A DNA stretch of 64,000 nucleotides from Pseudomonas koreensis (GTDB taxonomy: Bacteria > Pseudomonadota > Gammaproteobacteria > Pseudomonadales > Pseudomonadaceae): positions 4,031,501 to 4,095,500 of the forward strand of contig NZ_JALJWP010000001.1 in the NCBI RefSeq assembly GCF_024169245.1, written 5' to 3'. Position 1 is the stretch's first letter. Each line of letters begins with the position of its first letter. Of this stretch, positions 1-64,000 are shown in pieces. Position numbers and translations under genes: made by a program. Under the pieces are notes generated by a model. That model did no database searches. It was not told the DNA's origin and saw nothing but the letters and a program-made list of their open reading frames with translations.

Positions 1-318
1 GCGGCGAATCCGAAGTGGATCGACGGGGTCAAGCGTCACGGCTATAAAGGCGCGTTCGAACTGGCGGCGACCGTTGATAATCTGTTCGCCTTCGATGCGA
101 CGACGCAGTTGATCGATGATCATCAATACGCGTTGCTGGCGGATGCCTATTTGCTCGATCCGGCGACGCGGGATTTTGTTCGTGAGCATAATCCCCATGC
201 GCTGCGCGACATGACCGAACGCATGCTCGAGGCGCAGCAGCGCGGGATGTGGCAGGAGCCGGGGGCTTATAAAGAGGCGCTGGAGAATTTGCTGTTGGAT
301 ATCGAGGAAGATATGTAG
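1..318 (+). CDS. cobN: Cobaltochelatase subunit CobN, C-terminal end (partial)
   Basis: The reading frame is open from base 1 and stops at 316-318, so only the last 105 residues are present and the start lies outside the window. The fragment shows the usual CobN C-terminus: a KWIDGVKRHGYKGAFE stretch, an NLFAFDATTQLIDD segment, and a tail with MLEAQQRGMW and an acidic end. CobN is the large subunit of the ATP-dependent chelatase that inserts cobalt into the corrin ring in aerobic B12 synthesis, in the cytoplasm. It lies 219 bases upstream of the chelatase AAA+ gene, which fits: CobN-type large subunits need AAA+ (I/S) and VWA (D/T) partners. Confidence 0.9.
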   Translation, partial: AANPKWIDGVKRHGYKGAFELAATVDNLFAFDATTQLIDDHQYALLADAYLLDPATRDFVREHNPHALRDMTERMLEAQQRGMWQEPGAYKEALENLLLDIEEDM

Positions 319-331
319 GCGCTGAAAAGCT

Positions 332-480
332 ACCCTCACCCCAGCCCTCTCCCGGAGGGAGAGGGAGCCGATCTTTAGCGCTGTTGAAATTTGCATGGAC
401 CCGATACATCAGGTCGACAGAACTCGAGAGAACACCACGGTCGGTTCCCTCTCCCTCTGGGAGAGGGCTAGGGTGAGGGC
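332..480. repeat. Inverted pair of CCCTCACCC/CCCTCTCCC repeats (family C)
   Basis: Two copies of a roughly 40-base element face each other. The left one (332-371) reads CCCTCACCCCAGCCCTCTCCC and on; the right one (441-480) is close to its reverse complement. About 70 bases lie between. The same paired element recurs at 9253-9390, so it is a dispersed intergenic repeat and not a terminator unique to cobN. It fills most of the space between cobN and the chelatase gene; 481-537 is the short remaining leader. Confidence 0.75.
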
Positions 481-537
481 GACAATTGACACACCGCAAT
501 CTAAAAAGCACCCACGACCACGAAAGAGAAAACCCAA

Positions 538-1548
538 ATGACCGACACCCCGCATTTCCCGCTCTCCGCCGTGGTCGGCGCCGATGACCTGAAACTCGCT
601 CTGTGCCTGACCGCCATCGACCCGAAAATCGGTGGCGTGCTCATCGAAGGGCCACGCGGCATGGCCAAGTCGACACTGGCCCGGGGCGTGGCGGATCTGC
701 TCGCCAGCGGCCAATTCGTCACCTTGCCACTGGGCGCCACTGAAGAGCGGCTGGTCGGCACCCTCGACCTCGATGCCGCCCTCAGCGGCGGTCGCGCGCA
801 GTTTTCCCCCGGAGTATTGGCCAAGGCTGACGGTGGCGTGCTCTACGTCGATGAGGTCAATCTGTTGCCCGATCATTTGGTCGACCTGCTGCTCGATGTT
901 GCCGCAAGCGGCACCAATGTGATCGAGCGCGACGGCATTTCCCACCGGCACTCGGCGAAGTTCGTGCTGATCGGCACCATGAACCCGGAGGAGGGCGAGC
1001 TGCGCCCGCAACTGCTTGATCGATTCGGCTTGAATGTCGCCCTCAGCGGCCATACCGCGCCGACCGAGCGCGGGCAGATCATTCGCCGACGGCTGGATTT
1101 TGACAGCGATCCGCAGGCGTTCTGCGCGCAGTGGGAAACCGAGCAACACGCCTTGCGGTCGCGCTGTGAAACCGCCCGGAACCTGTTGGTGAAAATCCCC
1201 TTGGACGATACGGCACTGGCGCTTATTACCGAGCGTTGTTTCGCCGCTGGCGTCGATGGCTTGCGCGCCGATCTGGTGTGGTTGCGCGCGGCCCGCGCGC
1301 ATGCCGCGTGGCGTGGCGCGGATGCTATTGCCGAGCTGGACATCGATGCCGTGGCTGAATTTGCCTTGCGCCATCGCCGTCGCGAACAACCTTCGGCCAA
1401 CGCTGAGTCGCCTGCGCCACCGCCGTCAGGTGCAGAGAGCCAACCCGGGGAAGGGCAGGGCCAATGGGGCGAAATGCCGGCCACCGCGCAAGTTACCGGT
1501 GCCCGCCGCGAAGTACCAAGCTGGCCGCCACTGGCAAAAAAGCCCTAG
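538..1548 (+). CDS. chlI: Chelatase AAA+ ATPase (ChlI/BchI-like), also the N-terminal part of a frameshifted ChlD
   Basis: This 336-residue AAA+ protein has a Walker A variant GPRGMAKST near residues 39-47, a Walker B VLYVDEVNLL near 101-110, an LIGTMNPEEGELRPQLLDRF sensor/arginine-finger region near 142-161, and a Pro/Ser-rich linker from about 285. It matches the Mg/Co-chelatase I-subunit family, whose ATP hydrolysis drives metal insertion by the CobN/ChlH-type subunit. The zero frame ends at TAG 1546-1548. Four codons earlier, 1536-1542 is A AAA AAG in the phase needed for -1 slippage. About 335 codons of this frame would therefore also form the N-terminal half of the longer VWA protein. 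The start at 538 follows an AGAGAAAA stretch with no better ATG nearby. Confidence 0.85.
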   Translation: MTDTPHFPLSAVVGADDLKLALCLTAIDPKIGGVLIEGPRGMAKSTLARGVADLLASGQFVTLPLGATEERLVGTLDLDAALSGGRAQFSPGVLAKADGGVLYVDEVNLLPDHLVDLLLDVAASGTNVIERDGISHRHSAKFVLIGTMNPEEGELRPQLLDRFGLNVALSGHTAPTERGQIIRRRLDFDSDPQAFCAQWETEQHALRSRCETARNLLVKIPLDDTALALITERCFAAGVDGLRADLVWLRAARAHAAWRGADAIAELDIDAVAEFALRHRRREQPSANAESPAPPPSGAESQPGEGQGQWGEMPATAQVTGARREVPSWPPLAKKP

Positions 1549-1583
1549 GCATTCGCCCCCGATCCGATGCGGGGGCGAATGCC
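1536..1583 (+). promoter_or_regulatory. Probable programmed -1 ribosomal frameshift signal (slippery heptamer plus hairpin)
   Basis: The heptamer A AAA AAG at 1536-1542 is in zero-frame phase gcA AAA AAG, the arrangement used by E. coli dnaX. After a 5-base spacer a perfect 13-bp stem follows: GGCATTCGCCCCC at 1548-1560 pairs with GGGGGCGAATGCC at 1571-1583 around a 10-base loop. The zero-frame stop TAG (1546-1548) lies between heptamer and stem. A -1 slip continues at GCC 1542-1544 into the open VWA frame. I see no strong Shine-Dalgarno-like stimulator upstream of the heptamer. Programmed frameshifting in cobalt-chelatase chlD genes has, to my knowledge, been reported; the case here rests on the sequence. 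Confidence 0.8.
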
Positions 1584-2213
1584 AGACCCCGCGCCGGACA
1601 GCTCGATGATGGCCGTCAAGGGCAACGGCAGGCGGCGAGCGGCGGTGCGGTGAACTGGCCCGGCACGTTGCTCAACGGTCGTCCGCAACGTCGCGCTGAT
1701 CTGCTGTTTCAGCAGCGCACCCGCTCACCACATGAGGTCTGGTTGGTGATCGTCGATGCGTCGGCCTCGACCCGGCGCCATCAGGCCTTGAGCGATGCCA
1801 AGGGCTTGCTCGCGCAGATGTTCGACGACGCCTATCGCCAGCGCGCGCGGCTAGCCTTGCTGACAGCCAGTGGCATCGCGCCGGAGTGGCAGGTGCAAGG
1901 CTTGAAGGCCTCAACCGGCCTGCGCGTCTGGCTCGACGGCCTGGGCGCCGGTGGCGGCACGCCGTTGCTCGCTGCGTTGGAGCAGGCGCAACAATGGCTG
2001 ACGATGCGGCGCAAGCGCTTTCCGGCTGAGTTGCAGCGCTGCCTGGTCGTGACCGACGGTCGCTTGAAAGAACTGTCGGGATTGCCGGTGCTCGCGTGTC
2101 CTGGATTGCTCATCGACATCGAGCGCGGGCCGATTCGACTGGGCCGGGCGATGGAACTGGCGAGCGCGCTGCAAGCGCAATATCGGCATATCGATGAGTT
2201 GATTTCCCTCTGA
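1542..2213 (+). CDS. chlD: VWA-domain half of ChlD-like chelatase subunit, read by -1 frameshift
   Basis: The frame contains a complete VWA domain with MIDAS residues: DASAS (DxSxS), GGGTP and VTDGR in the right order. It is the signature of the D/CobT-type chelatase subunit. The only ATG in the frame is at 1464, and the codons 1464-1541 read as an Arg-rich shadow of the AAA+ gene. The start given here is therefore the point where a -1 slip at 1536-1542 would enter. The fused product would have about 558 residues (335 from the AAA+ frame and 223 from this one), giving AAA+, linker and VWA, which is the usual ChlD layout. If no frameshifting occurs, the fallback is a 249-residue protein from 1464. 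Confidence 0.8.
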   Translation, partial: ALGIRPRSDAGANARPRAGQLDDGRQGQRQAASGGAVNWPGTLLNGRPQRRADLLFQQRTRSPHEVWLVIVDASASTRRHQALSDAKGLLAQMFDDAYRQRARLALLTASGIAPEWQVQGLKASTGLRVWLDGLGAGGGTPLLAALEQAQQWLTMRRKRFPAELQRCLVVTDGRLKELSGLPVLACPGLLIDIERGPIRLGRAMELASALQAQYRHIDELISL

Positions 2214-2231
2214 TATTTTCTGTGTTTGGTC

Positions 2232-2315
2232 GGGCTTCATCGCGAGCAGGCTCACTCCTACATTTGGAATGCGTTCCCCTGTAGGAGGAGTGAGCCTGCT
2301 CGCGATGAGGCCCGC
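2232..2315. repeat. REPIN-type inverted pair (family A)
   Basis: An ATCGCGAGCAGGCTCACTCC copy and its inverted copy are separated by about 20 bases. This is the typical P. fluorescens REP core (GCGAGCAGGCTC). It lies just after the VWA stop codon and can fold into a long hairpin. Related pairs are at 4200, 11499, 22595 and 26601. Confidence 0.85.
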
Positions 2316-2423
2316 ACAATCAACACATCTGTCCAGACTGTACAGATTTTGAAATGATTTGCCTCTGTAGGAAATGTTCCCGAAGCCTGTACGCTCCAGG
2401 GCCATTTTCAATTCAGGATTTAC

Positions 2424-2579
2424 ATGAACACCCTCTCGGAGCCTCCCAGTCAGCATTCTCCAGCGCGCCTTCGTGCGGTCTTGATCCATTCGCAGCATCC
2501 CGTCTTCCGACTCCCGACCATGGTTGATAACGCAGCTCTCGAGCTTGCGCGTTGCACTTTGCCGTGTCCGGCAGCCTGA
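2424..2579 (+). CDS. Possible 51-residue leader ORF upstream of the terC-like gene
   Basis: An ATG at 2424 opens 51 codons (MNTLSEPPSQ... ending CTLPCPAA) and stops at 2577-2579, 28 bases before the TerC start. It is not recognised as any family and has no strong Shine-Dalgarno sequence. It could be a small protein, a regulatory leader peptide or chance. The 2316-2607 stretch contains nothing else I can name. TerC relatives in other bacteria often sit behind an Mn riboswitch (yybP-ykoY), but I could not identify its conserved core here. Confidence 0.25.
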   Translation: MNTLSEPPSQHSPARLRAVLIHSQHPVFRLPTMVDNAALELARCTLPCPAA

Positions 2580-2607
2580 ATTCACCGAATAGAGATCGAG
2601 ACGTTTT

Positions 2608-4167
2608 ATGGAATGGTTAGCGGATCCCACGGCCTGGTTAGGCCTGTTGACTCTGATCGTGCTGGAACTGGTGCTGGGTATCGACAACCTGGTGTTCATC
2701 GCAATCCTGGCCGACAAACTGCCGCCGCATCAGCGTGATCGCGCGCGCATCATCGGTCTGTCGCTGGCGCTGATCATGCGTCTGGGCCTGTTGGCGAGTA
2801 TTTCCTGGCTGGTCACGCTGACGCAGCCGTTGTTCGAGGTGTTCGACAAGAGCTTCTCCGGGCGTGACCTGATCATGCTGTTCGGTGGTGTGTTCCTGCT
2901 GTTCAAGGCCACCATGGAGTTGCATGAACGCCTCGAAGGCCACGTCGGCGAGCGTTCGACCAACAACGCCTATGCGCTGTTCTGGCCAATCGTGGCGCAG
3001 ATCGTGGTGCTCGACGCGGTGTTCTCGCTCGATGCGGTGATTACCGCCGTGGGCATGGTCGATGAACTGGCGGTGATGATGATCGCCGTGATCATTTCCA
3101 TCGGCCTGATGATCGTCGCCAGCAAGCCGTTGACCCGTTTCGTCAACGCGCACCCGACCGTGATCATGCTGTGTCTGGGCTTCCTGATGATGATCGGTTT
3201 TGCCCTGACTGCAGAAGGTCTGGGTTTCCACATCCCGAAAGGTTATCTGTACGCCGCGATCGGGTTCTCGATCCTCATCGAAGTGTTCAACCAGATCGCC
3301 CGGGCACGCCGCAAACGCTCGATGCAGGGCTTGCGTCCGCTGCGTGAGCGCACCGCCCATGCGGTAATGCGCTTGCTCGGCGGGCGCAAACTCGCAGTGG
3401 AGGAGGTCGGTGAGGAGATTTCCGATTTGCTCGACAACGGTGAAGCGCCGATCGCCGAACTGTTCGACCGCCGTGAGCGGGTGATGATCAGCGGCGTGCT
3501 GCAACTGGCCGAGCGGCCGATTCGCCACCTCATGACGGTGCGCGCCGATGTCGATCTGATCGACCTGGCCGATGATGCCGAAACCATTCGCACGAAGTTG
3601 ATGCATTCGTCCTACTCGCGCTTGCCGTTGATTCGTGATGGCGCAGTGGACGAGCCGCTGGGCTTTGTACACAAGAAGGAATTGCTCAAGGGGTATCTGG
3701 CCGGCAACGAGCCGAACCTTGAGCATCTGGTCCGCAAGACCCTCAATCTGCTCGACAGTTATTCGATCCTCAATGCGCTGGAGCAAATGCGCGCGGCCTC
3801 GACGCACATTGCTTTCGTGGTCAACGAGTTTGGTGACTTCGTTGGTGTGCTGACCATGACCGACATCCTCGAGTCGATCGCCGGCGAGTTACCCGATGCC
3901 AGCGAAATCGAAGGCCCGGACGTGATCGAAGAGCGTGGTGGGTTTCTGGTCAGCGGCGCGTTGCCCTTGGCACGAGTGCGCCAGCGCACCGGCTTCGGCG
4001 CTGAGCCCACCGAGGACTATCAGACCATGGCGGGGTTGGTCATGAGTCTTCTGGATCGCTTGCCGATGACCGGCGATCAACTGGAATACGAAGGCTGGCA
4101 ACTGACCGTCAAAGCGGTTGAAGAGCGGCGGGTGACGCGGGTGCTGCTGGAGCGTGCTGCCGCGTAA
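2608..4167 (+). CDS. TerC-family integral membrane protein with CBS pair and CorC/HlyC domain
   Basis: This 519-residue protein carries an N-terminal TerC domain (about 1-230, seven or so hydrophobic helices). The acidic membrane motifs [11 protein letters not shown] near 23-33 and [12 protein letters not shown] near 138-150 are typical of TerC. A cytoplasmic part follows with two CBS modules (about 300-430) and a CorC/HlyC transporter-associated domain (about 435-515). The architecture is that of YoaE/YegH-type inner-membrane proteins. TerC proteins are linked to Mn export and metal loading of exported enzymes; the substrate here is not shown by the sequence. It is a single gene flanked by REP pairs. 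Confidence 0.85.
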
Positions 4168-4199
4168 TACTTGAGCTCTCTACAGGCGGTGCCGGCCTC

Positions 4200-4264
4200 T
4201 TCGCGAGCAAGCTCGCTCCCACATTGGAACGCGTTTCAAATGTGGGAGCGAGCTTGCTCGCGAA
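4200..4264. repeat. REPIN-type inverted pair (family A)
   Basis: TTCGCGAGCAAGCTCGCTCC and its inverted copy flank an 18-base centre. It lies between the convergent TerC and thioredoxin-like genes and could also form a hairpin in their transcripts. Confidence 0.85.
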
Positions 4265-4304
4265 TGCGATCTGGCAGGCACTTCACATCCCTGGTGAAGC
4301 TCGT

Positions 4305-4736
4305 TCAGAACATCCTCCCTGGGCGTGCACGTGGGACGGTGCGCAAAGTACGGAGCGTCTGACGCAACCAAGCCAGATCATGCGTTCGTTTGCGCGCGGC
4401 AACGGGCGCCTTGGTCTTGCCGATATGCGCGGCGAAATCCCGTGCCAGAGTTTCTTCAGTCCCAATACCTTTGAGTTTTTTTATCAGCCTGCCGCCCTTG
4501 TAGAAGAGCACCGTCGGCGTGGCGGTCACGTTTGGGTGTCTGGGCGACTGGCTGGTGTCGAGCACGTAGATGTTGGCACGCAATCTATATGGCTCGGCAA
4601 TCCGCCGAAAAATCGGCCCCGCCCATTCGCACGCGGGGCAGTGATCATTTGCGAAATACAGGATGACCGGGCGCCAGGTTTTCAGGGCCTTGCGGTAAAC
4701 CGGTGCCAGCGAAAAAGTTGTGTTTGATGCGTTCAT
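4305..4736 (-). CDS. Thioredoxin-like protein with CPAC active site
   Basis: This 143-residue protein has a thioredoxin fold: a VILYFANDHCPACEWAGPIF active-site region (CPAC, near residues 32-35) and a TPTVLFYKGG strand carrying the cis-Pro. The basic C-terminal tail (about 105-143) goes beyond the fold. There is no signal peptide, so it is probably cytoplasmic. The CPAC dipeptide differs from CGPC of TrxA, so its redox potential and partners are uncertain. The start at 4736 is preferred because an AAGGA motif precedes it; an in-frame ATG six codons upstream is possible. Confidence 0.7.
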   Translation of the reverse strand: MNASNTTFSLAPVYRKALKTWRPVILYFANDHCPACEWAGPIFRRIAEPYRLRANIYVLDTSQSPRHPNVTATPTVLFYKGGRLIKKLKGIGTEETLARDFAAHIGKTKAPVAARKRTHDLAWLRQTLRTLRTVPRARPGRMF

Positions 4737-4939
4737 CGAATGGTCCTTTTTCAACGAGCGGAAGGTTTGCTGACGTTAAAGGAGCATGCGGGTCGGGGTC
4801 TACTGTCAGAAATTACAGGTGAGCTGCTTAACCACGGGATTAATCCCACAAAAACGCCAGAGAGCGCCGACAACCAATACAGGAACCTCACAAGAAAGCG
4901 CGTGATAGCCTCCATACATCAAGCCGAGCGTCACTTGGA

Positions 4940-4955
4940 GTGCTATTTTGAGCAC
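4940..4955 (+). promoter_or_regulatory. Inverted repeat GTGCT-N6-AGCAC, possible toxin-antitoxin operator
   Basis: GTGCT at 4940-4944 and AGCAC at 4951-4955 form a dyad 30 bases upstream of the antitoxin ATG. Further AGCAC copies lie between it and the AAGGAG ribosome site at 4971-4976. Type II antitoxins usually repress their own promoter at such dyads; this is an inference from position. Confidence 0.35.
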
Positions 4956-4984
4956 CAACCAGAGCACTTCAAGGAGCACAGTTC

Positions 4985-5233
4985 ATGACGCACATCGTTC
5001 TTTCTCATGTCGTAGCGAGTATTTCCGAATTGAAAAAAAATCCTATGGGTACCGTGGCTGCTGGTGGAGGCCGGTCAGTGGCGATCCTTAATCGAAACGA
5101 ACCGGCTTTTTATTGCGTGCCCGCCAAAGAATACGAGGCAATGATGGAGCGCCTTGAGGATCTGGAGCTGATCGCCCTCTGTAAGGAGCGAGAAAACGAT
5201 CCGACCATCAAGGTATCCATTGATGACCTATGA
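4985..5233 (+). CDS. Type II antitoxin, Phd/YefM-RelB family
   Basis: This 82-residue protein has the Phd/YefM N-terminal pattern: VVASISELKKNP, then a GGGRSVAILNRNEPAFYCVPAKEYEAMMERLEDLEL core and an acidic C-terminal tail (ENDPTIKVSIDDL) that would wrap the toxin. It neutralises the RelE-type toxin encoded next and probably autorepresses the operon. Its last codons overlap the toxin start at 5223, which is typical of coupled pairs. A good ribosome site (AAGGAG) lies 8 bases upstream of the ATG. Confidence 0.85.
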   Translation: MTHIVLSHVVASISELKKNPMGTVAAGGGRSVAILNRNEPAFYCVPAKEYEAMMERLEDLELIALCKERENDPTIKVSIDDL

Positions 5234-5504
5234 GCTGGAGTTTTCTGTTAAGGCCTGGAGAGAGTGGGGGAAACTCGGGTCGGACCTCAGGGAGCAGTTC
5301 AAAAACAAACTTTTGGAGAGGCTGGCAAATCCGCATGTTCCAGCGGCTCGCCTGAAAGGGTTGAGTAACGCCTATAAAATCAAGCTTCGAAGCGCTGGAT
5401 ATCGGTTGGTCTATCGGGTAAGGGATGAGGTGCTGATCGTTACGGTGATAGCGGTCGGGAAACGGCAGGGTGGTGATGTTTACAGGCAGGCTCTGAAACG
5501 CTGA
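5223..5504 (+). CDS. RelE/ParE-superfamily toxin
   Basis: This 93-residue protein has the RelE pattern: YELEFSVKAWREWGKLG, a KLLERLANPHVPAARLKGL helix region, then YKIKLRSAGYRLVYRVRDEVLIVTVIAVGKR. These match the strands and basic residues of the mRNA-cleaving RelE family. The ATG at 5223 is chosen over a TTG at 5220; it overlaps the antitoxin gene by 11 bases. The conserved Arg/Lys of the YRLVYRV and VGKR segments are present, so the toxin looks intact. Confidence 0.85.
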   Translation: MTYELEFSVKAWREWGKLGSDLREQFKNKLLERLANPHVPAARLKGLSNAYKIKLRSAGYRLVYRVRDEVLIVTVIAVGKRQGGDVYRQALKR

Positions 5505-5702
5505 CACCGGTCTTGCTCAACTGTAACCCTGATTCGCACCATGACGACGCCATCTGACCCAATTTGGGAACGGTTTACCCCTTCTTCAACGATCGCCAGA
5601 AACCTCCTGAGTGCTGGATCGGACCAAGCAATTGCTCTGCAAGTCCATATCTGCTTGATAACCAAAGCATTCTACGCAACTACAGATTTCTCCTGATTCC
5701 TG

Positions 5703-5717
5703 TGGCACACTTTCTGC
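5703..5717 (+). promoter_or_regulatory. Possible sigma-54 (-24/-12) promoter for the amino-acid ABC operon
   Basis: TGGCAC-N5-CTGC at 5703-5717 matches the TGGCAC-N5-TTGC consensus at all but one position, with GG and GC correctly spaced. It lies 67 bases before the binding-protein ATG. No adjacent sigma-54 activator gene is present (the local regulator is IclR-type), so this needs testing. The rest of 5505-5784 holds no gene I can support. Confidence 0.35.
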
Positions 5718-5743
5718 TGTCTATTCCGTAGTAACAAACCGTG

Positions 5744-5759
5744 TTCCGGTATAGCGGAA
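5744..5759 (+). promoter_or_regulatory. Palindrome TTCCG-N6-CGGAA, possible IclR-family operator
   Basis: TTCCG (5744-5748) and CGGAA (5755-5759) form a perfect dyad, embedded in GTGTT...AACAC, 25 bases upstream of the ATG of the binding-protein gene. IclR-family regulators often bind short dyads of this kind, and an IclR gene lies in the same cluster at 9439. The assignment is positional inference. Confidence 0.35.
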
Positions 5760-5784
5760 TAAACACAATTCTGGAGTGCTTGCC

Positions 5785-6633
5785 ATGCATCGCCGTCCTT
5801 CGTTATTCAAAGCGTGTGTTTTTGTTCTTGCAGCTTCTTCTTCGCTCGTCGGCCTGGCCCAGGCTGCCGACAGCAAGCTCGACAGTGTTCTGGCCCGTGG
5901 CAAGTTGATCGTGGGTACCGGCAGCACCAACGCGCCGTGGCACTTTCAGGGTGCGGACGGCAAGTTGCAGGGGTTTGATATCGACATTGCCAGGATGGTG
6001 GCCAAGGGCTTGTTCAACGACCCGAACAAAGTTGAGTTCGTGGTGCAGTCGTCCGATGCGCGGATCCCCAACCTGCTGACCGACAAGGTCGACATGAGCT
6101 GCCAGTTCATCACCGTCACCGCCAGCCGAGCCCAGCAAGTGGCATTCACTCTGCCGTACTACCGCGAAGGCGTCGGCCTGCTGTTGCCGAACAACAGCAA
6201 GTACAAGGAAATCGAAGACCTGCAGGCGGCGGGCGATGACGTCACCGTGGCGGTGCTGCAGAACGTGTACGCCGAAGAATTGGTGCATCAGGCATTGCCC
6301 AAGGCCAAGGTCGATCAGTACGACAGTGTTGACCTGATGTATCAGGCGGTGAATTCCGGCCGCGCCGATGCCGCCGCCACCGATCAGTCGTCGGTCAAAT
6401 ACCTGATGGTGCAGAACCCCGGCCGCTACCGCAGCCCGAGCTATGCCTGGAGTCCGCAGACTTACGCCTGCGCAGTCAAACGTGGCGATCAGGACTGGCT
6501 GAACTTCGTCAACACCGCGCTGCATGAAGCCATGACCGGTGTTGAATTCCCGACCTACGCCGCTTCCTTCAAGCAATGGTTCGGCGTGGATCTGCCATCT
6601 CCAGCCATCGGTTTCCCAGTCGAATTCAAATGA
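5785..6633 (+). CDS. Polar amino-acid ABC transporter, periplasmic binding protein
   Basis: This 282-residue protein starts with a signal peptide (basic MHRRPSLFKA, a hydrophobic stretch, cleavage after AQA near residue 28). A family-3 solute-binding domain follows: LIVGTGSTNAPWHFQ, QGFDIDIARMVAKGLF, DMSCQFITVTASRAQQVAFTLPYYREG. It should bind an amino acid or similar amine in the periplasm and hand it to the two permeases encoded next. The ATG at 5785 follows a GGAG site; a TTG three codons earlier is less likely. Confidence 0.85.
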   Translation: MHRRPSLFKACVFVLAASSSLVGLAQAADSKLDSVLARGKLIVGTGSTNAPWHFQGADGKLQGFDIDIARMVAKGLFNDPNKVEFVVQSSDARIPNLLTDKVDMSCQFITVTASRAQQVAFTLPYYREGVGLLLPNNSKYKEIEDLQAAGDDVTVAVLQNVYAEELVHQALPKAKVDQYDSVDLMYQAVNSGRADAAATDQSSVKYLMVQNPGRYRSPSYAWSPQTYACAVKRGDQDWLNFVNTALHEAMTGVEFPTYAASFKQWFGVDLPSPAIGFPVEFK

Positions 6634-6684
6634 TCCCGTGAGAGTGGGGCGACTCACATCGCCCCGCTCAAGGTACTGCTGACC

Positions 6685-7347
6685 ATGAATTATCAGTTGA
6701 ACTTTGCCGCCGTGTGGCGCGATTTCGACACCTTGCTGGCGGGGCTCGGGCTGGGCTTGCAGTTGGCGCTGTTGTCGATCGCCATCGGCTGCGTGATCGG
6801 CCTGCTGATGGCGTTTGCCTTGCTGTCGAAGCATCGCGCCTTGCGGGTGCTGGCCTCGGTGTACGTTACGGTAGTGCGTAACACGCCGATCCTGGTGTTG
6901 ATTCTGTTGATCTACTTTGCACTGCCAAGCCTGGGGATTCGTCTGGACAAGATCCCCTCGTTCATCATCACGCTCTCGTTGTATGCCGGTGCGTACCTGA
7001 CCGAAGTGTTCCGTGGCGGCTTGCTGAGCATCCCCAAAGGGCAGCGCGAAGCCGGGCTGGCGATCGGTCTTGGCGAGTGGCAGGTCAAGGCCTACGTCAC
7101 CGTGCCCGTGATGCTGCGCAACGTCTTGCCAGCCTTGTCGAACAACTTCATTTCGCTGTTCAAGGACACTTCGCTGGCCGCTGCGATTGCAGTGCCGGAG
7201 CTGACTTATTACGCGCGCAAGATCAACGTCGAAAGCTACCGGGTGATCGAAACCTGGCTGGTGACCACGGCGTTGTATGTCGCGGCCTGTTACCTCATTG
7301 CCATGTTGCTGCGTTATCTCGAGCAGCGTCTGGCGATCCGCCGATAG
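6685..7347 (+). CDS. Amino-acid ABC transporter permease (HisM/GlnP type) 1
   Basis: This 220-residue inner-membrane protein has about five hydrophobic helices. It has the family signature PILVLILLIYFALPSLG early on and the EAA loop REAGLAIGLGEWQVKAYVTVPVMLRNVLPALSNNF near 115-150, which docks on the ATPase. It pairs with the following permease to form the channel. It is second in the operon. Confidence 0.85.
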   Translation: MNYQLNFAAVWRDFDTLLAGLGLGLQLALLSIAIGCVIGLLMAFALLSKHRALRVLASVYVTVVRNTPILVLILLIYFALPSLGIRLDKIPSFIITLSLYAGAYLTEVFRGGLLSIPKGQREAGLAIGLGEWQVKAYVTVPVMLRNVLPALSNNFISLFKDTSLAAAIAVPELTYYARKINVESYRVIETWLVTTALYVAACYLIAMLLRYLEQRLAIRR

Positions 7348-7356
7348 GAGGCTGCG

Positions 7357-8019
7357 ATGTATCAATCTCCCAGTTGGTTGCATGAATTGTGGCTCGCCCG
7401 CGAGCCGTTGTGGCAGGGCTTTCTGATCAGTGTGCAAGTCTCGGCGCTGGCCATTGTGCTGGGCACCATGCTCGGTGTGGTTGCCGGTCTGGTACTGACT
7501 TACGGCAAATTCTGGATGCGCGCGCCGTTCCGCGTTTACGTCGATCTGATTCGCGGCACGCCAGTGTTTGTACTGGTGCTGGCCTGCTTTTACATGGCGC
7601 CGGCGCTCGGTTGGCAGATCAGCGCGTTTCAGGCCGGTGCCCTCGGCCTCACGCTGTTCTGCGGCTCGCACGTCGCCGAAATCGTCCGTGGCGCGCTGCA
7701 AGCCCTGCCGTGTGGGCAGATGGAGGCGGGCAAAGCCATCGGCCTGACGTTCTACCAATCCCTCGGCTACGTCCTGTTGCCTCAGGCGCTGCGGCAGATC
7801 CTGCCAACCTGGGTCAACTCGTCCACCGAAATCGTCAAAGCCTCGACTTTGCTTTCGGTGATCGGCGTCGCCGAACTGCTGCTCAGCACGCAACAGATCA
7901 TCGCCCGGAACTTCATGACCCTGGAGTTCTACCTGTTCGCCGGTTTTCTGTTCTTCGTCATCAACTACGGCATCGAATTACTCGGCCGGCACATTGAAAA
8001 GCGGGTGGCCCTGCCATGA
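7357..8019 (+). CDS. Amino-acid ABC transporter permease (HisM/GlnP type) 2
   Basis: This 220-residue protein is the second permease of the pair, with [20 protein letters not shown] and an EAA loop ([31 protein letters not shown] near 125-155). It begins 9 bases after the first permease, and its stop overlaps the ATPase start by 4 bases (ATGA). Translational coupling is likely. Confidence 0.85.
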
Positions 8020-8807
8020 CTCAAGCTCAAGTTGCTTCACAGGATCAGGCGCTGCTGGACATTCGCGGCCTGCACAAACAGTACGGCGCGGTGGAAGTGC
8101 TCAAGGGTGTCGACCTGAGCATGCAGCGCGGCAACGTCGTCACCCTGATCGGTTCCAGCGGTTCGGGTAAAACTACGTTGCTGCGGTGCGTGAACATGCT
8201 CGAAGAATTCCAGGGCGGGCAGATCCTGCTCGACGGCGAATCCATCGGCTACGCCGAGGTCAACGGCAAACGCGTGCGGCACCCTGAAAAAGTGATTGCC
8301 CGCCATCGCGCGATGACCGGCATGGCCTTCCAGCAGTTCAACCTGTTTCCGCACCTGACCGCGTTGCAGAACGTCACGTTGGGCCTGCTCAAGGTGAAGA
8401 AAATGCCCAAGGACGAAGCCGTGGTACTCGCTGAAAAATGGCTGGAGCGCGTCGGGCTGCTGGAGCGGCGCAATCACTTTCCCGGTCAGTTGTCCGGTGG
8501 TCAGCAACAGCGCGTGGCGATTGCCCGGGCGATTGCGATGAACCCGAGCCTGATGCTCTTCGACGAAGTCACCTCGGCACTCGATCCGGAACTGGTCGGC
8601 GAAGTGCTCAACGTGATCAAGGGCCTGGCCGAAGACGGCATGACCATGTTGCTGGTCACCCATGAAATGCGTTTTGCCTTCGAGGTCTCGGACAAGATCG
8701 TTTTCATGAATCAGGGGCGGATCGAAGAGCAGGGGCCTCCCAAGGAACTGTTCGAACGCCCGCAATCGCCGCGTCTGGCTGAATTTCTCAAGAGCACGCG
8801 GTTTTGA
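8016..8807 (+). CDS. Amino-acid ABC transporter ATP-binding protein (GlnQ/HisP type)
   Basis: This 263-residue ATPase has Walker [10 protein letters not shown] near 45-53, a Q-loop in [12 protein letters not shown], the signature [14 protein letters not shown], Walker [15 protein letters not shown] and the H-loop TH. It powers the transporter encoded by the three preceding genes. Walker B ends DEV rather than the usual DEP, which is common in this subfamily. Confidence 0.88.
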
Positions 8808-8838
8808 ATCTGCACTTTAGCAATCAGGAGAAACACCC

Positions 8839-9228
8839 ATGAGCATTACGCGTTACGGCACCGGCAGCACCGCCGCCGGCGGCCAGCCTCGTCCATTTGC
8901 CCGCGCTGTTGAAGCGGATGGCTGGCTGCATGTGTCCGGCCAGGTACCGGCGGTGGATGGCGAGATTATCGTTGGCGGCATCGTCGAGCAGACCCACCAG
9001 ACCATGAAGAACCTGATCGCGATTCTCGAAGAGGCCGGTTATGGCCTTGAGGACGTGGTCCGTGCCGGTGTGTGGCTGGATGATCCACGGGATTTCAGCA
9101 GCTTCAACAAAGTTTTCGCCGAGTATTTCAAACCCGAACACGCCCCGGCCCGGGCGTGTGTGCAGGCGAGCATGATGGTGGATTGCAAGGTTGAGATTGA
9201 CTGCATCGCGTACAAGAAGAAGGCTTGA
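8839..9228 (+). CDS. RidA/YjgF-family enamine/imine deaminase
   Basis: This 129-residue RidA-fold protein has VSGQVPAVDGEIIVGGIVEQT, the catalytic-region Arg in VVRAGVWLDDPRDFSSFN, and EHAPARACVQASMMVDCKVEIDCIAY at the C-terminus. RidA proteins hydrolyse reactive enamine/imine intermediates released by PLP deaminases. It lies 31 bases after the ABC ATPase and in the same cluster as a PLP deaminase-like gene (10258), which suggests it clears that enzyme's product. Confidence 0.85.
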   Translation: MSITRYGTGSTAAGGQPRPFARAVEADGWLHVSGQVPAVDGEIIVGGIVEQTHQTMKNLIAILEEAGYGLEDVVRAGVWLDDPRDFSSFNKVFAEYFKPEHAPARACVQASMMVDCKVEIDCIAYKKKA

Positions 9229-9252
9229 AAATCGCTGCGTTGCTTAGGCCGC

Positions 9253-9390
9253 AGCCCCTCACCCTAACCCTCTCCCAAGGGAGAGGGGACCGATCTGTAT
9301 CGATGCGGATTTTGCGTATGACGCTTACATTTACATCGATACGGTCAGGCTCCCTCTCCCTCTGGGAGAGGGCGGGGGGTGAGGGCGGCA
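9253..9390. repeat. Inverted pair of CCCTCACCC/CCCTCTCCC repeats (family C)
   Basis: A second copy of the element at 332-480. The left arm reads CCCCTCACCCTAACCCTCTCC and the right arm, near 9341-9390, is its inverted counterpart. It separates ridA from the IclR gene and could lower transcription between them. Confidence 0.75.
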
Positions 9391-9438
9391 ATGTCACTGA
9401 CACGGAACCAAGGGCCAGTTACCATCCGGCGACTTTGA

Positions 9439-10218
9439 ATGGAAACCACTGAAATGACCGAAGACACCATCAAACGCCGGGCACGCGGTCTGGACCGGGC
9501 GTTCGATATCCTCGATTTTCTCAAGGAAATCGGCCAGCCCCTGCGCCCCAACGACATCGCCAACGGCATCGGCAGTCCGAAATCCACGGTCTACGAACTG
9601 GTCGCCTCCTTGCTGGAACGGCGGATTCTGGAGCCGGTGGGCAAGGACGGCTACGTCTATCTGGGCCGCCAGTTGTACTTCCTCGGTCAGGCCCATCTGC
9701 GTCATTTCGATCTCAGCCGCGAGGCCGATCAGGCCTTGCAGGAGATCGTCAGCCAGACCCGCGAAACCGCACAGATGTGCCTGCTCAACGGGCGTAAATA
9801 CACGGTGGCGTTGATGAAGGAGGGTGAGCGGCATTTCCGCATCTCCTCCGACATCGGTGAGAACGCGCCGATCCCGTGGACCGCCTCCGGGCGCCTGCTG
9901 CTCGCGCATTTGAGCGATCAGCAGATCATGGACCTGATCGACGAGGACGACTACATCCTGCCCGACGGCGAGCGCCTGCCACTGGAACGCTTTCTGGCAG
10001 AGATTCGTCAGGCCGGCATCGATGGCTTCTTCTCCTTCGACAGCGTCGCCGACACCTTCACCCATTGCTTCGCCGCGCCGGTCAAAGATCCGCAGGGCGT
10101 GGCGATTTGTACCCTGTGCATCGTCGCCCCGCGCGCCGATGCAAAGAACAATTACAACGACTATCGCCGGGTGTTGATCGAGAGCGCCAACAGCCTCGCC
10201 CGGCGTATCAACGAATAA
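9439..10218 (+). CDS. IclR-family transcriptional regulator
   Basis: This 259-residue protein has a winged helix-turn-helix at about 15-75 (IANGIGSPKSTVYELVASLLERRILEP) and a C-terminal IclR effector domain (about 80-255). The latter includes TASGRLLLAHLSD and a cysteine-containing CTLCIVAPR strand. It probably controls the transporter/deaminase cluster around it; the dyad at 5744-5759 is a candidate operator. The start at 9439 is used; a second ATG five codons on is equally possible. Confidence 0.85.
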   Translation: METTEMTEDTIKRRARGLDRAFDILDFLKEIGQPLRPNDIANGIGSPKSTVYELVASLLERRILEPVGKDGYVYLGRQLYFLGQAHLRHFDLSREADQALQEIVSQTRETAQMCLLNGRKYTVALMKEGERHFRISSDIGENAPIPWTASGRLLLAHLSDQQIMDLIDEDDYILPDGERLPLERFLAEIRQAGIDGFFSFDSVADTFTHCFAAPVKDPQGVAICTLCIVAPRADAKNNYNDYRRVLIESANSLARRINE

Positions 10219-10257
10219 CCGCGGCTGCCTGCGGCCGCGACTGTGAGGAATTCGACC

Positions 10258-11472
10258 ATGACGACTGCCATCAATCCTGCTGTGGAAAAGGGCGATGCCG
10301 CCATCGGCGCGCAACTGACCCGCGACGTCAGCCTGCCGGCGCTGGTGCTGCACCGCGAGGCGCTGGAACACAACATTCGCTGGATGCAGAAATTTGTCAG
10401 CGACAGCGGCGCAGAACTGGCGCCCCACGGCAAAACCAGCATGACCCCAGCGTTGTTCAAACGACAGCTCGACGCGGGCGCCTGGGGTATCACTCTCGCC
10501 AGCGCCACCCAGACCCGCGCCGCTTACGCTCACGGCGTGCGCCGGGTGTTGATGGCCAATCAACTGGTCGGCACGCCGAACATGGCGTTGATTGCCAATC
10601 TGCTCGCCGATCCGACGTTCGATTTCTATTGCATGGTCGATCACCCGGACAACGTCGCCGACCTCGGGGCTTACTTCGCGTCCCGTGGGGTCAGGCTCAA
10701 CGTGATGATCGAATACGGCGTGGTCGGCGGGCGCTGCGGGTGCCGCAGCGAGCAGGAAGTCATCGAGCTGGCCAAGGCCATCGATGCGCAACCGGCACTG
10801 GCCCTGACCGGTATCGAAGGTTATGAGGGCGTGATCCACGGCGATCACGCGGTCAGCGGCATTCGCGAGTTTGCCGCGTCGCTTGTGCGTCTGGCGGTGC
10901 AATTGCAAGACAGCGGCGCGTTCGCCATTGCTAAGCCGATCATCACTGCGTCGGGTTCGGCGTGGTACGACCTGATTGCCGAATCCTTCGAAACGCAGAA
11001 CGCCGCTGGCCGTTTCCTCAGCGTGTTGCGCCCGGGCAGTTACGTGGCTCATGACCATGGCATTTACAAAGAAGCGCAATGCTGCGTGCTCGAGCGTCGC
11101 AGCGATCTGCACGAGGGCCTGCGCCCGGCGCTGGAAGTCTGGGCTCACGTGCAGTCGTTGCCGGAGCCGGGTTTTGCGGTGATCGCCCTGGGCAAGCGCG
11201 ACGTCGCCTTCGACGCCGGTTTGCCGGTGCCGCTGTTGCGCTACAAGGCCGGCGTGGTGCCGGCGGTGGGGGATGATGTCGGTGCATGCGAGGTCACGGC
11301 GGTGATGGATCAGCATGCATTCATGACCGTGGCGCCGGGCGTTGAATTGCGCGTCGGCGACATCATTTCCTTTGGTACTTCGCATCCGTGCCTGACCTTT
11401 GACAAATGGCGGGTGGGGCTGCTGGTGGATGAGCAGTTGGCGGTCATCGAGACCATGGAAACTTGCTTCTAA
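10258..11472 (+). CDS. PLP-dependent amino-acid deaminase / D-threonine aldolase-D-serine dehydratase (DSD1) family
   Basis: This 404-residue fold-III PLP enzyme has its PLP lysine in LAPHGKTSM near residue 57 and an alanine-racemase-like barrel. A C-terminal domain carries FGTSHPCLTFDKWR, where His and Cys match the metal ligands of eukaryotic-type D-serine dehydratase. It likely removes ammonia from, or cleaves, a D-hydroxy amino acid. The neighbouring RidA would deal with the enamine and the ABC system would import the substrate. The ATG at 10258 follows a GAGGA site; the upstream GTG at 10243 is less suited. Confidence 0.8.
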   Translation: MTTAINPAVEKGDAAIGAQLTRDVSLPALVLHREALEHNIRWMQKFVSDSGAELAPHGKTSMTPALFKRQLDAGAWGITLASATQTRAAYAHGVRRVLMANQLVGTPNMALIANLLADPTFDFYCMVDHPDNVADLGAYFASRGVRLNVMIEYGVVGGRCGCRSEQEVIELAKAIDAQPALALTGIEGYEGVIHGDHAVSGIREFAASLVRLAVQLQDSGAFAIAKPIITASGSAWYDLIAESFETQNAAGRFLSVLRPGSYVAHDHGIYKEAQCCVLERRSDLHEGLRPALEVWAHVQSLPEPGFAVIALGKRDVAFDAGLPVPLLRYKAGVVPAVGDDVGACEVTAVMDQHAFMTVAPGVELRVGDIISFGTSHPCLTFDKWRVGLLVDEQLAVIETMETCF

Positions 11473-11498
11473 GGCTTGAGACCGAGGCGCGGCAGCGA

Positions 11499-11563
11499 TT
11501 CGCGAGCAGGCTCGCTCCCACAAGGGCAATGAGTTCCATTGTGGGAGCGAGCCTGCTCGCGAA
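11499..11563. repeat. REPIN-type inverted pair (family A)
   Basis: TTCGCGAGCAGGCTCGCTCC and its inverted copy around a short centre, between the deaminase and sugar-kinase genes. The kinase frame happens to stay open through it, which is why a longer kinase start is rejected. Confidence 0.85.
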
Positions 11564-11606
11564 GACGCCAGAACGGCCACCACCGAACCACCCGAGATCC
11601 CATCCG

Positions 11607-12530
11607 ATGAAAATCCTCCGCAACACCCCGCGCATCGCCCTCATCGGCGAATGCATGATCGAACTGCAGCAACGCGCCGATGGCAGTCTGCAGCAAAGCT
11701 TCGGTGGCGATACCCTCAATACCGCGGTGTACCTGTCCCGTGCGATGGCCGACAAGGCGCAGGTCGATTACGTCACGGCGCTGGGCGATGACAGTTTCAG
11801 CGACGCCATGTGCAAGATCTGGCGCAGCGAAGGCATCGGCCTTGATCTTGTGCAGCGCTTGCCCGGACGACTGCCCGGTTTGTACTGCATCCAGACCGAC
11901 GCAAACGGCGAACGTCGCTTTCTGTACTGGCGTAACGAAGCGGCCGTGCGCGATTGCTTTACGACCCCTGCGGCCGAGCCAATCCTCGCGGCACTGCCGG
12001 ATTACGACGTGCTGTATTTCAGCGGCATCACCCTCGCCGTACTCGGCATGCAAGGCCGCGCCCGCCTGATCAAGACGTTGAGCGAAGCCCGGCAGCGTGA
12101 TGCGCGCATCGTCTTCGACAACAACTACCGCCCACGCCTGTGGGCTTCGGTCGAAGAAGCGCGCGCGGCGTATCGCAGTGTGTTGCCGTATGTCGATCTG
12201 GCGTTGTTGACGGTGGATGACGAACAGGCGCTGTACGGCTTTGCCGATGCGCAAGAAGTATTTGCCGCTTACGCGCAGTTCGGCACGCCGGAAGTGGTGC
12301 TCAAACGCGGCGCCGAGGCGTGTCTGATTCGGTGTCAGGGAGAGGCGTTTGAAGTGCCGGCGCACAAGGTCGACAAGGTAGTCGACACCACGGCGGCGGG
12401 GGATTCGTTCAGCGCGGCGTACCTGGCCAGACGATTGCTCGGCGGCAGTCCGGCAGAGGCGGCGCAGGCGGGGCATGAGTTGGCGAGTCGCGTGATACAG
12501 GTGCCTGGAGCACTGATCCCCCGAAATTGA
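11607..12530 (+). CDS. PfkB-family sugar kinase, 2-dehydro-3-deoxygluconokinase (KdgK)-like
   Basis: This 307-residue ribokinase-fold kinase has the N-terminal IALIGECMIEL strand, the substrate-binding FGGDTLNTAVYLSR near 33-46, and the C-terminal PfkB signature DTTAAGDSFSAAYLA, whose Asp is the catalytic base. The sequence is closest to KdgK, which phosphorylates 2-keto-3-deoxygluconate. The start at 11607 lies just after the REP pair; the open frame upstream to 11463 crosses the repeat and is not coding. Why it accompanies an amino-acid cluster is unclear. Confidence 0.78.
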   Translation: MKILRNTPRIALIGECMIELQQRADGSLQQSFGGDTLNTAVYLSRAMADKAQVDYVTALGDDSFSDAMCKIWRSEGIGLDLVQRLPGRLPGLYCIQTDANGERRFLYWRNEAAVRDCFTTPAAEPILAALPDYDVLYFSGITLAVLGMQGRARLIKTLSEARQRDARIVFDNNYRPRLWASVEEARAAYRSVLPYVDLALLTVDDEQALYGFADAQEVFAAYAQFGTPEVVLKRGAEACLIRCQGEAFEVPAHKVDKVVDTTAAGDSFSAAYLARRLLGGSPAEAAQAGHELASRVIQVPGALIPRN

Positions 12531-12540
12531 AATGCAATTC

Positions 12541-12637
12541 CTGTAGGAGCTGCCGAAGGCTGCGATCTTTTGATCTGGATCCGCAAAAGCAAGATCAACA
12601 GATCGCAGCCTCGTTGCACTCGTCAGCTCCTACAGGG
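12541..12637. repeat. REP-type inverted pair (family B)
   Basis: CTGTAGGAGCTGCCGAAGGC with TGCGATCTTTTGATC is followed by a diverged inverted copy ending CAGCTCCTACAG. It lies between convergent genes. The other family B pair is at 25026-25109. Confidence 0.8.
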
Positions 12638-12644
12638 TCAGCGA

Positions 12645-12920
12645 TCAATCCCGGTAAAACACCTGCACCAGGTGATAACCAAACTTGCTCTTGATCGGCC
12701 CGTGCACGGTCCGCAGCGGTTTCTTGAAAATTACCGCATCAATTGCACCGACCATTTGCCCCGGCCGCACCTCACCCAGGTCTCCGCCGCGCTTGCCGGA
12801 CGGGCAGGTCGAGAACTTCTTCGCCAGCACATCGAACGCTTCGCCCTTGGCGATGCGCTGTTTGAGTTGTTCGGCCTCTTCGGCGGTTTTCACCAGAATG
12901 TGGCGGGCTTGGGCTTTCAT
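12645..12920 (-). CDS. Parvulin-type peptidyl-prolyl isomerase (PpiC-like) 1
   Basis: This 91-residue single-domain parvulin has QARHILVKTAEEAEQL, FDVLAKKFSTCPSGKRGGDLGEV and a KSKFGYHLVQV C-terminus. It resembles E. coli PpiC in size and lacks a signal peptide, so it is cytoplasmic. It catalyses cis-trans isomerisation of prolyl bonds. The start at 12920 (MKAQARHILV) is chosen because family members begin there. A second parvulin is at 32362. Confidence 0.85.
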   Translation of the reverse strand: MKAQARHILVKTAEEAEQLKQRIAKGEAFDVLAKKFSTCPSGKRGGDLGEVRPGQMVGAIDAVIFKKPLRTVHGPIKSKFGYHLVQVFYRD

Positions 12921-12972
12921 TGTGCAGTACCTGATAACGGGGTGACGGCTGGGCGCGCGATTATGCCTCAAG

Positions 12973-15510
12973 TCACGAGATCGGGTTAATCAGCTTGCGG
13001 ATCTTGCTTGCCAGCACTTCCAGCACGAAAGGCTTGGCAACCATGTCCATGCCTTCTTCGAGAAAACCCTGACGTTCGGCAGCAATTTGCGCGTAGCCGG
13101 TCATGAACAGCACTTTCAAACCAGGCCTGTGCTGACGGGCGATCTCTGCCAACTGACGACCGTTCATGCCGGGCAGCCCGACGTCTGTGACCAGCAGATC
13201 GACGCGTTGCACGGACTCGAGCACGGGCAGGGCGGTCTTGGCGTTTTCCGCTTCGAAGGTGTTGTAGCCCAGTTCCTTGAGCAGATCGAGGACCAGCATG
13301 CGCACCGCCGGGTCATCCTCGACCACGATGGCGGTTTCGCCCGAAGATGAAGCAGCAATCGGTTCGGCTTTCTCCACAGATGAAGTTTCCGGCGTCGGTT
13401 CAAGCAAGCGCGGCAAGTACAGGCGCACGCAAGTGCCTTGTCCCGGTACGCTGTCGAGGCTGACGTGGCCGCCGGACTGCTGGGCGAAACCGTAAATCAT
13501 CGACAGCCCCAGCCCGGTACCCTGGCCGATGGGTTTGGTGGTGAAGAACGGATCGAAAGCCTTGGAGCGGATTGACGGCGTCATGCCGGTGCCGTTGTCG
13601 CTGACCGCGAGCATCACATATTCCCCGGCCTTCACCGGCTCGAGAATGGTGACCTCGCTGCTGTCGAGGTAAACGTTGGCAGTCTGGATCAGCAATACGC
13701 CGCCCTCCGGCATCGCATCGCGGGCGTTGATCACCAGATTGAGCAAGGCATTTTCCAGCTGACTGACGTCGGTACTCACCGGCCACAGGTCGTCCGGCAG
13801 GCGCAGTTGCAGGTCGATCGGATCGCCCTTGGTGCGACGGATCAGATCTTCCAGCGAATGCACCAGTTCGTTGACGTTCAGTTGTTTGCGATCCAGCGAC
13901 TGGCGCCGCGAGAACGCCAGCAAGCGATGGGTCAGCGCCGCCGCGCGATTGGCCGATGACACCGCCGCTTCGGCAAAACGACCGATTTCCTCGGCGCGAC
14001 CGTTGGCGATGTAGCGCTGCATAAGGTCGAGACTGCCGATGATGCCGGTGAGCATGTTGTTGAAGTCATGGGCGATGCCACCGGTGAGCTGGCCGACCGC
14101 TTCCATTTTCTGCGCATGGCGCAGGGCGTCTTCGGCGCGCTCGCGTTCGAACATCTCGTTCTGCAAGCGCTGGTTGGCCTGGGCCAGTTGCTCGGTGCGC
14201 GCGCTGACGCGTTCTTCCAGGGTTTCGTTGAGATTGCGCAGGGCTTCTTCGGTTTTCTTGCGCTCGGTTTCGTCGATTACGAAGATGTAGAAGCCGTTCA
14301 CTGCGCCATCCGCGCCATGACGCGGCAGATAATTCATCAAAGCGTGACGGGTGCTGCCGTCGCGGTGCGGCGTGTACAGGCTGAACGAACAGGAACGCCC
14401 GGCCAGTGCCTCGGCGATATACGGTGCGCGCAGGAAGTACGCTTCTTCGCCAATGACTTCACGAATCGTGCGCCCGTACAACTCCTGCGGCGTAAGGCCG
14501 TACCAGTCGAGATAAGCCGCGTTGTTCAAGCGGAACCGTTCTTCGGCGTCGACATAGCTGATCAGAATCGGCATGGCGTTGATGATCAACTGCAATTCGG
14601 TCTGGCTCTGCCGTAACGCCTGTTCCGTGTGTTTACGCTCGGTCAGATCCAGCGCGGCGCCGAGAAAACGCATGGGGCGTCCGTGGTGATCCTTGTAGCA
14701 ACGACCCCGGGCAAAAACCCAGCGAACCTGGCCATCGGCTTGCAACAAACGGTATTCCTCGGCGTATTCGGTGCCGTGGGTGATGCAGTGCTTGATCCCG
14801 CGCGCCACCATGGCGCGGTCTTCGGGGTGCACACCGTGCAGGTAGTCGCTGATCGGTAACTGGCCGGCCCTGGCGGGATCGACACCGTGCAATTCGGCGA
14901 AATGCGCATCGGCGATAAAACGGTCTTCGCCGATGTCCCAGTCCCAGGTGCCGACTGCGTCGGTCGCGGCGAGGGCCAGTTGCAGACGCTCTTCGGACTG
15001 GCGCTGGGCCTTGAGACTTTCCTCGGAGCGGCGTTGCAATTCCAGGGCAATGCGTCGGCGTTCGTTGGTTTCGATGGCGGTAATCAGAATTCCCGCCACC
15101 TGTGCGGTTTCATCGCGAATCGGGCTATAGGTCAGATCCAGCCAGAAATCGGTTTTCTTGCCGTCACGTTGTACGCTGAAACGCTGCTCGCTGAAGCTGC
15201 GGACCTGCCCCTGCAGCACCGCCTGGTAAATCGGTTCGGAAAAACCCCGCACTTCCGGCCAGACCTTATGCGTCGGCTGTCCGAATGCCTCCGGATGCTT
15301 GCTGCCAGCGAGCAGGGCGAAACCATTGTTGTAGATCTGCGTCAGCTCAGGGCCCCATAACAGCAGCATCGGCATCGGCGAATGAATCACGATATCCACT
15401 GCGGTGCGCAGGCTCTGCGGCCAGGTGCCGGCAGCGCCCAGCGGGCTGCGGCTCCAGTCGGTGCGGGCAATCAGGGCCTGGGTGTCATCGGGGGTGGGTA
15501 CAGCGTTCAT
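12973..15510 (-). CDS. Hybrid sensor histidine kinase with PAS domains and C-terminal receiver
   Basis: This 845-residue protein appears cytoplasmic; no membrane segment is evident. It has a divergent N-terminal PAS-like domain (about 30-150), two clearer PAS/PAC units (about 180-295 and 305-425, each ending in DLTERK or DETERK) and a coiled coil (about 425-470). The HisKA H-box is [11 protein letters not shown]; the ATPase has DNGTGM and [13 protein letters not shown]. The receiver near 725-840 has [13 protein letters not shown] and the conserved Lys in MVAKPF. The partner response regulator is not encoded next to it. It is transcribed divergently from the PilU-like gene. Confidence 0.88.
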
Positions 15511-15619
15511 ACGTCAATCCTGAGCGTGGTTCGGTGAGACGGGGTCTATCATTGTTGCAGGAGCCGCGCCAAGCGTAGGCCAAATCTGCTCATCCAATGC
15601 TTCGCGGGTGCTTTCAGCC

Positions 15620-16726
15620 ATGGAAATCGATGCACTGTTGTCAATATTGTCGCAAAAAAACGGCTCGGATCTGTTCCTCTCCACCGGCGCAGCGCCGAGC
15701 GCGCGCATTGACGGGGTGCTGAGGGCGTTGAGCGATCAGCCATTCAAACCCGGCGAAACCGCGGCCATCGCCACCTCCCTGATGGACGCCGAGCAGCGCC
15801 GGGAGTTCGACCGGGATCTGGAAATGAACCTGGCAATCTCCCGAACGGGCGTCGGCCGGTTCCGGGTCAACATTTTCAAGCAGCGTAACGATGTGTCGAT
15901 TGTCATTCGTAACGTCAAACTCGACATTCCTCGATTCGAAGACCTGAAGCTGCCGCCGGTGCTGCTGGAAACCGTGATGCTCAAACGTGGCCTGATTCTC
16001 TTTGTCGGCGCGACCAGTTCCGGCAAATCGACCTCGCTGGCAGCACTGATCGACCACCGCAATCGTCACAGTGCCGGGCACATCGTAACCATCGAAGACC
16101 CGATCGAATATATCCACCGGCACAAACGTTCAATCGTTAATCAGCGCGAAGTCGGTGTTGACACGCGCAGCTTTCATGCCGCTCTGAAGAATACTTTGCG
16201 CCAGGCCCCGGATGTCGTGTTGATCGGCGAAATCCGTGACCGGGAAACCATGGAGCATGCGTTGGCATTTGCCGAAACCGGGCATCTGGTGTTGTCGACA
16301 TTGCATGCTACCAATGCCAATCAGGCGCTGGATCGAATCCTCAATATGTTCCCGGAAGAGCGGCGACCGCAGTTGTTGCACACCCTTGGCAATAATCTGA
16401 AAGCGTTCATCTCACAGCGCTTGGTGCGCACGAATGACGGGCAGCGCAGGGCTGCTGTCGAGGTGTTGCTAGGCACGCCAACAGTGGGAGACCTGATTCG
16501 GCGAAACGAGCTGGGAGAACTTAAAAGCGTCATGGAGAAGTCGGAGGGTGCCGGCATGCAAACATTTGACTCCGCCCTTTATAGACTGGTTGTAGAAGGT
16601 GCTGTCAGTGTGGATGAGGCAATTAAGTATGCGGATTCTGTGAATAATCTAAGGCTACGAATAAAACTGCATTCAGACGATAGGGTTAAAGATAATCCTT
16701 CAGGTGATTGGGGCTTGATTGAGTGA
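15620..16726 (+). CDS. PilT/PilU-family type IV pilus retraction ATPase (PilU-like)
   Basis: This 368-residue secretion ATPase has Walker A GATSSGKST near 130-138, a catalytic Asp box TIEDPIEYIH, Walker B with PDVVLIGEIRD and a His box TLHATNANQALDR. Its C-terminus, YADSVNNLRLRIKL, is PilU-like rather than PilT-like. It would power pilus retraction at the inner membrane. No other pilus gene is in the window, so it is an orphan or accessory copy. The start at 15620 is preferred to 15608 because family members begin near the conserved LSQKNGSDLFLSTG segment. Base composition becomes AT-richer in the last 180 bases. Confidence 0.8.
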   Translation: MEIDALLSILSQKNGSDLFLSTGAAPSARIDGVLRALSDQPFKPGETAAIATSLMDAEQRREFDRDLEMNLAISRTGVGRFRVNIFKQRNDVSIVIRNVKLDIPRFEDLKLPPVLLETVMLKRGLILFVGATSSGKSTSLAALIDHRNRHSAGHIVTIEDPIEYIHRHKRSIVNQREVGVDTRSFHAALKNTLRQAPDVVLIGEIRDRETMEHALAFAETGHLVLSTLHATNANQALDRILNMFPEERRPQLLHTLGNNLKAFISQRLVRTNDGQRRAAVEVLLGTPTVGDLIRRNELGELKSVMEKSEGAGMQTFDSALYRLVVEGAVSVDEAIKYADSVNNLRLRIKLHSDDRVKDNPSGDWGLIE

Positions 16727-16872
16727 GTGTGCTTTATGTTGGGCTCATTGTTACTCAGTTCGAAATGTATTTTGAAATTTTGTTTAATAACTAACTAGTT
16801 GAATGATGTTTTGTTCTGTTTAAGGTTTGAGGCGCCGATTGTGGCGTGAATAAATTTAAATAAGGACAGGAC
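16727..16872. other. AT-rich intergenic stretch upstream of the large toxin-like gene
   Basis: These 146 bases are markedly AT-rich compared with the rest of the window (for example TTTTGAAATTTTGTTTAATA). They probably hold the promoter of the 1227-residue gene. The GTG start is preceded by AAGGACAGGA. No clear hairpin or operator is seen. Confidence 0.5.
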
Positions 16873-19800
16873 GTGAAGATTAGAAATGGTTTTGCCAGTA
16901 GTGCGGTTATGGCTGTGCAGGAGAACAAAATATGCATTGAAGCTGATAAGGTGGAGCGAAAAAAAATATCTTCGGTGCTTTACGCTTTGTATAAAGTACG
17001 GCGAAGCGCAGTGTTGATCGATATGGAGTCGATCACTCTGACCCTGCAGGAAGATTCGTCTTTTTATTATGTGCACAAGACTTTCAGCAAAATGCTGGCC
17101 GATCTGATCAAGTCTTACCACCGTAATGCGGACGCAATCGTCACCAGCGCCGGACTTGACGTCTGGATCGATAGCGGAAGTGGCGCTGATAGCATTCGAC
17201 AGAAAATACAGTCTGATCCAGATGCACAAGCGGTTCTGAAAATAATCATGGAGGGCACGGAGCAAACGGGTGGAGCTGTCCGCTCGGTAACGGATGAAGC
17301 CAGTTATGCACAATGGCTGCGTTTTCATGGATTGCTCGTCCCGACTGATGTCGAGCAACTGGATTGTCTGCTGACTTTTCTACAATGGGAATTTCGCAGG
17401 AGCGACCGTATTGCCAATTACTGGGAGTACATCAACGGTCATGATGGTGGCTCAGCCGCATTGACCGAGGTTCAATGTCGGGGAATTCGTAGGGTGACCG
17501 GACAGTTGGTTCCCGAGGGGAAAAGTTTGCTGGGCCTGTTGTTTGAGAACGTCAAGCCTGTTTTACATGACGGTATTGATTGGGAAACTGCCGATGAGGT
17601 CCTGCAGGAACTTGTGCATCATGAGTTTTCCTACGATCTGGCGAAGAAATACATTGACGCACTGCAGTGGTGGGGCGCTGCTGCTGGTGAGACGTGTGAC
17701 GCGCATGACTACGCGCAAATTATCTACACGGCGATTCTTCTTCAACTTGACCAAGGTATTGGCGGCGAAAAACAGCGCAACCTGATCGCTGGCTTTGATC
17801 TTTATCATCCAGCTGTTGCCGCTGATAAGAGCCTGGCCAGTATTCGGCAGAGCTTTGAGCAGCACCTTGTCAGCAAAAAAAGTGTTTCCCGCGCATTGGT
17901 GCCTTTAGCTTCACATATGCTGTTGTCGGCGGTGGCTCCGGGGCTGCTGATCAATAATGTGCCGACATGGCTTACTGCTGGATCAATCGGATGGGTAACC
18001 TTTTCTCAAGCGGTCGGCATGATTGAACTGTGCGTGAGAGGAGCTTCACGCTTCGTGGATTACGATGACGTGATGCTGTTTGCTGACATGGGGGCGGTCA
18101 GTAATGCACTGGGCCAACTGCAGGGCTTGGCTGCCGTTGACGTCATCATTGATTGGGCGTTGATAAACGAGGTGATCGCCCAGAGTGATCTGAATACTTC
18201 CGTCGCCAATGCCGCCAAGCGTGCGCTGGATGCTTATCAAATACATGTAGAAACGATGGTCAACGGCGTCAAGGCGTTTTCCACACCTGTACCCAATCGG
18301 AAGAAGCTCGCGCTGACGGCTTTGGAAGGGGCCTTGCCGGAATGTGATTTCCTCGAGAACCCGCTGCTTCGGCCAGAGACGTTTTCCAATACAAGAGTAT
18401 CCATGCTGGATTTACACATCGAGGGTGAACTGACTTCGGGCGCATGGGATTGGAATAAAACACCACACATTCTCAGTCAATATCCTCAATTGCTGAGTCT
18501 GGCGAATAATCAAAGTGTTTTTGAGGCTGAGGTTCGAAAGTATCACCAGAGCCTGCACAAGGCGATAGCTTCCAATATAAAACTGGCCCTGTCGGGTATG
18601 CCCCGCCAGGATCGTGATGTTTTTGCCAAAAGCCGGATAACTTTCTTTACTGTGCGGGCGCCAGTCACTGAAATTGTCTATCCAAATAGCAATTACAACT
18701 TGATTGGCGTAGGCAATAAAGGGCCGCAACGTGTCGAGGTGCAAGCGAAGAAAGATCAGGCAAGGGGTCGCTTCGCGGTGATAATGATCGCGACCTACGG
18801 TGATAATAAAGTGCTGTGTTATGAATTATTCAGCCTGTTGGGCGAGTGCCGAAGAAATGACGCCCTGGGTGACCTGATTCTGAAAACGCAAAAAATGAAG
18901 ATGCCAGCCAGGGTGGATTTTAAAGGTAACGGCAATGACGCCTTTTTCCCTCTACCTGAAACCCATAACGTTCCCACTGACTTCCAAAGCTATACGCAGG
19001 GTAAACGTCCCCGCCCGGTTGCTTCCGATACCATGGTCATAGAAAAACTCGGTACGCTTGCGCCCCCGACAGCTGCGCCAGATGAAAAACACAGCCTTTA
19101 TCAGTTTTTTGTCAGCGAACATATAAATAATATCGCGCAATTCGTGGTTACCCATCGACCTGTCGGTAGTGTCGGTGAACTCACGTTGGCGTTTACTGAG
19201 CTTACGCCAAGAGAGTCTCTTATCAAGAAGACCGACGAATGGGTGACATTTGTAGTTGATCTGGTTGTGCCTTTCAAACGATGCATTGAAGATATTGCTT
19301 CCGGTGAGCGCAACAAAGTGGTGGATGGCATTTATGCTTGCACGATGGATGCTATCGGGATTTTCTTTACTGTATTGGGCGCCCCGGCAAAAATTCTGAA
19401 GATTGCAGCAAGAACAGTTTCGCTGACGGCGAAACTCGCCAGCGTCGTGAAATACTCATTGAAGCTGACGGTATCGACGTTAAACCCTATAGATGGTCTA
19501 CCGACGGCGGGGTACCACGCGGCCAAGTCACTTTGGAAAAGCGGACTTGGATTAAGCAGGCAGGGCGTCAAGCTGCTTGATACGGCTACATCCCAACTGC
19601 ATCGCTTGACCGGCAGGCGTCAATCCGTGGACTTTCTTCAGTTAGCGAGTCTGCCCCAAACCGGCCAAGGCATATGGAGACCGCGTGCCAGTGCCGCCGA
19701 TGTGGTTAACGTATGTGCGCTGAACAGAAACAATCAATGGTATGCGATCAGTACTCGCGGTACTCCGTGGGGGGAAAAACTAGCGGACTTCCAGTTCCAG

Positions 19801-20556
19801 CACGTCTTCACTGTGCCCAGTGTGCGTCCTGAGAGTTATACGCGGCATATCATTCAGAATAGTCTGCCGATTGTGCGGGACAAGGTCGACGCGGCTGTAA
19901 AGCTACTCAGTTTGCCAAAGCTCAACCCCAAGACCGATCTTGCCATTGGCTTGTTTTTGGGTAGCACCATTAAAGGGCGTGATGAGCTGGGAACTGTATT
20001 GACGGCTGTCCGCTTGAATGTCTACGACACTTCCGTCAGCAATTTCGTGTTGGACAGTGCAAAGGTCGATGATCAAAGCATTCAGGTCAGCCAGACCCAA
20101 TACAGTGAATGGAAAAAAGCCGGCTTGCACGAGAAGGAAAATTTCCAGTATCTGAGCATCAATAATCAGAATCTCAATCGCCGTTTCAACGCAGCAGGGT
20201 TTAATTATGGTGAGGTTGCTGACGATCTCCTTCATGAGATGTTCCGCGCAGGGTCAGGCAAGACTGATTTGGTTGTCGCCAAGGCCAGTATGCAAAACGG
20301 AACTGCCGTATTGGATGTGGCACCTTTGCTGAATCTTGCGGCGGGGCGCCTGCCCAAAACGGGCGGAGGGTTTTACAGTGCATCTGAAGCTCGGTCGAAT
20401 GCCGACTCTTATGCGCTGTTGATTGCTCTGCTGAGTCAGATCGAAACAGATGCCGCTGCGTACTTCAAGAACATCGACATCCTGAAGGCAGCGGTCGCCA
20501 GTCACACCGGTCGTACGATAGAGAGTGAAGTTCTCATTGAACTGAACGGTGATTGA
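16873..20556 (+). CDS. Large toxin-like protein with degenerate aspzincin (M35-type) C-terminal domain
   Basis: This 1227-residue protein starts at GTG with a good AAGGACAGGA site. It has no signal peptide. A hydrophobic stretch lies near 335-390 and another, amphipathic, near 800-880 (VDLVVPFKRCIEDIA... FFTVLGAPAKILKIAARTVSL), a layout seen in large Pseudomonas dermonecrotic-toxin-like proteins. Near 960-985 is a VVNVCALNRNNQWYAIST segment like the substrate-frame repeats of those toxins. The last 250 residues resemble an aspzincin metallopeptidase: LLHEMFRAGSGKTD (1119-1132) aligns with HExxH...GTxD, and SNADSYALLIALL follows. The second zinc His is Arg1125, so catalysis is doubtful. Composition is lower in GC than the neighbours. 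Identification as a toxin is inference. Confidence 0.6.
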   Translation: MKIRNGFASSAVMAVQENKICIEADKVERKKISSVLYALYKVRRSAVLIDMESITLTLQEDSSFYYVHKTFSKMLADLIKSYHRNADAIVTSAGLDVWIDSGSGADSIRQKIQSDPDAQAVLKIIMEGTEQTGGAVRSVTDEASYAQWLRFHGLLVPTDVEQLDCLLTFLQWEFRRSDRIANYWEYINGHDGGSAALTEVQCRGIRRVTGQLVPEGKSLLGLLFENVKPVLHDGIDWETADEVLQELVHHEFSYDLAKKYIDALQWWGAAAGETCDAHDYAQIIYTAILLQLDQGIGGEKQRNLIAGFDLYHPAVAADKSLASIRQSFEQHLVSKKSVSRALVPLASHMLLSAVAPGLLINNVPTWLTAGSIGWVTFSQAVGMIELCVRGASRFVDYDDVMLFADMGAVSNALGQLQGLAAVDVIIDWALINEVIAQSDLNTSVANAAKRALDAYQIHVETMVNGVKAFSTPVPNRKKLALTALEGALPECDFLENPLLRPETFSNTRVSMLDLHIEGELTSGAWDWNKTPHILSQYPQLLSLANNQSVFEAEVRKYHQSLHKAIASNIKLALSGMPRQDRDVFAKSRITFFTVRAPVTEIVYPNSNYNLIGVGNKGPQRVEVQAKKDQARGRFAVIMIATYGDNKVLCYELFSLLGECRRNDALGDLILKTQKMKMPARVDFKGNGNDAFFPLPETHNVPTDFQSYTQGKRPRPVASDTMVIEKLGTLAPPTAAPDEKHSLYQFFVSEHINNIAQFVVTHRPVGSVGELTLAFTELTPRESLIKKTDEWVTFVVDLVVPFKRCIEDIASGERNKVVDGIYACTMDAIGIFFTVLGAPAKILKIAARTVSLTAKLASVVKYSLKLTVSTLNPIDGLPTAGYHAAKSLWKSGLGLSRQGVKLLDTATSQLHRLTGRRQSVDFLQLASLPQTGQGIWRPRASAADVVNVCALNRNNQWYAISTRGTPWGEKLADFQFQHVFTVPSVRPESYTRHIIQNSLPIVRDKVDAAVKLLSLPKLNPKTDLAIGLFLGSTIKGRDELGTVLTAVRLNVYDTSVSNFVLDSAKVDDQSIQVSQTQYSEWKKAGLHEKENFQYLSINNQNLNRRFNAAGFNYGEVADDLLHEMFRAGSGKTDLVVAKASMQNGTAVLDVAPLLNLAAGRLPKTGGGFYSASEARSNADSYALLIALLSQIETDAAAYFKNIDILKAAVASHTGRTIESEVLIELNGD

Positions 20557-20606
20557 TTTTTTATCGATACCCTAAACTGGCCTGGGGCAGTGTTGCTTCG
20601 CGGCGC

Positions 20607-22562
<1,956 letters not shown>

Positions 22563-22594
22563 GGGTTGCCTCTTCTTATCTGATTACATATACC

Positions 22595-22687
22595 CCTGTA
22601 GGAGTGAGCCTGCTCGCGATAGCGTACTTACATTCAACCTATATGCGGCTGATATACCGCTATCGCGAGCAGGCTCACTCCTACAGG
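22595..22687. repeat. REPIN-type inverted pair (family A)
   Basis: CCTGTAGGAGTGAGCCTGCT with CGCGATAGCG and a perfect inverted copy flank a centre of about 33 bases. The arms match over 30 bases, the longest of the REP pairs here. It separates aacS from bdhA on the same strand and may process or attenuate the message. Confidence 0.88.
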
Positions 22688-22698
22688 AGCGGGCAGGA

Positions 22699-23472
22699 TT
22701 ATTGGGCCAACCATCCGCCATCAATATTCCACGCCGCGCCCCGCACCTGGCTGCCGGCCTCGCTGCACAAAAACAACACCAGCTCACCCAGATGTTCTGG
22801 CGTGACAAACTCCAGCGACGGCTGTTTCTCGGCGAGCAGATCATGCTGCGCCTGCTGCGGGTCGACACCCTTGGCCGCGCGATCATCAATCTGCTTCTGC
22901 ACCAGTGGCGTCAGCACCCAACCCGGACAGATTGCGTTGCACGTGACGTTGCTGGTGGCGGTTTCCAGACCGACCACTTTGGTCAGGCCGATCACGCCAT
23001 GCTTGGCGGCGACATACGCGGCCTTGCCGGTGGAACCAACCTGGCCATGCACCGAGGCGATATTGATGATCCGCCCCCAGTTTTTCCGGCGCATGCCCGG
23101 CAGGCTCAAACGGGTGCTGTGAAACACCGATGACAGGTTGATCGCGATGATCGAATCCCAGCGCTCCACCGGGAACTCTTCCACTGCGGCTATGTGCTGA
23201 ATGCCGGCGTTGTTGACCAGAATATCGACGCCGCCAAACTCACGCTCGGCGTAAGCGACCATGTCGGCAATCTGCGCCGGGTCGCTGACATCAGCGGGAT
23301 GATGGCCGACGTTGCCGCCGAACCGGGCGACTTCGGCGATCACGTTGGAGGCGTCGCCAAAGCCGTTGAGAATCAGATTGGCGCCAGCCTTTGCCAGGCT
23401 CAGCGCGATGCCCAGGCCGATGCCGCTGGTGGAGCCGGTTACCAGAGCTGTCTTGCCGGAAAGAGTGGTCAT
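22699..23472 (-). CDS. bdhA: D-3-hydroxybutyrate dehydrogenase
   Basis: This 257-residue short-chain dehydrogenase has the NAD-binding TGSTSGIGLGIA near 12-23, the NNAGIQ motif, and the catalytic YVAAK (Tyr-x3-Lys). Its length and C-terminal RGAAWNIDGGWLAQ match the 3-hydroxybutyrate dehydrogenase family. It oxidises D-3-hydroxybutyrate to acetoacetate with NAD. It begins 7 bases after the permease gene ends, so the two form an operon. The start at 23472 (MTTLSGKTAL) is the family start. Confidence 0.9.
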   Translation of the reverse strand: MTTLSGKTALVTGSTSGIGLGIALSLAKAGANLILNGFGDASNVIAEVARFGGNVGHHPADVSDPAQIADMVAYAEREFGGVDILVNNAGIQHIAAVEEFPVERWDSIIAINLSSVFHSTRLSLPGMRRKNWGRIINIASVHGQVGSTGKAAYVAAKHGVIGLTKVVGLETATSNVTCNAICPGWVLTPLVQKQIDDRAAKGVDPQQAQHDLLAEKQPSLEFVTPEHLGELVLFLCSEAGSQVRGAAWNIDGGWLAQ

Positions 23473-23479
23473 GAATACC

Positions 23480-24871
23480 TCACACAATGCCAGTGGCGTA
23501 GAAAGTGCCGATCACCACGAAAACCGCCAGGGTCTTGATCAGCGTAATACAGAAAATGTCTTTATAGGCTTCGCGGTGGGTCAGGCCGGTCACCGCCAAC
23601 AGCGTGATCACCGCGCCGTTGTGCGGCAGGGTGTCCATGCCGCCACTGGCCATCGCGGCCACGCGGTGCAGCACTTCCAGCGGAATGTTCGCCGCGTGCG
23701 CCGCGCTGATGAACTGCTCGGACATCGCCGCCAGCGCAATGCTCATGCCGCCCGAAGCCGAACCGGTGATGCCGGCGAGCAGCGTCACGGTGATCGCTTC
23801 GTTGACCAATGGATTGGGGATCTGCTTGAGCCAGTCGGCCAGCACCAGAAAACCGGGCAGCGAGGCGATCACTGCACCAAAGCCGTATTCGGAAGCGGTG
23901 TTCATCGCTGCCAGCAACGCACCGCTGACCGCGCTTTTGCTGCCTTCGGCGAGTTTGCTGCGAATCGCCTGGAAGCCAAACGCCAACACCATGAGAATGC
24001 CGACCAGCAACGCCGCCTGCACCGCCCAGATCGCCGTGAGCTTGGCGATCTCGGTAGTGACTGGCGCGGCCATGCCCGGCAGCGCGAGGCTGTGGGTCTT
24101 GCCATACCACTGCGGAATCCACTGGGTGAACAGCAGGTTCATGATCCCCACTGCCAGCAACGGTGACAGCGCGATCCATGGGTTAGGCAGCTGGAGATCT
24201 TCGGCGGTTTCCGGTTCATTGCGCAGTTCGGTGCCATAGCCTTCACCGGCACGCTGCGCCTTGTTGCGCTGGCGCTGCAAAAACAGCATGCCGGCACAGA
24301 ACACGAAAATCGTACCAATCACACCGAGCCACGGCGCCGCCCATGCGGTGGTGTTGAAGAAGGTGCTGGGGATGATGTTCTGGATCTGCGGCGTGCCAGG
24401 CAGGGCGTCCATGGTGAACGAGAACGCGCCGAGGGCGATGGTCGCCGGGATCAAGCGCTTGGGGATGTTGCTCTGGCGGAACATCTCCGCCGCGAACGGA
24501 TAGACCGCAAACACTACAACGAACAGCGAGACGCCGCCGTAAGTGAGCAGGGCGCAGACCAGCACGATCACCAGCATCGCCTGGCGAGTGCCGAGCAAAC
24601 GAATCGCGGCGGCGACAATCGAGCGCGAGAAACCCGACAGTTCGATCAGCTTGCCGAATACCGCGCCGAGCAGGAACACCGGAAAGTACAGTTTGATGAA
24701 CCCGACCATCTTGTCCATGAACACCCCAGTGAACGCGGGCGCGACGGCGGACGGATCGGTAAGCAGGACCGCGCCGAGCGCGGCGATCGGGGCGAAGAGG
24801 ATAACGCTGTAGCCGCGGTAGGCGGCGAGCATCAGCAGTGTCAGTGCTGCCAAGGCAATGATCACACTCAT
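23480..24871 (-). CDS. GntP-family permease, probable 3-hydroxybutyrate transporter
   Basis: This 463-residue inner-membrane protein has about 12 hydrophobic helices and the GntP-type motifs TYGGVSLFVVVFAVYPFA, FSFTMDALPGTPQ and LPHNGAVITLLAVTGLTH. Its place between bdhA and the hbcR-like activator, as in the P. aeruginosa hydroxybutyrate locus, points to uptake of 3-hydroxybutyrate. The start at 24871 follows a CCTGGAGAG site; an upstream extension to 24955 crosses the promoter and is rejected. Confidence 0.82.
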   Translation of the reverse strand: MSVIIALAALTLLMLAAYRGYSVILFAPIAALGAVLLTDPSAVAPAFTGVFMDKMVGFIKLYFPVFLLGAVFGKLIELSGFSRSIVAAAIRLLGTRQAMLVIVLVCALLTYGGVSLFVVVFAVYPFAAEMFRQSNIPKRLIPATIALGAFSFTMDALPGTPQIQNIIPSTFFNTTAWAAPWLGVIGTIFVFCAGMLFLQRQRNKAQRAGEGYGTELRNEPETAEDLQLPNPWIALSPLLAVGIMNLLFTQWIPQWYGKTHSLALPGMAAPVTTEIAKLTAIWAVQAALLVGILMVLAFGFQAIRSKLAEGSKSAVSGALLAAMNTASEYGFGAVIASLPGFLVLADWLKQIPNPLVNEAITVTLLAGITGSASGGMSIALAAMSEQFISAAHAANIPLEVLHRVAAMASGGMDTLPHNGAVITLLAVTGLTHREAYKDIFCITLIKTLAVFVVIGTFYATGIV

Positions 24872-24928
24872 GGTGTGTCTCTCCAGGATTGTTGTTTTTA
24901 TGGGTGGAACGGGTGTGGAGAGGCTGTA

Positions 24929-24943
24929 GCGATTACTGTGCCA
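24929..24943 (-). promoter_or_regulatory. Sigma-54 (-24/-12) promoter of the gntP-bdhA operon
   Basis: On the minus strand TGGCAC (24943-24938), five bases and TCGC (24932-24929) match the RpoN consensus TGGCAC-N5-TTGC with one mismatch and correct GG-GC spacing. It lies about 60 bases before the permease ATG. The adjacent gene encodes a sigma-54 activator, which makes the call strong. A 14-base palindrome ATATCTATAGATAT lies just upstream at about 24959-24972. Confidence 0.7.
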
Positions 24944-25006
24944 AATATCTAACATGTTGATATCTATAGATATTTCATGAAAGAGGGAGATCGTACCGAA
25001 AAAGTT

Positions 25007-25022
25007 GTCTCGTTTGTGAGAC
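25007..25022. promoter_or_regulatory. Palindrome GTCTC-N6-GAGAC, promoter-proximal activator site
   Basis: GTCTC (25007-25011) and GAGAC (25018-25022) form a perfect dyad, both half-sites preceded or followed by bases that also match the second copy. It is about 65-80 bases upstream of the -24 element, a normal distance for an enhancer-type site. See the second copy at 25139. Confidence 0.6.
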
Positions 25023-25025
25023 CGA

Positions 25026-25109
25026 AAAGATCGCAGCCTTCGGCAGCTCCTACACAGAAGGTCGTATTTACCCTGTAGGAGCTGCCGAAGGCTGCGATCT
25101 TTTGATCTT
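25026..25109. repeat. REP-type inverted pair (family B)
   Basis: AAGATCGCAGCCTTCGGCAG with CTCCTACA and its inverted copy ending GCTGCGATCTTTTGATCTT. It lies exactly between the two GTCTC-N6-GAGAC palindromes. Confidence 0.85.
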
Positions 25110-25138
25110 GAAGAATTTATCTAAAAAAAGAGATCGCT

Positions 25139-25154
25139 GTCTCTTTAGAGAGAC
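25139..25154. promoter_or_regulatory. Palindrome GTCTC-N6-GAGAC, distal activator site
   Basis: GTCTC (25139-25143) and GAGAC (25150-25154), with the same spacing as at 25007, end one base before the stop codon of the hbcR-like gene (25155-25157). The pair lies about 200 bases upstream of the -24/-12 promoter of gntP-bdhA. Confidence 0.6.
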
Positions 25155-26561
25155 TCAAGCGATTTCCAATGCCACCATTTTTTTGTACAACGTCGACCGC
25201 CCCAGCCCCAACCGAAACGCCGCTTCCGGCACATTCCCCGAGCATTGCGCCAGGGTCGACTCGATCAACTGCCGATCAAACCGCGCCCGCGCCTGCGCAA
25301 AGGTCTCGCCGACAGGCGCTTGCATGCTCGGGCCGGCCGTCCGCTCAACCGGCGTAAATGCCCCAATCGCCCCGCGAATATCCTGCTCGGTCAGCAGTAA
25401 GTCATCACTGAGCAACGCCGCCCGTTCCAGCACATTGCGCAATTCGCGAATGTTGCCGGGCCAGGCATGCTGGCCGAGCAGCGCCAGCGCATCGCGGTGC
25501 AATTCATGCTGGCTGCGCAGTTCTTCCAGAATCGCCTCGCTCAGCGCGGGGAGGTCATCAAGACGTTCACGCAGCGGCGGCACCTGGATCGGCAGTACGT
25601 TGAGGCGATAGTACAAATCTGCACGGAATTCGCCGCGCTTGATCGCCGCCTGCAGATCCGTCGACGTCGCTGCGATGACCCGTACATCGCTCTGGATCAC
25701 CTCGTTGGAGCCAACCGGTTCGAACTCTTTTTCCTGCAATACGCGCAGCAACTTGCTTTGCAACGGCAGCGGCATGTCGCCGATTTCGTCGAGAAATAGC
25801 GTGCCGCCTTGCGCAATCTGCAGTTTGCCAGTGCGCCCCTTGCGATCGGCACCCGTAAAGGCACCCGGCGCGGTGCCGAAGAACTCGGCTTCCAGCAGGG
25901 CCTCGGGAATTGCCGCGCTGTTGATGCTGACGAAGGCTTTGTGCGCACGTGGCGAGGCGCTGTGAATAGCTTGGGCGAGTAATTCTTTGCCGGTGCCGGT
26001 TTCCCCCAGCAGCAACACGGGCGAATCAGCGCTGGCACTGCGCCGCGCGCGGCGTTTGACTTCAAGGCTGGCGGCGCTGGTGCCGATGAAATGGGCAAAG
26101 TTGTATTTGGTCTGCCGCGCCCGCAGCAGCGAACGGGTCGAGGCCAGTTCTTCCTGCATGCTCAGGTAACGCTTGAGCATCGGCGACAGCGTGCGCAATT
26201 CGTCGAACAGGGCGAAGCCAATGGCGCCGATTACGCTGCCGGCATCATCGTGGATCGGCAGGCGCATGACCACCAGCGGCTCCTTGGGCGTGTCCTGCAT
26301 GTCCAGCAGAATCGGCCGGCCGGTGCGTACCACTTCGCGCAGGAGACTGCCGGGAATCACGCTTTCACAGGGTTTGCCGATAGCGCCAGCGGCTGATTCG
26401 AGACCGAAGCGCCGGGCGTAGCGTTCGTTCATCCAGACGATGTTTGCATCGCGATCAACAATCACCGTGCCTTCGCTGGATTGCTCGATGATCTCGAACA
26501 GCGAACGGATCGCCAGGGTGCGGACTCGTTGGTAGTCCTTGAGGCTTTCGGTGGTGTTCAT
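25155..26561 (-). CDS. hbcR: Sigma-54-dependent activator, HbcR-like
   Basis: This 468-residue protein has a PAS sensor domain (about 20-130), a coil, a sigma-54 AAA+ domain (Walker A LLGETGTGKE, GAFTGA loop intact in APGAFTGADRKG, Walker B GGTLFLDEIGDM, R-finger region) and a C-terminal Fis helix-turn-helix (EAAFRLGLGRSTLYKKM). Together with the order aacS-bdhA-gntP it corresponds to HbcR, the RpoN-dependent activator of hydroxybutyrate catabolism in P. aeruginosa. The start at 26561 (MNTTESL) is chosen; the longer frame runs through a REP pair. Confidence 0.85.
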   Translation of the reverse strand: MNTTESLKDYQRVRTLAIRSLFEIIEQSSEGTVIVDRDANIVWMNERYARRFGLESAAGAIGKPCESVIPGSLLREVVRTGRPILLDMQDTPKEPLVVMRLPIHDDAGSVIGAIGFALFDELRTLSPMLKRYLSMQEELASTRSLLRARQTKYNFAHFIGTSAASLEVKRRARRSASADSPVLLLGETGTGKELLAQAIHSASPRAHKAFVSINSAAIPEALLEAEFFGTAPGAFTGADRKGRTGKLQIAQGGTLFLDEIGDMPLPLQSKLLRVLQEKEFEPVGSNEVIQSDVRVIAATSTDLQAAIKRGEFRADLYYRLNVLPIQVPPLRERLDDLPALSEAILEELRSQHELHRDALALLGQHAWPGNIRELRNVLERAALLSDDLLLTEQDIRGAIGAFTPVERTAGPSMQAPVGETFAQARARFDRQLIESTLAQCSGNVPEAAFRLGLGRSTLYKKMVALEIA

Positions 26562-26600
26562 GGAGGCTGGTCCTGATTGTTTGTTGCCAGTGACGGCCAT

Positions 26601-26664
26601 TTCGCGAGCAAGCTCGCTCCCACAGGGAAGGCGTTGCAAATGTGGGAGCGAGCTTGCTCGCGAA
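26601..26664. repeat. REPIN-type inverted pair (family A)
   Basis: TTCGCGAGCAAGCTCGCTCC and its inverted copy, between the hbcR-like gene and the end of yejF. It is nearly identical to the pair at 4200-4264. Confidence 0.85.
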
Positions 26665-26694
26665 TGCCGCGCCGCGGATAAACAGAAAAAATAC

Positions 26695-28269
26695 TTACCC
26701 AGGATGCGCCGCCGCCAACAGCTCTTTGGTGTACGGGTGCTGGGGGTTGTCGAACACCTCATGACTGGCCCCACGCTCGACCACTTTGCCGTCCTTGATC
26801 ACGATCATGTCATGCGCCAATGCGCGCACCACCGCCAGATCGTGGCTGATGAACAGGTAGGTCAAACCGTGTTTTTCCTGCAGATCACGGAGCAGGGCGA
26901 CCACCTGTTTCTGCACTGTGCGGTCGAGCGCGGAGGTCGGTTCATCGAGCAGAATCAGCGCGGGCTTGAGCACCAACGCCCGGGCAATGGCTATGCGCTG
27001 ACGCTGGCCGCCGGAAAATTCATGCGGGTAGCGATCGCGGCTTTCCGGGTCGAGGCCGACTTCCTTGAGCACGCGGATCACTTGCTCATCGCACTCATTG
27101 GCTGTCGACTCGCAATGCACTTCCAGACCTTCGCTGATGATCTGTGCCACCGACATGCGCGGGCTGAGGCTGCCGAACGGGTCCTGAAACACCACCTGCA
27201 TCTGCCTGCGCCACGGTCGCAATCGCTTTTGATCGAGGCTGTCGAGTGCTTCACCCTGGAAGCGGATACTGCCTTTGGAATCGAGCAAACGTAGAATAGC
27301 CTGGCCCAGTGTCGACTTGCCTGAACCGGACTCGCCAACAATGCCCAGGGTCTTGCCGCGCTGAATATTCAAGCTGATGCCATCGACCGCGCGCACATAT
27401 TGCTTGCGTCGCAACAGTCCGCCGCCCACCTGAAAGTCGACGCACAGATCAGCCACTTCCAGCACATTCTCACGCTCGTCTCGAGGCAAGGCTTCGCCTT
27501 CAGGTTCGGCGTTTAGCAATACGCAGCTGTAGGGATGTCTGGGTTCGGTGAACAGGGTTTCGCAGGGCGCCTGCTCGACGATCTCTCCAGCCTTCATCAC
27601 ACACACGCGTTGCGCGATGCTGCGCACCAGATTGAGGTCGTGACTGATCAGCAGCAGCGACATGCCGAGGCGTTGTTGCAGGGATTTGAGCAACACAAGG
27701 ATCTTGCGCTGCACGGTGACGTCCAGTGCTGTCGTTGGCTCGTCGGCGATCAACAACTCCGGTTCGCAGGCCAGCGCCATGGCGATCATCACCCGTTGCC
27801 GTTGCCCCCCAGAGAGCTGATGCGGATAAGCCTTCAGCCGCTCCTTCGGCTTCTGAATGCCGACCATTCCGAGCAATTCCAGAATGCGTTGCTGCGCTTG
27901 TTTACCGCCAAGACCGCGGTGCAGCAACAGAGTCTCGCCGATCTGTTTTTCGATGGTGTGTAGCGGATTGAGCGAAGTCATCGGCTCCTGAAAGATCATC
28001 GCGATGCGATTGCCGCGCAGCTCACGCAAGACTTTCGGGTCAGCGCCGACCAGTTCTTGCCCACGGTAGCGGATGCTGCCACGGGTTTGCGCCTCACTCT
28101 CAGGCAGCAGTTGCAGGATCGAATGGGCGGTCACCGATTTACCCGAGCCGGATTCGCCGACCAGTGCCAGGCATTCACCGGGGCGGATATCCAGGCACAA
28201 GTCACGCACTACCGCCTGGCCATGGAAGGCGACATTGAGGTTGCGGATTTCAATCAGGTTTTCAGTCAT
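26695..28269 (-). CDS. yejF: Peptide/microcin C ABC transporter, fused double ATP-binding protein (YejF-like)
   Basis: This 524-residue protein holds two complete ABC ATPases in tandem. The first has Walker A GESGSGKS near 39-46 and [16 protein letters not shown]. The second has GESGSGKST near 315, [15 protein letters not shown] and [13 protein letters not shown]. This fused layout is typical of YejF. It energises the YejABE importer of oligopeptides. It follows yejE by 9 bases. ATG at 28269 is used; a GTG two codons upstream is possible. Confidence 0.88.
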
Positions 28270-28278
28270 GGTCACGCG

Positions 28279-29301
28279 TCAGGATCGAGGGTCGAAGGCG
28301 TCACGCAACGCTTCGCCGATGAATACCAATAATGAAAGGATCAGCGCCAGGGTGAAGAACGCGGTCAACCCGAGCCATGGTGCTTGCAGGTTCTGCTTGC
28401 CCTGACCGATCAATTCGCCCAGCGAAGCGCTGCCGGCCGGCATGCCGAAGCCGAGGAAATCCAGCGCGGTCAGCGTCGAAATGGCCCCGGTCAGAATGAA
28501 CGGCAGGTAGCTCAGCGTCGCGTTCATCGCGTTGGGCAGGATGTGTCGGAAGATTACTTTGCGGTCAGTCAGGCCGAGGGCGCGCGCTGCCTTGACGTAT
28601 TCCAGATTGCGCCCGCGCAGGAACTCGGCGCGCACCACGTCCACCAGCGCCAACCAGGAAAACAGGGCCATGATCCCCAGCAGCCACCAGAAATTCGGCT
28701 CGACGAAACCTGAAAGGATGATCAACAGATACAGCACTGGCAGCCCCGACCAGACTTCCAGTACACGCTGCCCGAGCAGATCGACCCAACCACCGTAATA
28801 ACCCTGCAACGCGCCGGCAGCGATGCCGATCAGCGCACTGACGAAAGTCAGCATCAGGGCAAACAGAATCGACACCCGAGCGCCAAAGATGACCCGCGCC
28901 AGCACGTCGCGCGCCTGATCGTCGGTCCCCAGCCAGTTGACCGAAGTCGGCGGACTCGGCGCGGGTTTGTTCAATTCATAGTTGGGTGTGTCGTCGCTGA
29001 ACGGAATCGGTGGGAACAGCAACCAGCCGCCGTCCTTGCGAATCAGGTTCTGCACGTATTCGCTGCGATAATCAGCCTGGAAGGGCAGTTGCCCGCCGAA
29101 CTCCTGTTCGGTGTGTCGCTTGAGCACCGGGAAGTACCACTGGCCCTGATAACTGACCACCAGCGGCTTGTCGTTGGCGATCAACTCGCCACCCAACGTC
29201 AGCATGAACAGGCCAATGAACAGCCACAGCGACCACCAGCCCCGACGATTTTTCTTGAAGCGTTCGAAACGGCGCCGACCCAGAGGCGAGAGCTTGAACA
29301 T
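28279..29301 (-). CDS. yejE: Peptide ABC transporter permease (YejE-like)
   Basis: This 340-residue DppC-type permease has an N-terminal membrane helix after RRGWWSLWLFIG, a periplasmic loop with VQNLIRKDGGWLLFPPIPFSD typical of YejE, and the EAA loop VKAARALGLTDRKVIFRHILPNA near 235-257. It pairs with YejB. Its ATG shares a base with the yejB stop (TGATG), indicating coupled translation. Confidence 0.88.
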   Translation of the reverse strand: MFKLSPLGRRRFERFKKNRRGWWSLWLFIGLFMLTLGGELIANDKPLVVSYQGQWYFPVLKRHTEQEFGGQLPFQADYRSEYVQNLIRKDGGWLLFPPIPFSDDTPNYELNKPAPSPPTSVNWLGTDDQARDVLARVIFGARVSILFALMLTFVSALIGIAAGALQGYYGGWVDLLGQRVLEVWSGLPVLYLLIILSGFVEPNFWWLLGIMALFSWLALVDVVRAEFLRGRNLEYVKAARALGLTDRKVIFRHILPNAMNATLSYLPFILTGAISTLTALDFLGFGMPAGSASLGELIGQGKQNLQAPWLGLTAFFTLALILSLLVFIGEALRDAFDPRS

Positions 29302-30362
29302 CAGGCGTTCCTCGCGGCGAAGTCGATGCGTGGGTCGACCAGGGTGTAGCAGAGGTCGCCGATCAGTTTTATCAGCAGGCCGAACAGGGTGAAGATGAAC
29401 AGCGAGCCGAACACCACTGGATAATCCCGCGATACCGCCGCTTCGTAACTCATGCGTCCGAGACCATCGAGAGAGAAAATCACTTCGATCAGCAGGGAGC
29501 CAGCGAAGAACACGCTGATGAACGCCTGAGGAATTCCCGAAACCACCAACAGCATGGCGTTGCGAAATACGTGGCCATAGAGCACGCGGCGTTCGCTCAA
29601 GCCCTTGGCCCGAGCCGTAACCACATACTGTCGGGTGATTTCATTGAGGAACGAGTTTTTCGTCAGGATCGTCAGGGTGGCGAATCCGCCGATTACCAGT
29701 GCGGTGACCGGCAACACCAGATGCCAGAAATAATCGGCGATCTTGCCGAGTGTCGACAACGATTCGAAGTTGTCCGAAACCAGCCCACGCACCGGAAACC
29801 AGTTCAGCGAAGTGCCGCCGGCAAATACCACGATCAGAAACATCGCAAACAGAAAGGCTGGCATGGCGTAACCGATGATGATCGCCGTGCTGCTCCAGAT
29901 GTCGAAGTGGCTGCCGTGGTGCACAGCCTTGCGGATGCCCAGCGGGATCGACACCAGATAGGTGATCAGCGTCGCCCACAAGCCCAGTGAGATGGTGACC
30001 GGCATCTTTTCCAGAATCAGGTCGGTCACCGTTGCGCCGCGAAAGAAACTCTTGCCGAAATCCAGTTGCGCATAGTTTTTCAGCATCAGCCACAGGCGTT
30101 CGTGGGCAGGCTTGTCGAAGCCGTACTGTTTTTCGATGTCCTTGATCAGCTGCGGATCGAGGCCGCGGCTGGCGCGCGAGGCACTGCTCGATGTCTCGCT
30201 GGCACCGCCGCCGACACTGGCCCCGCCAATGCCTTGCAGGTGGGCGATGGCTTGTTCGACCGGTCCGCCGGGAGCGGCCTGAATGATGACGAAATTGACC
30301 AGCAGGATGATCACCAGCGTTGGAATGATCAGCAGCAGGCGCCGCAGTATGTAACCCCACAT
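29301..30362 (-). CDS. yejB: Peptide ABC transporter permease (YejB-like)
   Basis: This 353-residue DppB-type permease has the N-terminal [26 protein letters not shown] helix, a Ser/Gly-rich insert ([20 protein letters not shown]) near residues 50-67, and the EAA loop [22 protein letters not shown] near 250-270. It overlaps yejA by one base (TGATG). It forms the channel with YejE. Confidence 0.88.
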
Positions 30363-32230
30363 CAGTGCGGCCCTCCGGGTCTGCTGCGACTGATTTTCTC
30401 AGCGGTCATTTGTTGATTGGTCAGCGGCGTTCGGCTGATTTCCCACCAGCTCTCGATGGCTTCATCGTTACTCGCTTGTACCGTGGGAATGCCGAAGCGG
30501 TTCCACCAGACGGTCGAGGTGCCCGGCGGGTAATAGTTGGGAATCCAGTAGTAATTCCATTGCAGCACCCGGTCCAGCGCATGGGCGTAATGCAGCATGT
30601 CCGATTGGGTCGAGGCGCGGATCAGGCCGTTGATCAAAGTATCGACCGCCGGATTTTTCAGCACCATGTAATTGTTCGCCCCCGGATCGTTTGCCGCAAC
30701 CGAGCCAAAGTAGTTGAGCAATTCCCCGCCGGGCGAAGTGGTGACGGGATAGCCGGTGACGATCATGTCGTAATCGCGGCTCATCAGGCGATTTACATAC
30801 TGCGAAGAGTCGATGCGGCGGATGTTGAGCTCGATGCCGATCTGTTTGAGAGTGCGCTTGTACGGCAACAAGAGCCGGTCCATGCCGTTCTGGCTGACCA
30901 GAAAAGTGAAGCTCAGCGGCTCGCCCGCACCGTTCACCAGTTGATCGCCATCCGGTTTCCAGCCAGCCTGCTCGAGCAGTTCAAGGGCCTGCAGCTGTTT
31001 ATCGCGGATGAGTCCGCTGCCATCGGTTTTCGGGGCTTCGAAGACCTTGGTGAATACTTCTTCAGGAATTTGATCGCGCAGCGGCTCAAGGATCTTCAGC
31101 TCTTGAGCGTCGGGCAACTGTCTTGCGGCGAGGTCGGTATTGGAGAAGTAACTCTGCTGGCGGATATAGACGTTGCGCATCATCTGCCGGTTGCTCCATT
31201 CGAAATCCCAGAGCATTGCCAATGCCTTACGCACGCGACGGTCCTGGAACATCGGCTTTTGCAGATTGAACACGAAGCCTTGGGCCGATTGCGGCGCCTC
31301 AGTGGCCAGATGGGCTTTCTGCAAACGACCATCGCTCAGCGCAGGGCTGTCGTAGCCGATCGAGTAGCCGGTCGCGGAAAACTCGCGGTTGTAGTCATAA
31401 GCGCCGCCGCGCAGAACCTGGCGGGCCACGTCGGTGTCGCCGAAGTACTCGATGCTGAAATGATCGAAGTTATACAGGCCACGACTGACCGGCAGGTCTT
31501 TGCCCCACCAGTCACCATTGCGTTCGAAGGTGATGCTGCGTCCGGAGTCGACCTTGCCAACCCGGTAGGGCCCGCTGCCCAGCGGCGGTTCATAACCACC
31601 GCCGCCGGCGAAATCGCGGCTCTTCCACCAGTGTTCGGGAAACACCGGGAGGGTCGCGATATCCAGCGGCAAGGTGCGGTTTTCGTCGTTTTTGAAGTCG
31701 AAGCGCACGGTCAGCGGCGCCTCGATCTCGACGCCTTTGACGTCGGCGAACTGTGTGCGATAACGCAAGCTGCCCTGGGTCATCAGCAAGTTATAGGTGT
31801 AGCGAACGTCCTCGGCGGTGATCGGCTTGCCATCGGCAAATCGCGCCTTGGGATTGATGAAGAAACGTAGCGAAAGACCGTCGGCCGAGCGTTCCATTTT
31901 TTCCGCAACAAGGCCGTACACGGTATAGGGCTCGTCCAGCGAGCGCTGGGCCAGTGGAGAATAAAGGAGCCCGTCGATCTGCGTTACGCCGATGCCTTTG
32001 TCTATATATGGCAGCAAATGGTCGAAGTGACCGATCTCGATCGCCGATCGACGCATCGTGCCGCCCTTCGGCGCTTGCGGATTGGTGTAGTCGAAATGGC
32101 TGAAACCGGCGGGGTACTTGGCTGGTTCGCCATAAACGGTCAGTGCGTGTTGCGGGGCAGCGGTCACACCGGCGGCACCCGTGAGCAGGGCGAGGGCGGT
32201 GAGCATCAGTGTCGGAAAAACCAGTCGCAT
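30362..32230 (-). CDS. yejA: Peptide ABC transporter periplasmic binding protein (YejA-like)
   Basis: This 622-residue family-5 solute-binding protein starts with a signal peptide ([21 protein letters not shown] with cleavage near TAA) followed by [30 protein letters not shown], the YejA hallmark. It delivers oligopeptides, including microcin C in enterics, to YejBEF. The start at 32230 gives a proper signal peptide; the longer frame to 32317 adds a basic non-signal extension. It is first in the yejABEF operon. Confidence 0.88.
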
Positions 32231-32313
32231 CGTCAGCCTTGGAACGCAAAATCGATAAGCGCAAGTTGTACGCGAGCGGCGCGTCACTCGCCAGCCGTAT
32301 ATGTAACTGAAAC

Positions 32314-32343
32314 ACAACGGCCCACCAGAAGGCGGGCCGTTGT
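32314..32343 (-). terminator. Hairpin downstream of the second parvulin gene
   Basis: ACAACGGCCC at 32314-32323 pairs with GGGCCGTTGT at 32334-32343 around a 10-base loop. It follows the parvulin stop by about 20 bases on the minus strand. The T-run after it is weak (GTTTCAGTT), so it may be a modest terminator or an RNA-stabilising hairpin. Confidence 0.5.
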
Positions 32344-32361
32344 CAGCAATCGGACGACGAA

Positions 32362-32643
32362 TCAGTCCTGACGGCTGGTGACTTCCAGCAGGTGATAGCC
32401 GAACTGGGTTTTTACCGGGCCTTGCACGACATTGATCGGCGCGCTGAACACCACGGTGTCGAATTCCTTGACCATCTGGCCTGGACCGAACGAACCCAGA
32501 TCACCACCCTGACGGCTGGACGGGCAAGTGGAGTTGGCTTTGGCGACTTCAGCAAAATCGGCGCCGCCTTCGATTTGAGCCTTGAGTTCGTTGCACTTGT
32601 CTTCGCTGGAAACCAGGATGTGGCGGGCAGTGGCTTTAGCCAT
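32362..32643 (-). CDS. Parvulin-type peptidyl-prolyl isomerase (PpiC-like) 2
   Basis: This 93-residue single-domain parvulin has ATARHILVSSEDKCNELKAQ, FAEVAKANSTCPSSRQGGDLGSFGPGQMV and KTQFGYHLLEVTSRQD. There is no signal peptide. It is closely related in layout to the one at 12645 and even closer to E. coli PpiC. GGAG precedes the ATG at 32643 by 7 bases. It seems to be a single-gene unit with its own terminator-like hairpin. Confidence 0.9.
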   Translation of the reverse strand: MAKATARHILVSSEDKCNELKAQIEGGADFAEVAKANSTCPSSRQGGDLGSFGPGQMVKEFDTVVFSAPINVVQGPVKTQFGYHLLEVTSRQD

Positions 32644-32736
32644 GGTGATTCTCCAATCTGTCTCGATAAAAGGTGAAGCCTACCGGAATCAGTGGGCGAA
32701 TTCTCGGCAAAGTTCCATTCTGCGTCCCGACCCTAT

Positions 32737-33606
32737 TCATAGCTCTGCTGCACGCAAGCGCCGGGCATGCTCGACGTACAGCTCGATCGGATCCGGTGAA
32801 GAGGGGTTGGCGCCCGCGCTTCGCCGCAAGCTGGCCAGATGATCCATTGGATAATCAGAGCGGATCACTTGGCCGAGATGGGTGCTGAAGCGTCCGACGA
32901 AACCGTCATTCTGCTGGGGTTCGGTGGTGAAGTATTGCGACAGGCCCCGGCATATGTCCTGGACCGGATCCAGCGCTGGCAGTGTCGATTGCGGGACAAC
33001 GCCGCTCCACGAGTAATAACGCACGCCATTGACTTGCTCGGGGCCATGGCCACCCCAGGTTTGCGGCAGTCCCTGCGGAAACCTGTCATTGAATTGACCG
33101 ACGCCGACCGTGGTCAGTGCGTTGAGCGCGGCCAATGCATTCTGCGGCAGTGCCACATTACCGCTGAGTAGCGACAACAAGTCAGCAAATTGCGTGGCCA
33201 CGTTTTGTGCAACGGCTTCAGGCAGCTTGCCCGGGATGAGTGCCTTGCGCAGGAAGTCGGCGAGCTCCGAGCCATGGTTCGGCCCACTGACAGAAGTGAC
33301 TGAAGCGACGACGTTTGGTGCAAGCGCCGCTGCATAGCGTGCTGCGAGTGCACCCTGACTGTGTCCTATGAGGTTGACTTTCTTCGCGCCCGTGCCTCGC
33401 AGCACGCAGGCAATCTGCGACAGCAATTGCTCACCCCTCATTTCATTGTCATGGGTGGCCGAAAGGTGTGGAACAAACAATCGACAGCCAGCCGCTTTCA
33501 GCGCGGATTTGACGTCATGGAACAGCTCGAAATGACCGATACGCTCGAACCCGAACAGACCGTGGACCAACAGGATGGGATAACGAGTTGTAGCATTCCG
33601 TTGCAT
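32737..33606 (-). CDS. Triacylglycerol lipase, P. fragi type (family I), without signal peptide
   Basis: This 289-residue alpha/beta hydrolase has YPILLVHGLFGFERIG (oxyanion strand), the nucleophile elbow GHSQG, SVTSVSGPNHGSELADFL, a catalytic Asp region in NDGFVGRFSTHLG and the catalytic His in the VIRSDYPMDHL stretch. It matches the P. fragi lipase group. The two Cys of the P. aeruginosa LipA disulphide are absent. No Sec signal is visible from any of the three in-frame starts (33606, 33633, 33666); 33606 has the best AAAGGT site. No lipase foldase gene is adjacent. Confidence 0.82.
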   Translation of the reverse strand: MQRNATTRYPILLVHGLFGFERIGHFELFHDVKSALKAAGCRLFVPHLSATHDNEMRGEQLLSQIACVLRGTGAKKVNLIGHSQGALAARYAAALAPNVVASVTSVSGPNHGSELADFLRKALIPGKLPEAVAQNVATQFADLLSLLSGNVALPQNALAALNALTTVGVGQFNDRFPQGLPQTWGGHGPEQVNGVRYYSWSGVVPQSTLPALDPVQDICRGLSQYFTTEPQQNDGFVGRFSTHLGQVIRSDYPMDHLASLRRSAGANPSSPDPIELYVEHARRLRAAEL

Positions 33607-33939
33607 GTTCTTACCTTTTTCGTAGAAGTTCATCGGGAAATCACCGGGCCACTCTAAAACACTCATCTCGTTGAAGAAGTACGAAGAGGCTTCACGTTGC
33701 GTTTGAAAGTGGACTAAGAGGCGTACGAAAATTCGGAGAGCTGTGAAATCCGAATCGGAAGTTCATAGGGTCGTTTGTCGTCATAACAGCGCGAACGCCC
33801 CAGTTGCCTACTTTGCGAGTAGCGGTTACGCCGTCGTCGCGGTGTATTCGGCTGACATTCAGAACTTTCAAAGAAGTCCTCAATGTAGGTGTCAGTGTCG
33901 TCATTCGGGACGGCACGTTTTCCAGGGAGTGGAGACGAA
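33607..33939. other. Intergenic region between divergent lipase and Ig-repeat genes
   Basis: About 330 bases with no supported gene. It must hold two divergent promoters, but I could not pick out convincing -35/-10 pairs. Composition is lower in GC than the flanking genes. Confidence 0.5.
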
Positions 33940-35019
33940 ATGAATAGCCATGAAGTCGAGTTTTGCTGGCGGATGCGTCCGTCTGCGGTTGCCGATGTGT
34001 CTATCGAACCTCTGATCGCGCCGACCATCGACGGGCTTGAAGGCGGCGTGCTCGAGCCTTCGCTGGTCAGGGCCATCGTTCGCATTTCTGCTTATGCCAA
34101 CATGAGCTGTGGTGATCAGCTGGTGCTGTACTGGGAGGGGCTGGATATCGAAGGCTTTGCCTATCAATACGAGAGTGTTCGATTCATCAGCCAGGCGCAG
34201 GTGGGCAAAGACGTAATATTTGTCATCAAGGGCATGCATGTGGCTGCTCTGGATGGAGGTTCGCTGGAGGTTTACTGGACACTTCGAACTGCGTCCGCAC
34301 CCGAGGCAGTGGAATCTGCTCGCCTGCAACTGTCCGTGGGCGATGTTCGTACGCAACTGTTGGCGCCGCAGATAGAAGGCTCGGTAAACGGAGCGCTGGA
34401 GCCGTCGCGAGTGGCCGAGGGCACCCTGGTGACTCTGCAGCCTTACGCAAGAATGTCGGCGGGCGACCGAGTGATGTTGTCCTGGCACGGAGATACTTCG
34501 CCCGAGATCTTTACCGACTCGTTGAGGGTGGAGGCTTACGCCGTCGCGCAAAGCCTGTCGTTCTGGGTGCCGGGCAGCTACATCGAGGCGCACCGTGGCG
34601 GCGAGGTGGTTGTCGCCTACCGTGTCGAACAGCCTTGTGGAACGACTCGAACGTCGGAGCCTGCGTCGGTCTTCCTCGGCCCTGCGGTGCGTGCGCAACT
34701 GATTGCGCCGGACGTCGTCGAGGCGGTTGAAAACGTGTTGTCACTGAAGGATTCGGTTGACGGTGTTTCCATTCTCATCGAAGAAGCGCAGGTGAAGGAG
34801 AATGAGCTGGTCTATCTCAAGTGTGACGGCGAGTTTTTCAGTCACCGGGATGATCTTGAAATCACCCGGGAGACGGCCGGGCAACCGGTGAGTTTCAAGG
34901 TTCCTCACCGATTCTGGCGTGAGCATCACGGCACGACAGTCGAAATTGCCTACACGATCGAACGTCTGGACGACGTCAGTCAGCAATCTGCCGTCAGGCG
35001 GATCAGCGTAGTGGCATAG
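33940..35019 (+). CDS. Protein of three Ig-like repeats, unknown function
   Basis: This 359-residue protein has three tandem repeats of about 110 residues: APTIDGLEGGVLEPS...GDQLVLYWEG (from about 25), APQIEGSVNGALEPS...GDRVMLSWHG (from about 138) and a more diverged APDVVEAVENVLSLKD...NELVYLKCDG (from about 250). Each ends with a V.YT/V.YRVE strand. This is a bacterial beta-sandwich repeat pattern of the kind seen in surface or effector-associated proteins. There is no signal peptide. The start at 33940 follows GGAGACGAA. I do not recognise a named family. Confidence 0.6.
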   Translation: MNSHEVEFCWRMRPSAVADVSIEPLIAPTIDGLEGGVLEPSLVRAIVRISAYANMSCGDQLVLYWEGLDIEGFAYQYESVRFISQAQVGKDVIFVIKGMHVAALDGGSLEVYWTLRTASAPEAVESARLQLSVGDVRTQLLAPQIEGSVNGALEPSRVAEGTLVTLQPYARMSAGDRVMLSWHGDTSPEIFTDSLRVEAYAVAQSLSFWVPGSYIEAHRGGEVVVAYRVEQPCGTTRTSEPASVFLGPAVRAQLIAPDVVEAVENVLSLKDSVDGVSILIEEAQVKENELVYLKCDGEFFSHRDDLEITRETAGQPVSFKVPHRFWREHHGTTVEIAYTIERLDDVSQQSAVRRISVVA

Positions 35020-35073
35020 CCCGGGGCGGTCAGCCCTCCGCGCTCTGTAATGGAGCGGGAGGGCGATCTGATA

Positions 35074-36147
35074 TCAGGCTCTGGCTTGTGCGAGGCGCTG
35101 CGCAGCGTCGGTCAGCAATTGCTCGGTGGCGCCGAACCCGAGGCACCCATCGGTGATCGATACGCCATAGCGCAGAGAAGTACTCAGCGGCTGGCAGCCT
35201 TCGAACAGGTGAGACTCCAGCATCATGCCGATCAGCGAATGGTTACCGTGCAAGCGTTGCTCGAGCACATCGTTGAACACGGCTGGCTGGCGCAATGGAT
35301 CCTTGCCGCTGTTGGCATGGCTGCAATCGACCATGATCCGGCTTGGGATCTTCAGTCTGCTGAGCTCTGCGCTGATTTTGGCGACGCTGGCTTCGTCGCA
35401 GTTTGGCCCTTGATGGCCACCGCGCAGCACGATGTGGGTGTCTGCGTTGCCGGCACTCTGCACAATCGCCGGATGACCTTGGCTGTCCACGCCGAAGTGT
35501 CGATGTGGATGGGCGGCCGAGCGCATGGCGTCGACAGCAACGGCGGCGCCGCCGTCGGTGCCGTTCTTGAAGCCCACCGGCATGCTCAAGCCACTGGCCA
35601 TTTCGCGGTGGATCTGCGATTCGGTGGTGCGGGCTCCAATGGCCACCCAGCTGAGCAGGTCATCGAAGTAATTGGCAGCCATGGGTTGTAGCAGTTCAGT
35701 GGCCACTGGCAGTCCGAGCTGGATCATTTCCAGCATGAGTTCGCGGGAAAGCGTCAGGCCGGTCGCCATGTCATCGGTGCCGTCCAGGTGCGGATCGTAG
35801 GCCAGGCCTTTCCAGCCGACCGTCGTGCGTGGTTTTTCAACATAGGCGCGCATCACCAGGAGCATTTCACCGCTGACGTCCCGGGCGAGTCGGGCGAGCT
35901 TGCTGGCGTATTCGATTGCCGATTGCGGATCATGGATAGAGCAGGGGCCAACGATGACCAGCAGGCGCGGGTCTTCACCATTGAGGATGGCGCGCACTGC
36001 CTGGCGATGGGCGCTTACCTGCTGATGCAGGGAATGGCTGAGGGGTAATTGCTGTTTGAGTTGCAACGAGCTGGGCAGACGCAGGGTCAGCGCTTCATTG
36101 GCAGAATCGGGAACGGACAGCGGCAAGGCGGAAACGGAGGAATTCAT
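35074..36147 (-). CDS. 3-deoxy-7-phosphoheptulonate (DAHP) synthase, class I
   Basis: This 357-residue protein has the AroFGH pattern: VIVGPCSIHDP near 80-90, MRAYVEKPRTTVGWKGL, PVGFKNGTDGG, VLRGG, and MVDCSHANSGK (metal-ligand Cys-Ser-His). It condenses PEP and erythrose-4-phosphate, the first step of the shikimate pathway, in the cytoplasm. The start at 36147 follows an AGGAAGA site. An attenuator and two aromatic-rich small ORFs lie upstream in its leader, so its expression is probably controlled by charged aromatic tRNAs. Which amino acid inhibits the enzyme is not shown. Confidence 0.9.
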   Translation of the reverse strand: MNSSVSALPLSVPDSANEALTLRLPSSLQLKQQLPLSHSLHQQVSAHRQAVRAILNGEDPRLLVIVGPCSIHDPQSAIEYASKLARLARDVSGEMLLVMRAYVEKPRTTVGWKGLAYDPHLDGTDDMATGLTLSRELMLEMIQLGLPVATELLQPMAANYFDDLLSWVAIGARTTESQIHREMASGLSMPVGFKNGTDGGAAVAVDAMRSAAHPHRHFGVDSQGHPAIVQSAGNADTHIVLRGGHQGPNCDEASVAKISAELSRLKIPSRIMVDCSHANSGKDPLRQPAVFNDVLEQRLHGNHSLIGMMLESHLFEGCQPLSTSLRYGVSITDGCLGFGATEQLLTDAAQRLAQARA

Positions 36148-36194
36148 ATTTGGTCTTCCTGGGCGTATGGCGGGTATTTCCCGCGCACTCGGCC

Positions 36195-36347
36195 CTACTG
36201 GGGTGTTCGACAAATGGCCGTACTGGCCAGGCGCGTGTGGTTGCCACCTGTAGGTGACCGATCGGAGGCGGCAGGCTGTCCCGAGCGGAGGCTGGTAAAT
36301 CGCCAGGCGCTAAAGCTGTCGTAACGGTAATAAGTGGCGTAGTTCAT
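36195..36347 (-). CDS. Second aromatic-rich small ORF in the DAHP synthase leader (50 residues)
   Basis: The ATG at 36347 follows TTTGAGGACTACACC, a good ribosome site. The first 17 residues, MNYATYYRYDSFSAWRF, contain seven aromatics (four Tyr, two Phe, one Trp), after which the composition is ordinary. It lies after the attenuator and 47 bases before DAHP synthase, so it is translated only from read-through transcripts. No T-rich terminator follows it. It may be a second control peptide, a small protein, or a coupling ORF; I recognise no family. Confidence 0.5.
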   Translation of the reverse strand: MNYATYYRYDSFSAWRFTSLRSGQPAASDRSPTGGNHTRLASTAICRTPQ

Positions 36348-36397
36348 GGTGTAGTCCTCAAAGTGTCTGGTGTGGTGCTGGAAAATGTCAGGCCCGG

Positions 36398-36436
36398 AAA
36401 AAACAAAACCCCCGGTCGGGAGGCCGACCGGGGGTT
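36398..36436 (-). terminator. Rho-independent attenuator of the DAHP synthase leader
   Basis: On the minus strand AACCCCCGGTCGG (36436-36424) pairs perfectly with CCGACCGGGGGTT (36419-36407) around a 4-base loop, followed by TTTTGTTTTTT. It lies about 50 bases after the leader-peptide stop and before DAHP synthase. This is the classic position of a transcription attenuator. Confidence 0.88.
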
Positions 36437-36483
36437 GAGAAATCTCTGGTAGGCGACCCGTTATCATGGGCGCCGTTTGGGTA

Positions 36484-36612
36484 TCAGGCGCGCCAGTGGC
36501 TAAACCAATACCCAAAATAAAAGTTATCTGGAGCGCAGGCATCATTCACCCAGGCAGCCGCAATCGAGCGCGAGGCGCTGGCGATGCAAGACTGAGAAGG
36601 GGCGTTGAACAT
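36484..36612 (-). CDS. Attenuation leader peptide (42 residues) of DAHP synthase
   Basis: The ATG at 36612 follows a CGGAGA site. The 42-residue peptide ends with the control run NFYFGYWFSHWRA: within 10 residues there are three Phe, two Tyr and two Trp, preceded by an earlier Trp. Ribosome stalling at these codons when aromatic tRNAs are uncharged would favour an antiterminator over the hairpin at 36398-36436. A 6-base dyad TTGCTC-ACC-GAGCAA lies upstream at 36680-36694 and may be an operator. Confidence 0.8.
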   Translation of the reverse strand: MFNAPSQSCIASASRSIAAAWVNDACAPDNFYFGYWFSHWRA

Positions 36613-36756
36613 GGGCTGTCTCCGATGAATGCGCCGAGCTTACTCGACGCTGATACGCGTCAGCAATCAGAAAATGCTATTGCTCACCGAGCAAAACGGC
36701 TATCAGTCGCAAACGATCCGGTTAAAGTACATTTTTGCGGTTTGAGATAGAACTGA

Positions 36757-37200
36757 ATGAATTACCGAATTCGGCATGCCACCGATGATGATCTGGCTTT
36801 TGCACGGCACCTGACCTGTCGCAACATGCTGCGCTATTACATTGACCACGACCTGTTGTGGCAGGACGAGGCGTTTGAGGCAGGCTGGCGGTATCGTGAG
36901 CACTGGATGATCTTTGAGGATGAAACGCTGATCGGCTTTTTCAGTCTGAGCGAGGACGCGCGGGCGCTGTACATACGCGAACTGCAGATCGAACAGGCCC
37001 GGCAAGGGCAGGGCGCCGGTTCCTGGGCCATTGATCAGGTTATCGAAATGGCTCGTGAGGCAAGACGACCGGCACTGCGGCTGACAGTGTTTGCTAACAA
37101 CCCGGCGCAAAAACTGTATGCCCGCAAGGGACTGCGCATCGTGGGCACGGATGAGTGTTTCCTGAGGATGCAGCTCGATGTGAGTACGGCTGTGCTCTGA
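36757..37200 (+). CDS. GNAT-family N-acetyltransferase
   Basis: This 147-residue protein has the GNAT fold: FARHLTCRNMLRYYIDHD, a beta-4 YIRELQIEQARQGQGAGSWAIDQVIEMA with the acetyl-CoA-binding Q/R-x-x-G-x-G/A (RQGQGAG), and a C-terminal ANNPAQKLYARKGLRIVGTDE where Asn and Tyr are conserved. The substrate is unknown. It is transcribed divergently from the DAHP synthase leader. Confidence 0.82.
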   Translation: MNYRIRHATDDDLAFARHLTCRNMLRYYIDHDLLWQDEAFEAGWRYREHWMIFEDETLIGFFSLSEDARALYIRELQIEQARQGQGAGSWAIDQVIEMAREARRPALRLTVFANNPAQKLYARKGLRIVGTDECFLRMQLDVSTAVL

Positions 37201-37327
37201 AACCCGCAGCCGGCAAGCCCTGAATGATGAATTGAAACTTTTTAAATGCGGCTTTCCGCTAGGTCTGTCTGGCACTTTTTGCTAAGGTGTCCGGCATCCC
37301 AATAAGACCATATCGCGAGGTGTCTGC

Positions 37328-37969
37328 TTGATTAGGGTGCTAGTGGTCGATGATCATGATCTCGTTCGTACAGGCATTACACGGATGCTGGCCGATATCG
37401 ATGGCCTGCAAGTGGTGGGTCAGGCCGAGTCAGGTGAAGAATCACTGATCAAGGCCCGTGAGTTGAAGCCTGACGTAGTGCTCATGGACGTCAAGATGCC
37501 CGGCATCGGCGGCCTCGAAGCGACACGAAAATTGCTGCGCAGCCACCCGGACATCAAGGTGGTTGCTGTCACCGTGTGCGAGGAAGATCCTTTCCCGACG
37601 CGTCTGCTGCAGGCTGGTGCCGCCGGTTACCTGACCAAAGGTGCAGGCTTGCCGGAAATGGTCCAGGCCATTCGCCTGGTATTTGCCGGGCAGCGCTATA
37701 TCAGTCCGCAGATCGCCCAGCAGTTGGCAATCAAGTCCTTCCAGCCGACCAATGACTCGCCTTTCGATGCGCTGTCCGAGCGTGAAATCCAGATCGCCTT
37801 GATGATCGTCGGTTGCCAGAAGGTTCAGATCATTTCCGACAAATTGTGCCTGTCGCCGAAAACCGTGAACACCTATCGCTATCGTATTTTCGAGAAGCTT
37901 TCCATCAGCAGCGACGTCGAGTTGACACTGCTCGCGGTGAGGCATGGCATGGTGGATGCCAGCGCCTGA
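37328..37969 (+). CDS. gacA: Global response regulator GacA
   Basis: This 213-residue NarL/FixJ-type regulator has a receiver domain (DDH near 8-10, phospho-Asp in [10 protein letters not shown] near 54, Lys in LTKGAG) and a LuxR-type helix-turn-helix ([22 protein letters not shown]... [17 protein letters not shown]). It starts with TTG, as is usual for gacA. With the GacS sensor (not in the window) it activates small RNAs such as RsmY/Z and thereby secondary metabolism. The uvrC ATG is two bases after its stop, the conserved gacA-uvrC pair. Confidence 0.95.
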
Positions 37970-37971
37970 TC

Positions 37972-39795
37972 ATGACCGAGACATTCGATTCCAGTGCTTT
38001 CCTGTCCACCGTCAGTGGTCGGCCGGGCGTTTATCGCATGTTCGACAGCGAAGCGCGCTTGCTGTACGTGGGCAAAGCAAAAAACCTGAAGAAACGCCTG
38101 GCGAGCTATTTTCGCAAGACCGGTCTGGCGCCAAAGACCGCCGCACTGGTTGGGCGTATCGCTCAGGTCGAAACCACTATTACCGCCAATGAAACCGAAG
38201 CGCTGCTGCTGGAGCAGACGCTGATCAAGGAGTGGCGCCCGCCCTACAACATCCTGCTGCGTGACGATAAGTCCTACCCCTATGTGTTTTTGTCGGATGG
38301 GCAGTTCCCGCGTCTGAGCATTCATCGCGGGGCGAAAAAGGCCAAAGGCAAATATTTCGGGCCTTACCCGAGTGCCGGCGCGATCCGCGAAAGCCTGAGT
38401 ATTCTGCAAAAGACTTTCTTCGTCCGTCAGTGCGAAGACAGTTATTACAAGAACCGGACTCGTCCATGTCTGCAATATCAGATCAAGCGCTGCAAGGCGC
38501 CTTGCGTGGGCCTTGTCGAGCCGGACATCTACGCCGAAGACGTGCGTCACTCAGTGATGTTCCTTGAGGGCCGCAGCCACGCGCTGACCAACGAACTTTC
38601 CACCGCGATGGAAGAAGCGGCGATCAACCTCGAGTTCGAGCGCGCGGCCGAATTGCGCGACCAGATCGCCTTGCTGCGCCGCGTGCAGGATCAGCAAAGC
38701 ATGGAGGGCGGGACCGGTGATATCGATGTCATCGCGGCCTTCGTCAACCCCGGCGGCGCCTGCGTTCACTTGATCAGCGTGCGCGGCGGTCGAGTGCTGG
38801 GCAGCAAGAATTTTTTCCCGCAGGTCGGGATCGAGGAAGAAGTTTCCGAGGTCATGGCAGCGTTCCTCGGTCAGTATTACATCAGCAGTCCCGAACGCGA
38901 TTTGCCGAGCGAACTGATCGTAAACGTGGTGCACGAGGACTTCCCGGCGTTGATCGAGGGTATTCACACGTTGCGCGGCCGCGAGTTGGCCATCAGCCAC
39001 AGGGTGCGCGGGACGCGGGCGCGCTGGCAGCAACTGGCCGTGACCAACGCCGAACAAGCGTTGGGCGCACGCCTGGCCAACCGGCAGCACACCGCAGCGC
39101 GATTCGACGCGCTGGCTGAGGTGTTGAACCTGGATGAGCCGCCGCAACGCCTGGAATGCTATGACATCAGTCACTCCAGCGGGGAAGCAACAGTTGCCTC
39201 CTGCGTGGTGTTCGGGCCTGAAGGCGCGATCAAGTCGGATTACCGTCGCTATAACATCGAAGGCGTCACCGCCGGCGACGATTACGCGGCCATGCACCAG
39301 GCGCTGACCCGACGGTTCAGCAAGCTCAAGGACGGCGAGGGCAAGTTGCCCGACATCCTGTTGGTCGACGGTGGCAAGGGCCAACTGTCGATGGCCCGTG
39401 ATGTACTCAACGAACTGGCCGTACCGGATCTGATTCTGTTAGGCGTGGCCAAGGGCGCCACTCGCAAGGCCGGTTTCGAAACGTTGTATCTGAATGATGC
39501 GGCGCATGAGTTCACCTTGCGCGGCGATTCGCCCGCCTTGCACTTGATTCAGCAGATCCGCGATGAGGCACACCGCTTCGCAATTACGGGGCATCGCGCC
39601 CGTCGCGGCAAGACGCGCCGTACCTCAACGCTGGAGGGTGTAGCAGGGGTAGGGCCGACCCGGCGCCGTGACCTGTTGAAACATTTTGGTGGATTGCAGG
39701 AGCTGTCTCGTGCAAGCATCGAAGAGATCGCCAAAGCCCCGGGGATCAGTAAAAAGCTCGCTGAGTCGATTTATGCGAATCTGCATAGTGAGTAG
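37972..39795 (+). CDS. uvrC: Excinuclease ABC subunit C
   Basis: This 607-residue protein has an N-terminal GIY-YIG nuclease (GRPGVYRMF... [18 protein letters not shown]), a Cys-rich [16 protein letters not shown] segment, a UVR motif ([17 protein letters not shown]), the RNase H-like second nuclease ([13 protein letters not shown]) and a C-terminal HhH pair ([19 protein letters not shown]). It makes the dual incisions in nucleotide excision repair with UvrAB. The start is the ATG just behind gacA. Confidence 0.95.
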
Positions 39796-39827
39796 AATGC
39801 CCCTTCACCTCGTAGCCAGTTGTGCCG

Positions 39828-40388
39828 ATGAATATCCCTAATCTGATTACCGTTCTACGCGTCCTGCTCATCCCGATCTTCATTTTGCTGTTCTATTTGC
39901 CTTACCAATGGAGCTATATGGCCTCCGCCTCGGTCTTTGCCTTTGCGGCCGCAACTGACTGGCTCGATGGTTACCTGGCGCGCCGACTGGAGCAAAGCAC
40001 ACCGTTCGGTGCGTTCCTCGATCCGGTTGCCGATAAACTGATGGTCGCTGTTGCCCTGGTGTTGCTGGTGCAGGAACACGGCAATCTTTGGCTCACGCTG
40101 CCGGCGGCGGTCATCATCGGTCGTGAGATCGTGATTTCGGCGCTGCGCGAATGGATGGCCGAACTTGGCGCCCGGGCACAGGTGGCCGTTTCGAATCTGG
40201 GCAAATGGAAAACCGCTGCGCAAATGCTCGCGCTGGTGATTCTGCTGGCCCATCCAAAAGCGTTCAGCTTCTGGGTCGTGCTCGGTTATGCACTGTTGAT
40301 GGTGTCGGCAGGGCTTACGCTGTGGTCGATGGTTCAATACCTTCGCGCCGCCTGGCCACATCTGAAGACCGATGTGGAAAAGAAATAA
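39828..40388 (+). CDS. pgsA: CDP-diacylglycerol-glycerol-3-phosphate 3-phosphatidyltransferase
   Basis: This 186-residue inner-membrane protein has the CDP-alcohol phosphatidyltransferase motif in [30 protein letters not shown] (D-x2-D-G-x2-A-R-x8-G-x3-D-x3-D) near 45-75 and four to five hydrophobic helices. It makes phosphatidylglycerol phosphate. The start [12 protein letters not shown] at 39828 is the conserved one; a GTG two codons upstream is not needed. Confidence 0.95.
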
Positions 40389-40448
40389 AACTTTTTTGAA
40401 TCAAGGGGTTGACCGGGCTTCTTAATTCTATAGAATGCGCCACACCAA

Positions 40449-40524
<76 letters not shown>

Positions 40525-40570
40525 ATTTGTACAGTGTTTGTTGTTGTGCTACTGACAGCGAATACTTTGA

Positions 40571-40644
40571 GGCCGAGTAGCAAAATGGTTATGCAGTGGA
40601 TTGCAAATCCACCTACGCCGGTTCGATTCCGACCTCGGCCTCCA
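40571..40644 (+). tRNA. tRNA-Cys (GCA)
   Basis: The 74-base cloverleaf has an acceptor stem GGCCGAG/CTCGGCC, anticodon GCA at 40603-40605 within ATTGCAAAT, T-loop GTTCGATTC and an encoded CCA end. It lies 46 bases after tRNA-Gly. Confidence 0.97.
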
Positions 40645-40650
40645 CTATTG

Positions 40651-40686
40651 AAAACCCCGTAGATCAATGATCTACGGGGTTTTTTG
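40651..40686 (+). terminator. Rho-independent terminator after tRNA-Cys
   Basis: AAAACCCCGTAGATC (40651-40665) pairs with GATCTACGGGGTTTT around a 3-base loop, followed by more T residues. It ends the pgsA-tRNA transcript, so tRNA-Leu at 41768 must have its own promoter. Confidence 0.9.
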
Positions 40687-40729
40687 TTGCCTGCAAAAAA
40701 GTGGGGTGCTGCGCAGCGTTCGGATAGGG

Positions 40730-41269
40730 TTAATCAGTCAGGCACGATCCGGTTTTGATATGGCTGGCACCTTCCACTGTCAGATTCGAGAAAAAGATGC
40801 AGCCGATAAGTCGAGCGAAAAGCGTCAGTGTTTCGGCAAGATCGGGGTTGTCAAATAAAACAGACCTGGAATCCAGAGCACATAGCGCGCCCCACAGTCG
40901 ACCATCCGGCAGGAAAACCGGCGCCCCTGCATAACTTTCGATGGAATATTGCTTCACGACAGGACGTGACGAGAGTCTGCCGTCCTGGCTGATTTGTGGA
41001 AGGAAGAGGGCTTGAGGATCTCTGCGGAATTCACTGCAAAGCGTGGTTTCCAGATCCAGCGTATCGCCAACGTTTATCCCGAGTTCGATCGGGTCGTACG
41101 CCGAGCAGACGATCCACTCGGTTTCTGTAAATTTTGCGATTCCAGCGAAGCGTGTGCCGGTCAAACGGGTGACGAGCTGAAGAATATTGGTCGTCGCTTC
41201 GATCTCGGCGATCGCCGAGCGCTCCTCGTGGCTCAAAGACGCTTTGAGAACGGTGTCACTCATTTGCAT
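40730..41269 (-). CDS. GAF-domain protein between tRNA-Cys and tRNA-Leu
   Basis: This 179-residue protein is essentially one GAF domain: LQLVTRLTGTRFAGIAKFTETEWIVCSAYDP, DLETTLCSEFRRDPQALFLPQ, YSIESYAGAPVFLPDGRLWGALCALDSR. The conserved CSE and GAL/CALD pattern is that of small phytochrome-like GAF sensors often joined to kinases, but no output domain is attached. The cofactor or ligand is unknown. Transcribed against the tRNAs, it looks like an insertion into a normally compact tRNA array. The ATG at 41269 follows CAGGAG. Confidence 0.8.
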   Translation of the reverse strand: MQMSDTVLKASLSHEERSAIAEIEATTNILQLVTRLTGTRFAGIAKFTETEWIVCSAYDPIELGINVGDTLDLETTLCSEFRRDPQALFLPQISQDGRLSSRPVVKQYSIESYAGAPVFLPDGRLWGALCALDSRSVLFDNPDLAETLTLFARLIGCIFFSNLTVEGASHIKTGSCLTD

Positions 41270-41767
41270 AGGGTCAAATCTCCTGGTTGCTGGTACATCC
41301 CTGAGCTGGGCTCTGGCGACGTGTTGTGGAAGTCAGCGCGTTTGTGGCGGGGTCGTGGTGAAAAGGGGCAGGCTGGTTACGACCAATCGCTGATTCCGGC
41401 GTCAACGTTTAGCGTAGACACCTCGGCGAGTTATGGGTTGCTTCTTCATAATCGCCAGCGCAGAAAAAATCTCTGGTCCGTACGGCGATCGTAGAGCTAA
41501 CCTTCTGATCTTATTGAGTCCTGGCTTGGTTTTCGCGCTAGATACCTCGTTTTTTCTGCGACTTCGGCTCTACTTCAAGCAAGCTCCGTAGCTCAATGAT
41601 TTAAAAGGTTTTCTGGTTCTCGGTGGTCGGCAAGATTTAGTCTTCAAATAGCCCACTGCGAACTTGCTTCACCGGGACGTGATGTATATATTCCCCGCTC
41701 GGCTTTTCAAGCAGCCATCCTGTCAGGATCGCAACTGCCAAGCTGAGCAAAGCAATACCGCGCTACC
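41270..41767. other. Non-coding stretch between the GAF gene and tRNA-Leu
   Basis: About 500 bases with no ORF I can support, and lower GC than the neighbouring genes. I looked for a second copy of the tRNA-Cys 3' end (an attachment-site duplication) and saw none. It should contain the promoters of the GAF gene and tRNA-Leu. Confidence 0.5.
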
Positions 41768-41854
41768 GCCCGAATGGCGAAACTGGTAGACGCATGGGAC
41801 TTAAAATCCCCCGCTCGTAAGGGCGTGCCGGTTCGATTCCGGCTTCGGGCACCA
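41768..41854 (+). tRNA. tRNA-Leu (TAA)
   Basis: The 87-base class II tRNA has an acceptor stem GCCCGAA/TTCGGGC, anticodon loop CTTAAAA with anticodon TAA at 41802-41804, a long variable arm CCGCTCGTAAGGGCGTG, T-loop GTTCGATTC and an encoded CCA end. Confidence 0.97.
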
Positions 41855-41860
41855 TCTTTC

Positions 41861-41900
41861 AACAAAGGCCTGCTAGCGAAAGCTACGCAGGCCTTTGTTC
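41861..41900 (+). terminator. Terminator hairpin after tRNA-Leu, with GAAA loop
   Basis: AACAAAGGCCTGCTAGC pairs with GCTAcGCAGGCCTTTGTT around a GAAA tetraloop, with one bulged C. The core GGCCTGC(T/C)AGC-GAAA-GCT(A/G)cGCAGGCC recurs at 57156-57187, including the loop and the bulge. Confidence 0.8.
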
Positions 41901-42014
41901 GTTTCCGCATTGCTGATTTTGCTTTTGCCACGTCGATGACTGGACGATGCTCGAAATCCGGAACCACCAGCCCTCCGCCGATGCCGAAATAGCATCGACA
42001 ACGAGGGCTGAGCC

Positions 42015-42143
42015 ATGACTGACGAAAAACCTGAAGTGCCGGAAGAAGTACCCGATCAACCGACCCCTGCGCATTCCACTGAAGAAGAGCGCGAGCGCTT
42101 GAAGGACTTCAATAAGGACGGCATCCCGCCGGGCAGTTGCTGA
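42015..42143 (+). CDS. Small acidic protein, 42 residues, unknown function
   Basis: The ATG at 42015 opens MTDEKPEVPEEVPDQPTPAH followed by a charged STEEERERLKDFNKDGIPPGSC end. It is strongly acidic and Pro-rich at the N-terminus, with a likely helix at EEERERLKDF. A GAGG lies about 10 bases upstream. Its stop (TGA 42141-42143) abuts the end of the convergent MFS gene. The regular codon use and the tight fit between neighbours suggest a real small gene; no function is recognised. Confidence 0.55.
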   Translation: MTDEKPEVPEEVPDQPTPAHSTEEERERLKDFNKDGIPPGSC

Positions 42144-43442
42144 TCAACTGTCGCCGCGCTGCGTCACCAATTCCCCGCTGATCGCATCCATCATGGCCGG
42201 ATGCTCTTCAGCGGCCACGCGCAAATCCTCGGTAACCCGCAACTCCGCGCCCGTCGGTGAAAAAGTCGCCGCCGCGGCAAAAGGCGCAGGATTGGCTGGC
42301 ACCGGGCGTTTGCCGCGGCGCCAGAAGAAAAAACTGACCATGCACAGGTTGACCACTGCAAATACCCAGAACAGGCCGTTGGCGCCGAATGAGTTCATCA
42401 CCGGCGAGATCATCATCGGGCTGATGGCCGAGCCCAACGAGTTGATCAGCAGCAAACCCTGAATCATCGGCACCAGTGCTTCGGCGGGGGCGCGGTCGGC
42501 GGCGTGGCTGACGGCGACCGGGTACAGCGCGAATACGCCGCCACCGAGCAGAAACAGCATCGCCGCGAGCATGGTCGAGGCCAGCGGCATGAGCACAATC
42601 ACCAGCGATAACGCGGTGCACGCTACCGCCAGCAGGGTCAGCACTTGCAAGCGATCCGTGCGGTCGGACCAGCGGCCGACCGGGTACTGCAGCAGCATCG
42701 CGCCGAGAATCGTCCAGGCCATCATGCTGCCGACTTCACCGACATCCAGACCGCTGCGTTGCAGATACAGCGGCAACAAGGTGTAGATCGCGGCGATGGT
42801 CACCCCCGAGCCGAAACAGCCAACCAGCCCGGTCGGTGTCACGCCCAGCAGTTGCCGGGGCTTGAGCGGCTCGACCTGATCGAGCAGCGGCGACACCCGT
42901 GGCAGGATCACGATCGGCAGCACCGACAATGCAGCGAGCATGCCGGCGACCATGAACGGCGCGCTGTCGCTCATGCCGGTGATGGTTCCCAGCGTGGCCT
43001 GTCCGAGAACGCCGGCGCCATAGAGGACGATCATGTACAGCGCGAGCAAGCGTCCGCGAATCTTCTCGTCACCCGCCAGCAGCAGCCAGCTTTCGATCAC
43101 CAGAAACACACCGACCGTGGCCCAGCCGTTGATCAGGCGCAGGACGAGCCAGCCCCAAGTGTCATAGAACAAGCCTTGCATCAGGATCGTCACGGCGATC
43201 AGCGAGGCGAAGCTGCCGTAGGCGCGAATGTGGCCGATGCGCAGGATCAGCCGGTCATTGAACACCGCGCCTAGCGTCAGCCCAATGAAATAGGCCGATG
43301 AAACAATCCCGATCATCGTCGCCGAGGCACCGGCGGCATCCAAGCGAAGGGTGGTCAGGGAAGACAGAAAACCATTGCCCAAAGCAATAATGAACAGCCC
43401 GAGCAGGGGCGCCAGCGCCATGGCCAGCAAACGCGGAGACAT
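42144..43442 (-). CDS. MFS transporter (YcaD-like)
   Basis: This 432-residue permease has 12 hydrophobic helices, starting LLAMALAPLLGLFIIALGNG. It carries a loop 2-3 FNDRLILRIGHIRAYG motif and a repeated PVGRWSDRTDRLQ in the second half, as in YcaD-type MFS carriers. The C-terminal cytoplasmic tail (about 385-432) is hydrophilic. Its substrate is unknown. The start at 43442 follows TTGAGG; the longer frame adds a non-membrane basic extension. Confidence 0.82.
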   Translation of the reverse strand: MSPRLLAMALAPLLGLFIIALGNGFLSSLTTLRLDAAGASATMIGIVSSAYFIGLTLGAVFNDRLILRIGHIRAYGSFASLIAVTILMQGLFYDTWGWLVLRLINGWATVGVFLVIESWLLLAGDEKIRGRLLALYMIVLYGAGVLGQATLGTITGMSDSAPFMVAGMLAALSVLPIVILPRVSPLLDQVEPLKPRQLLGVTPTGLVGCFGSGVTIAAIYTLLPLYLQRSGLDVGEVGSMMAWTILGAMLLQYPVGRWSDRTDRLQVLTLLAVACTALSLVIVLMPLASTMLAAMLFLLGGGVFALYPVAVSHAADRAPAEALVPMIQGLLLINSLGSAISPMMISPVMNSFGANGLFWVFAVVNLCMVSFFFWRRGKRPVPANPAPFAAAATFSPTGAELRVTEDLRVAAEEHPAMMDAISGELVTQRGDS

Positions 43443-43807
43443 AAAAACCTCAAGAAATCGAACAGCGCAACGTGCGCCTCTGCGCATGCGGTTGCCAGGC
43501 TGGAACAGGTGTTGTGCAAATGTCTGCCGATCGGGCAGGGCGGTGGCGTCGGACATACATCAATGAGATATGACCCGTCCTTCAGATTCGCGTCTGTGAT
43601 GGAACGCGCGACTGCAAGAGCGCGGCGGATTCTAAGGCTTGCGCAGGATTTGCCAATAGCTGAAGGCTGCGACGTTAGGACGCAGGTCTGGCAAGACCTC
43701 ATGCATAACCGCAGCTCATCAATAGCCCGGTACAAATGTCGCTTTATGCGTTGCGTTTTGCTCGTTAGCCTGTGCGGTCCAATTGCCATGCAGCGCCAGG
43801 AGTCAGG
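43443..43807. other. Intergenic region between divergent MFS and YddG-like genes
   Basis: About 365 bases. Some frames stay open on both strands but none has a start, ribosome site or family match I trust. It should contain two divergent promoters. Confidence 0.5.
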
Positions 43808-44743
43808 ATGCAGATCAGAGGTGAGCGAGGCGCCACGGCGTGTGGTCTGGTGGCCATTGTTTTATGGAGTACCGCCGGCGGATTGATCAGGGGCGTCAGT
43901 GAGCATTTCGGCCCGTTGGGAGGGGCTGCGATGATTTATTCATTGGGCGCCATCCTGTTGCTGGCGTTTCTTGGCCGCCCGCATATTCGCTCGACTTCGA
44001 AGCTCTATCTCGTGCTCGGCAGCGCCTTGTTCGTCGCCTATGAGGTGTGCCTGTCGTTGGCCTTGGGGTTTGCCAGCGATCGTCATCAAGCCATCGAATT
44101 GGGTGTGGTGAATTATCTTTGGCCGTGTCTGACCGTGGTGCTGGCGATTGTCATGAACGGACAAAAGACCCGGTGGCTGATCATCCCAGGCTCGGCGTTG
44201 GCGATTTTCGGGATTTTGTGGGTGGTAAGCGGTGAGGGTTTATCCCTGCCGGGAATCGTGCTGAATGTCCAGTCCAATCCACTGAGCTACAGCCTGGCAC
44301 TGGCTTGCGCGATTACATTTGCCCTGTATTGCAATGTCACGCGTCGCTATGCCGGCGGGCAGAATCTGGTGGTGCTGTTCTTCGTGCTGACGTCCGTTGT
44401 GCTGTGGGCGAAGTGGTACTTGAGTGATGAGCAGGTCTCGGCGTTCACATGGGCAAATTCCCTTGAGCTACTCGCCACCGGAATGGCCATGGCCGGTGGC
44501 TACGCACTGTGGAACGTCGGCATCCTGCGGGGCAACCTGACCTTGCTTGCGACCGCATCCTACTGCGCACCCGTGCTGTCCTCGGCGTTCGCCGCAATGT
44601 GGCTGGGTGTCAGTCTGCAATTGCAGTTCTGGCAGGGCGCCGTGCTGGTGACGGCGGGGTCGCTGATGTGTTGGCATGCGACCCGGCAACGCGCGGATTC
44701 CCGGTCGACAGTGGCCCAGGTCAGCGGCGACCCGCACCACTGA
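43808..44743 (+). CDS. EamA/DMT exporter, YddG-like (aromatic amino acids)
   Basis: This 311-residue protein has ten predicted membrane helices in two EamA halves. VAIVLWSTAGGLIRGVSEHFGPLGGAAMIYSLGA at the start and LGVVNYLWPCLTVVLAIVMNGQ are YddG-like. It would export aromatic or other amino acids, or similar compounds, through the inner membrane. The ATG at 43808 follows AGGAGTCAGG. Confidence 0.82.
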   Translation: MQIRGERGATACGLVAIVLWSTAGGLIRGVSEHFGPLGGAAMIYSLGAILLLAFLGRPHIRSTSKLYLVLGSALFVAYEVCLSLALGFASDRHQAIELGVVNYLWPCLTVVLAIVMNGQKTRWLIIPGSALAIFGILWVVSGEGLSLPGIVLNVQSNPLSYSLALACAITFALYCNVTRRYAGGQNLVVLFFVLTSVVLWAKWYLSDEQVSAFTWANSLELLATGMAMAGGYALWNVGILRGNLTLLATASYCAPVLSSAFAAMWLGVSLQLQFWQGAVLVTAGSLMCWHATRQRADSRSTVAQVSGDPHH

Positions 44744-44796
44744 CCGAGGCAACAGGCTTACGAACACTCGCCGCGGTTGCCGACCCGCAGCAGCAA

Positions 44797-46032
44797 TCAA
44801 CCAACCGACTTCAACGAAATCGGCCCTTTCAGCCGATCCAGCATCGTCGCGCAATACCAGTCATCGAACTGACAGACCCCGGTCTCGGCGGTTTCCGAAT
44901 ACGGGCCCGGCTCGTAGGACGGCGAGGTCACCCCGCGTTGGGTCCCTTCGACCAGCGTGCGGTCCTGATCGTTGGTGGCGATCCACACTTTGGTCAGGCG
45001 CTCGATGTCGTAATCCACGCCTTCCACCGCCGTGTCGGGCACCAGCCATTTGGTGGTGACCAGTGTTTCGGTAGCGCTGATCGGCAGCACACGGAAACTC
45101 AGCGCATGGTCGCCAAGGAAATGGTTCCAGGTCGACGGGTAGTGGAAGTACAGCAGCGCGCCGATGTCGGCTTCGGAGGTTTTGTCGAGTCGACTATTGA
45201 CCGCTGGTTTGCCGTCCATGGTGTAGCTGACGGCGCCGGATGAAAGCGGGATGCGGGTCATGCGGAACTGGCCGTTGATGTCCATCACCAGACGGCTGGG
45301 CAATCCGGCCTTTTCGCACTTGGCCCAATACGCCGACAGCTCGGGATCATCTTCACCGCTGATGCCGCCCACCGAAAGATTATCGACAAACGAATGCAAC
45401 AACTCTGGATGAGAACCGTCGCAGTGGTAGCACTCGCGATTGTTTTCGAAAACCAGTTTCCAATTGCCTTTCTCGACGATGTTCGACTCGAACGCGACTT
45501 TGCAGTTCTCAAGGTAGTGCGGCGCGATGAAAGGGCTGACGGCTTTGCGAAAACCGTCGAAGTCCGGCGCCTTGGCGGCCACGCAGACATAAATGTAGGT
45601 GTCGACGATTTCGCAGTGCACGCTTTTCAGGTTGTATTGCGATTTGTCGAAGTCCTGACCCATGTTGCCAGCGAACAACAGGTTGCCATCCAGCTCGTAA
45701 GTCCACTTGTGATACGGGCAGACCATCTTCGCCACTTTGCCATGGTCGGCCTCGCAAATTTTCGCGCCACGGTGCCGGCAGGCGTTGTGGAAAGCGCGAA
45801 CCTCACCGTCCTTGCCGCGAACGACGGCAACCGGGTAATCACCAATCTGCAGGGTGAAGTACTGCCCCGGTTTGGTGATTTCGAAGGTGTGGCCGGCGAA
45901 GATCCAGTCCTTGTGCCAGATCTGCTCAAGATCCTGACGGTAAACGTCCTCATTGCGGTAGAGCGCGCCCGGCAGCGAATGCCATGGCTTGCGTTGTGCG
46001 ATCAGGTCATAAACGCTTTGCTTGTTGTTCAT
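44797..46032 (-). CDS. Rieske non-haem iron oxygenase alpha subunit, GbcA/stachydrine-demethylase-like
   Basis: This 411-residue oxygenase has the Rieske cluster ligands NACRHRGAKIC and CPYHKWTYELDG (about 83-110) and the mononuclear iron motif ENNRECYHCDGSHPEL near 195-210. It resembles glycine-betaine and proline-betaine demethylase alpha subunits, which hydroxylate an N-methyl group so that it leaves as formaldehyde. The reductase (GbcB-like) it needs is not in the window. It stands beside a betaine-type ABC transporter and a GATase1-AraC regulator, supporting a quaternary-amine substrate whose identity is open. Confidence 0.85.
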   Translation of the reverse strand: MNNKQSVYDLIAQRKPWHSLPGALYRNEDVYRQDLEQIWHKDWIFAGHTFEITKPGQYFTLQIGDYPVAVVRGKDGEVRAFHNACRHRGAKICEADHGKVAKMVCPYHKWTYELDGNLLFAGNMGQDFDKSQYNLKSVHCEIVDTYIYVCVAAKAPDFDGFRKAVSPFIAPHYLENCKVAFESNIVEKGNWKLVFENNRECYHCDGSHPELLHSFVDNLSVGGISGEDDPELSAYWAKCEKAGLPSRLVMDINGQFRMTRIPLSSGAVSYTMDGKPAVNSRLDKTSEADIGALLYFHYPSTWNHFLGDHALSFRVLPISATETLVTTKWLVPDTAVEGVDYDIERLTKVWIATNDQDRTLVEGTQRGVTSPSYEPGPYSETAETGVCQFDDWYCATMLDRLKGPISLKSVG

Positions 46033-46194
46033 TGTTATCCTCCCAGGACTTCGATCTTGAATCTTGAGCGGTCACCTTTAACCGTGACTTTTTAAATCAG
46101 CGAACGATAAGCCGCAGCCTATCGGGCGCAGGACAAACGCCACAACCGACATTTGCTGCGGGCAATTAATGATTTGCGGTTATCGATGGATGGC

Positions 46195-47541
46195 TCACGG
46201 TGACGACGGCAGCGCTTGAAAAACAGGCTGCAGGGCGGTGATGGCGCAGTCCGCTTGTGCAATGTCCCTGATCGCCGTTTTCACAGCGGTACTGCGCTCA
46301 TGGCCGAGGCCCTGAGCGAACAGATCAAACTTTTGCTCAAGTTCTTCGACGCTCAAAGGCGTGTGCGGATCGCCGCGCGCAGCGGTGATCGGGCTCACCA
46401 GCACTTGGCCATTTTTCAAGGTAATGCTCAGCCGCGAGAGGATTTCCTCTGGGAATCGCGCCGAGATATCGGCGGCTTCAACGATTTCGATGCGGGCGCT
46501 GAGGGCGAGAATATCCGGCGCAGAAATCGCCGAACCGGTGACTTCCTCAGGGCCGACCTTGCCCCTGACAATCAGCGCTGCCAGCGGAAATGCGAGGGCG
46601 TATTGCGCTTGGTCGGCGTCCTTCGGCGAATGCCCCTGCAGGCACATCGATTCATAAAACGTTTCCACACGAATGGTTTCGATCGAATCGGCCGCGAGCA
46701 GCGGATGTTGTCGTTGCAGCTCAAGCATCGCCGTCAGCGCCGGCTGCGCCCAGCGGCAGACCGGCCAAGGTTTGAAGTACTGACTGTCGATTTCCCAGCG
46801 TTCACCGAGGTCGTGCCAATGCTCTGAAATGCTGACGTCTTCGACTGTTTCCGCCGGCGCCCCGGTGATGCCTTCCATGGCCATGAACAGCGCGTTCAGA
46901 CCGGCGAATGCGCCCGCGCCATGGGCATCACGCAGCATCGTCGGCGCCTGCACCACGCGCATCATCGGGCAACGCGCGCTGAAGTATTCGGCAATGCCCA
47001 AGGCGTGGCGAAAGGTGGCCTCATCCAGATCCAACAATCGCGCCCCGGCGCAGACCACCCCCAGCGCGGAAAACCCACCGGAAGCGTGATAGGTGGGCGA
47101 GGTCGCCATCAATGCCGAACCTGCGCGCAACGCGGTTTCGTAACCAATGCACAGAGCGCTCAGCAGCTCATGTCCAGTGATGGATCGGCCCTGGTGATAC
47201 AGCGCATCGGCGAGCGCAAGCACGGCGGGTACCACGGTCGCCCCGGCATGGCCCTTGGATCTGAAATGGCCTTCATGGGCATCGAGGCTGTCAGCGCTGA
47301 AGCCGCCGGCCCAGGCTGCGCCGAGCACATTGACGCGCTGCCCGGCAAAGATCAGGCGACTGCTATAGAGCCCGGCCGGATAGTGCCGTTCGGCAAACCG
47401 GCGCATGGCGACAGTGGTGTCATTGCTCGCCGCGCCGGCCATGACACCGATGATATCCAGCAGACTGTTTTGCACGATGGCGCGGGTTTTCTGCGGAGCG
47501 TCGAGAAAATCAAAATCGCGAGAGAATTCGAAGAGTGACAT
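46195..47541 (-). CDS. MmgE/PrpD-family protein
   Basis: This 448-residue protein has the family hallmarks: DIIGVMAGAASNDTTVAMRRF, AGGFSADSLDAHEGHFRSKGHAGATVVPAVLALAD near 75-110 (where the active-site Asp/His lie in PrpD), and PWPVCRWAQPALTAMLELQ. Members include 2-methylcitrate dehydratase and iminodisuccinate epimerase. The reaction here is unknown. It lies between the LysR and Rieske genes on the same strand, probably one regulated unit. Confidence 0.82.
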   Translation of the reverse strand: MSLFEFSRDFDFLDAPQKTRAIVQNSLLDIIGVMAGAASNDTTVAMRRFAERHYPAGLYSSRLIFAGQRVNVLGAAWAGGFSADSLDAHEGHFRSKGHAGATVVPAVLALADALYHQGRSITGHELLSALCIGYETALRAGSALMATSPTYHASGGFSALGVVCAGARLLDLDEATFRHALGIAEYFSARCPMMRVVQAPTMLRDAHGAGAFAGLNALFMAMEGITGAPAETVEDVSISEHWHDLGERWEIDSQYFKPWPVCRWAQPALTAMLELQRQHPLLAADSIETIRVETFYESMCLQGHSPKDADQAQYALAFPLAALIVRGKVGPEEVTGSAISAPDILALSARIEIVEAADISARFPEEILSRLSITLKNGQVLVSPITAARGDPHTPLSVEELEQKFDLFAQGLGHERSTAVKTAIRDIAQADCAITALQPVFQALPSSP

Positions 47542-47681
47542 GCAGCAAGCCCTTCCTGTGTGTTGAGCGCGACCGTGCTTGGTCGGCGCCGCTCAACAAT
47601 GGGTCAGGCGAGGGAGCTGCTCCAGCGACATTTTCGTCGGGCTATTGATAACCAAAACGCCCGATGCTGGCACCGCGCAGA

Positions 47682-48641
47682 TCAACGGCGGGGAAACTTC
47701 GCCAGAATCCATTCGCGAAAGCGCCGCAATTCATCTTCATTGTCGGAATTTTCGCGGCAGCTCAAGTAGTGCCAACTGTTGCGCAACTGCACCTGTTGCT
47801 CGATCGGGCGCACCAGCAGGCCCTGCTGCACCAGCGAGGTGACCAGATGATTCCAGCCCAGCGCGATGCCTTGGTGAGTCAGGACCATGCTGATCAGCAG
47901 GTTGTAGTCGTTGGCGTTGAAGATCTGCGGACTGTTGGTCGGGCGGTCGTCGATATCGATCGCCTGAAACGCCAGCCACACGCCCCAGTCGACGTGTTCG
48001 GCGACTTGCGAGCGGCCGTAAGGGCTGAGGTTCAGCAACGCTGAATCGCGGACGCCCTCGATGGTGGAAATTTCCGGGTGCTGCTCCAGGTACTGCGGCG
48101 TGCACACCGGATAGATCACGTCGTGGCACAGCGGATAGCTTCTATAGCCTTCGCGGATCCGCGAAATCTTGGTGATGAAGATGTCCGGCTGCACGCCTGG
48201 CTCCATGGTCAGGAAGTTCTGCGTGGTGATCAGGTTGAGTTCGATGTCCGGGCACTGGGCGAAGAATTCCTGCAGATGATTCGACAGCCACAGCGCGGAG
48301 AAGGCCGGCGAGCAGCAGACCGTAAGCACCTTCTTGCTCGACTGGCTGCTGCGGATACGTTCGGCGGCCTGGGCGATGTTGACGAACGACAATTGCGCGG
48401 CATCGAAGAACACCGCGCCGGCGGCGGTCAGTTCGACTGCACGACCTACCCGGGTAAACAGCTGCGCGCCCAGGTAGCTTTCCAGCTCACGGATCTGCCG
48501 GCTGATCGCTGCTTGCGAAACGCACAACGCCTCGGCGGCTCGGGTGAAACTTTCGTATTTGGCTGCCGCAACAAATGCCTTCACTGCCCGCAAGGACGGC
48601 ATTTTCAACAGGATGGTGTCAGGGTCGACATGCTTGGTCAT
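47682..48641 (-). CDS. LysR-family transcriptional regulator
   Basis: This 319-residue protein has a helix-turn-helix at about 15-75 (FVAAAKYESFTRAAEALCVSQAAISRQIRELESYLGAQLF) and a LysR effector domain (about 100-300). It lies upstream of mmgE and the Rieske gene on the same strand and divergent from the ABC transporter genes. It is the likely local regulator of one or both. Confidence 0.85.
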   Translation of the reverse strand: MTKHVDPDTILLKMPSLRAVKAFVAAAKYESFTRAAEALCVSQAAISRQIRELESYLGAQLFTRVGRAVELTAAGAVFFDAAQLSFVNIAQAAERIRSSQSSKKVLTVCCSPAFSALWLSNHLQEFFAQCPDIELNLITTQNFLTMEPGVQPDIFITKISRIREGYRSYPLCHDVIYPVCTPQYLEQHPEISTIEGVRDSALLNLSPYGRSQVAEHVDWGVWLAFQAIDIDDRPTNSPQIFNANDYNLLISMVLTHQGIALGWNHLVTSLVQQGLLVRPIEQQVQLRNSWHYLSCRENSDNEDELRRFREWILAKFPRR

Positions 48642-49010
48642 TCGTACACTCTCCTAACGATACAGCTCCCCAACGAAGCGCGAGGAGGGTAACGGAACGC
48701 TGCGTTCACGGCCACGCCAGCGTCGCTATGGGAATAGACCCGGTCGCTCACGGTGCGAAGCCGAAGGATCAGCCATGGCCGACCCTGCAACCGATAACCC
48801 GACGTTATCGAATTGTCCCTGTAAATGTAGTTGGATTAAGCGCGGTGATGCTAATAGATTTGCAACATCCCCTCTTTCCTGGGCACCCAAAAATAATAAA
48901 AGGAAACCCGTCGTGAAGACATTTATTGATTACCGCTGCCGTTCAAACATGGTTTCACTCAATTGCTCGTCGTTTACAGCGATCGAAGTGCGACACGAAG
49001 GAGGCATGGT
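48642..49010. other. Divergent regulatory region between LysR and proV-like genes
   Basis: About 370 bases, AT-rich near 48880-48930. It presumably holds the LysR binding site. A 21-codon ORF beginning with ATG at 48949 contains the GGAGG ribosome site of the transporter gene and ends in an ATGA overlap with its start codon at 49011. I cannot name a confident operator. Confidence 0.45.
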
Positions 49011-50045
49011 ATGACAAGTTCCGACGAGATCATCTGCGTCAAGAATGTTTTCAAAGTTTTCGGCAGCCAGCCAGCACTGGCCATGAAGATGATTGAAGAG
49101 GGCGCCTCGAAAGCTGAAGTATTCAAAAAGACCGGTCAGGCCATTGGTGTATTCGACGCCAACTTTTCCGTTCGCCGAGGCGAAATCTTCGTGATCATGG
49201 GATTGTCCGGCTCCGGCAAATCGACCATGGTCCGCCTGTTCAACCGCTTGATCGAACCGACCTCCGGCAAGATCTTCCTCAATGGCAGGGAGATCACCGG
49301 TCTGGCCGACAAGGACCTGCTGCAAGTCCGCCGTAAGGACATGGGCATGGTCTTCCAGTCGTTCGCCCTGATGCCGCACATGAGCGTGATCGATAACGTC
49401 AGTTTCGGTCTGGAAATCAGCGGCGTCAGCGAGAAAGAACGTTACTGCCGGGCCATGGGCGCACTCGAGCAGGTCGGGCTTTCCGGCCAGGAACTGAGCT
49501 TTCCCCATCAACTCTCCGGCGGCATGCAGCAGCGCGTCGGCCTGGCCCGCGCCTTGGCCAACGACCCGGCGATTCTGCTAATGGACGAAGCCTTCTCTGC
49601 ACTCGACCCGATGATCCGCAGCGAAATGCAGGGCGAGTTGATCAAGCTGCAGGCCGAGCAGGATCGCACGATCATTTTCATCTCCCACGATATTGAAGAA
49701 GCGGTGCGCATCGGCCATCGCATCGCGATCATGGAGGGCGGGCGCGTGGTGCAGATCGGCACGCCGCGTGAACTGCTGTGCAATCCGGTGAATAAATATG
49801 TGAGGGACTTCTTCAATGGTTTCGACACCAGTCGAATATTGAAGGCTGGCGATATCGCCCAGCAGGATTCCAATGTTGTTTATTTGCCGGGCAGCCAAGT
49901 AACCATCAAGGCTGAAGCCTCATTGCGAGACATCTTTCATATAGTTGCCGCGTCGGCAACTCCGATGCCGGTGGTGGATGAAGTTGGACTTTATAGAGGT
50001 TCTATTTCCCAAGGGCATTTACTGAGCTGCCTGAGTAACAGCTGA
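49011..50045 (+). CDS. Quaternary-amine ABC transporter ATP-binding protein (ProV/OpuAA-like)
   Basis: This 344-residue ATPase has a ProV-type N-terminal extension (ICVKNVFKVFGSQPALAMKMIEEGASKAEVFKKTG), Walker A GLSGSGKST, a Q-loop, LSGGMQQRVGLARAL, Walker B LMDEAFSALDPM and a short C-terminal CBS-like region. It matches the glycine-betaine/proline-betaine transporter ATPases and powers the permease and binding protein encoded next. GGAGG precedes the ATG. Confidence 0.88.
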   Translation: MTSSDEIICVKNVFKVFGSQPALAMKMIEEGASKAEVFKKTGQAIGVFDANFSVRRGEIFVIMGLSGSGKSTMVRLFNRLIEPTSGKIFLNGREITGLADKDLLQVRRKDMGMVFQSFALMPHMSVIDNVSFGLEISGVSEKERYCRAMGALEQVGLSGQELSFPHQLSGGMQQRVGLARALANDPAILLMDEAFSALDPMIRSEMQGELIKLQAEQDRTIIFISHDIEEAVRIGHRIAIMEGGRVVQIGTPRELLCNPVNKYVRDFFNGFDTSRILKAGDIAQQDSNVVYLPGSQVTIKAEASLRDIFHIVAASATPMPVVDEVGLYRGSISQGHLLSCLSNS

Positions 50046-50096
50046 ACTCCGAACACTCAGAATTGATAAAGCAGTTTCTGCGGGCGAGGTAGCACC

Positions 50097-51050
50097 ATGT
50101 CAGATTTCAATATTCTGGATCCTTTCCAGAGCATCAATATTCCCTTCGGTTCGTGGGTCGAAACCGCGCTCAAATACCTGGTCGGTAACTTTCGCGAAGT
50201 ATTCCGCTCGATTCGCTGGCCGGTCGACCAGGTTCTCGACGGCGTGCAGTGGAGCCTGCTGTCGGTGCCGCCCACGGTGTTCATCATCATTGCCGGGCTG
50301 ATCAGTTGGCAGATCGGCGGCAAACGCATCGCTCTTTTCAGCGTCGCCACGCTCACCGGCCTCGGCCTGATCGGCGTGTGGAATGACGCCATGGTCACTC
50401 TGGCTCTTGTGCTGACCTCGCTGTTGTTCTGCGCGGTCATCGGCATCCCGCTGGGCATTCTCTGCGCGCGCAGTGATCGCACGGAAATGATCATCCGCCC
50501 GGTGCTCGACGCCATGCAGACGCTGCCGGCGTTCGTCTATCTGGTGCCGGTGGTGATGCTCTTCGGCATCGGCAACGTCCCCGGGGTGATCGTCACCATC
50601 ATCTTCTCGGTCGCGCCACTGGTGCGCCTGACCAATCTTGGCATCCGCCAGGTGCCCGCCGACAAAGTCGAAGCGGCGAGGGCCTTCGGCTGCACGGCCA
50701 CGCAAATGCTGCTGAAGGTGCAATTGCCGCTGGCGGCGCCAACGATGATGGCCGGCCTCAACCAGACGCTGATGTTGTCGCTGTCGATGGTGGTGGTCGC
50801 CTCGATGATCTCGGTGGGCGGTCTCGGCTTGATGGTGTTGAGCGGCATCGGTCGCCTCGACATGGGCCTGGCCAGTGTCGGCGGCGCCGGGCTGGTGTTG
50901 CTGGCGGTGTTCCTCGACCGATTGACCCAGGCCATGGGTGAACGCAGCAGTGACCTGGCCACCGGTCAGCGCTGGTATGAAAGCGGCCCGCTGGGGCTGC
51001 TGATGAAACTGAAGAAAAAGAAGACCGTTGCACGTCCCGTGACCAATTGA
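50097..51050 (+). CDS. Quaternary-amine ABC transporter permease (ProW/OpuAB-like)
   Basis: This 317-residue inner-membrane protein has the ProW-type N-terminal segment (ILDPFQSINIPFGSWVETALKYLV), the helices of a single permease and an EAA loop with VPADKVEAARAFGCTATQMLLKVQLPLAAPTMMAGL near 180-215. It forms the homodimeric channel of the betaine-type importer. Confidence 0.88.
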   Translation: MSDFNILDPFQSINIPFGSWVETALKYLVGNFREVFRSIRWPVDQVLDGVQWSLLSVPPTVFIIIAGLISWQIGGKRIALFSVATLTGLGLIGVWNDAMVTLALVLTSLLFCAVIGIPLGILCARSDRTEMIIRPVLDAMQTLPAFVYLVPVVMLFGIGNVPGVIVTIIFSVAPLVRLTNLGIRQVPADKVEAARAFGCTATQMLLKVQLPLAAPTMMAGLNQTLMLSLSMVVVASMISVGGLGLMVLSGIGRLDMGLASVGGAGLVLLAVFLDRLTQAMGERSSDLATGQRWYESGPLGLLMKLKKKKTVARPVTN

Positions 51051-51092
51051 GTTTGCCTGCTCACCCATCAACACTTTCAAGCGTGGTGAAAC

Positions 51093-52103
51093 ATGAAATT
51101 GACAACTCTCAAGAAAAGCCTGATGGCTTCGCTGTTCGCTACATTGCTGTGCTCAGCGGTTCACGCGGCAGACACCAACAAACCAGGCGCCGGTGTGTCG
51201 ATCACGCCGATTTTCCCGAGCATCGCCGAAGAGCGTTTTCGCGGTGAGGTGGTGCTCGCCGGACTCAAGGAATTGGGCTACGACGTCAAAGCGCCGAAAG
51301 AAGTCGATTATCCGGCGATGTTCCTTGCGCTGTCCTACGGCGATGCGGATTTCACCGTGCACGAATGGGAAAACCTGCACCAGGCGTTTTATGAAAAGGC
51401 CGGCGGCGACGATGTGATGGTAAAAGTCGGGCAGGTCATGAAAGGTGTGCTGCAGGGCTACATGATCGACAAGAAGACCGCTGACGCCTACCAGATCAAG
51501 GACCTCGCCGATCTGAAGAAACCGGAGATCGCCAAACTGTTCGACAGCAACGGCGATGGCAAGGCCGACCTGACCGGCTGCAACCCGGGCTGGGGCTGCG
51601 AAATCATGATTGAGCATCACATGAAAGCCTACGGTCTCGGTCCGACCGTGGTGGATAACCGCGGCTCGTACTTTGCTCTGATGGCCGACACCATCGCGCG
51701 CTATCAGCAGGGTAAACCGGTGTTGTTCTTCACTTGGGTGCCGCAGTGGATTGCCGGCGTGCTGGTGGAAGGGCGCGATGTGGTCTGGCTGCCAGTGCCG
51801 TTCACCTCGCTGCCGGATGGCAAGGAAAGCAAAGACACCTTCCACGACGGCAAGAACCTCGGTTTCCCGGTGGACACGATCAATGCCGTGATGAACAAGG
51901 AGTTCGCCGAGAAGAACCCGGTGGCGCGCAAATTCCTCTCCGAGGTCAGCATCCCTCCCAGCGCGGAAAGCGAGCAGAACCTGCGCATGCAGAAGGGTGA
52001 AAAATCCCTCGCCGACATCAAGCGCCACGCCGCGGAATGGATCAAGGCCAATCAGCAGGCTTATGACGGTTGGTTGAGCGACGCACGCGCGGCGGCGAAG
52101 TAA
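51093..52103 (+). CDS. Quaternary-amine ABC transporter binding protein (ProX/OpuAC-like)
   Basis: This 336-residue protein starts with a signal peptide (MKLTTLKKSLMASLFATLLC, cleavage after HAA near residue 25), followed by an OpuAC-family domain: ALSYGDADFTVHEWENLHQAFYEK, GCNPGWGCEIMIEHH, and PVLFFTWVPQWIAGVL with aromatic residues typical of choline/betaine cages. It would bind a quaternary amine in the periplasm. The Cys pair in GCNPGWGC could form a disulphide. Confidence 0.85.
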   Translation: MKLTTLKKSLMASLFATLLCSAVHAADTNKPGAGVSITPIFPSIAEERFRGEVVLAGLKELGYDVKAPKEVDYPAMFLALSYGDADFTVHEWENLHQAFYEKAGGDDVMVKVGQVMKGVLQGYMIDKKTADAYQIKDLADLKKPEIAKLFDSNGDGKADLTGCNPGWGCEIMIEHHMKAYGLGPTVVDNRGSYFALMADTIARYQQGKPVLFFTWVPQWIAGVLVEGRDVVWLPVPFTSLPDGKESKDTFHDGKNLGFPVDTINAVMNKEFAEKNPVARKFLSEVSIPPSAESEQNLRMQKGEKSLADIKRHAAEWIKANQQAYDGWLSDARAAAK

Positions 52104-52188
52104 TCGGTTCGAGCGCACTGGCGGCGGCTGTGCCCGTCGCCAACGTTGCGGTCGCAGGTGTCTGTGAACGGCGAGTGAGTGAGCGAAG

Positions 52189-53250
52189 ATGGAAACCTTT
52201 CAGAGTCCGTTGAAGCAGCAAAACATCAGTTTTCGCCAATCCGCGCAGGTGTCCGGGCAAGTGCGCGTGGTGCGAGTGGCCTTTGTATTGCTGGACCACT
52301 TCTCCCTGACGACGCTGTCCACGGCAATGGATGCGCTGGCCACTGGCAACCTGATTTGCGGCGAAACGCAGTACAGGATCTCGACCTGGTCGCTTCAGGG
52401 CGGACCGGTCGAAAGCGATGTCGGCGTGCCGGTGTCGTCGCAGCGACTGGTTGCAGAAGGCTTCAACCACGATGCGCTGTTTGTGATTGGCGGTCAGCGC
52501 GTCAGGCTGGCAGCGCATCCGCTGCTGCGCCGGGTGCTGAAGAAAAGCGCCGGCAAGGGCATCGTTGCCGGATGCTGGAATGCGGCGTTCCATCTGGCTG
52601 ATGCAGGGTTGCTCGGCGCCGAGGAGTTCGCCTGTCACAGCGACAGTTGCGGTCTGATCGGCGAGTACTTCCCGCAGTTGAAAGCGTCCAGCCGTGAGTT
52701 CATCTTCGCTCAGCGCCGAGCCACTTGCGCCAACGCTCACTCGGCTCTGGATATGACCCTGGCGATCATGCAGGAATTGGGTTCGCGCAACGATGCGACG
52801 CTGGTGGATGAAATCAGACGGGTTCATCAGCCGGCCCAGAGCAAGCCTGCGGTGCCTGCCGACAGAGTTCGGCCAGCAGCGATTCCCAAGCCGCTGAACA
52901 TCGCCATCGACCTGATGGAAAACAACATCGAGGAGCCGATGGAAATCGATGCCATCGCCAGCCACGTCGGGGTGTCGCGCCGGCAACTGGAGCGGCGGTT
53001 CGCGCGCTATCTGAATGCCGCGCCCAATCGCTATTACCTGGAGTTGCGCCTGACCCGGGCGCGGCAACTGATTGTGCAAAGTGATCGCTCGATGACCGAT
53101 GTGGCACTGGCGACCGGATTTGTCAGTTATCCGCACTTCTACAAGCGCTTCAAGGATCTGTTCGGCTTACCGCCGATGACGTTCAGGGATTACTACTACG
53201 CCAGTGACCCCGCCAGCAACGGGCGCTATGCCGTAGCCGCCAACTACTGA
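52189..53250 (+). CDS. GATase1-AraC family transcriptional regulator (GlxA/GbdR-type)
   Basis: This 353-residue protein has a DJ-1/PfpI-like sensing domain (about 20-210; RVVRVAFVLLDHFSLTTLSTAMDAL, a GCWNAAFHLADAGLL nucleophile-elbow-like region) and an AraC helix-turn-helix (about 255-345; MEIDAIASHVGVSRRQLERRFARYL... MTDVALATGFVSYPHFYKRFKDLFG). GbdR, CdhR and SouR, which control betaine, carnitine and sarcosine catabolism in Pseudomonas, have this layout. It probably activates the surrounding catabolic genes. Confidence 0.88.
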   Translation: METFQSPLKQQNISFRQSAQVSGQVRVVRVAFVLLDHFSLTTLSTAMDALATGNLICGETQYRISTWSLQGGPVESDVGVPVSSQRLVAEGFNHDALFVIGGQRVRLAAHPLLRRVLKKSAGKGIVAGCWNAAFHLADAGLLGAEEFACHSDSCGLIGEYFPQLKASSREFIFAQRRATCANAHSALDMTLAIMQELGSRNDATLVDEIRRVHQPAQSKPAVPADRVRPAAIPKPLNIAIDLMENNIEEPMEIDAIASHVGVSRRQLERRFARYLNAAPNRYYLELRLTRARQLIVQSDRSMTDVALATGFVSYPHFYKRFKDLFGLPPMTFRDYYYASDPASNGRYAVAANY

Positions 53251-53375
53251 ATCAGCCGCGCGAACCTGCTGTTTGCGCCAGAAATGTTTTTTGAAAGTTC
53301 CGGATCAACGCCACTGCGTGCGTTCGCTTTGTGCCGCGTGCGTTTTGCAACTTCAACGATTAACGGTTCAACACT

Positions 53376-54692
53376 ATGAAAGTCAGTTCATTACCCGCCG
53401 ATGATGACAGTTGTGGCTGGTTTCATCTGAGCAAACCGCGCAGCCCCGAGCCAGCGCACCGTGGGCAGCGTTCGGCGCGGTGGGTGATCATCGGCGCCGG
53501 CTTCACCGGACTCGCCTGCGCGCGGCAACTGGCGTTGAATTTTCCTGACGACGAAGTGGTACTGGTCGAAGCCCAGGAAGTGGGATTGGGTCCCTCGGGA
53601 CGCAATGCCGGTTTTGCCATTGATCTGCCGCACGATATTGGCGCCGATGATTACATCGGTGACATCGCACTGGCCCGGACCAGTCTGAAACTCAATCTGG
53701 CCGGCCAATCGATCCTCCGCGATCTGGTCGATCAATACCGCATCGACTGCCAGATGAAGGCGTGCGGCAAGTATCAGGCAGCCGTGGAGAATCGCGGTAT
53801 CGCCGTGCTCGATGCTTATCGCCGCGGTCTGGAAAAGCTCGACCAGCCATTTCAGATGATCGACGCCGATGAGTTGCCGGAACATCTCGGTACGCATTTC
53901 TATCGCAAGGCGTTGTTTACGCCGGGCGCGGTGTTGCTGCAGCCCTCCGGGCTGGTCAAAGGCCTGGCCGACAATCTGCCGGCCAATGTCACGCTGTATG
54001 AGCGCACGCCGATTCTCGAAGTGGAGTACGGCGCGAAGACCGTGCTCAGACATGCCCATGGCAGCATCACGGCCGACAAACTGATTCTGGCGAACAACTC
54101 GTTCGGCATGCGGTTTGGTTTCCTGCAGGGCCGCATGTTGCCGATCTACACCTACGCCAGCATCACCCGGCCGCTGACCGAGGAAGAGCAGGCGCGCCTG
54201 GGTGGCAAACCGTTCTGGGGCGCCATTCCGGCAGACCCGTTCGGCACCACGGTGCGGCGCACGCCGGACAACCGCCTGCTGATCCGCAACAGTTTCACCT
54301 TCAACCCGGATGGCCGCAGCAACCGAAAATACAACGAGCGTTTCGTGCGTCGGCACAAGGCCTCGTTCGACCAGCGTTTCCCGATGCTGCCCGACGTCAC
54401 GTTCGACTACACCTGGGGCGGCGCGCTGGCGATGTCGCGCAATCACAACGGCTTCTTCGGTGAGCTCGCGCCGAACGTCTATGGCGCGCTGGGCTGCAAC
54501 GGCCTCGGCGTCACCCGCGGCACCGTCACCGGCAAGTTGCTGGCCGACTGGCTGGCCGGACAGCGCGACGGGCTGATCGATTTCCTCCTGCAGACACCCG
54601 GCCCCAACAGCAACCCGCCCGAACCGTTCCTCTCGCTCGGGGTGAACATGAACCTCAAGTGGGGGCAGTACCGCGCCGGCAGAGAAAGCTGA
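53376..54692 (+). CDS. FAD-dependent oxidoreductase (DAO/PuuB-like)
   Basis: This 438-residue protein has a Rossmann dinucleotide motif near 30-50 (VIIGAGFTGLACARQLA), VLVEAQEVGLGPSGRNAGF, and a C-terminal GALGCNGLGVTRGTVTGKLLADWL that closes the FAD site. It belongs to the glycine/D-amino-acid oxidase family and should oxidise an amine with release of an aldehyde or imine. It is followed by DHDPS-like and aldehyde dehydrogenase genes, which would use the product. Confidence 0.85.
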   Translation: MKVSSLPADDDSCGWFHLSKPRSPEPAHRGQRSARWVIIGAGFTGLACARQLALNFPDDEVVLVEAQEVGLGPSGRNAGFAIDLPHDIGADDYIGDIALARTSLKLNLAGQSILRDLVDQYRIDCQMKACGKYQAAVENRGIAVLDAYRRGLEKLDQPFQMIDADELPEHLGTHFYRKALFTPGAVLLQPSGLVKGLADNLPANVTLYERTPILEVEYGAKTVLRHAHGSITADKLILANNSFGMRFGFLQGRMLPIYTYASITRPLTEEEQARLGGKPFWGAIPADPFGTTVRRTPDNRLLIRNSFTFNPDGRSNRKYNERFVRRHKASFDQRFPMLPDVTFDYTWGGALAMSRNHNGFFGELAPNVYGALGCNGLGVTRGTVTGKLLADWLAGQRDGLIDFLLQTPGPNSNPPEPFLSLGVNMNLKWGQYRAGRES

Positions 54693-54740
54693 ATGACCTC
54701 AAACCCGCAATCCTGAACATTGAACCCTGGAGAAAACGCG

Positions 54741-55643
54741 ATGAACTTTGATGGAATCTTTACCCCGGCCATTACCCCGTTGTCCGCCGATGGCCAGATC
54801 GACTATGCGGCGTTCTCCGAGGTGATCGAATACCTGATCGAGTCCGGGGTGCACGGCATCGTGATCGGCGGGTCGACCGGCGAGTATTACGCGCACACCG
54901 CAGAAGAGCGGGTCGCTGTGGCCCGGCGCGCAAAAGAGGTGATTCGCGGGCGCCTGCCACTGGTGGTCGGTACCGGCGGCATCCGTACCGAGGATTCGGT
55001 GTACTTCGCCGAGCAGGCCAAGGCATTGCAAGCAGACGCGATCCTGGTCGGCTCACCGCCCTATGCCTTGCCGACCCAGAAGGAGATCGCCGCCCACGTG
55101 CTCGCCGTGGACAAGGCCGCCGGTCTGCCGATCATGCTTTACAACTATCCGTCGCGGATGGGCGTGGCGATGGGCGACGAGTTCTTCGCCGCCATTGCCG
55201 ACTGCAAGAACATCGCCGCGATCAAGGAAAGCTCGGGCGAAACCAGCCGCCTGCATCGTCTGGCTCACTCGCATCCCGATATCCAATTGTCCTGCGGCTG
55301 GGATGATCAGGCGCTGGAGTTCTTTGCCTGGGGCGCACGCAGCTGGGTATGCGCCGGTTCCAACTTCATCCCGCGTGAACACATTGCGCTGTACGAAGCC
55401 TGCGTACTGCAGAAGAACTTCGACAAGGGCCGGCGCATCATGTCGGCGATGTTGCCGCTGATGGATGTCCTCGAAAGTGGCAAGTTCGTCCAGTCGATCA
55501 AGCATGGCAGCGAACTCAGCGGCCTGCGTGCCGGCGGTGTTCGCGCGCCGCTGCAAGCGCTTGAGCCTGCCGAGAAAGAGCAACTGAAAAGCGTGATTGA
55601 AACCCTGCAGAAGAACGTCGCGCGCATCGTCGAGGAGGCTTGA
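54741..55643 (+). CDS. DapA/DHDPS-family aldolase, dehydratase or deaminase
   Basis: This 300-residue TIM barrel has GGSTGEYYAHTAEER, the active-site Tyr in MLYNYPSRMG and the Schiff-base Lys in IAAIKESSGETSR. It belongs to the N-acetylneuraminate lyase/DHDPS superfamily but sits in a catabolic operon, so lysine synthesis is unlikely. The family also includes the pyrroline-4-hydroxy-2-carboxylate deaminase of hydroxyproline catabolism, one possible role here. The start at 54741 is preferred to a TTG at 54720. Confidence 0.83.
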   Translation: MNFDGIFTPAITPLSADGQIDYAAFSEVIEYLIESGVHGIVIGGSTGEYYAHTAEERVAVARRAKEVIRGRLPLVVGTGGIRTEDSVYFAEQAKALQADAILVGSPPYALPTQKEIAAHVLAVDKAAGLPIMLYNYPSRMGVAMGDEFFAAIADCKNIAAIKESSGETSRLHRLAHSHPDIQLSCGWDDQALEFFAWGARSWVCAGSNFIPREHIALYEACVLQKNFDKGRRIMSAMLPLMDVLESGKFVQSIKHGSELSGLRAGGVRAPLQALEPAEKEQLKSVIETLQKNVARIVEEA

Positions 55644-55644
55644 A

Positions 55645-57135
55645 ATGGCAGACCTGCTGAGTAAAGAGCAATACCGTGAACTGGCGGCGCAGCTTGAGTT
55701 TCGCCATCAGGCTTTTATCGATGGTCGCTTTACCCCGGCAAAATCCGGCAAGACCTTCACCACGAGCAATCCGGCCACCGAACAGGTACTGACCGAGATT
55801 GCCGCGTGTGATGCCGAAGATATCGATCAGGCCGTCGCCGCAGCGAAAGCAGCGTTTGATGACGGCCGCTGGCAGTCACTCGCACCCTCGGCGCGCAAGT
55901 CGGTGTTGCTGCGCTTTGTCCAGTTGCTGGAGGACAACGCCCATGAACTGGCGGTGCTGGAGAGTCTCGACAGCGGCAAGCCGATCCGCGAGTGCCAGAG
56001 CATCGACGTGCCGGAGACCATCCATACCTTGCGCTGGCACGCCGAGCTGATCGACAAGATCTACGACGCCACGGCGCCGGTCGGTTCCGGCGCGGTGACC
56101 ATGGTCGTGCGTGAGCCGATCGGCGTGGTCGGTCTGGTGCTGCCGTGGAATTTCCCGCTGCTGATGCTCGCCTGGAAAATCGGCCCGTCGCTGGCCGCAG
56201 GCTGTTCGATCGTGGTCAAACCGGCCAAGGAAACCACCCTGAGCACCTTGCGCGTTGCCGAACTGGCGCATCAGGCGGGGATTCCCGCCGGCGTGTTCAA
56301 CGTCGTGCCCGGCGGTGGTAAAGAGGCGGGCGAGCCATTGGGTCGGCACCCCGACGTGGCAATGGTCAGCTTCACCGGTTCGACCGATACCGGCCGGCTG
56401 TTTCTCAAATACTCCAGCGAATCCAACCTCAAGCGCATCGTGCTGGAGTGCGGCGGCAAGAACCCGGCGGTGGTGATGAATGATGTCGAAGACATCGACG
56501 TCGTCGCCCAGCATGTGGTCAATGGCGCGTTCTGGAACATGGGCGAAAACTGCTCGGCCTCATCGCGACTGATCGTCCATGCCGACGTCAAGGACGAACT
56601 CTTGCAGCGCGTTCAGGCGCATCTCGGCGACTGGAAAATGGGCGATCCGCTTGACCCGGAGAACCGCTTGGGTTCGATGATCAGCAAGGCGCATTTCGAC
56701 AAGGTGCGCTCGTATCTTGATCTTGCCAGAGATGAAAACCTCAACGTGCTGGTGGGTGGCCAGACTCGCAACGATATCTTCGTCGAGCCGACCATCGTCG
56801 ATGGCGTCAGCCGCGACAGTCGCCTGTTCCAGGAGGAAATCTTCGGCCCGGTGCTGAGCGTCACGACCTTCCAGACAGTCGACGAAGCCATCGCCCTGGC
56901 CAACGACACTGCCTATGGCCTGGCCGCTTCGGCGTACACCGGCAACCTGCGCAACGCGCTGAAGCTGTCACGCGGCATTCGCGCCGGGATCGTCACGGTC
57001 AACTGCTTCGGCGAGGGCGATGCCTCGACACCGTTCGGCGGTTACAAGGAATCGGGGTTCGGCGGCCGCGACAAGTCGATCTGGGCGCACGATCAATACA
57101 CTGAACTGAAAACCATCTGGATCGACGCGTCGTAA
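55645..57135 (+). CDS. NAD-dependent aldehyde dehydrogenase (PuuC-like)
   Basis: This 496-residue ALDH has the NAD-binding PWNFPLLMLAWKIGPSLAAG, the catalytic Glu in LECGGKNP, and the usual Cys position as NMGENCSASSR. The C-terminal FGGYKESGFGGRDKS is typical of gamma-glutamyl-aminobutyraldehyde/betaine-type ALDHs. It begins one base after the DHDPS-like stop and would oxidise the aldehyde made upstream in the pathway. Confidence 0.87.
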   Translation: MADLLSKEQYRELAAQLEFRHQAFIDGRFTPAKSGKTFTTSNPATEQVLTEIAACDAEDIDQAVAAAKAAFDDGRWQSLAPSARKSVLLRFVQLLEDNAHELAVLESLDSGKPIRECQSIDVPETIHTLRWHAELIDKIYDATAPVGSGAVTMVVREPIGVVGLVLPWNFPLLMLAWKIGPSLAAGCSIVVKPAKETTLSTLRVAELAHQAGIPAGVFNVVPGGGKEAGEPLGRHPDVAMVSFTGSTDTGRLFLKYSSESNLKRIVLECGGKNPAVVMNDVEDIDVVAQHVVNGAFWNMGENCSASSRLIVHADVKDELLQRVQAHLGDWKMGDPLDPENRLGSMISKAHFDKVRSYLDLARDENLNVLVGGQTRNDIFVEPTIVDGVSRDSRLFQEEIFGPVLSVTTFQTVDEAIALANDTAYGLAASAYTGNLRNALKLSRGIRAGIVTVNCFGEGDASTPFGGYKESGFGGRDKSIWAHDQYTELKTIWIDAS

Positions 57136-57155
57136 TTGGCGTTTGGAGTTACACG

Positions 57156-57187
57156 AGGGCCTGCCAGCGAAAGCTGCGCAGGCCCCT
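57156..57187. terminator. Hairpin with GAAA loop between convergent genes
   Basis: AGGGCCTGCCAGC pairs with GCTGcGCAGGCCCCT around GAAA with one bulged C. The core is the same as the hairpin after tRNA-Leu (41861-41900). No long T-run follows here. It lies between aldehyde dehydrogenase and the PL7 gene and may serve both. Confidence 0.6.
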
Positions 57188-57201
57188 GTGCGTTTGCGCC
57201 C

Positions 57202-57876
57202 CTAGGTATGCGAAATCAACAGATCACTGATGATGCAGATCGAGCCATCCTCGGGCGACGTGGCGTCGGTGTAGTCGATCTGGTTGTAGACCCCGCCGTG
57301 GAAATTGAACACCTGCGAGTTCCAGGTCGAGTCGAGCTGCAAATCACCCGAGGTGCCGACAACGCCGTTGTAGTCGACGGTAACTCGGGCCACGCCGGCA
57401 GCGTTGGCGCGAAGGGTCAGCTTGAACTTCGCGCCCAGCGGCACGCCTTTGAGAACCGTGGTGTTGACCGGGGTCGGCTGGTTGAAGCTCTGGCGGAAGC
57501 CCATAGTGATGTTGCCTTTTTGCCAGAACACCTTGATGGCCGGGCTGTCGTCGTTTTTCACATGCATCTGCGAGATAACGACTTTCTGCGCAGAGTTGAC
57601 CTTGGTCACGGGCATTTCCTGATAGTTGAGGTGGTCAGCCGCACTGGCGAGCGACCAATAGAACGATTCCTTCCATTCGCAGCGGGTGCGGTGGGTGCTT
57701 TTGCTTGAGGCGCCTTTGGTCGGCGCGGACAGTTGCAGCGAGCCGTCCGGCAGCACCGTGACGATACTGGGGAATTGCGCAATGGCCTCGGCGCCGTTGA
57801 GCTCCAGTGCCACGGGGTTGGTTGCCGAGACGGGAACCGGGGTGGAGAGGGTGAGATTGCTGATATTTACGGCCAT
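57202..57876 (-). CDS. PL7-family polysaccharide lyase (alginate lyase-like), no signal peptide
   Basis: This 224-residue jelly-roll protein carries the PL7 motifs in order: STHRTRCEWKE (for R-x-E-L-R), VVISQMHVKND (for QIH, the catalytic-region His) and FHGGVYNQID (for YFKAGxYNQ, the catalytic Tyr). It should cleave alginate by beta-elimination. There is no Sec signal, so it is either intracellular or exported by another route. The ATG at 57876 follows AGGAG. Intergenic 57877-57918 is short. Confidence 0.78.
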   Translation of the reverse strand: MAVNISNLTLSTPVPVSATNPVALELNGAEAIAQFPSIVTVLPDGSLQLSAPTKGASSKSTHRTRCEWKESFYWSLASAADHLNYQEMPVTKVNSAQKVVISQMHVKNDDSPAIKVFWQKGNITMGFRQSFNQPTPVNTTVLKGVPLGAKFKLTLRANAAGVARVTVDYNGVVGTSGDLQLDSTWNSQVFNFHGGVYNQIDYTDATSPEDGSICIISDLLISHT

Positions 57877-57918
57877 GGTTTCTACTCCTGACGATAAAAA
57901 TCATTGGCGCTCCAAGCC

Positions 57919-59094
57919 TCAGGCCATTCCTGATCCGCACATTTGCTGGCGCGGACTTTCACCACCTCTCGGGCTCAGCAGCATGGCGACGCACGCGGCC
58001 GCCGCAAAAACACACAAGGCAACGGTCACGCCAGCAGCCTCCAGCACCGCGCCGAAAATCGGCGTGCCGGCGGTCTGACCGAGTGCCAACAGCAGAAACG
58101 GTACGCCCAGTCCCAGGTCCGGGCGATCCGGCAACAGGTTGATGCCTTGCAGCAGATAAACACCTGACGAAACGATATACGCCGCGCCAAACAGGCACAT
58201 CGCTGCAAGGCCCGACCCGGCTGAAACAGAAGCGGCAGCGAGGCCCAACGTGCCGAGGACAATGCCGGCCAGCGCCAGATGCTGCATGCGTGCCACGCCA
58301 AAGCGGCCCGTGAGCACGCCGGTCATGCAGCCACTGATCCCCGCCGCGCCCAACACGATCCAGGCCCATGCAATCGACTGATCGCTGAAACCGGCCTGGC
58401 TGCGCAGGATATCGGCACTGAATGTCCAGACCGCTGTGCTCGCCAGGCCCATCAGGAACGCGCTGGCGCACAACGGCAGCACCCCGGGCCGACGCAGCAT
58501 GAGCAGAGAAAAACTCTGCGTGGTCTCATGCTGAACCCGGCGCGGTACGGCAAACCACAGCCAGAGCGTGACGCCGATGCCGATCAAGGCAAACAGCGCA
58601 TACAGCTCGCGCCATTGCCCCGCGGCCCCGATCGCGGCCAGGCCGGAAAAAACGATACCGACCGCCGTCCCGGCATTGATAAAGCCATTCGCTCGCGGAC
58701 GATCCGCATCATCCAGACGCGCCGCCACTGCGCTCGCCAGTGGTGGCGAGGTCAGACCCGTGCTCAATCCCGCCAGCGCCACGCCGCAGCCCAACGCCAA
58801 TCCCGACGAAGCGATAACCACCAGGCCCATCCCCAGCGTTGCCGCCGCGCCGGCCATCACCGTCAACCCGCGCGGACTGACCTTGCCGTTGCAGACAAAC
58901 GTCGCAACGATGCCCACACAGTAAGCGGCAAAAGCGCTGCCACCGATCCAGCCGGCAGCGGACACGCTGAGCGCCAGATCCTCACGGATCTGTGGCAACA
59001 GCAGTCCGTAAGCGAAGCGCGCCAGGCCATAGGACAAAGCCGTCAGGGCGAACGCTGCCGCGACCAGATTGAGGCTGCGTCGATTGAGACTCAC
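57919..59094 (-). CDS. MFS transporter (YbfB-like)
   Basis: This 391-residue permease has 12 hydrophobic helices starting LNLVAAAFALTALSYGLARFAYGLLLPQIREDL, a YbfB/CynX-type N-terminus, and internal repeats typical of MFS. It starts with GTG, overlapping the metallothionein stop by 4 bases (GTGA), so the two are translated together. The substrate is unknown; a metal or organic efflux role is a guess from context. Confidence 0.8.
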   Translation of the reverse strand: MSLNRRSLNLVAAAFALTALSYGLARFAYGLLLPQIREDLALSVSAAGWIGGSAFAAYCVGIVATFVCNGKVSPRGLTVMAGAAATLGMGLVVIASSGLALGCGVALAGLSTGLTSPPLASAVAARLDDADRPRANGFINAGTAVGIVFSGLAAIGAAGQWRELYALFALIGIGVTLWLWFAVPRRVQHETTQSFSLLMLRRPGVLPLCASAFLMGLASTAVWTFSADILRSQAGFSDQSIAWAWIVLGAAGISGCMTGVLTGRFGVARMQHLALAGIVLGTLGLAAASVSAGSGLAAMCLFGAAYIVSSGVYLLQGINLLPDRPDLGLGVPFLLLALGQTAGTPIFGAVLEAAGVTVALCVFAAAACVAMLLSPRGGESPRQQMCGSGMA

Positions 59095-59351
59095 GGTGAA
59101 ATCGGATCACTGGCTGGGAAGGTTTCCTCGACCGCCTGATCCAGTTTCGAATCACTGACATTGCGCTCATCGACTCCCAGGTTCTGCTCGCAAGGGCAGG
59201 CAGAGGAGGGGCAGGGTTGGCCCTTCGGGTGCAGGTCCGCGCAAGCCTGGCTGCAATAGTGTTTGCCGTCGCGCTCGCATGCAGCATCGGCGCTGCACTT
59301 GCAGGTACAGCCCGGGCATGCGCAATCGGTGGTGGAAGGATCATTAGCCAT
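59091..59351 (-). CDS. Bacterial metallothionein
   Basis: This 86-residue protein has 11 Cys and 2 His in the first 55 residues: CACPGCTCKC near 10-19, C25, HYCSQAC near 31-37, H41, C47 and CPC at 52-54. This is the BmtA/SmtA metallothionein pattern, binding Zn, Cd or Cu in the cytoplasm. A 30-residue acidic, Cys-free tail follows, a feature of Pseudomonas members. GGAGGT precedes the ATG. It sits 33 bases after cyoE and overlaps the MFS gene. Confidence 0.9.
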   Translation of the reverse strand: MANDPSTTDCACPGCTCKCSADAACERDGKHYCSQACADLHPKGQPCPSSACPCEQNLGVDERNVSDSKLDQAVEETFPASDPISP

Positions 59352-59384
59352 GAGCGACCTCCAGGTTGTCTGTTAACCAAGTCG

Positions 59385-60359
59385 TTACCGATTCTGATAC
59401 CCGTCATGCGCCTGCGTTTGATGGTTTTCGGCAACGCCCGATGAGCGGTAGAGCGCTGGCAATACCGCGTTCAGCGACAAGGAAAGATTCAGCGCCAGAA
59501 TCAGCACGATCGATACGCTGAACAAGCGCCGCGCCCACGGCTTCGCGTTAGCCTCTGGCACAGAACGCAAGGCCAGATAAAACCAATACCCACCCAGTCC
59601 GAGCACTACCAGCGGATAGGAAACATTGACGTCGGCAACCCAGCCCAGAATCGCTGCGCTGAGCAGGAACGCGACCATGTAGAGGTTGATCTCGCGCCGG
59701 GCCTGGCTGAGCGACAAGGTTGGCAGCCCGGCGGCACGGAAGTCTTCGTGGCGCATGACGGTGATGGCGTGGGAGTGGGGCATCTGCCAGCAGCAGAACA
59801 CCACGATCAGCATCAGCGCCGTGGCGTCAAAACTGGCGGTCACCGCGCAATACCCGACCACCGGCGGCATGGCCCCGGACAGGCTGCCGACCAAGGTGCC
59901 CCAATGCGAACGGCGTTTCATCAGGCAGGTATAAATGCCTGCATAAACGATCAGACCGACTGCCGCCATCGCGCAAGCCAATGGCGTGGTGCCGGCCCAC
60001 AACGAAGCGAAGCCGAGCACGCCGAGAGCCATCGCGTAGCAGAATGCACTGGGCAACGACACGGCGCGAACGGCCAGCGCCCGGTGACAGGTGCGCACCA
60101 TGCGCCGGTCGATATCGCGGTCGACGCAGTTGTTGATCACGCAACCGCAAGCGATGACCAGTGCGGTGCCGAGCAGGGCGGCCAACAGGTGCGCCAGGGA
60201 AACCGGACGCCCGCCCGCAGCAAGCAGATAGCCACCGAACACCGAAGCCAGGTTGCCGACGATGATGCCGGGCTTGGTCAGTTCCAGCCCCACATTCAGC
60301 GACAGCCGCCAGTGCTTCAGTGCGCCAGCATGTTGTGGTGGATGCTGTCCATGATCCAT
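59385..60359 (-). CDS. cyoE: Protohaem IX farnesyltransferase (haem O synthase)
   Basis: This 324-residue membrane protein has the UbiA prenyltransferase signature NNCVDRDIDRRM near 92-103 (N-x3-D-x3-D) and a second conserved loop WQMPHSHAITVMRHEDFRAAGLP. It farnesylates haem B to haem O for the cytochrome bo oxidase. The RTxNRxL segment that normally follows the first motif reads RTCHRALAV here. Its start overlaps cyoD by 43 bases. Confidence 0.9.
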   Translation of the reverse strand: MDHGQHPPQHAGALKHWRLSLNVGLELTKPGIIVGNLASVFGGYLLAAGGRPVSLAHLLAALLGTALVIACGCVINNCVDRDIDRRMVRTCHRALAVRAVSLPSAFCYAMALGVLGFASLWAGTTPLACAMAAVGLIVYAGIYTCLMKRRSHWGTLVGSLSGAMPPVVGYCAVTASFDATALMLIVVFCCWQMPHSHAITVMRHEDFRAAGLPTLSLSQARREINLYMVAFLLSAAILGWVADVNVSYPLVVLGLGGYWFYLALRSVPEANAKPWARRLFSVSIVLILALNLSLSLNAVLPALYRSSGVAENHQTQAHDGYQNR

Positions 60360-60655
60360 AACGAAAGCCCGACCAGCAGAAGAATGATCACCACCGAAAA
60401 GATCAGCGCCCTGAGGTTCCAGCGCTGCTCCTTGGCGGTATCCAGGTGCAGGAAGTATTTGAGGTGGGCAAACACCTGCACCACACCGAGTGCGACCACC
60501 ACCCAGGCGGTGACGCTGCGTGGCAGGGTCGGGTACATGACCAGGCCAAAGGGAATCACCGTCAGGATCACCGAAATGATGAAACCGACCATGTACGAAC
60601 GACTGGTGCCATGGCTGGTGCCGGCACTGCTATGAATCGGGCTCTGGTTATACAT
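60317..60655 (-). CDS. cyoD: Cytochrome bo ubiquinol oxidase subunit IV
   Basis: This 112-residue membrane protein has three hydrophobic helices (SYMVGFIISVILTVIPFGLVM, AWVVVALGVVQVFAHLKYFLHL, ALIFSVVIILLLVGLSLWIM). It is the small assembly subunit of the bo3 oxidase. The ATG at 60655 is one base past the cyoC stop; the 3' end overlaps cyoE. Confidence 0.92.
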   Translation of the reverse strand: MYNQSPIHSSAGTSHGTSRSYMVGFIISVILTVIPFGLVMYPTLPRSVTAWVVVALGVVQVFAHLKYFLHLDTAKEQRWNLRALIFSVVIILLLVGLSLWIMDSIHHNMLAH

Positions 60656-60656
60656 G

Positions 60657-61277
60657 TCACACCACCCCCAGCAGATAAACCACGGTAAACACACAAATCC
60701 ACACCACGTCGAGGAAGTGCCAGAACAGGCTCAGGCAACTCAGTCGCGTGGTGTTGGTGTTGGTCAGGCCTCGGCCGCTGATCTGCGCCATCAACACCGC
60801 CATCCACACCAGACCGCTGAGCACGTGGGCGCCGTGGGTGCCGACCAGGGTGAAGAACGCGGTGAGAAAACCGCTGCGATCCGGCCCGTAGCCTTCTTCG
60901 ATCAGATGATGGAATTCATTGATCTCCATGGCGATGAAGCCGCAACCCAGGACGAAGGTTACGCCGAGCCAGCGCAGCACATGGGCTTTGTCATTGCGGT
61001 TCATCGCCAGCATCGCGTAGCCATAAGTGATACTGCTGAGCAGCAGCAACGCGGTTTCGGCGAGGACGTAGGGCAGTTCGAAAATGTCGACGGTCGAAGG
61101 CCCGCCAGCCACGCTGTCGCGCAATACGGCATAGCCGGCGAACAGCGTGGCGAACAGGATGCAGTCGGTCATCAGGTAGATCCAGAAACCGAAAATGCGC
61201 ATCGAGCCCGCGTCTTCGTGGCCATGTTCATGGCTGTGCGCGATGTCTTTATCCAGAACGATGTTGGACATGTTCAA
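60657..61277 (-). CDS. cyoC: Cytochrome bo ubiquinol oxidase subunit III
   Basis: This 206-residue protein has five hydrophobic helices, beginning [25 protein letters not shown] and including [14 protein letters not shown], the subunit III pattern. It has no redox cofactor. Its start overlaps cyoB by 4 bases (ATGA). Confidence 0.92.
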
Positions 61278-63247
61278 GCCTCCGCCAGATCTTTGAGACG
61301 CGCTTTTTCAATCCGCGCAACTTCCTGCGCCGGGACGAAATAGTCGATGTCTTCGTCGTAGCTGCGCACCACCATCGCCACCACCGAGGCGACCAGACCG
61401 AAGATCGCCAGCCACCAGATATGCCAGACCAGGGCGAAGCTGCAGATCAGCGCGAAGACACTGATCACCAGGCCAGCGGACGTATTGCGCGGCATGTGAA
61501 TGGCGCGATAGTCGGTGTGGCTGAGGGTGCTGACGCCACGCTCCTTCATGCCCCAGTAGGCGTCGAGATCGTTGACTTTCGGTTGCTCGGCGAAGTTGTA
61601 GAACGGCGGCGGCGAGGCCGTGGCCCATTCCAGCGTGCGGCCATCCCAAGGGTCGCCGGTAAGGTCGCGGTATTTGGCGCGGTTGCGGATGCTCACGTAG
61701 AGCTGCATCAGCTGCGTCGCCACACCGCAGAGAATGATGCCGACGCCGACCAGCTCCAGCAGCAGCCACGGCTGCCACGCCGGGTTGTCGAAATGGTTGA
61801 GGCGGCGAGTCATGCCCATGAAACCGAGCACGTAGGACGGCATGAACGCGAAGTAGAAACCCACCAGCCAGCACCAGAACGAGATGCGCCCGAGGCGGTC
61901 GTTGAGGCGGAAGCCGAAGGCTTTCGGGAACCAGTAGGTCAGCCCGGCCATGTAGCCGAACACCGCGCCACCGATGATCACATTATGGAAGTGGGCGATC
62001 AGGAACAAACTGTTGTGCAGCAGAAAGTCGGCCCCGGGCACCGCCAGTAACACGCCGGTCATGCCGCCGATACTGAACGTGACGATAAAGCCCAGCGTCC
62101 ACAGCATTGGCGTTTCAAAGCGCACGCGGCCGCGATACATGGTGAAAAGCCAGGTGAAGATTTTCACCCCGGTCGGCACCGCAATGATCATCGTCATGAT
62201 GCCGAAGAACGCATTGACGTTGGCCCCGGCGCCCATGGTGAAGAAGTGGTGCAGCCAGACGATGAACGAGAGGATGGTGATCGCGATCGTCGCCCACACC
62301 AGCGAGACGTAGCCGAACAGCCGCTTGCTGCTGAAGGTCGCGGCGATTTCCGAGAAGATCCCGAACGCCGGCAGGATCAGGATGTACACCTCCGGATGGC
62401 CCCAGGCCCAGATCAGGTTGACGTACATCATCGGGTTGCCGCCGGCCTCGTTGGTGAAGAAATGCATGCCCAGATAACGATCGAGGGTCAGCATCAGCAA
62501 GGTCGCGGTCAGAATCGGGAACGCAGCAAGAATGAGGATCGAGGTGCACAGTGCGTTCCAGGTGAACACCGGCATCTTGAACAGGGTCATGCCCTCGGTA
62601 CGCATCTTAAGGATGGTCACGAAGAAGTTGACCCCCGTTAATAACGTCCCTATGCCGGATATCTGTAATGACCAGATGTAGTAATCCACCCCGACGCCGG
62701 GGCTGTAGCCGAGTTCGGACAGGGGCGGGTAGGCGACCCAACCGGTGCGGGCGAATTCACCGACGCCGAGGGAGATATTCACCAGCGCCGCACCCACGAC
62801 GAACAGCCAGAAGCTCAGCGCATTGAGAAACGGATAAGCCACATCCCGTGCGCCGATCTGCAGCGGCACGACGATGTTCATCAGGCCGACCACGAACGGC
62901 ATGGCCATGAAGAAAATCATGATCACGCCGTGAGCGGTAAAGATCTGGTCGTAATGTTCCGGCGGCAGATAGCCCGGCCCGCCACTGGATGCCATCGCCT
63001 GTTGGGTACGCATCATGATCGCATCGGAGAAGCCGCGCAGCAGCATCACCAGCGCGACGATGATGTACATGCAGCCGATTTTCTTGTGATCGACCGAGGT
63101 GAACCACTCGCGCCAGATGTAACCCCATTTGCGTTTCCAGGTGATGGTGCCGACCAGGGCAAAACCCATCAGGCCGACGACGGCCAGGGTGTACATGACG
63201 ATGGGTTCGTCGAAGGGCACCGCGTCCCATGAAAGTTTCCCGAACAT
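61274..63247 (-). CDS. cyoB: Cytochrome bo ubiquinol oxidase subunit I
   Basis: This 657-residue haem-copper oxidase core has all metal ligands: low-spin haem His in [11 protein letters not shown] near 106, CuB His and cross-linked Tyr in [14 protein letters not shown] near 284-288, WLHHFF near 333-334, and the high-spin haem/haem-low-spin pair in IAHFHNV near 419-421. It reduces O2 to water with proton pumping; subunit I carries haem b, haem o3 and CuB. It lies 3 bases after cyoA. Confidence 0.95.
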
Positions 63248-63250
63248 GAT

Positions 63251-64000
63251 TCAACGCTCCTCGGCCAGCAGACTCGGTTGTTGATTGACGCGCGCATCGT
63301 CGTCGTTGCGTTGCACCTGCGTTTCCTTCTTGCGCGGTGCCTTGTTCATGCCTTCGTACTTGTCGACGATGTCGAGAAACAGTCGCTCCTGCACTGCCGA
63401 GTAATAAGTGATCTTGTGCGCGACAGAGGGCTTGGCCAACTCTGCGTAACTGGACTGATCAAGTTGGCGCGGTGCAGATTTGACTTTGTTGACCCAGGCT
63501 TCGTAGTCCGCGCCATTCAGGGCCAGGGTGCTGAAGTGCATGTCGGAAAAACCGTGGCCGTTATAGTTGGCGGCGATGCCGCGATACTGGCCGATCTCAT
63601 TGGCGATCAAATGCAACTTGGTCTGCATGCCGGCCATGGCATATATCTGCCCACCGAGGGCTGGAATAAAGAACGAAGTCATCGCCGCGTCGGAGGTGAC
63701 GGTAAAGCTCACCGGCGTGTTCACCGGGATCGCCAGTTCATTGACCGAGGCGATGCCGAGGTCGGGATAGATGAACAGCCATTTCCAGTCCGTCGCCACC
63801 ACTTGCACATTGAGGGGGGGCACATCCGAATCCAGCGGTCGATACGGGTCCAGGGCGTGGGTGGTTTCCCAGGTTACCCAGCCCAGCACGCAGATGATCA
63901 GGAACGGCACGCCCCAGACCACGGCCTCGATCTTGTGCGAACTGGCCCAGCGCGGCGAATAGCGTGCTTTCTTGTTGGTGGCGCGGTAGCGGTAAGCGAA
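63251..64000 (-). CDS. cyoA: Cytochrome bo ubiquinol oxidase subunit II (partial, 5' end outside window)
   Basis: The frame is open to base 64000; 249 residues of the C-terminal part are present, beginning FAYRYRATNKKARY. It shows the second membrane helix (VPFLIICVLGWVTWETTHAL) and the periplasmic cupredoxin domain (VVATDWKWLFIYPDLGIASVNELAIP). The CuA ligands are absent, as expected for a quinol oxidase. It ends with a charged tail (KAPRKKETQVQRNDDD). It is the first gene of cyoABCDE, transcribed leftwards. Confidence 0.93.
   Translation of the reverse strand, partial: FAYRYRATNKKARYSPRWASSHKIEAVVWGVPFLIICVLGWVTWETTHALDPYRPLDSDVPPLNVQVVATDWKWLFIYPDLGIASVNELAIPVNTPVSFTVTSDAAMTSFFIPALGGQIYAMAGMQTKLHLIANEIGQYRGIAANYNGHGFSDMHFSTLALNGADYEAWVNKVKSAPRQLDQSSYAELAKPSVAHKITYYSAVQERLFLDIVDKYEGMNKAPRKKETQVQRNDDDARVNQQPSLLAEER

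What the first reader, a model, noticed from the sequence alone, without database searches (positions are those of the whole stretch)
1536..1583. Programmed -1 frameshift signal making ChlI-like and ChlD-like chelatase subunits from one gene
Seen: A AAA AAG in the right phase (1536-1542), a 5-base spacer, then a perfect 13-bp stem with a 10-base loop (1548-1583). The zero-frame stop sits inside the signal and the -1 frame opens into a complete VWA domain with an intact MIDAS. Known: the same heptamer with a downstream hairpin directs -1 shifting in dnaX, and frameshifting in cobalt-chelatase chlD genes has been reported. Inferred: about 336- and 558-residue products serve with CobN in aerobic B12 synthesis. 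The usual annotation as two overlapping genes would miss this.
Basis: partly seen in the sequence, partly recalled or inferred. Interest (0 to 1): 0.8.

Follow-up and report, generated by a model that had tools for sequence, protein, structure and literature searches.

The report
Frameshift signal in Pseudomonas cobalt-chelatase gene
A single Pseudomonas gene carries a slippery sequence and an RNA hairpin that should let ribosomes make both a short and a long subunit of the enzyme that puts cobalt into vitamin B12; this is real and well conserved, but already described in the literature.

Summary
Predicted products: 336 and 558 residues.

It is not a local mutation or sequencing error. In named relatives, 67 of 67 split genes (window included) have an in-phase A-rich slip site whose zero-frame stop begins 7 or 10 nt after its first base. 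Of 298 Pseudomonas genomes, 280 have the gene: 252 match the motif, 22 of the other 28 have the slip site with other flanks, 2 are cut by contig ends, 4 are exceptions. One stem pair covaries clearly. cobN lies directly upstream; no CobS, CobT or second strong ChlI was found in the genome.

The system is published: Antonov 2013, Atkins 2016 (prints an almost identical P. protegens stem-loop), Kuznetsov 2022. A caution: several fused-frame relatives have CobN but no detected separate small subunit, so a strict need for two products is not proven. Verdict: real, probably functional, already known.

The parts
1..318 (+). C-terminal part of cobN (large cobaltochelatase subunit); gene starts upstream of the window
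   Evidence: Own-genome TIGR02257 match 1733 bits at G000:C1:4027970-4031806, ending at window base 306; sequence and stop at 316-318
538..1548 (+). Zero-frame ORF, 336 aa, ChlI-like AAA+ subunit
   Evidence: ORF list; AAA_lid_2, AAA_5, Mg_chelatase; TIGR02442 407.7 bits, TIGR02030 342.5 bits, both below their cut-offs
1536..1542 (+). Slippery heptamer A_AAA_AAG
   Evidence: Sequence; in-phase in 67 of 67 split named loci, window included: 64 AAAAAAG, 3 AAAAAAA
1543..1547 (+). Spacer, 5 nt
   Evidence: Sequence
1546..1548 (+). Zero-frame stop TAG inside the signal
   Evidence: Sequence; stop at +10 from heptamer start in 66 of 67 split loci, +7 in one
1548..1560 (+). 5' arm of the stimulatory stem (13 bp)
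   Evidence: Fold; covariation at 1553/1578
1561..1570 (+). Loop, 10 nt, variable in sequence
   Evidence: alignment
1571..1583 (+). 3' arm of the stimulatory stem
   Evidence: Fold; alignment
1542..2213 (+). -1-frame extension (223 aa plus stop) giving the 558-aa ChlD-like fusion
   Evidence: TIGR02442 C-terminal match E=1.5e-18; BchD structure 2x31_A E=1.2e-8
1743..2060 (+). VWA domain, MIDAS DASAS starting at 1755
   Evidence: VWA_2 E=1.3e-7; motifs

Best explanation
The gene downstream of cobN is a frameshifted chlD (fs-chlD). Ribosomes that stay in frame end at TAG 1546-1548 and make a 336-aa ChlI-like AAA+ small subunit. Ribosomes held at the stem-loop slip back one base on A_AAA_AAG and continue to 2213, making a 558-aa ChlD-like medium subunit (AAA+ module, linker, VWA domain). 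Both products share the same AAA+ module and are inferred to assemble with CobN as the aerobic cobaltochelatase. Shown here: anatomy, conservation, one clearly covarying pair, gene neighbourhood, lack of a detected CobS, CobT or second strong ChlI. Shown by others: frameshifting in this gene family in E. coli reporters. Inferred: efficiency at this site, existence of the fusion protein here, and the subunit roles.
For: Exact signal in phase. 67 of 67 split named loci keep an in-phase A6R slip site, and in 66 of them the VWA half scores best in the -1 frame; in L069 the contig ends first. 252 of 298 Pseudomonas genomes match slip site plus stop context (reversed-pattern control in 4 of 298), and 0 of the 18 genomes without the gene match. 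21 of the 27 fetched non-matching genomes still have the slip site with other flanks. Two genomes whose TAG is lost stop instead at a TGA inside the loop, with slip site and stem kept (L101, L103). In 47 distinct sequences 93.9% of stem cells pair against 37-51% in slid controls, and pair 1553/1578 is CG 21, UA 17, UG 9. The CobN C-terminus lies within 3 kb upstream in 69 of 80 loci. Literature.
Against: No protein evidence for this genome. Synonymous recodings fold as well in 246 of 5000 cases. The 47 sequences were pre-filtered for a 3' arm at a fixed place, which inflates percent paired. On other measures the covariation is modest: further pair types are reached by 167 of 500 shuffles, and the covariation score 0.132 is only a little above two slid controls, 0.121 and 0.116. 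Six of 10 clearly fused-frame relatives have no strong ChlI or CobS elsewhere, and 5 of those 6 have CobN, so a single fused product may suffice there. All 3 Caballeronia split genomes also hold a CobS-like gene. Four Pseudomonas genomes lack an intact signal.
Confidence: 0.92

Rival explanations
1. Two separate genes: the VWA protein starts independently in the -1 frame (for example ATG 1464, or a start after the stop), as an annotation of two overlapping genes would imply.
For: ATG 1464 opens a 249-aa ORF; 65 of 66 split loci have some ATG, GTG or TTG in the -1 frame before the VWA domain.
Against: No start position is shared by all; the commonest is at 31 of 66 loci, and only 7 of 66 have any start with a Shine-Dalgarno-like 4-mer at suitable distance. 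In 35 of 67 loci there is no such start codon in the -1 open stretch upstream of the heptamer. It does not explain the conserved heptamer or the stem.
Confidence: 0.04
2. Transcriptional slippage on the A run rather than ribosomal frameshifting joins the frames.
For: Some relatives have 7 A before the G (L089-L092, L104); slippage at longer A runs is known in dnaX of other bacteria (passage in PMC3711429).
Against: The run here is only 6 A, followed by G in 47 of 47 aligned sequences, and a downstream stem at a typical distance for ribosomal frameshifting is conserved.
Confidence: 0.03
3. The frame break is a recent mutation or sequencing error in a gene that is normally continuous.
For: Continuous genes exist in 10 more distant relatives. 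G216 and G034, with 5 A, show that homopolymer changes occur in deposits or lineages.
Against: The split with the same slip site is found throughout the genus sample.
Confidence: 0.01

Closest known systems
fs-chlD programmed frameshift (Antonov 2013 PMC3711429; Atkins 2016 PMC5009743; Kuznetsov 2022 PMC9227772)
   Same: Same gene, same genus, same A_AAA_AAR slip site; the P. protegens stem-loop printed in PMC5009743 has the same architecture and nearly the same sequence; same proposed products and CobN partner.
   Different: Only sequence differences; in this strain three extra codons precede the heptamer compared with L007, and its closest relatives G098 and G033 are alike (by eye). The magnesium chelatase reporter cassettes reported in PMC3711429 had 7, 9 and 11 A, not A_AAA_AAG plus this hairpin.
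E. coli dnaX -1 frameshift
   Same: A_AAA_AAG, downstream stem-loop (passages in PMC5009743 and PMC3711429); short spacer and two products sharing an AAA+ module are recalled.
   Different: In dnaX the zero frame gives the long product and the shift the short one (recalled); here the reverse. dnaX also has an upstream SD-like stimulator; no AGGA, GGAG or GAGG is seen in 1500-1535 (by eye).
Continuous one-frame ChlI-VWA protein of other gammaproteobacteria (TIGR02442-like)
   Same: Same two halves in one protein.
   Different: One frame; no A_AAA_AAG seen in phase in the 10 readable fused genes. TIGR02442 itself was scanned only against the window's protein.

Membership tests
fs-chlD (-1 programmed frameshift in chlD) | Overlapping ChlI-like and VWA frames, -1 related | tested here: met
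fs-chlD (-1 programmed frameshift in chlD) | A_AAA_AAR slip site in phase, conserved across the genus | tested here: met
   4 exceptions and 2 cut contigs among 280
fs-chlD (-1 programmed frameshift in chlD) | Downstream stimulatory RNA structure | tested here: met
   structure present; stimulation itself not tested
fs-chlD (-1 programmed frameshift in chlD) | No separate small-subunit gene in the genome | tested here: met
   One strong ChlI match, no CobS match in G000
fs-chlD (-1 programmed frameshift in chlD) | Measured frameshift product | not testable with these tools
   needs mass spectrometry or reporters
Aerobic cobaltochelatase with CobN | cobN in the genome, beside this gene | tested here: met
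   69 of 80 loci within 3 kb
CobNST of the P. denitrificans type | CobS and CobT genes | tested here: not met
   no match to TIGR01650 or TIGR01651 in the own genome
Putative cobaltochelatase TIGR02442 | Whole-protein score above the curated 779.45 bits | tested here: not met
   Predicted 558-aa fusion 469.2 bits, its best family but below the cut-off

The most novel reading that the evidence does not exclude
The frameshift ratio is a regulatory point rather than a fixed stoichiometry device: the purine/pyrimidine-rich stem responds to a ligand or metal and sets how much VWA subunit is made. Relatives with a fused gene, CobN and no detected separate small subunit suggest that the VWA form alone can serve CobN, so the short product may be a regulator or exchange subunit. 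(Triplex and divalent-cation binding were suggested in PMC5009743; not tested here.)
Probability: 0.06. Interest if true: 0.6.

Novelty: already known. Interest (0 to 1): 0.2.

Why it matters
It shows how one gene can supply two subunits of a metal chelatase and why annotation as two overlapping genes hides the larger one. The phenomenon is published. What this adds is a genus-wide count, one clear compensatory pair that in the -1 frame costs an Asn/Asp change, and a caution from fused relatives about why two products are made.

Tried and rejected
Intrinsic terminator: the stem is not followed by a T run (by eye). Rfam: none of the 6 weak matches in 1-5000 covers the signal; all are below gathering scores; five lie at 335-480 or 4187-4283 (repeat-like DNA) and one in coding DNA at 2728-2781. 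Cryptic A_AAA_AAG in fused relatives, which would give a mirror-image short product: none seen in phase in the 10 readable fused genes (the listing was partly cut by one record with unreadable bases, L081, which is left out of the fused count because its continuity cannot be told). Independent start of the VWA frame: not excluded by lack of start codons alone (only L056 of 66 has none), judged unlikely from lack of a shared start with an SD. Codon-preserving recodings gave only modest support. Papers naming PA2942 or PA2941 (locus tags recalled): one hit, holding only PA2941, not opened.

Not done: no structure prediction, no search of the large protein database, no tree. How public databases annotate this gene was not looked up; the statement about annotation as two genes rests on the passage in PMC3711429.

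Full report
WHAT IS THERE. The window opens in the last 315 coding bases of cobN (stop 316-318). The own-genome CobN match is 1733 bits. ORF 538-1548 encodes a 336-aa AAA+ protein with ChlI-type domains; its best solved relatives are ChlI 6l8d and 8osf and the magnesium-chelatase 38 kDa subunit 1g8p. The -1 frame to 2213 encodes a VWA domain with MIDAS residues DASAS, GGT and TDG; its only solved relative found at E up to 0.001 is 2x31_A, magnesium-chelatase 60 kDa subunit. The predicted 558-aa fusion has TIGR02442 (putative cobaltochelatase) as its best NCBIfam match, 469.2 bits, below the 779.45 cut-off. The stretch 1530-1600 folds at -37.9 kcal/mol, z -4.7, 0 of 200 shuffles as good.

IS IT CONSERVED, NAMED RELATIVES. 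With the window that makes 81: 3 run off their contig (L051, L065, L066), 11 have a long single frame, and 67 are split. All 67 have an in-phase A-rich slip site, 64 AAAAAAG and 3 AAAAAAA (the three Caballeronia); the zero-frame stop starts at +10 from the heptamer's first base in 66 and at +7 in one. In 66 the VWA half scores best in the -1 frame; in L069 the contig ends before it. Of the 11 long frames, one (L081) contains unreadable bases, so 10 are clearly fused.

IS IT CONSERVED, GENUS SAMPLE. A second, unnamed sample of 298 Pseudomonas genomes (window's genome included) gave 280 with the ChlI half. Among the listed matches (the list was cut) one has an open frame above 464 aa: G176, where cobN and chlI are joined; the VWA half is still in the -1 frame behind the slip site. 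The motif TGGNCAAAAAAGNNNTRRGC occurs in 252 of 298 genomes, its reversed control in 4, and it occurs in none of the 18 genomes without the gene; the window itself does not match because of extra codons before the heptamer. I compared positions for 10 of the 252 (G017, G047, G090, G105, G125, G140, G197, G228, G268, G281): in all 10 the motif sits at the 3' end of the ChlI match. For the others co-location is assumed. Two genomes also have a second match elsewhere with TGG in place of a stop (G090, G256).

THE REST OF THE SAMPLE. The 28 genomes with the gene but no motif are the window and 27 that I fetched. In 21 of those 27 the in-phase slip site is present with other flanks: stop at +10 in 17, +7 in 2, +28 in 2. 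Two are cut by contig ends (L107, L113). Four are exceptions. G216 and G034 have 5 A with the hairpin kept; in G216 the VWA lies in the +1 frame, and G034 has further frame breaks inside the ChlI half. G052 reads CCAAAAAG and its VWA frame is itself broken. G080 reads AGAAAAG and has a break in the ChlI half. So 274 of 278 readable genes keep the slip site, 252 of these resting on the pattern count.

THE HAIRPIN. I aligned 47 distinct signals (window plus 46 from L006-L068), chosen because the 3' arm lies at the same distance; 6 distinct others were left out and duplicates dropped. The choice biases percent paired upwards. Cells paired: 93.9%, against 37-51% when partners are slid. Pair 1553/1578 occurs as CG 21, UA 17 and UG 9, with no unpaired case; in the -1 frame the change at 1578 swaps Asn and Asp codons. 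Three pairs have double changes (shuffle mean 0.8; 11 of 500 reach it). Weaker measures: further pair types 8, reached by 167 of 500 shuffles; covariation score 0.132 against 0.121 and 0.116 in two slid versions, and two slid versions also have 3 pairs with double changes. Related sequences can inflate such scores. The 6 left out fold into hairpins of their own. Against the structure: 246 of 5000 recodings that keep the -1-frame amino acids fold as well.

HOW IT LIKELY WORKS. Tandem slippage of tRNA-Lys from AAA AAG to AAA AAA, stimulated by the stem (described for this heptamer in E. coli dnaX; passages in PMC5009743), gives the fusion; non-slipping ribosomes stop at TAG. The own genome has one strong ChlI match; in the ChlD scan this locus is by far the best, the next matches being E=1e-11 or weaker; and there is no match to CobS or CobT. 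So this gene is the only candidate found for both remaining subunits. Because both products carry the same AAA+ module, any mixed ring would differ only in how many members carry the VWA part (inference).

RESULTS AGAINST A SIMPLE STORY. In the 10 clearly fused genomes there is only one ChlI homologue each at E up to 1e-12. Four have a strong CobS-like gene (E below 1e-100, one with an internal TGA, all below the family's cut-off) and 6 do not (two of these have weak matches, 1e-8 and 1e-4). Five of these 6 have CobN above cut-off, in one case in two pieces; the sixth, 2.7 Mb, has none. All three Caballeronia have split genes and also a strong CobS-like gene. The CobN C-terminus is within 3 kb upstream in 69 of 80 loci; it is not in L069 nor in 10 of the 11 long-frame loci. 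So presence of the frameshift and absence of a separate small subunit do not track perfectly, and the need for two products is an inference.

LITERATURE. PMC3711429 (passages read): a magnesium chelatase cluster of 23 fs-genes including Pseudomonas; three cassettes gave 63, 40 and 10% in E. coli, with 11, 9 and 7 A; [quoted passage not shown] PMC5009743 (passages read): A_AAA_AAR in Pseudomonas and others under strong purifying selection; quotes the P. protegens stem-loop, same architecture as here; suggests triplex and cation binding. PMC9227772 (abstract, introduction, results and passages read): fs-chlD gives both small and medium subunits; P. aeruginosa listed in stage 8. A 2020 paper in Mol Biol Evol on the same subject was not held and is recalled only. 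The mechanism, the gene, the genus and the proposed function are thus in print; this is a further instance.

Noticed in passing
L086 746-5491 (unnamed Pseudomonas genome G176): cobN and the ChlI half form one 1581-aa open frame (CobN C-terminus running into ChlI), with the slip site and hairpin kept downstream; a natural link between the subunits, or a sequence error.
   Followed up: partly
window 333-371 and 441-479: 39-nt inverted repeat, 92% complementary, between cobN and chlI; looks like a mobile repeat element.
   Followed up: no
window about 2231-2314: Inverted GAGCAGGCTCACTCC-type repeat just downstream of the gene (by eye), resembling Pseudomonas REP elements (name recalled).
   Followed up: no
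L101 and L103 near the heptamer: TAG stop lost; the zero frame instead ends at TGA inside the hairpin loop, while slip site and stem arms are kept, one stem position mismatched in L103.
   Followed up: yes
L079, L080, L084 (Caballeronia): Split genes with AAAAAAA slip sites, and a CobS-like gene elsewhere in the same genomes.
   Followed up: partly
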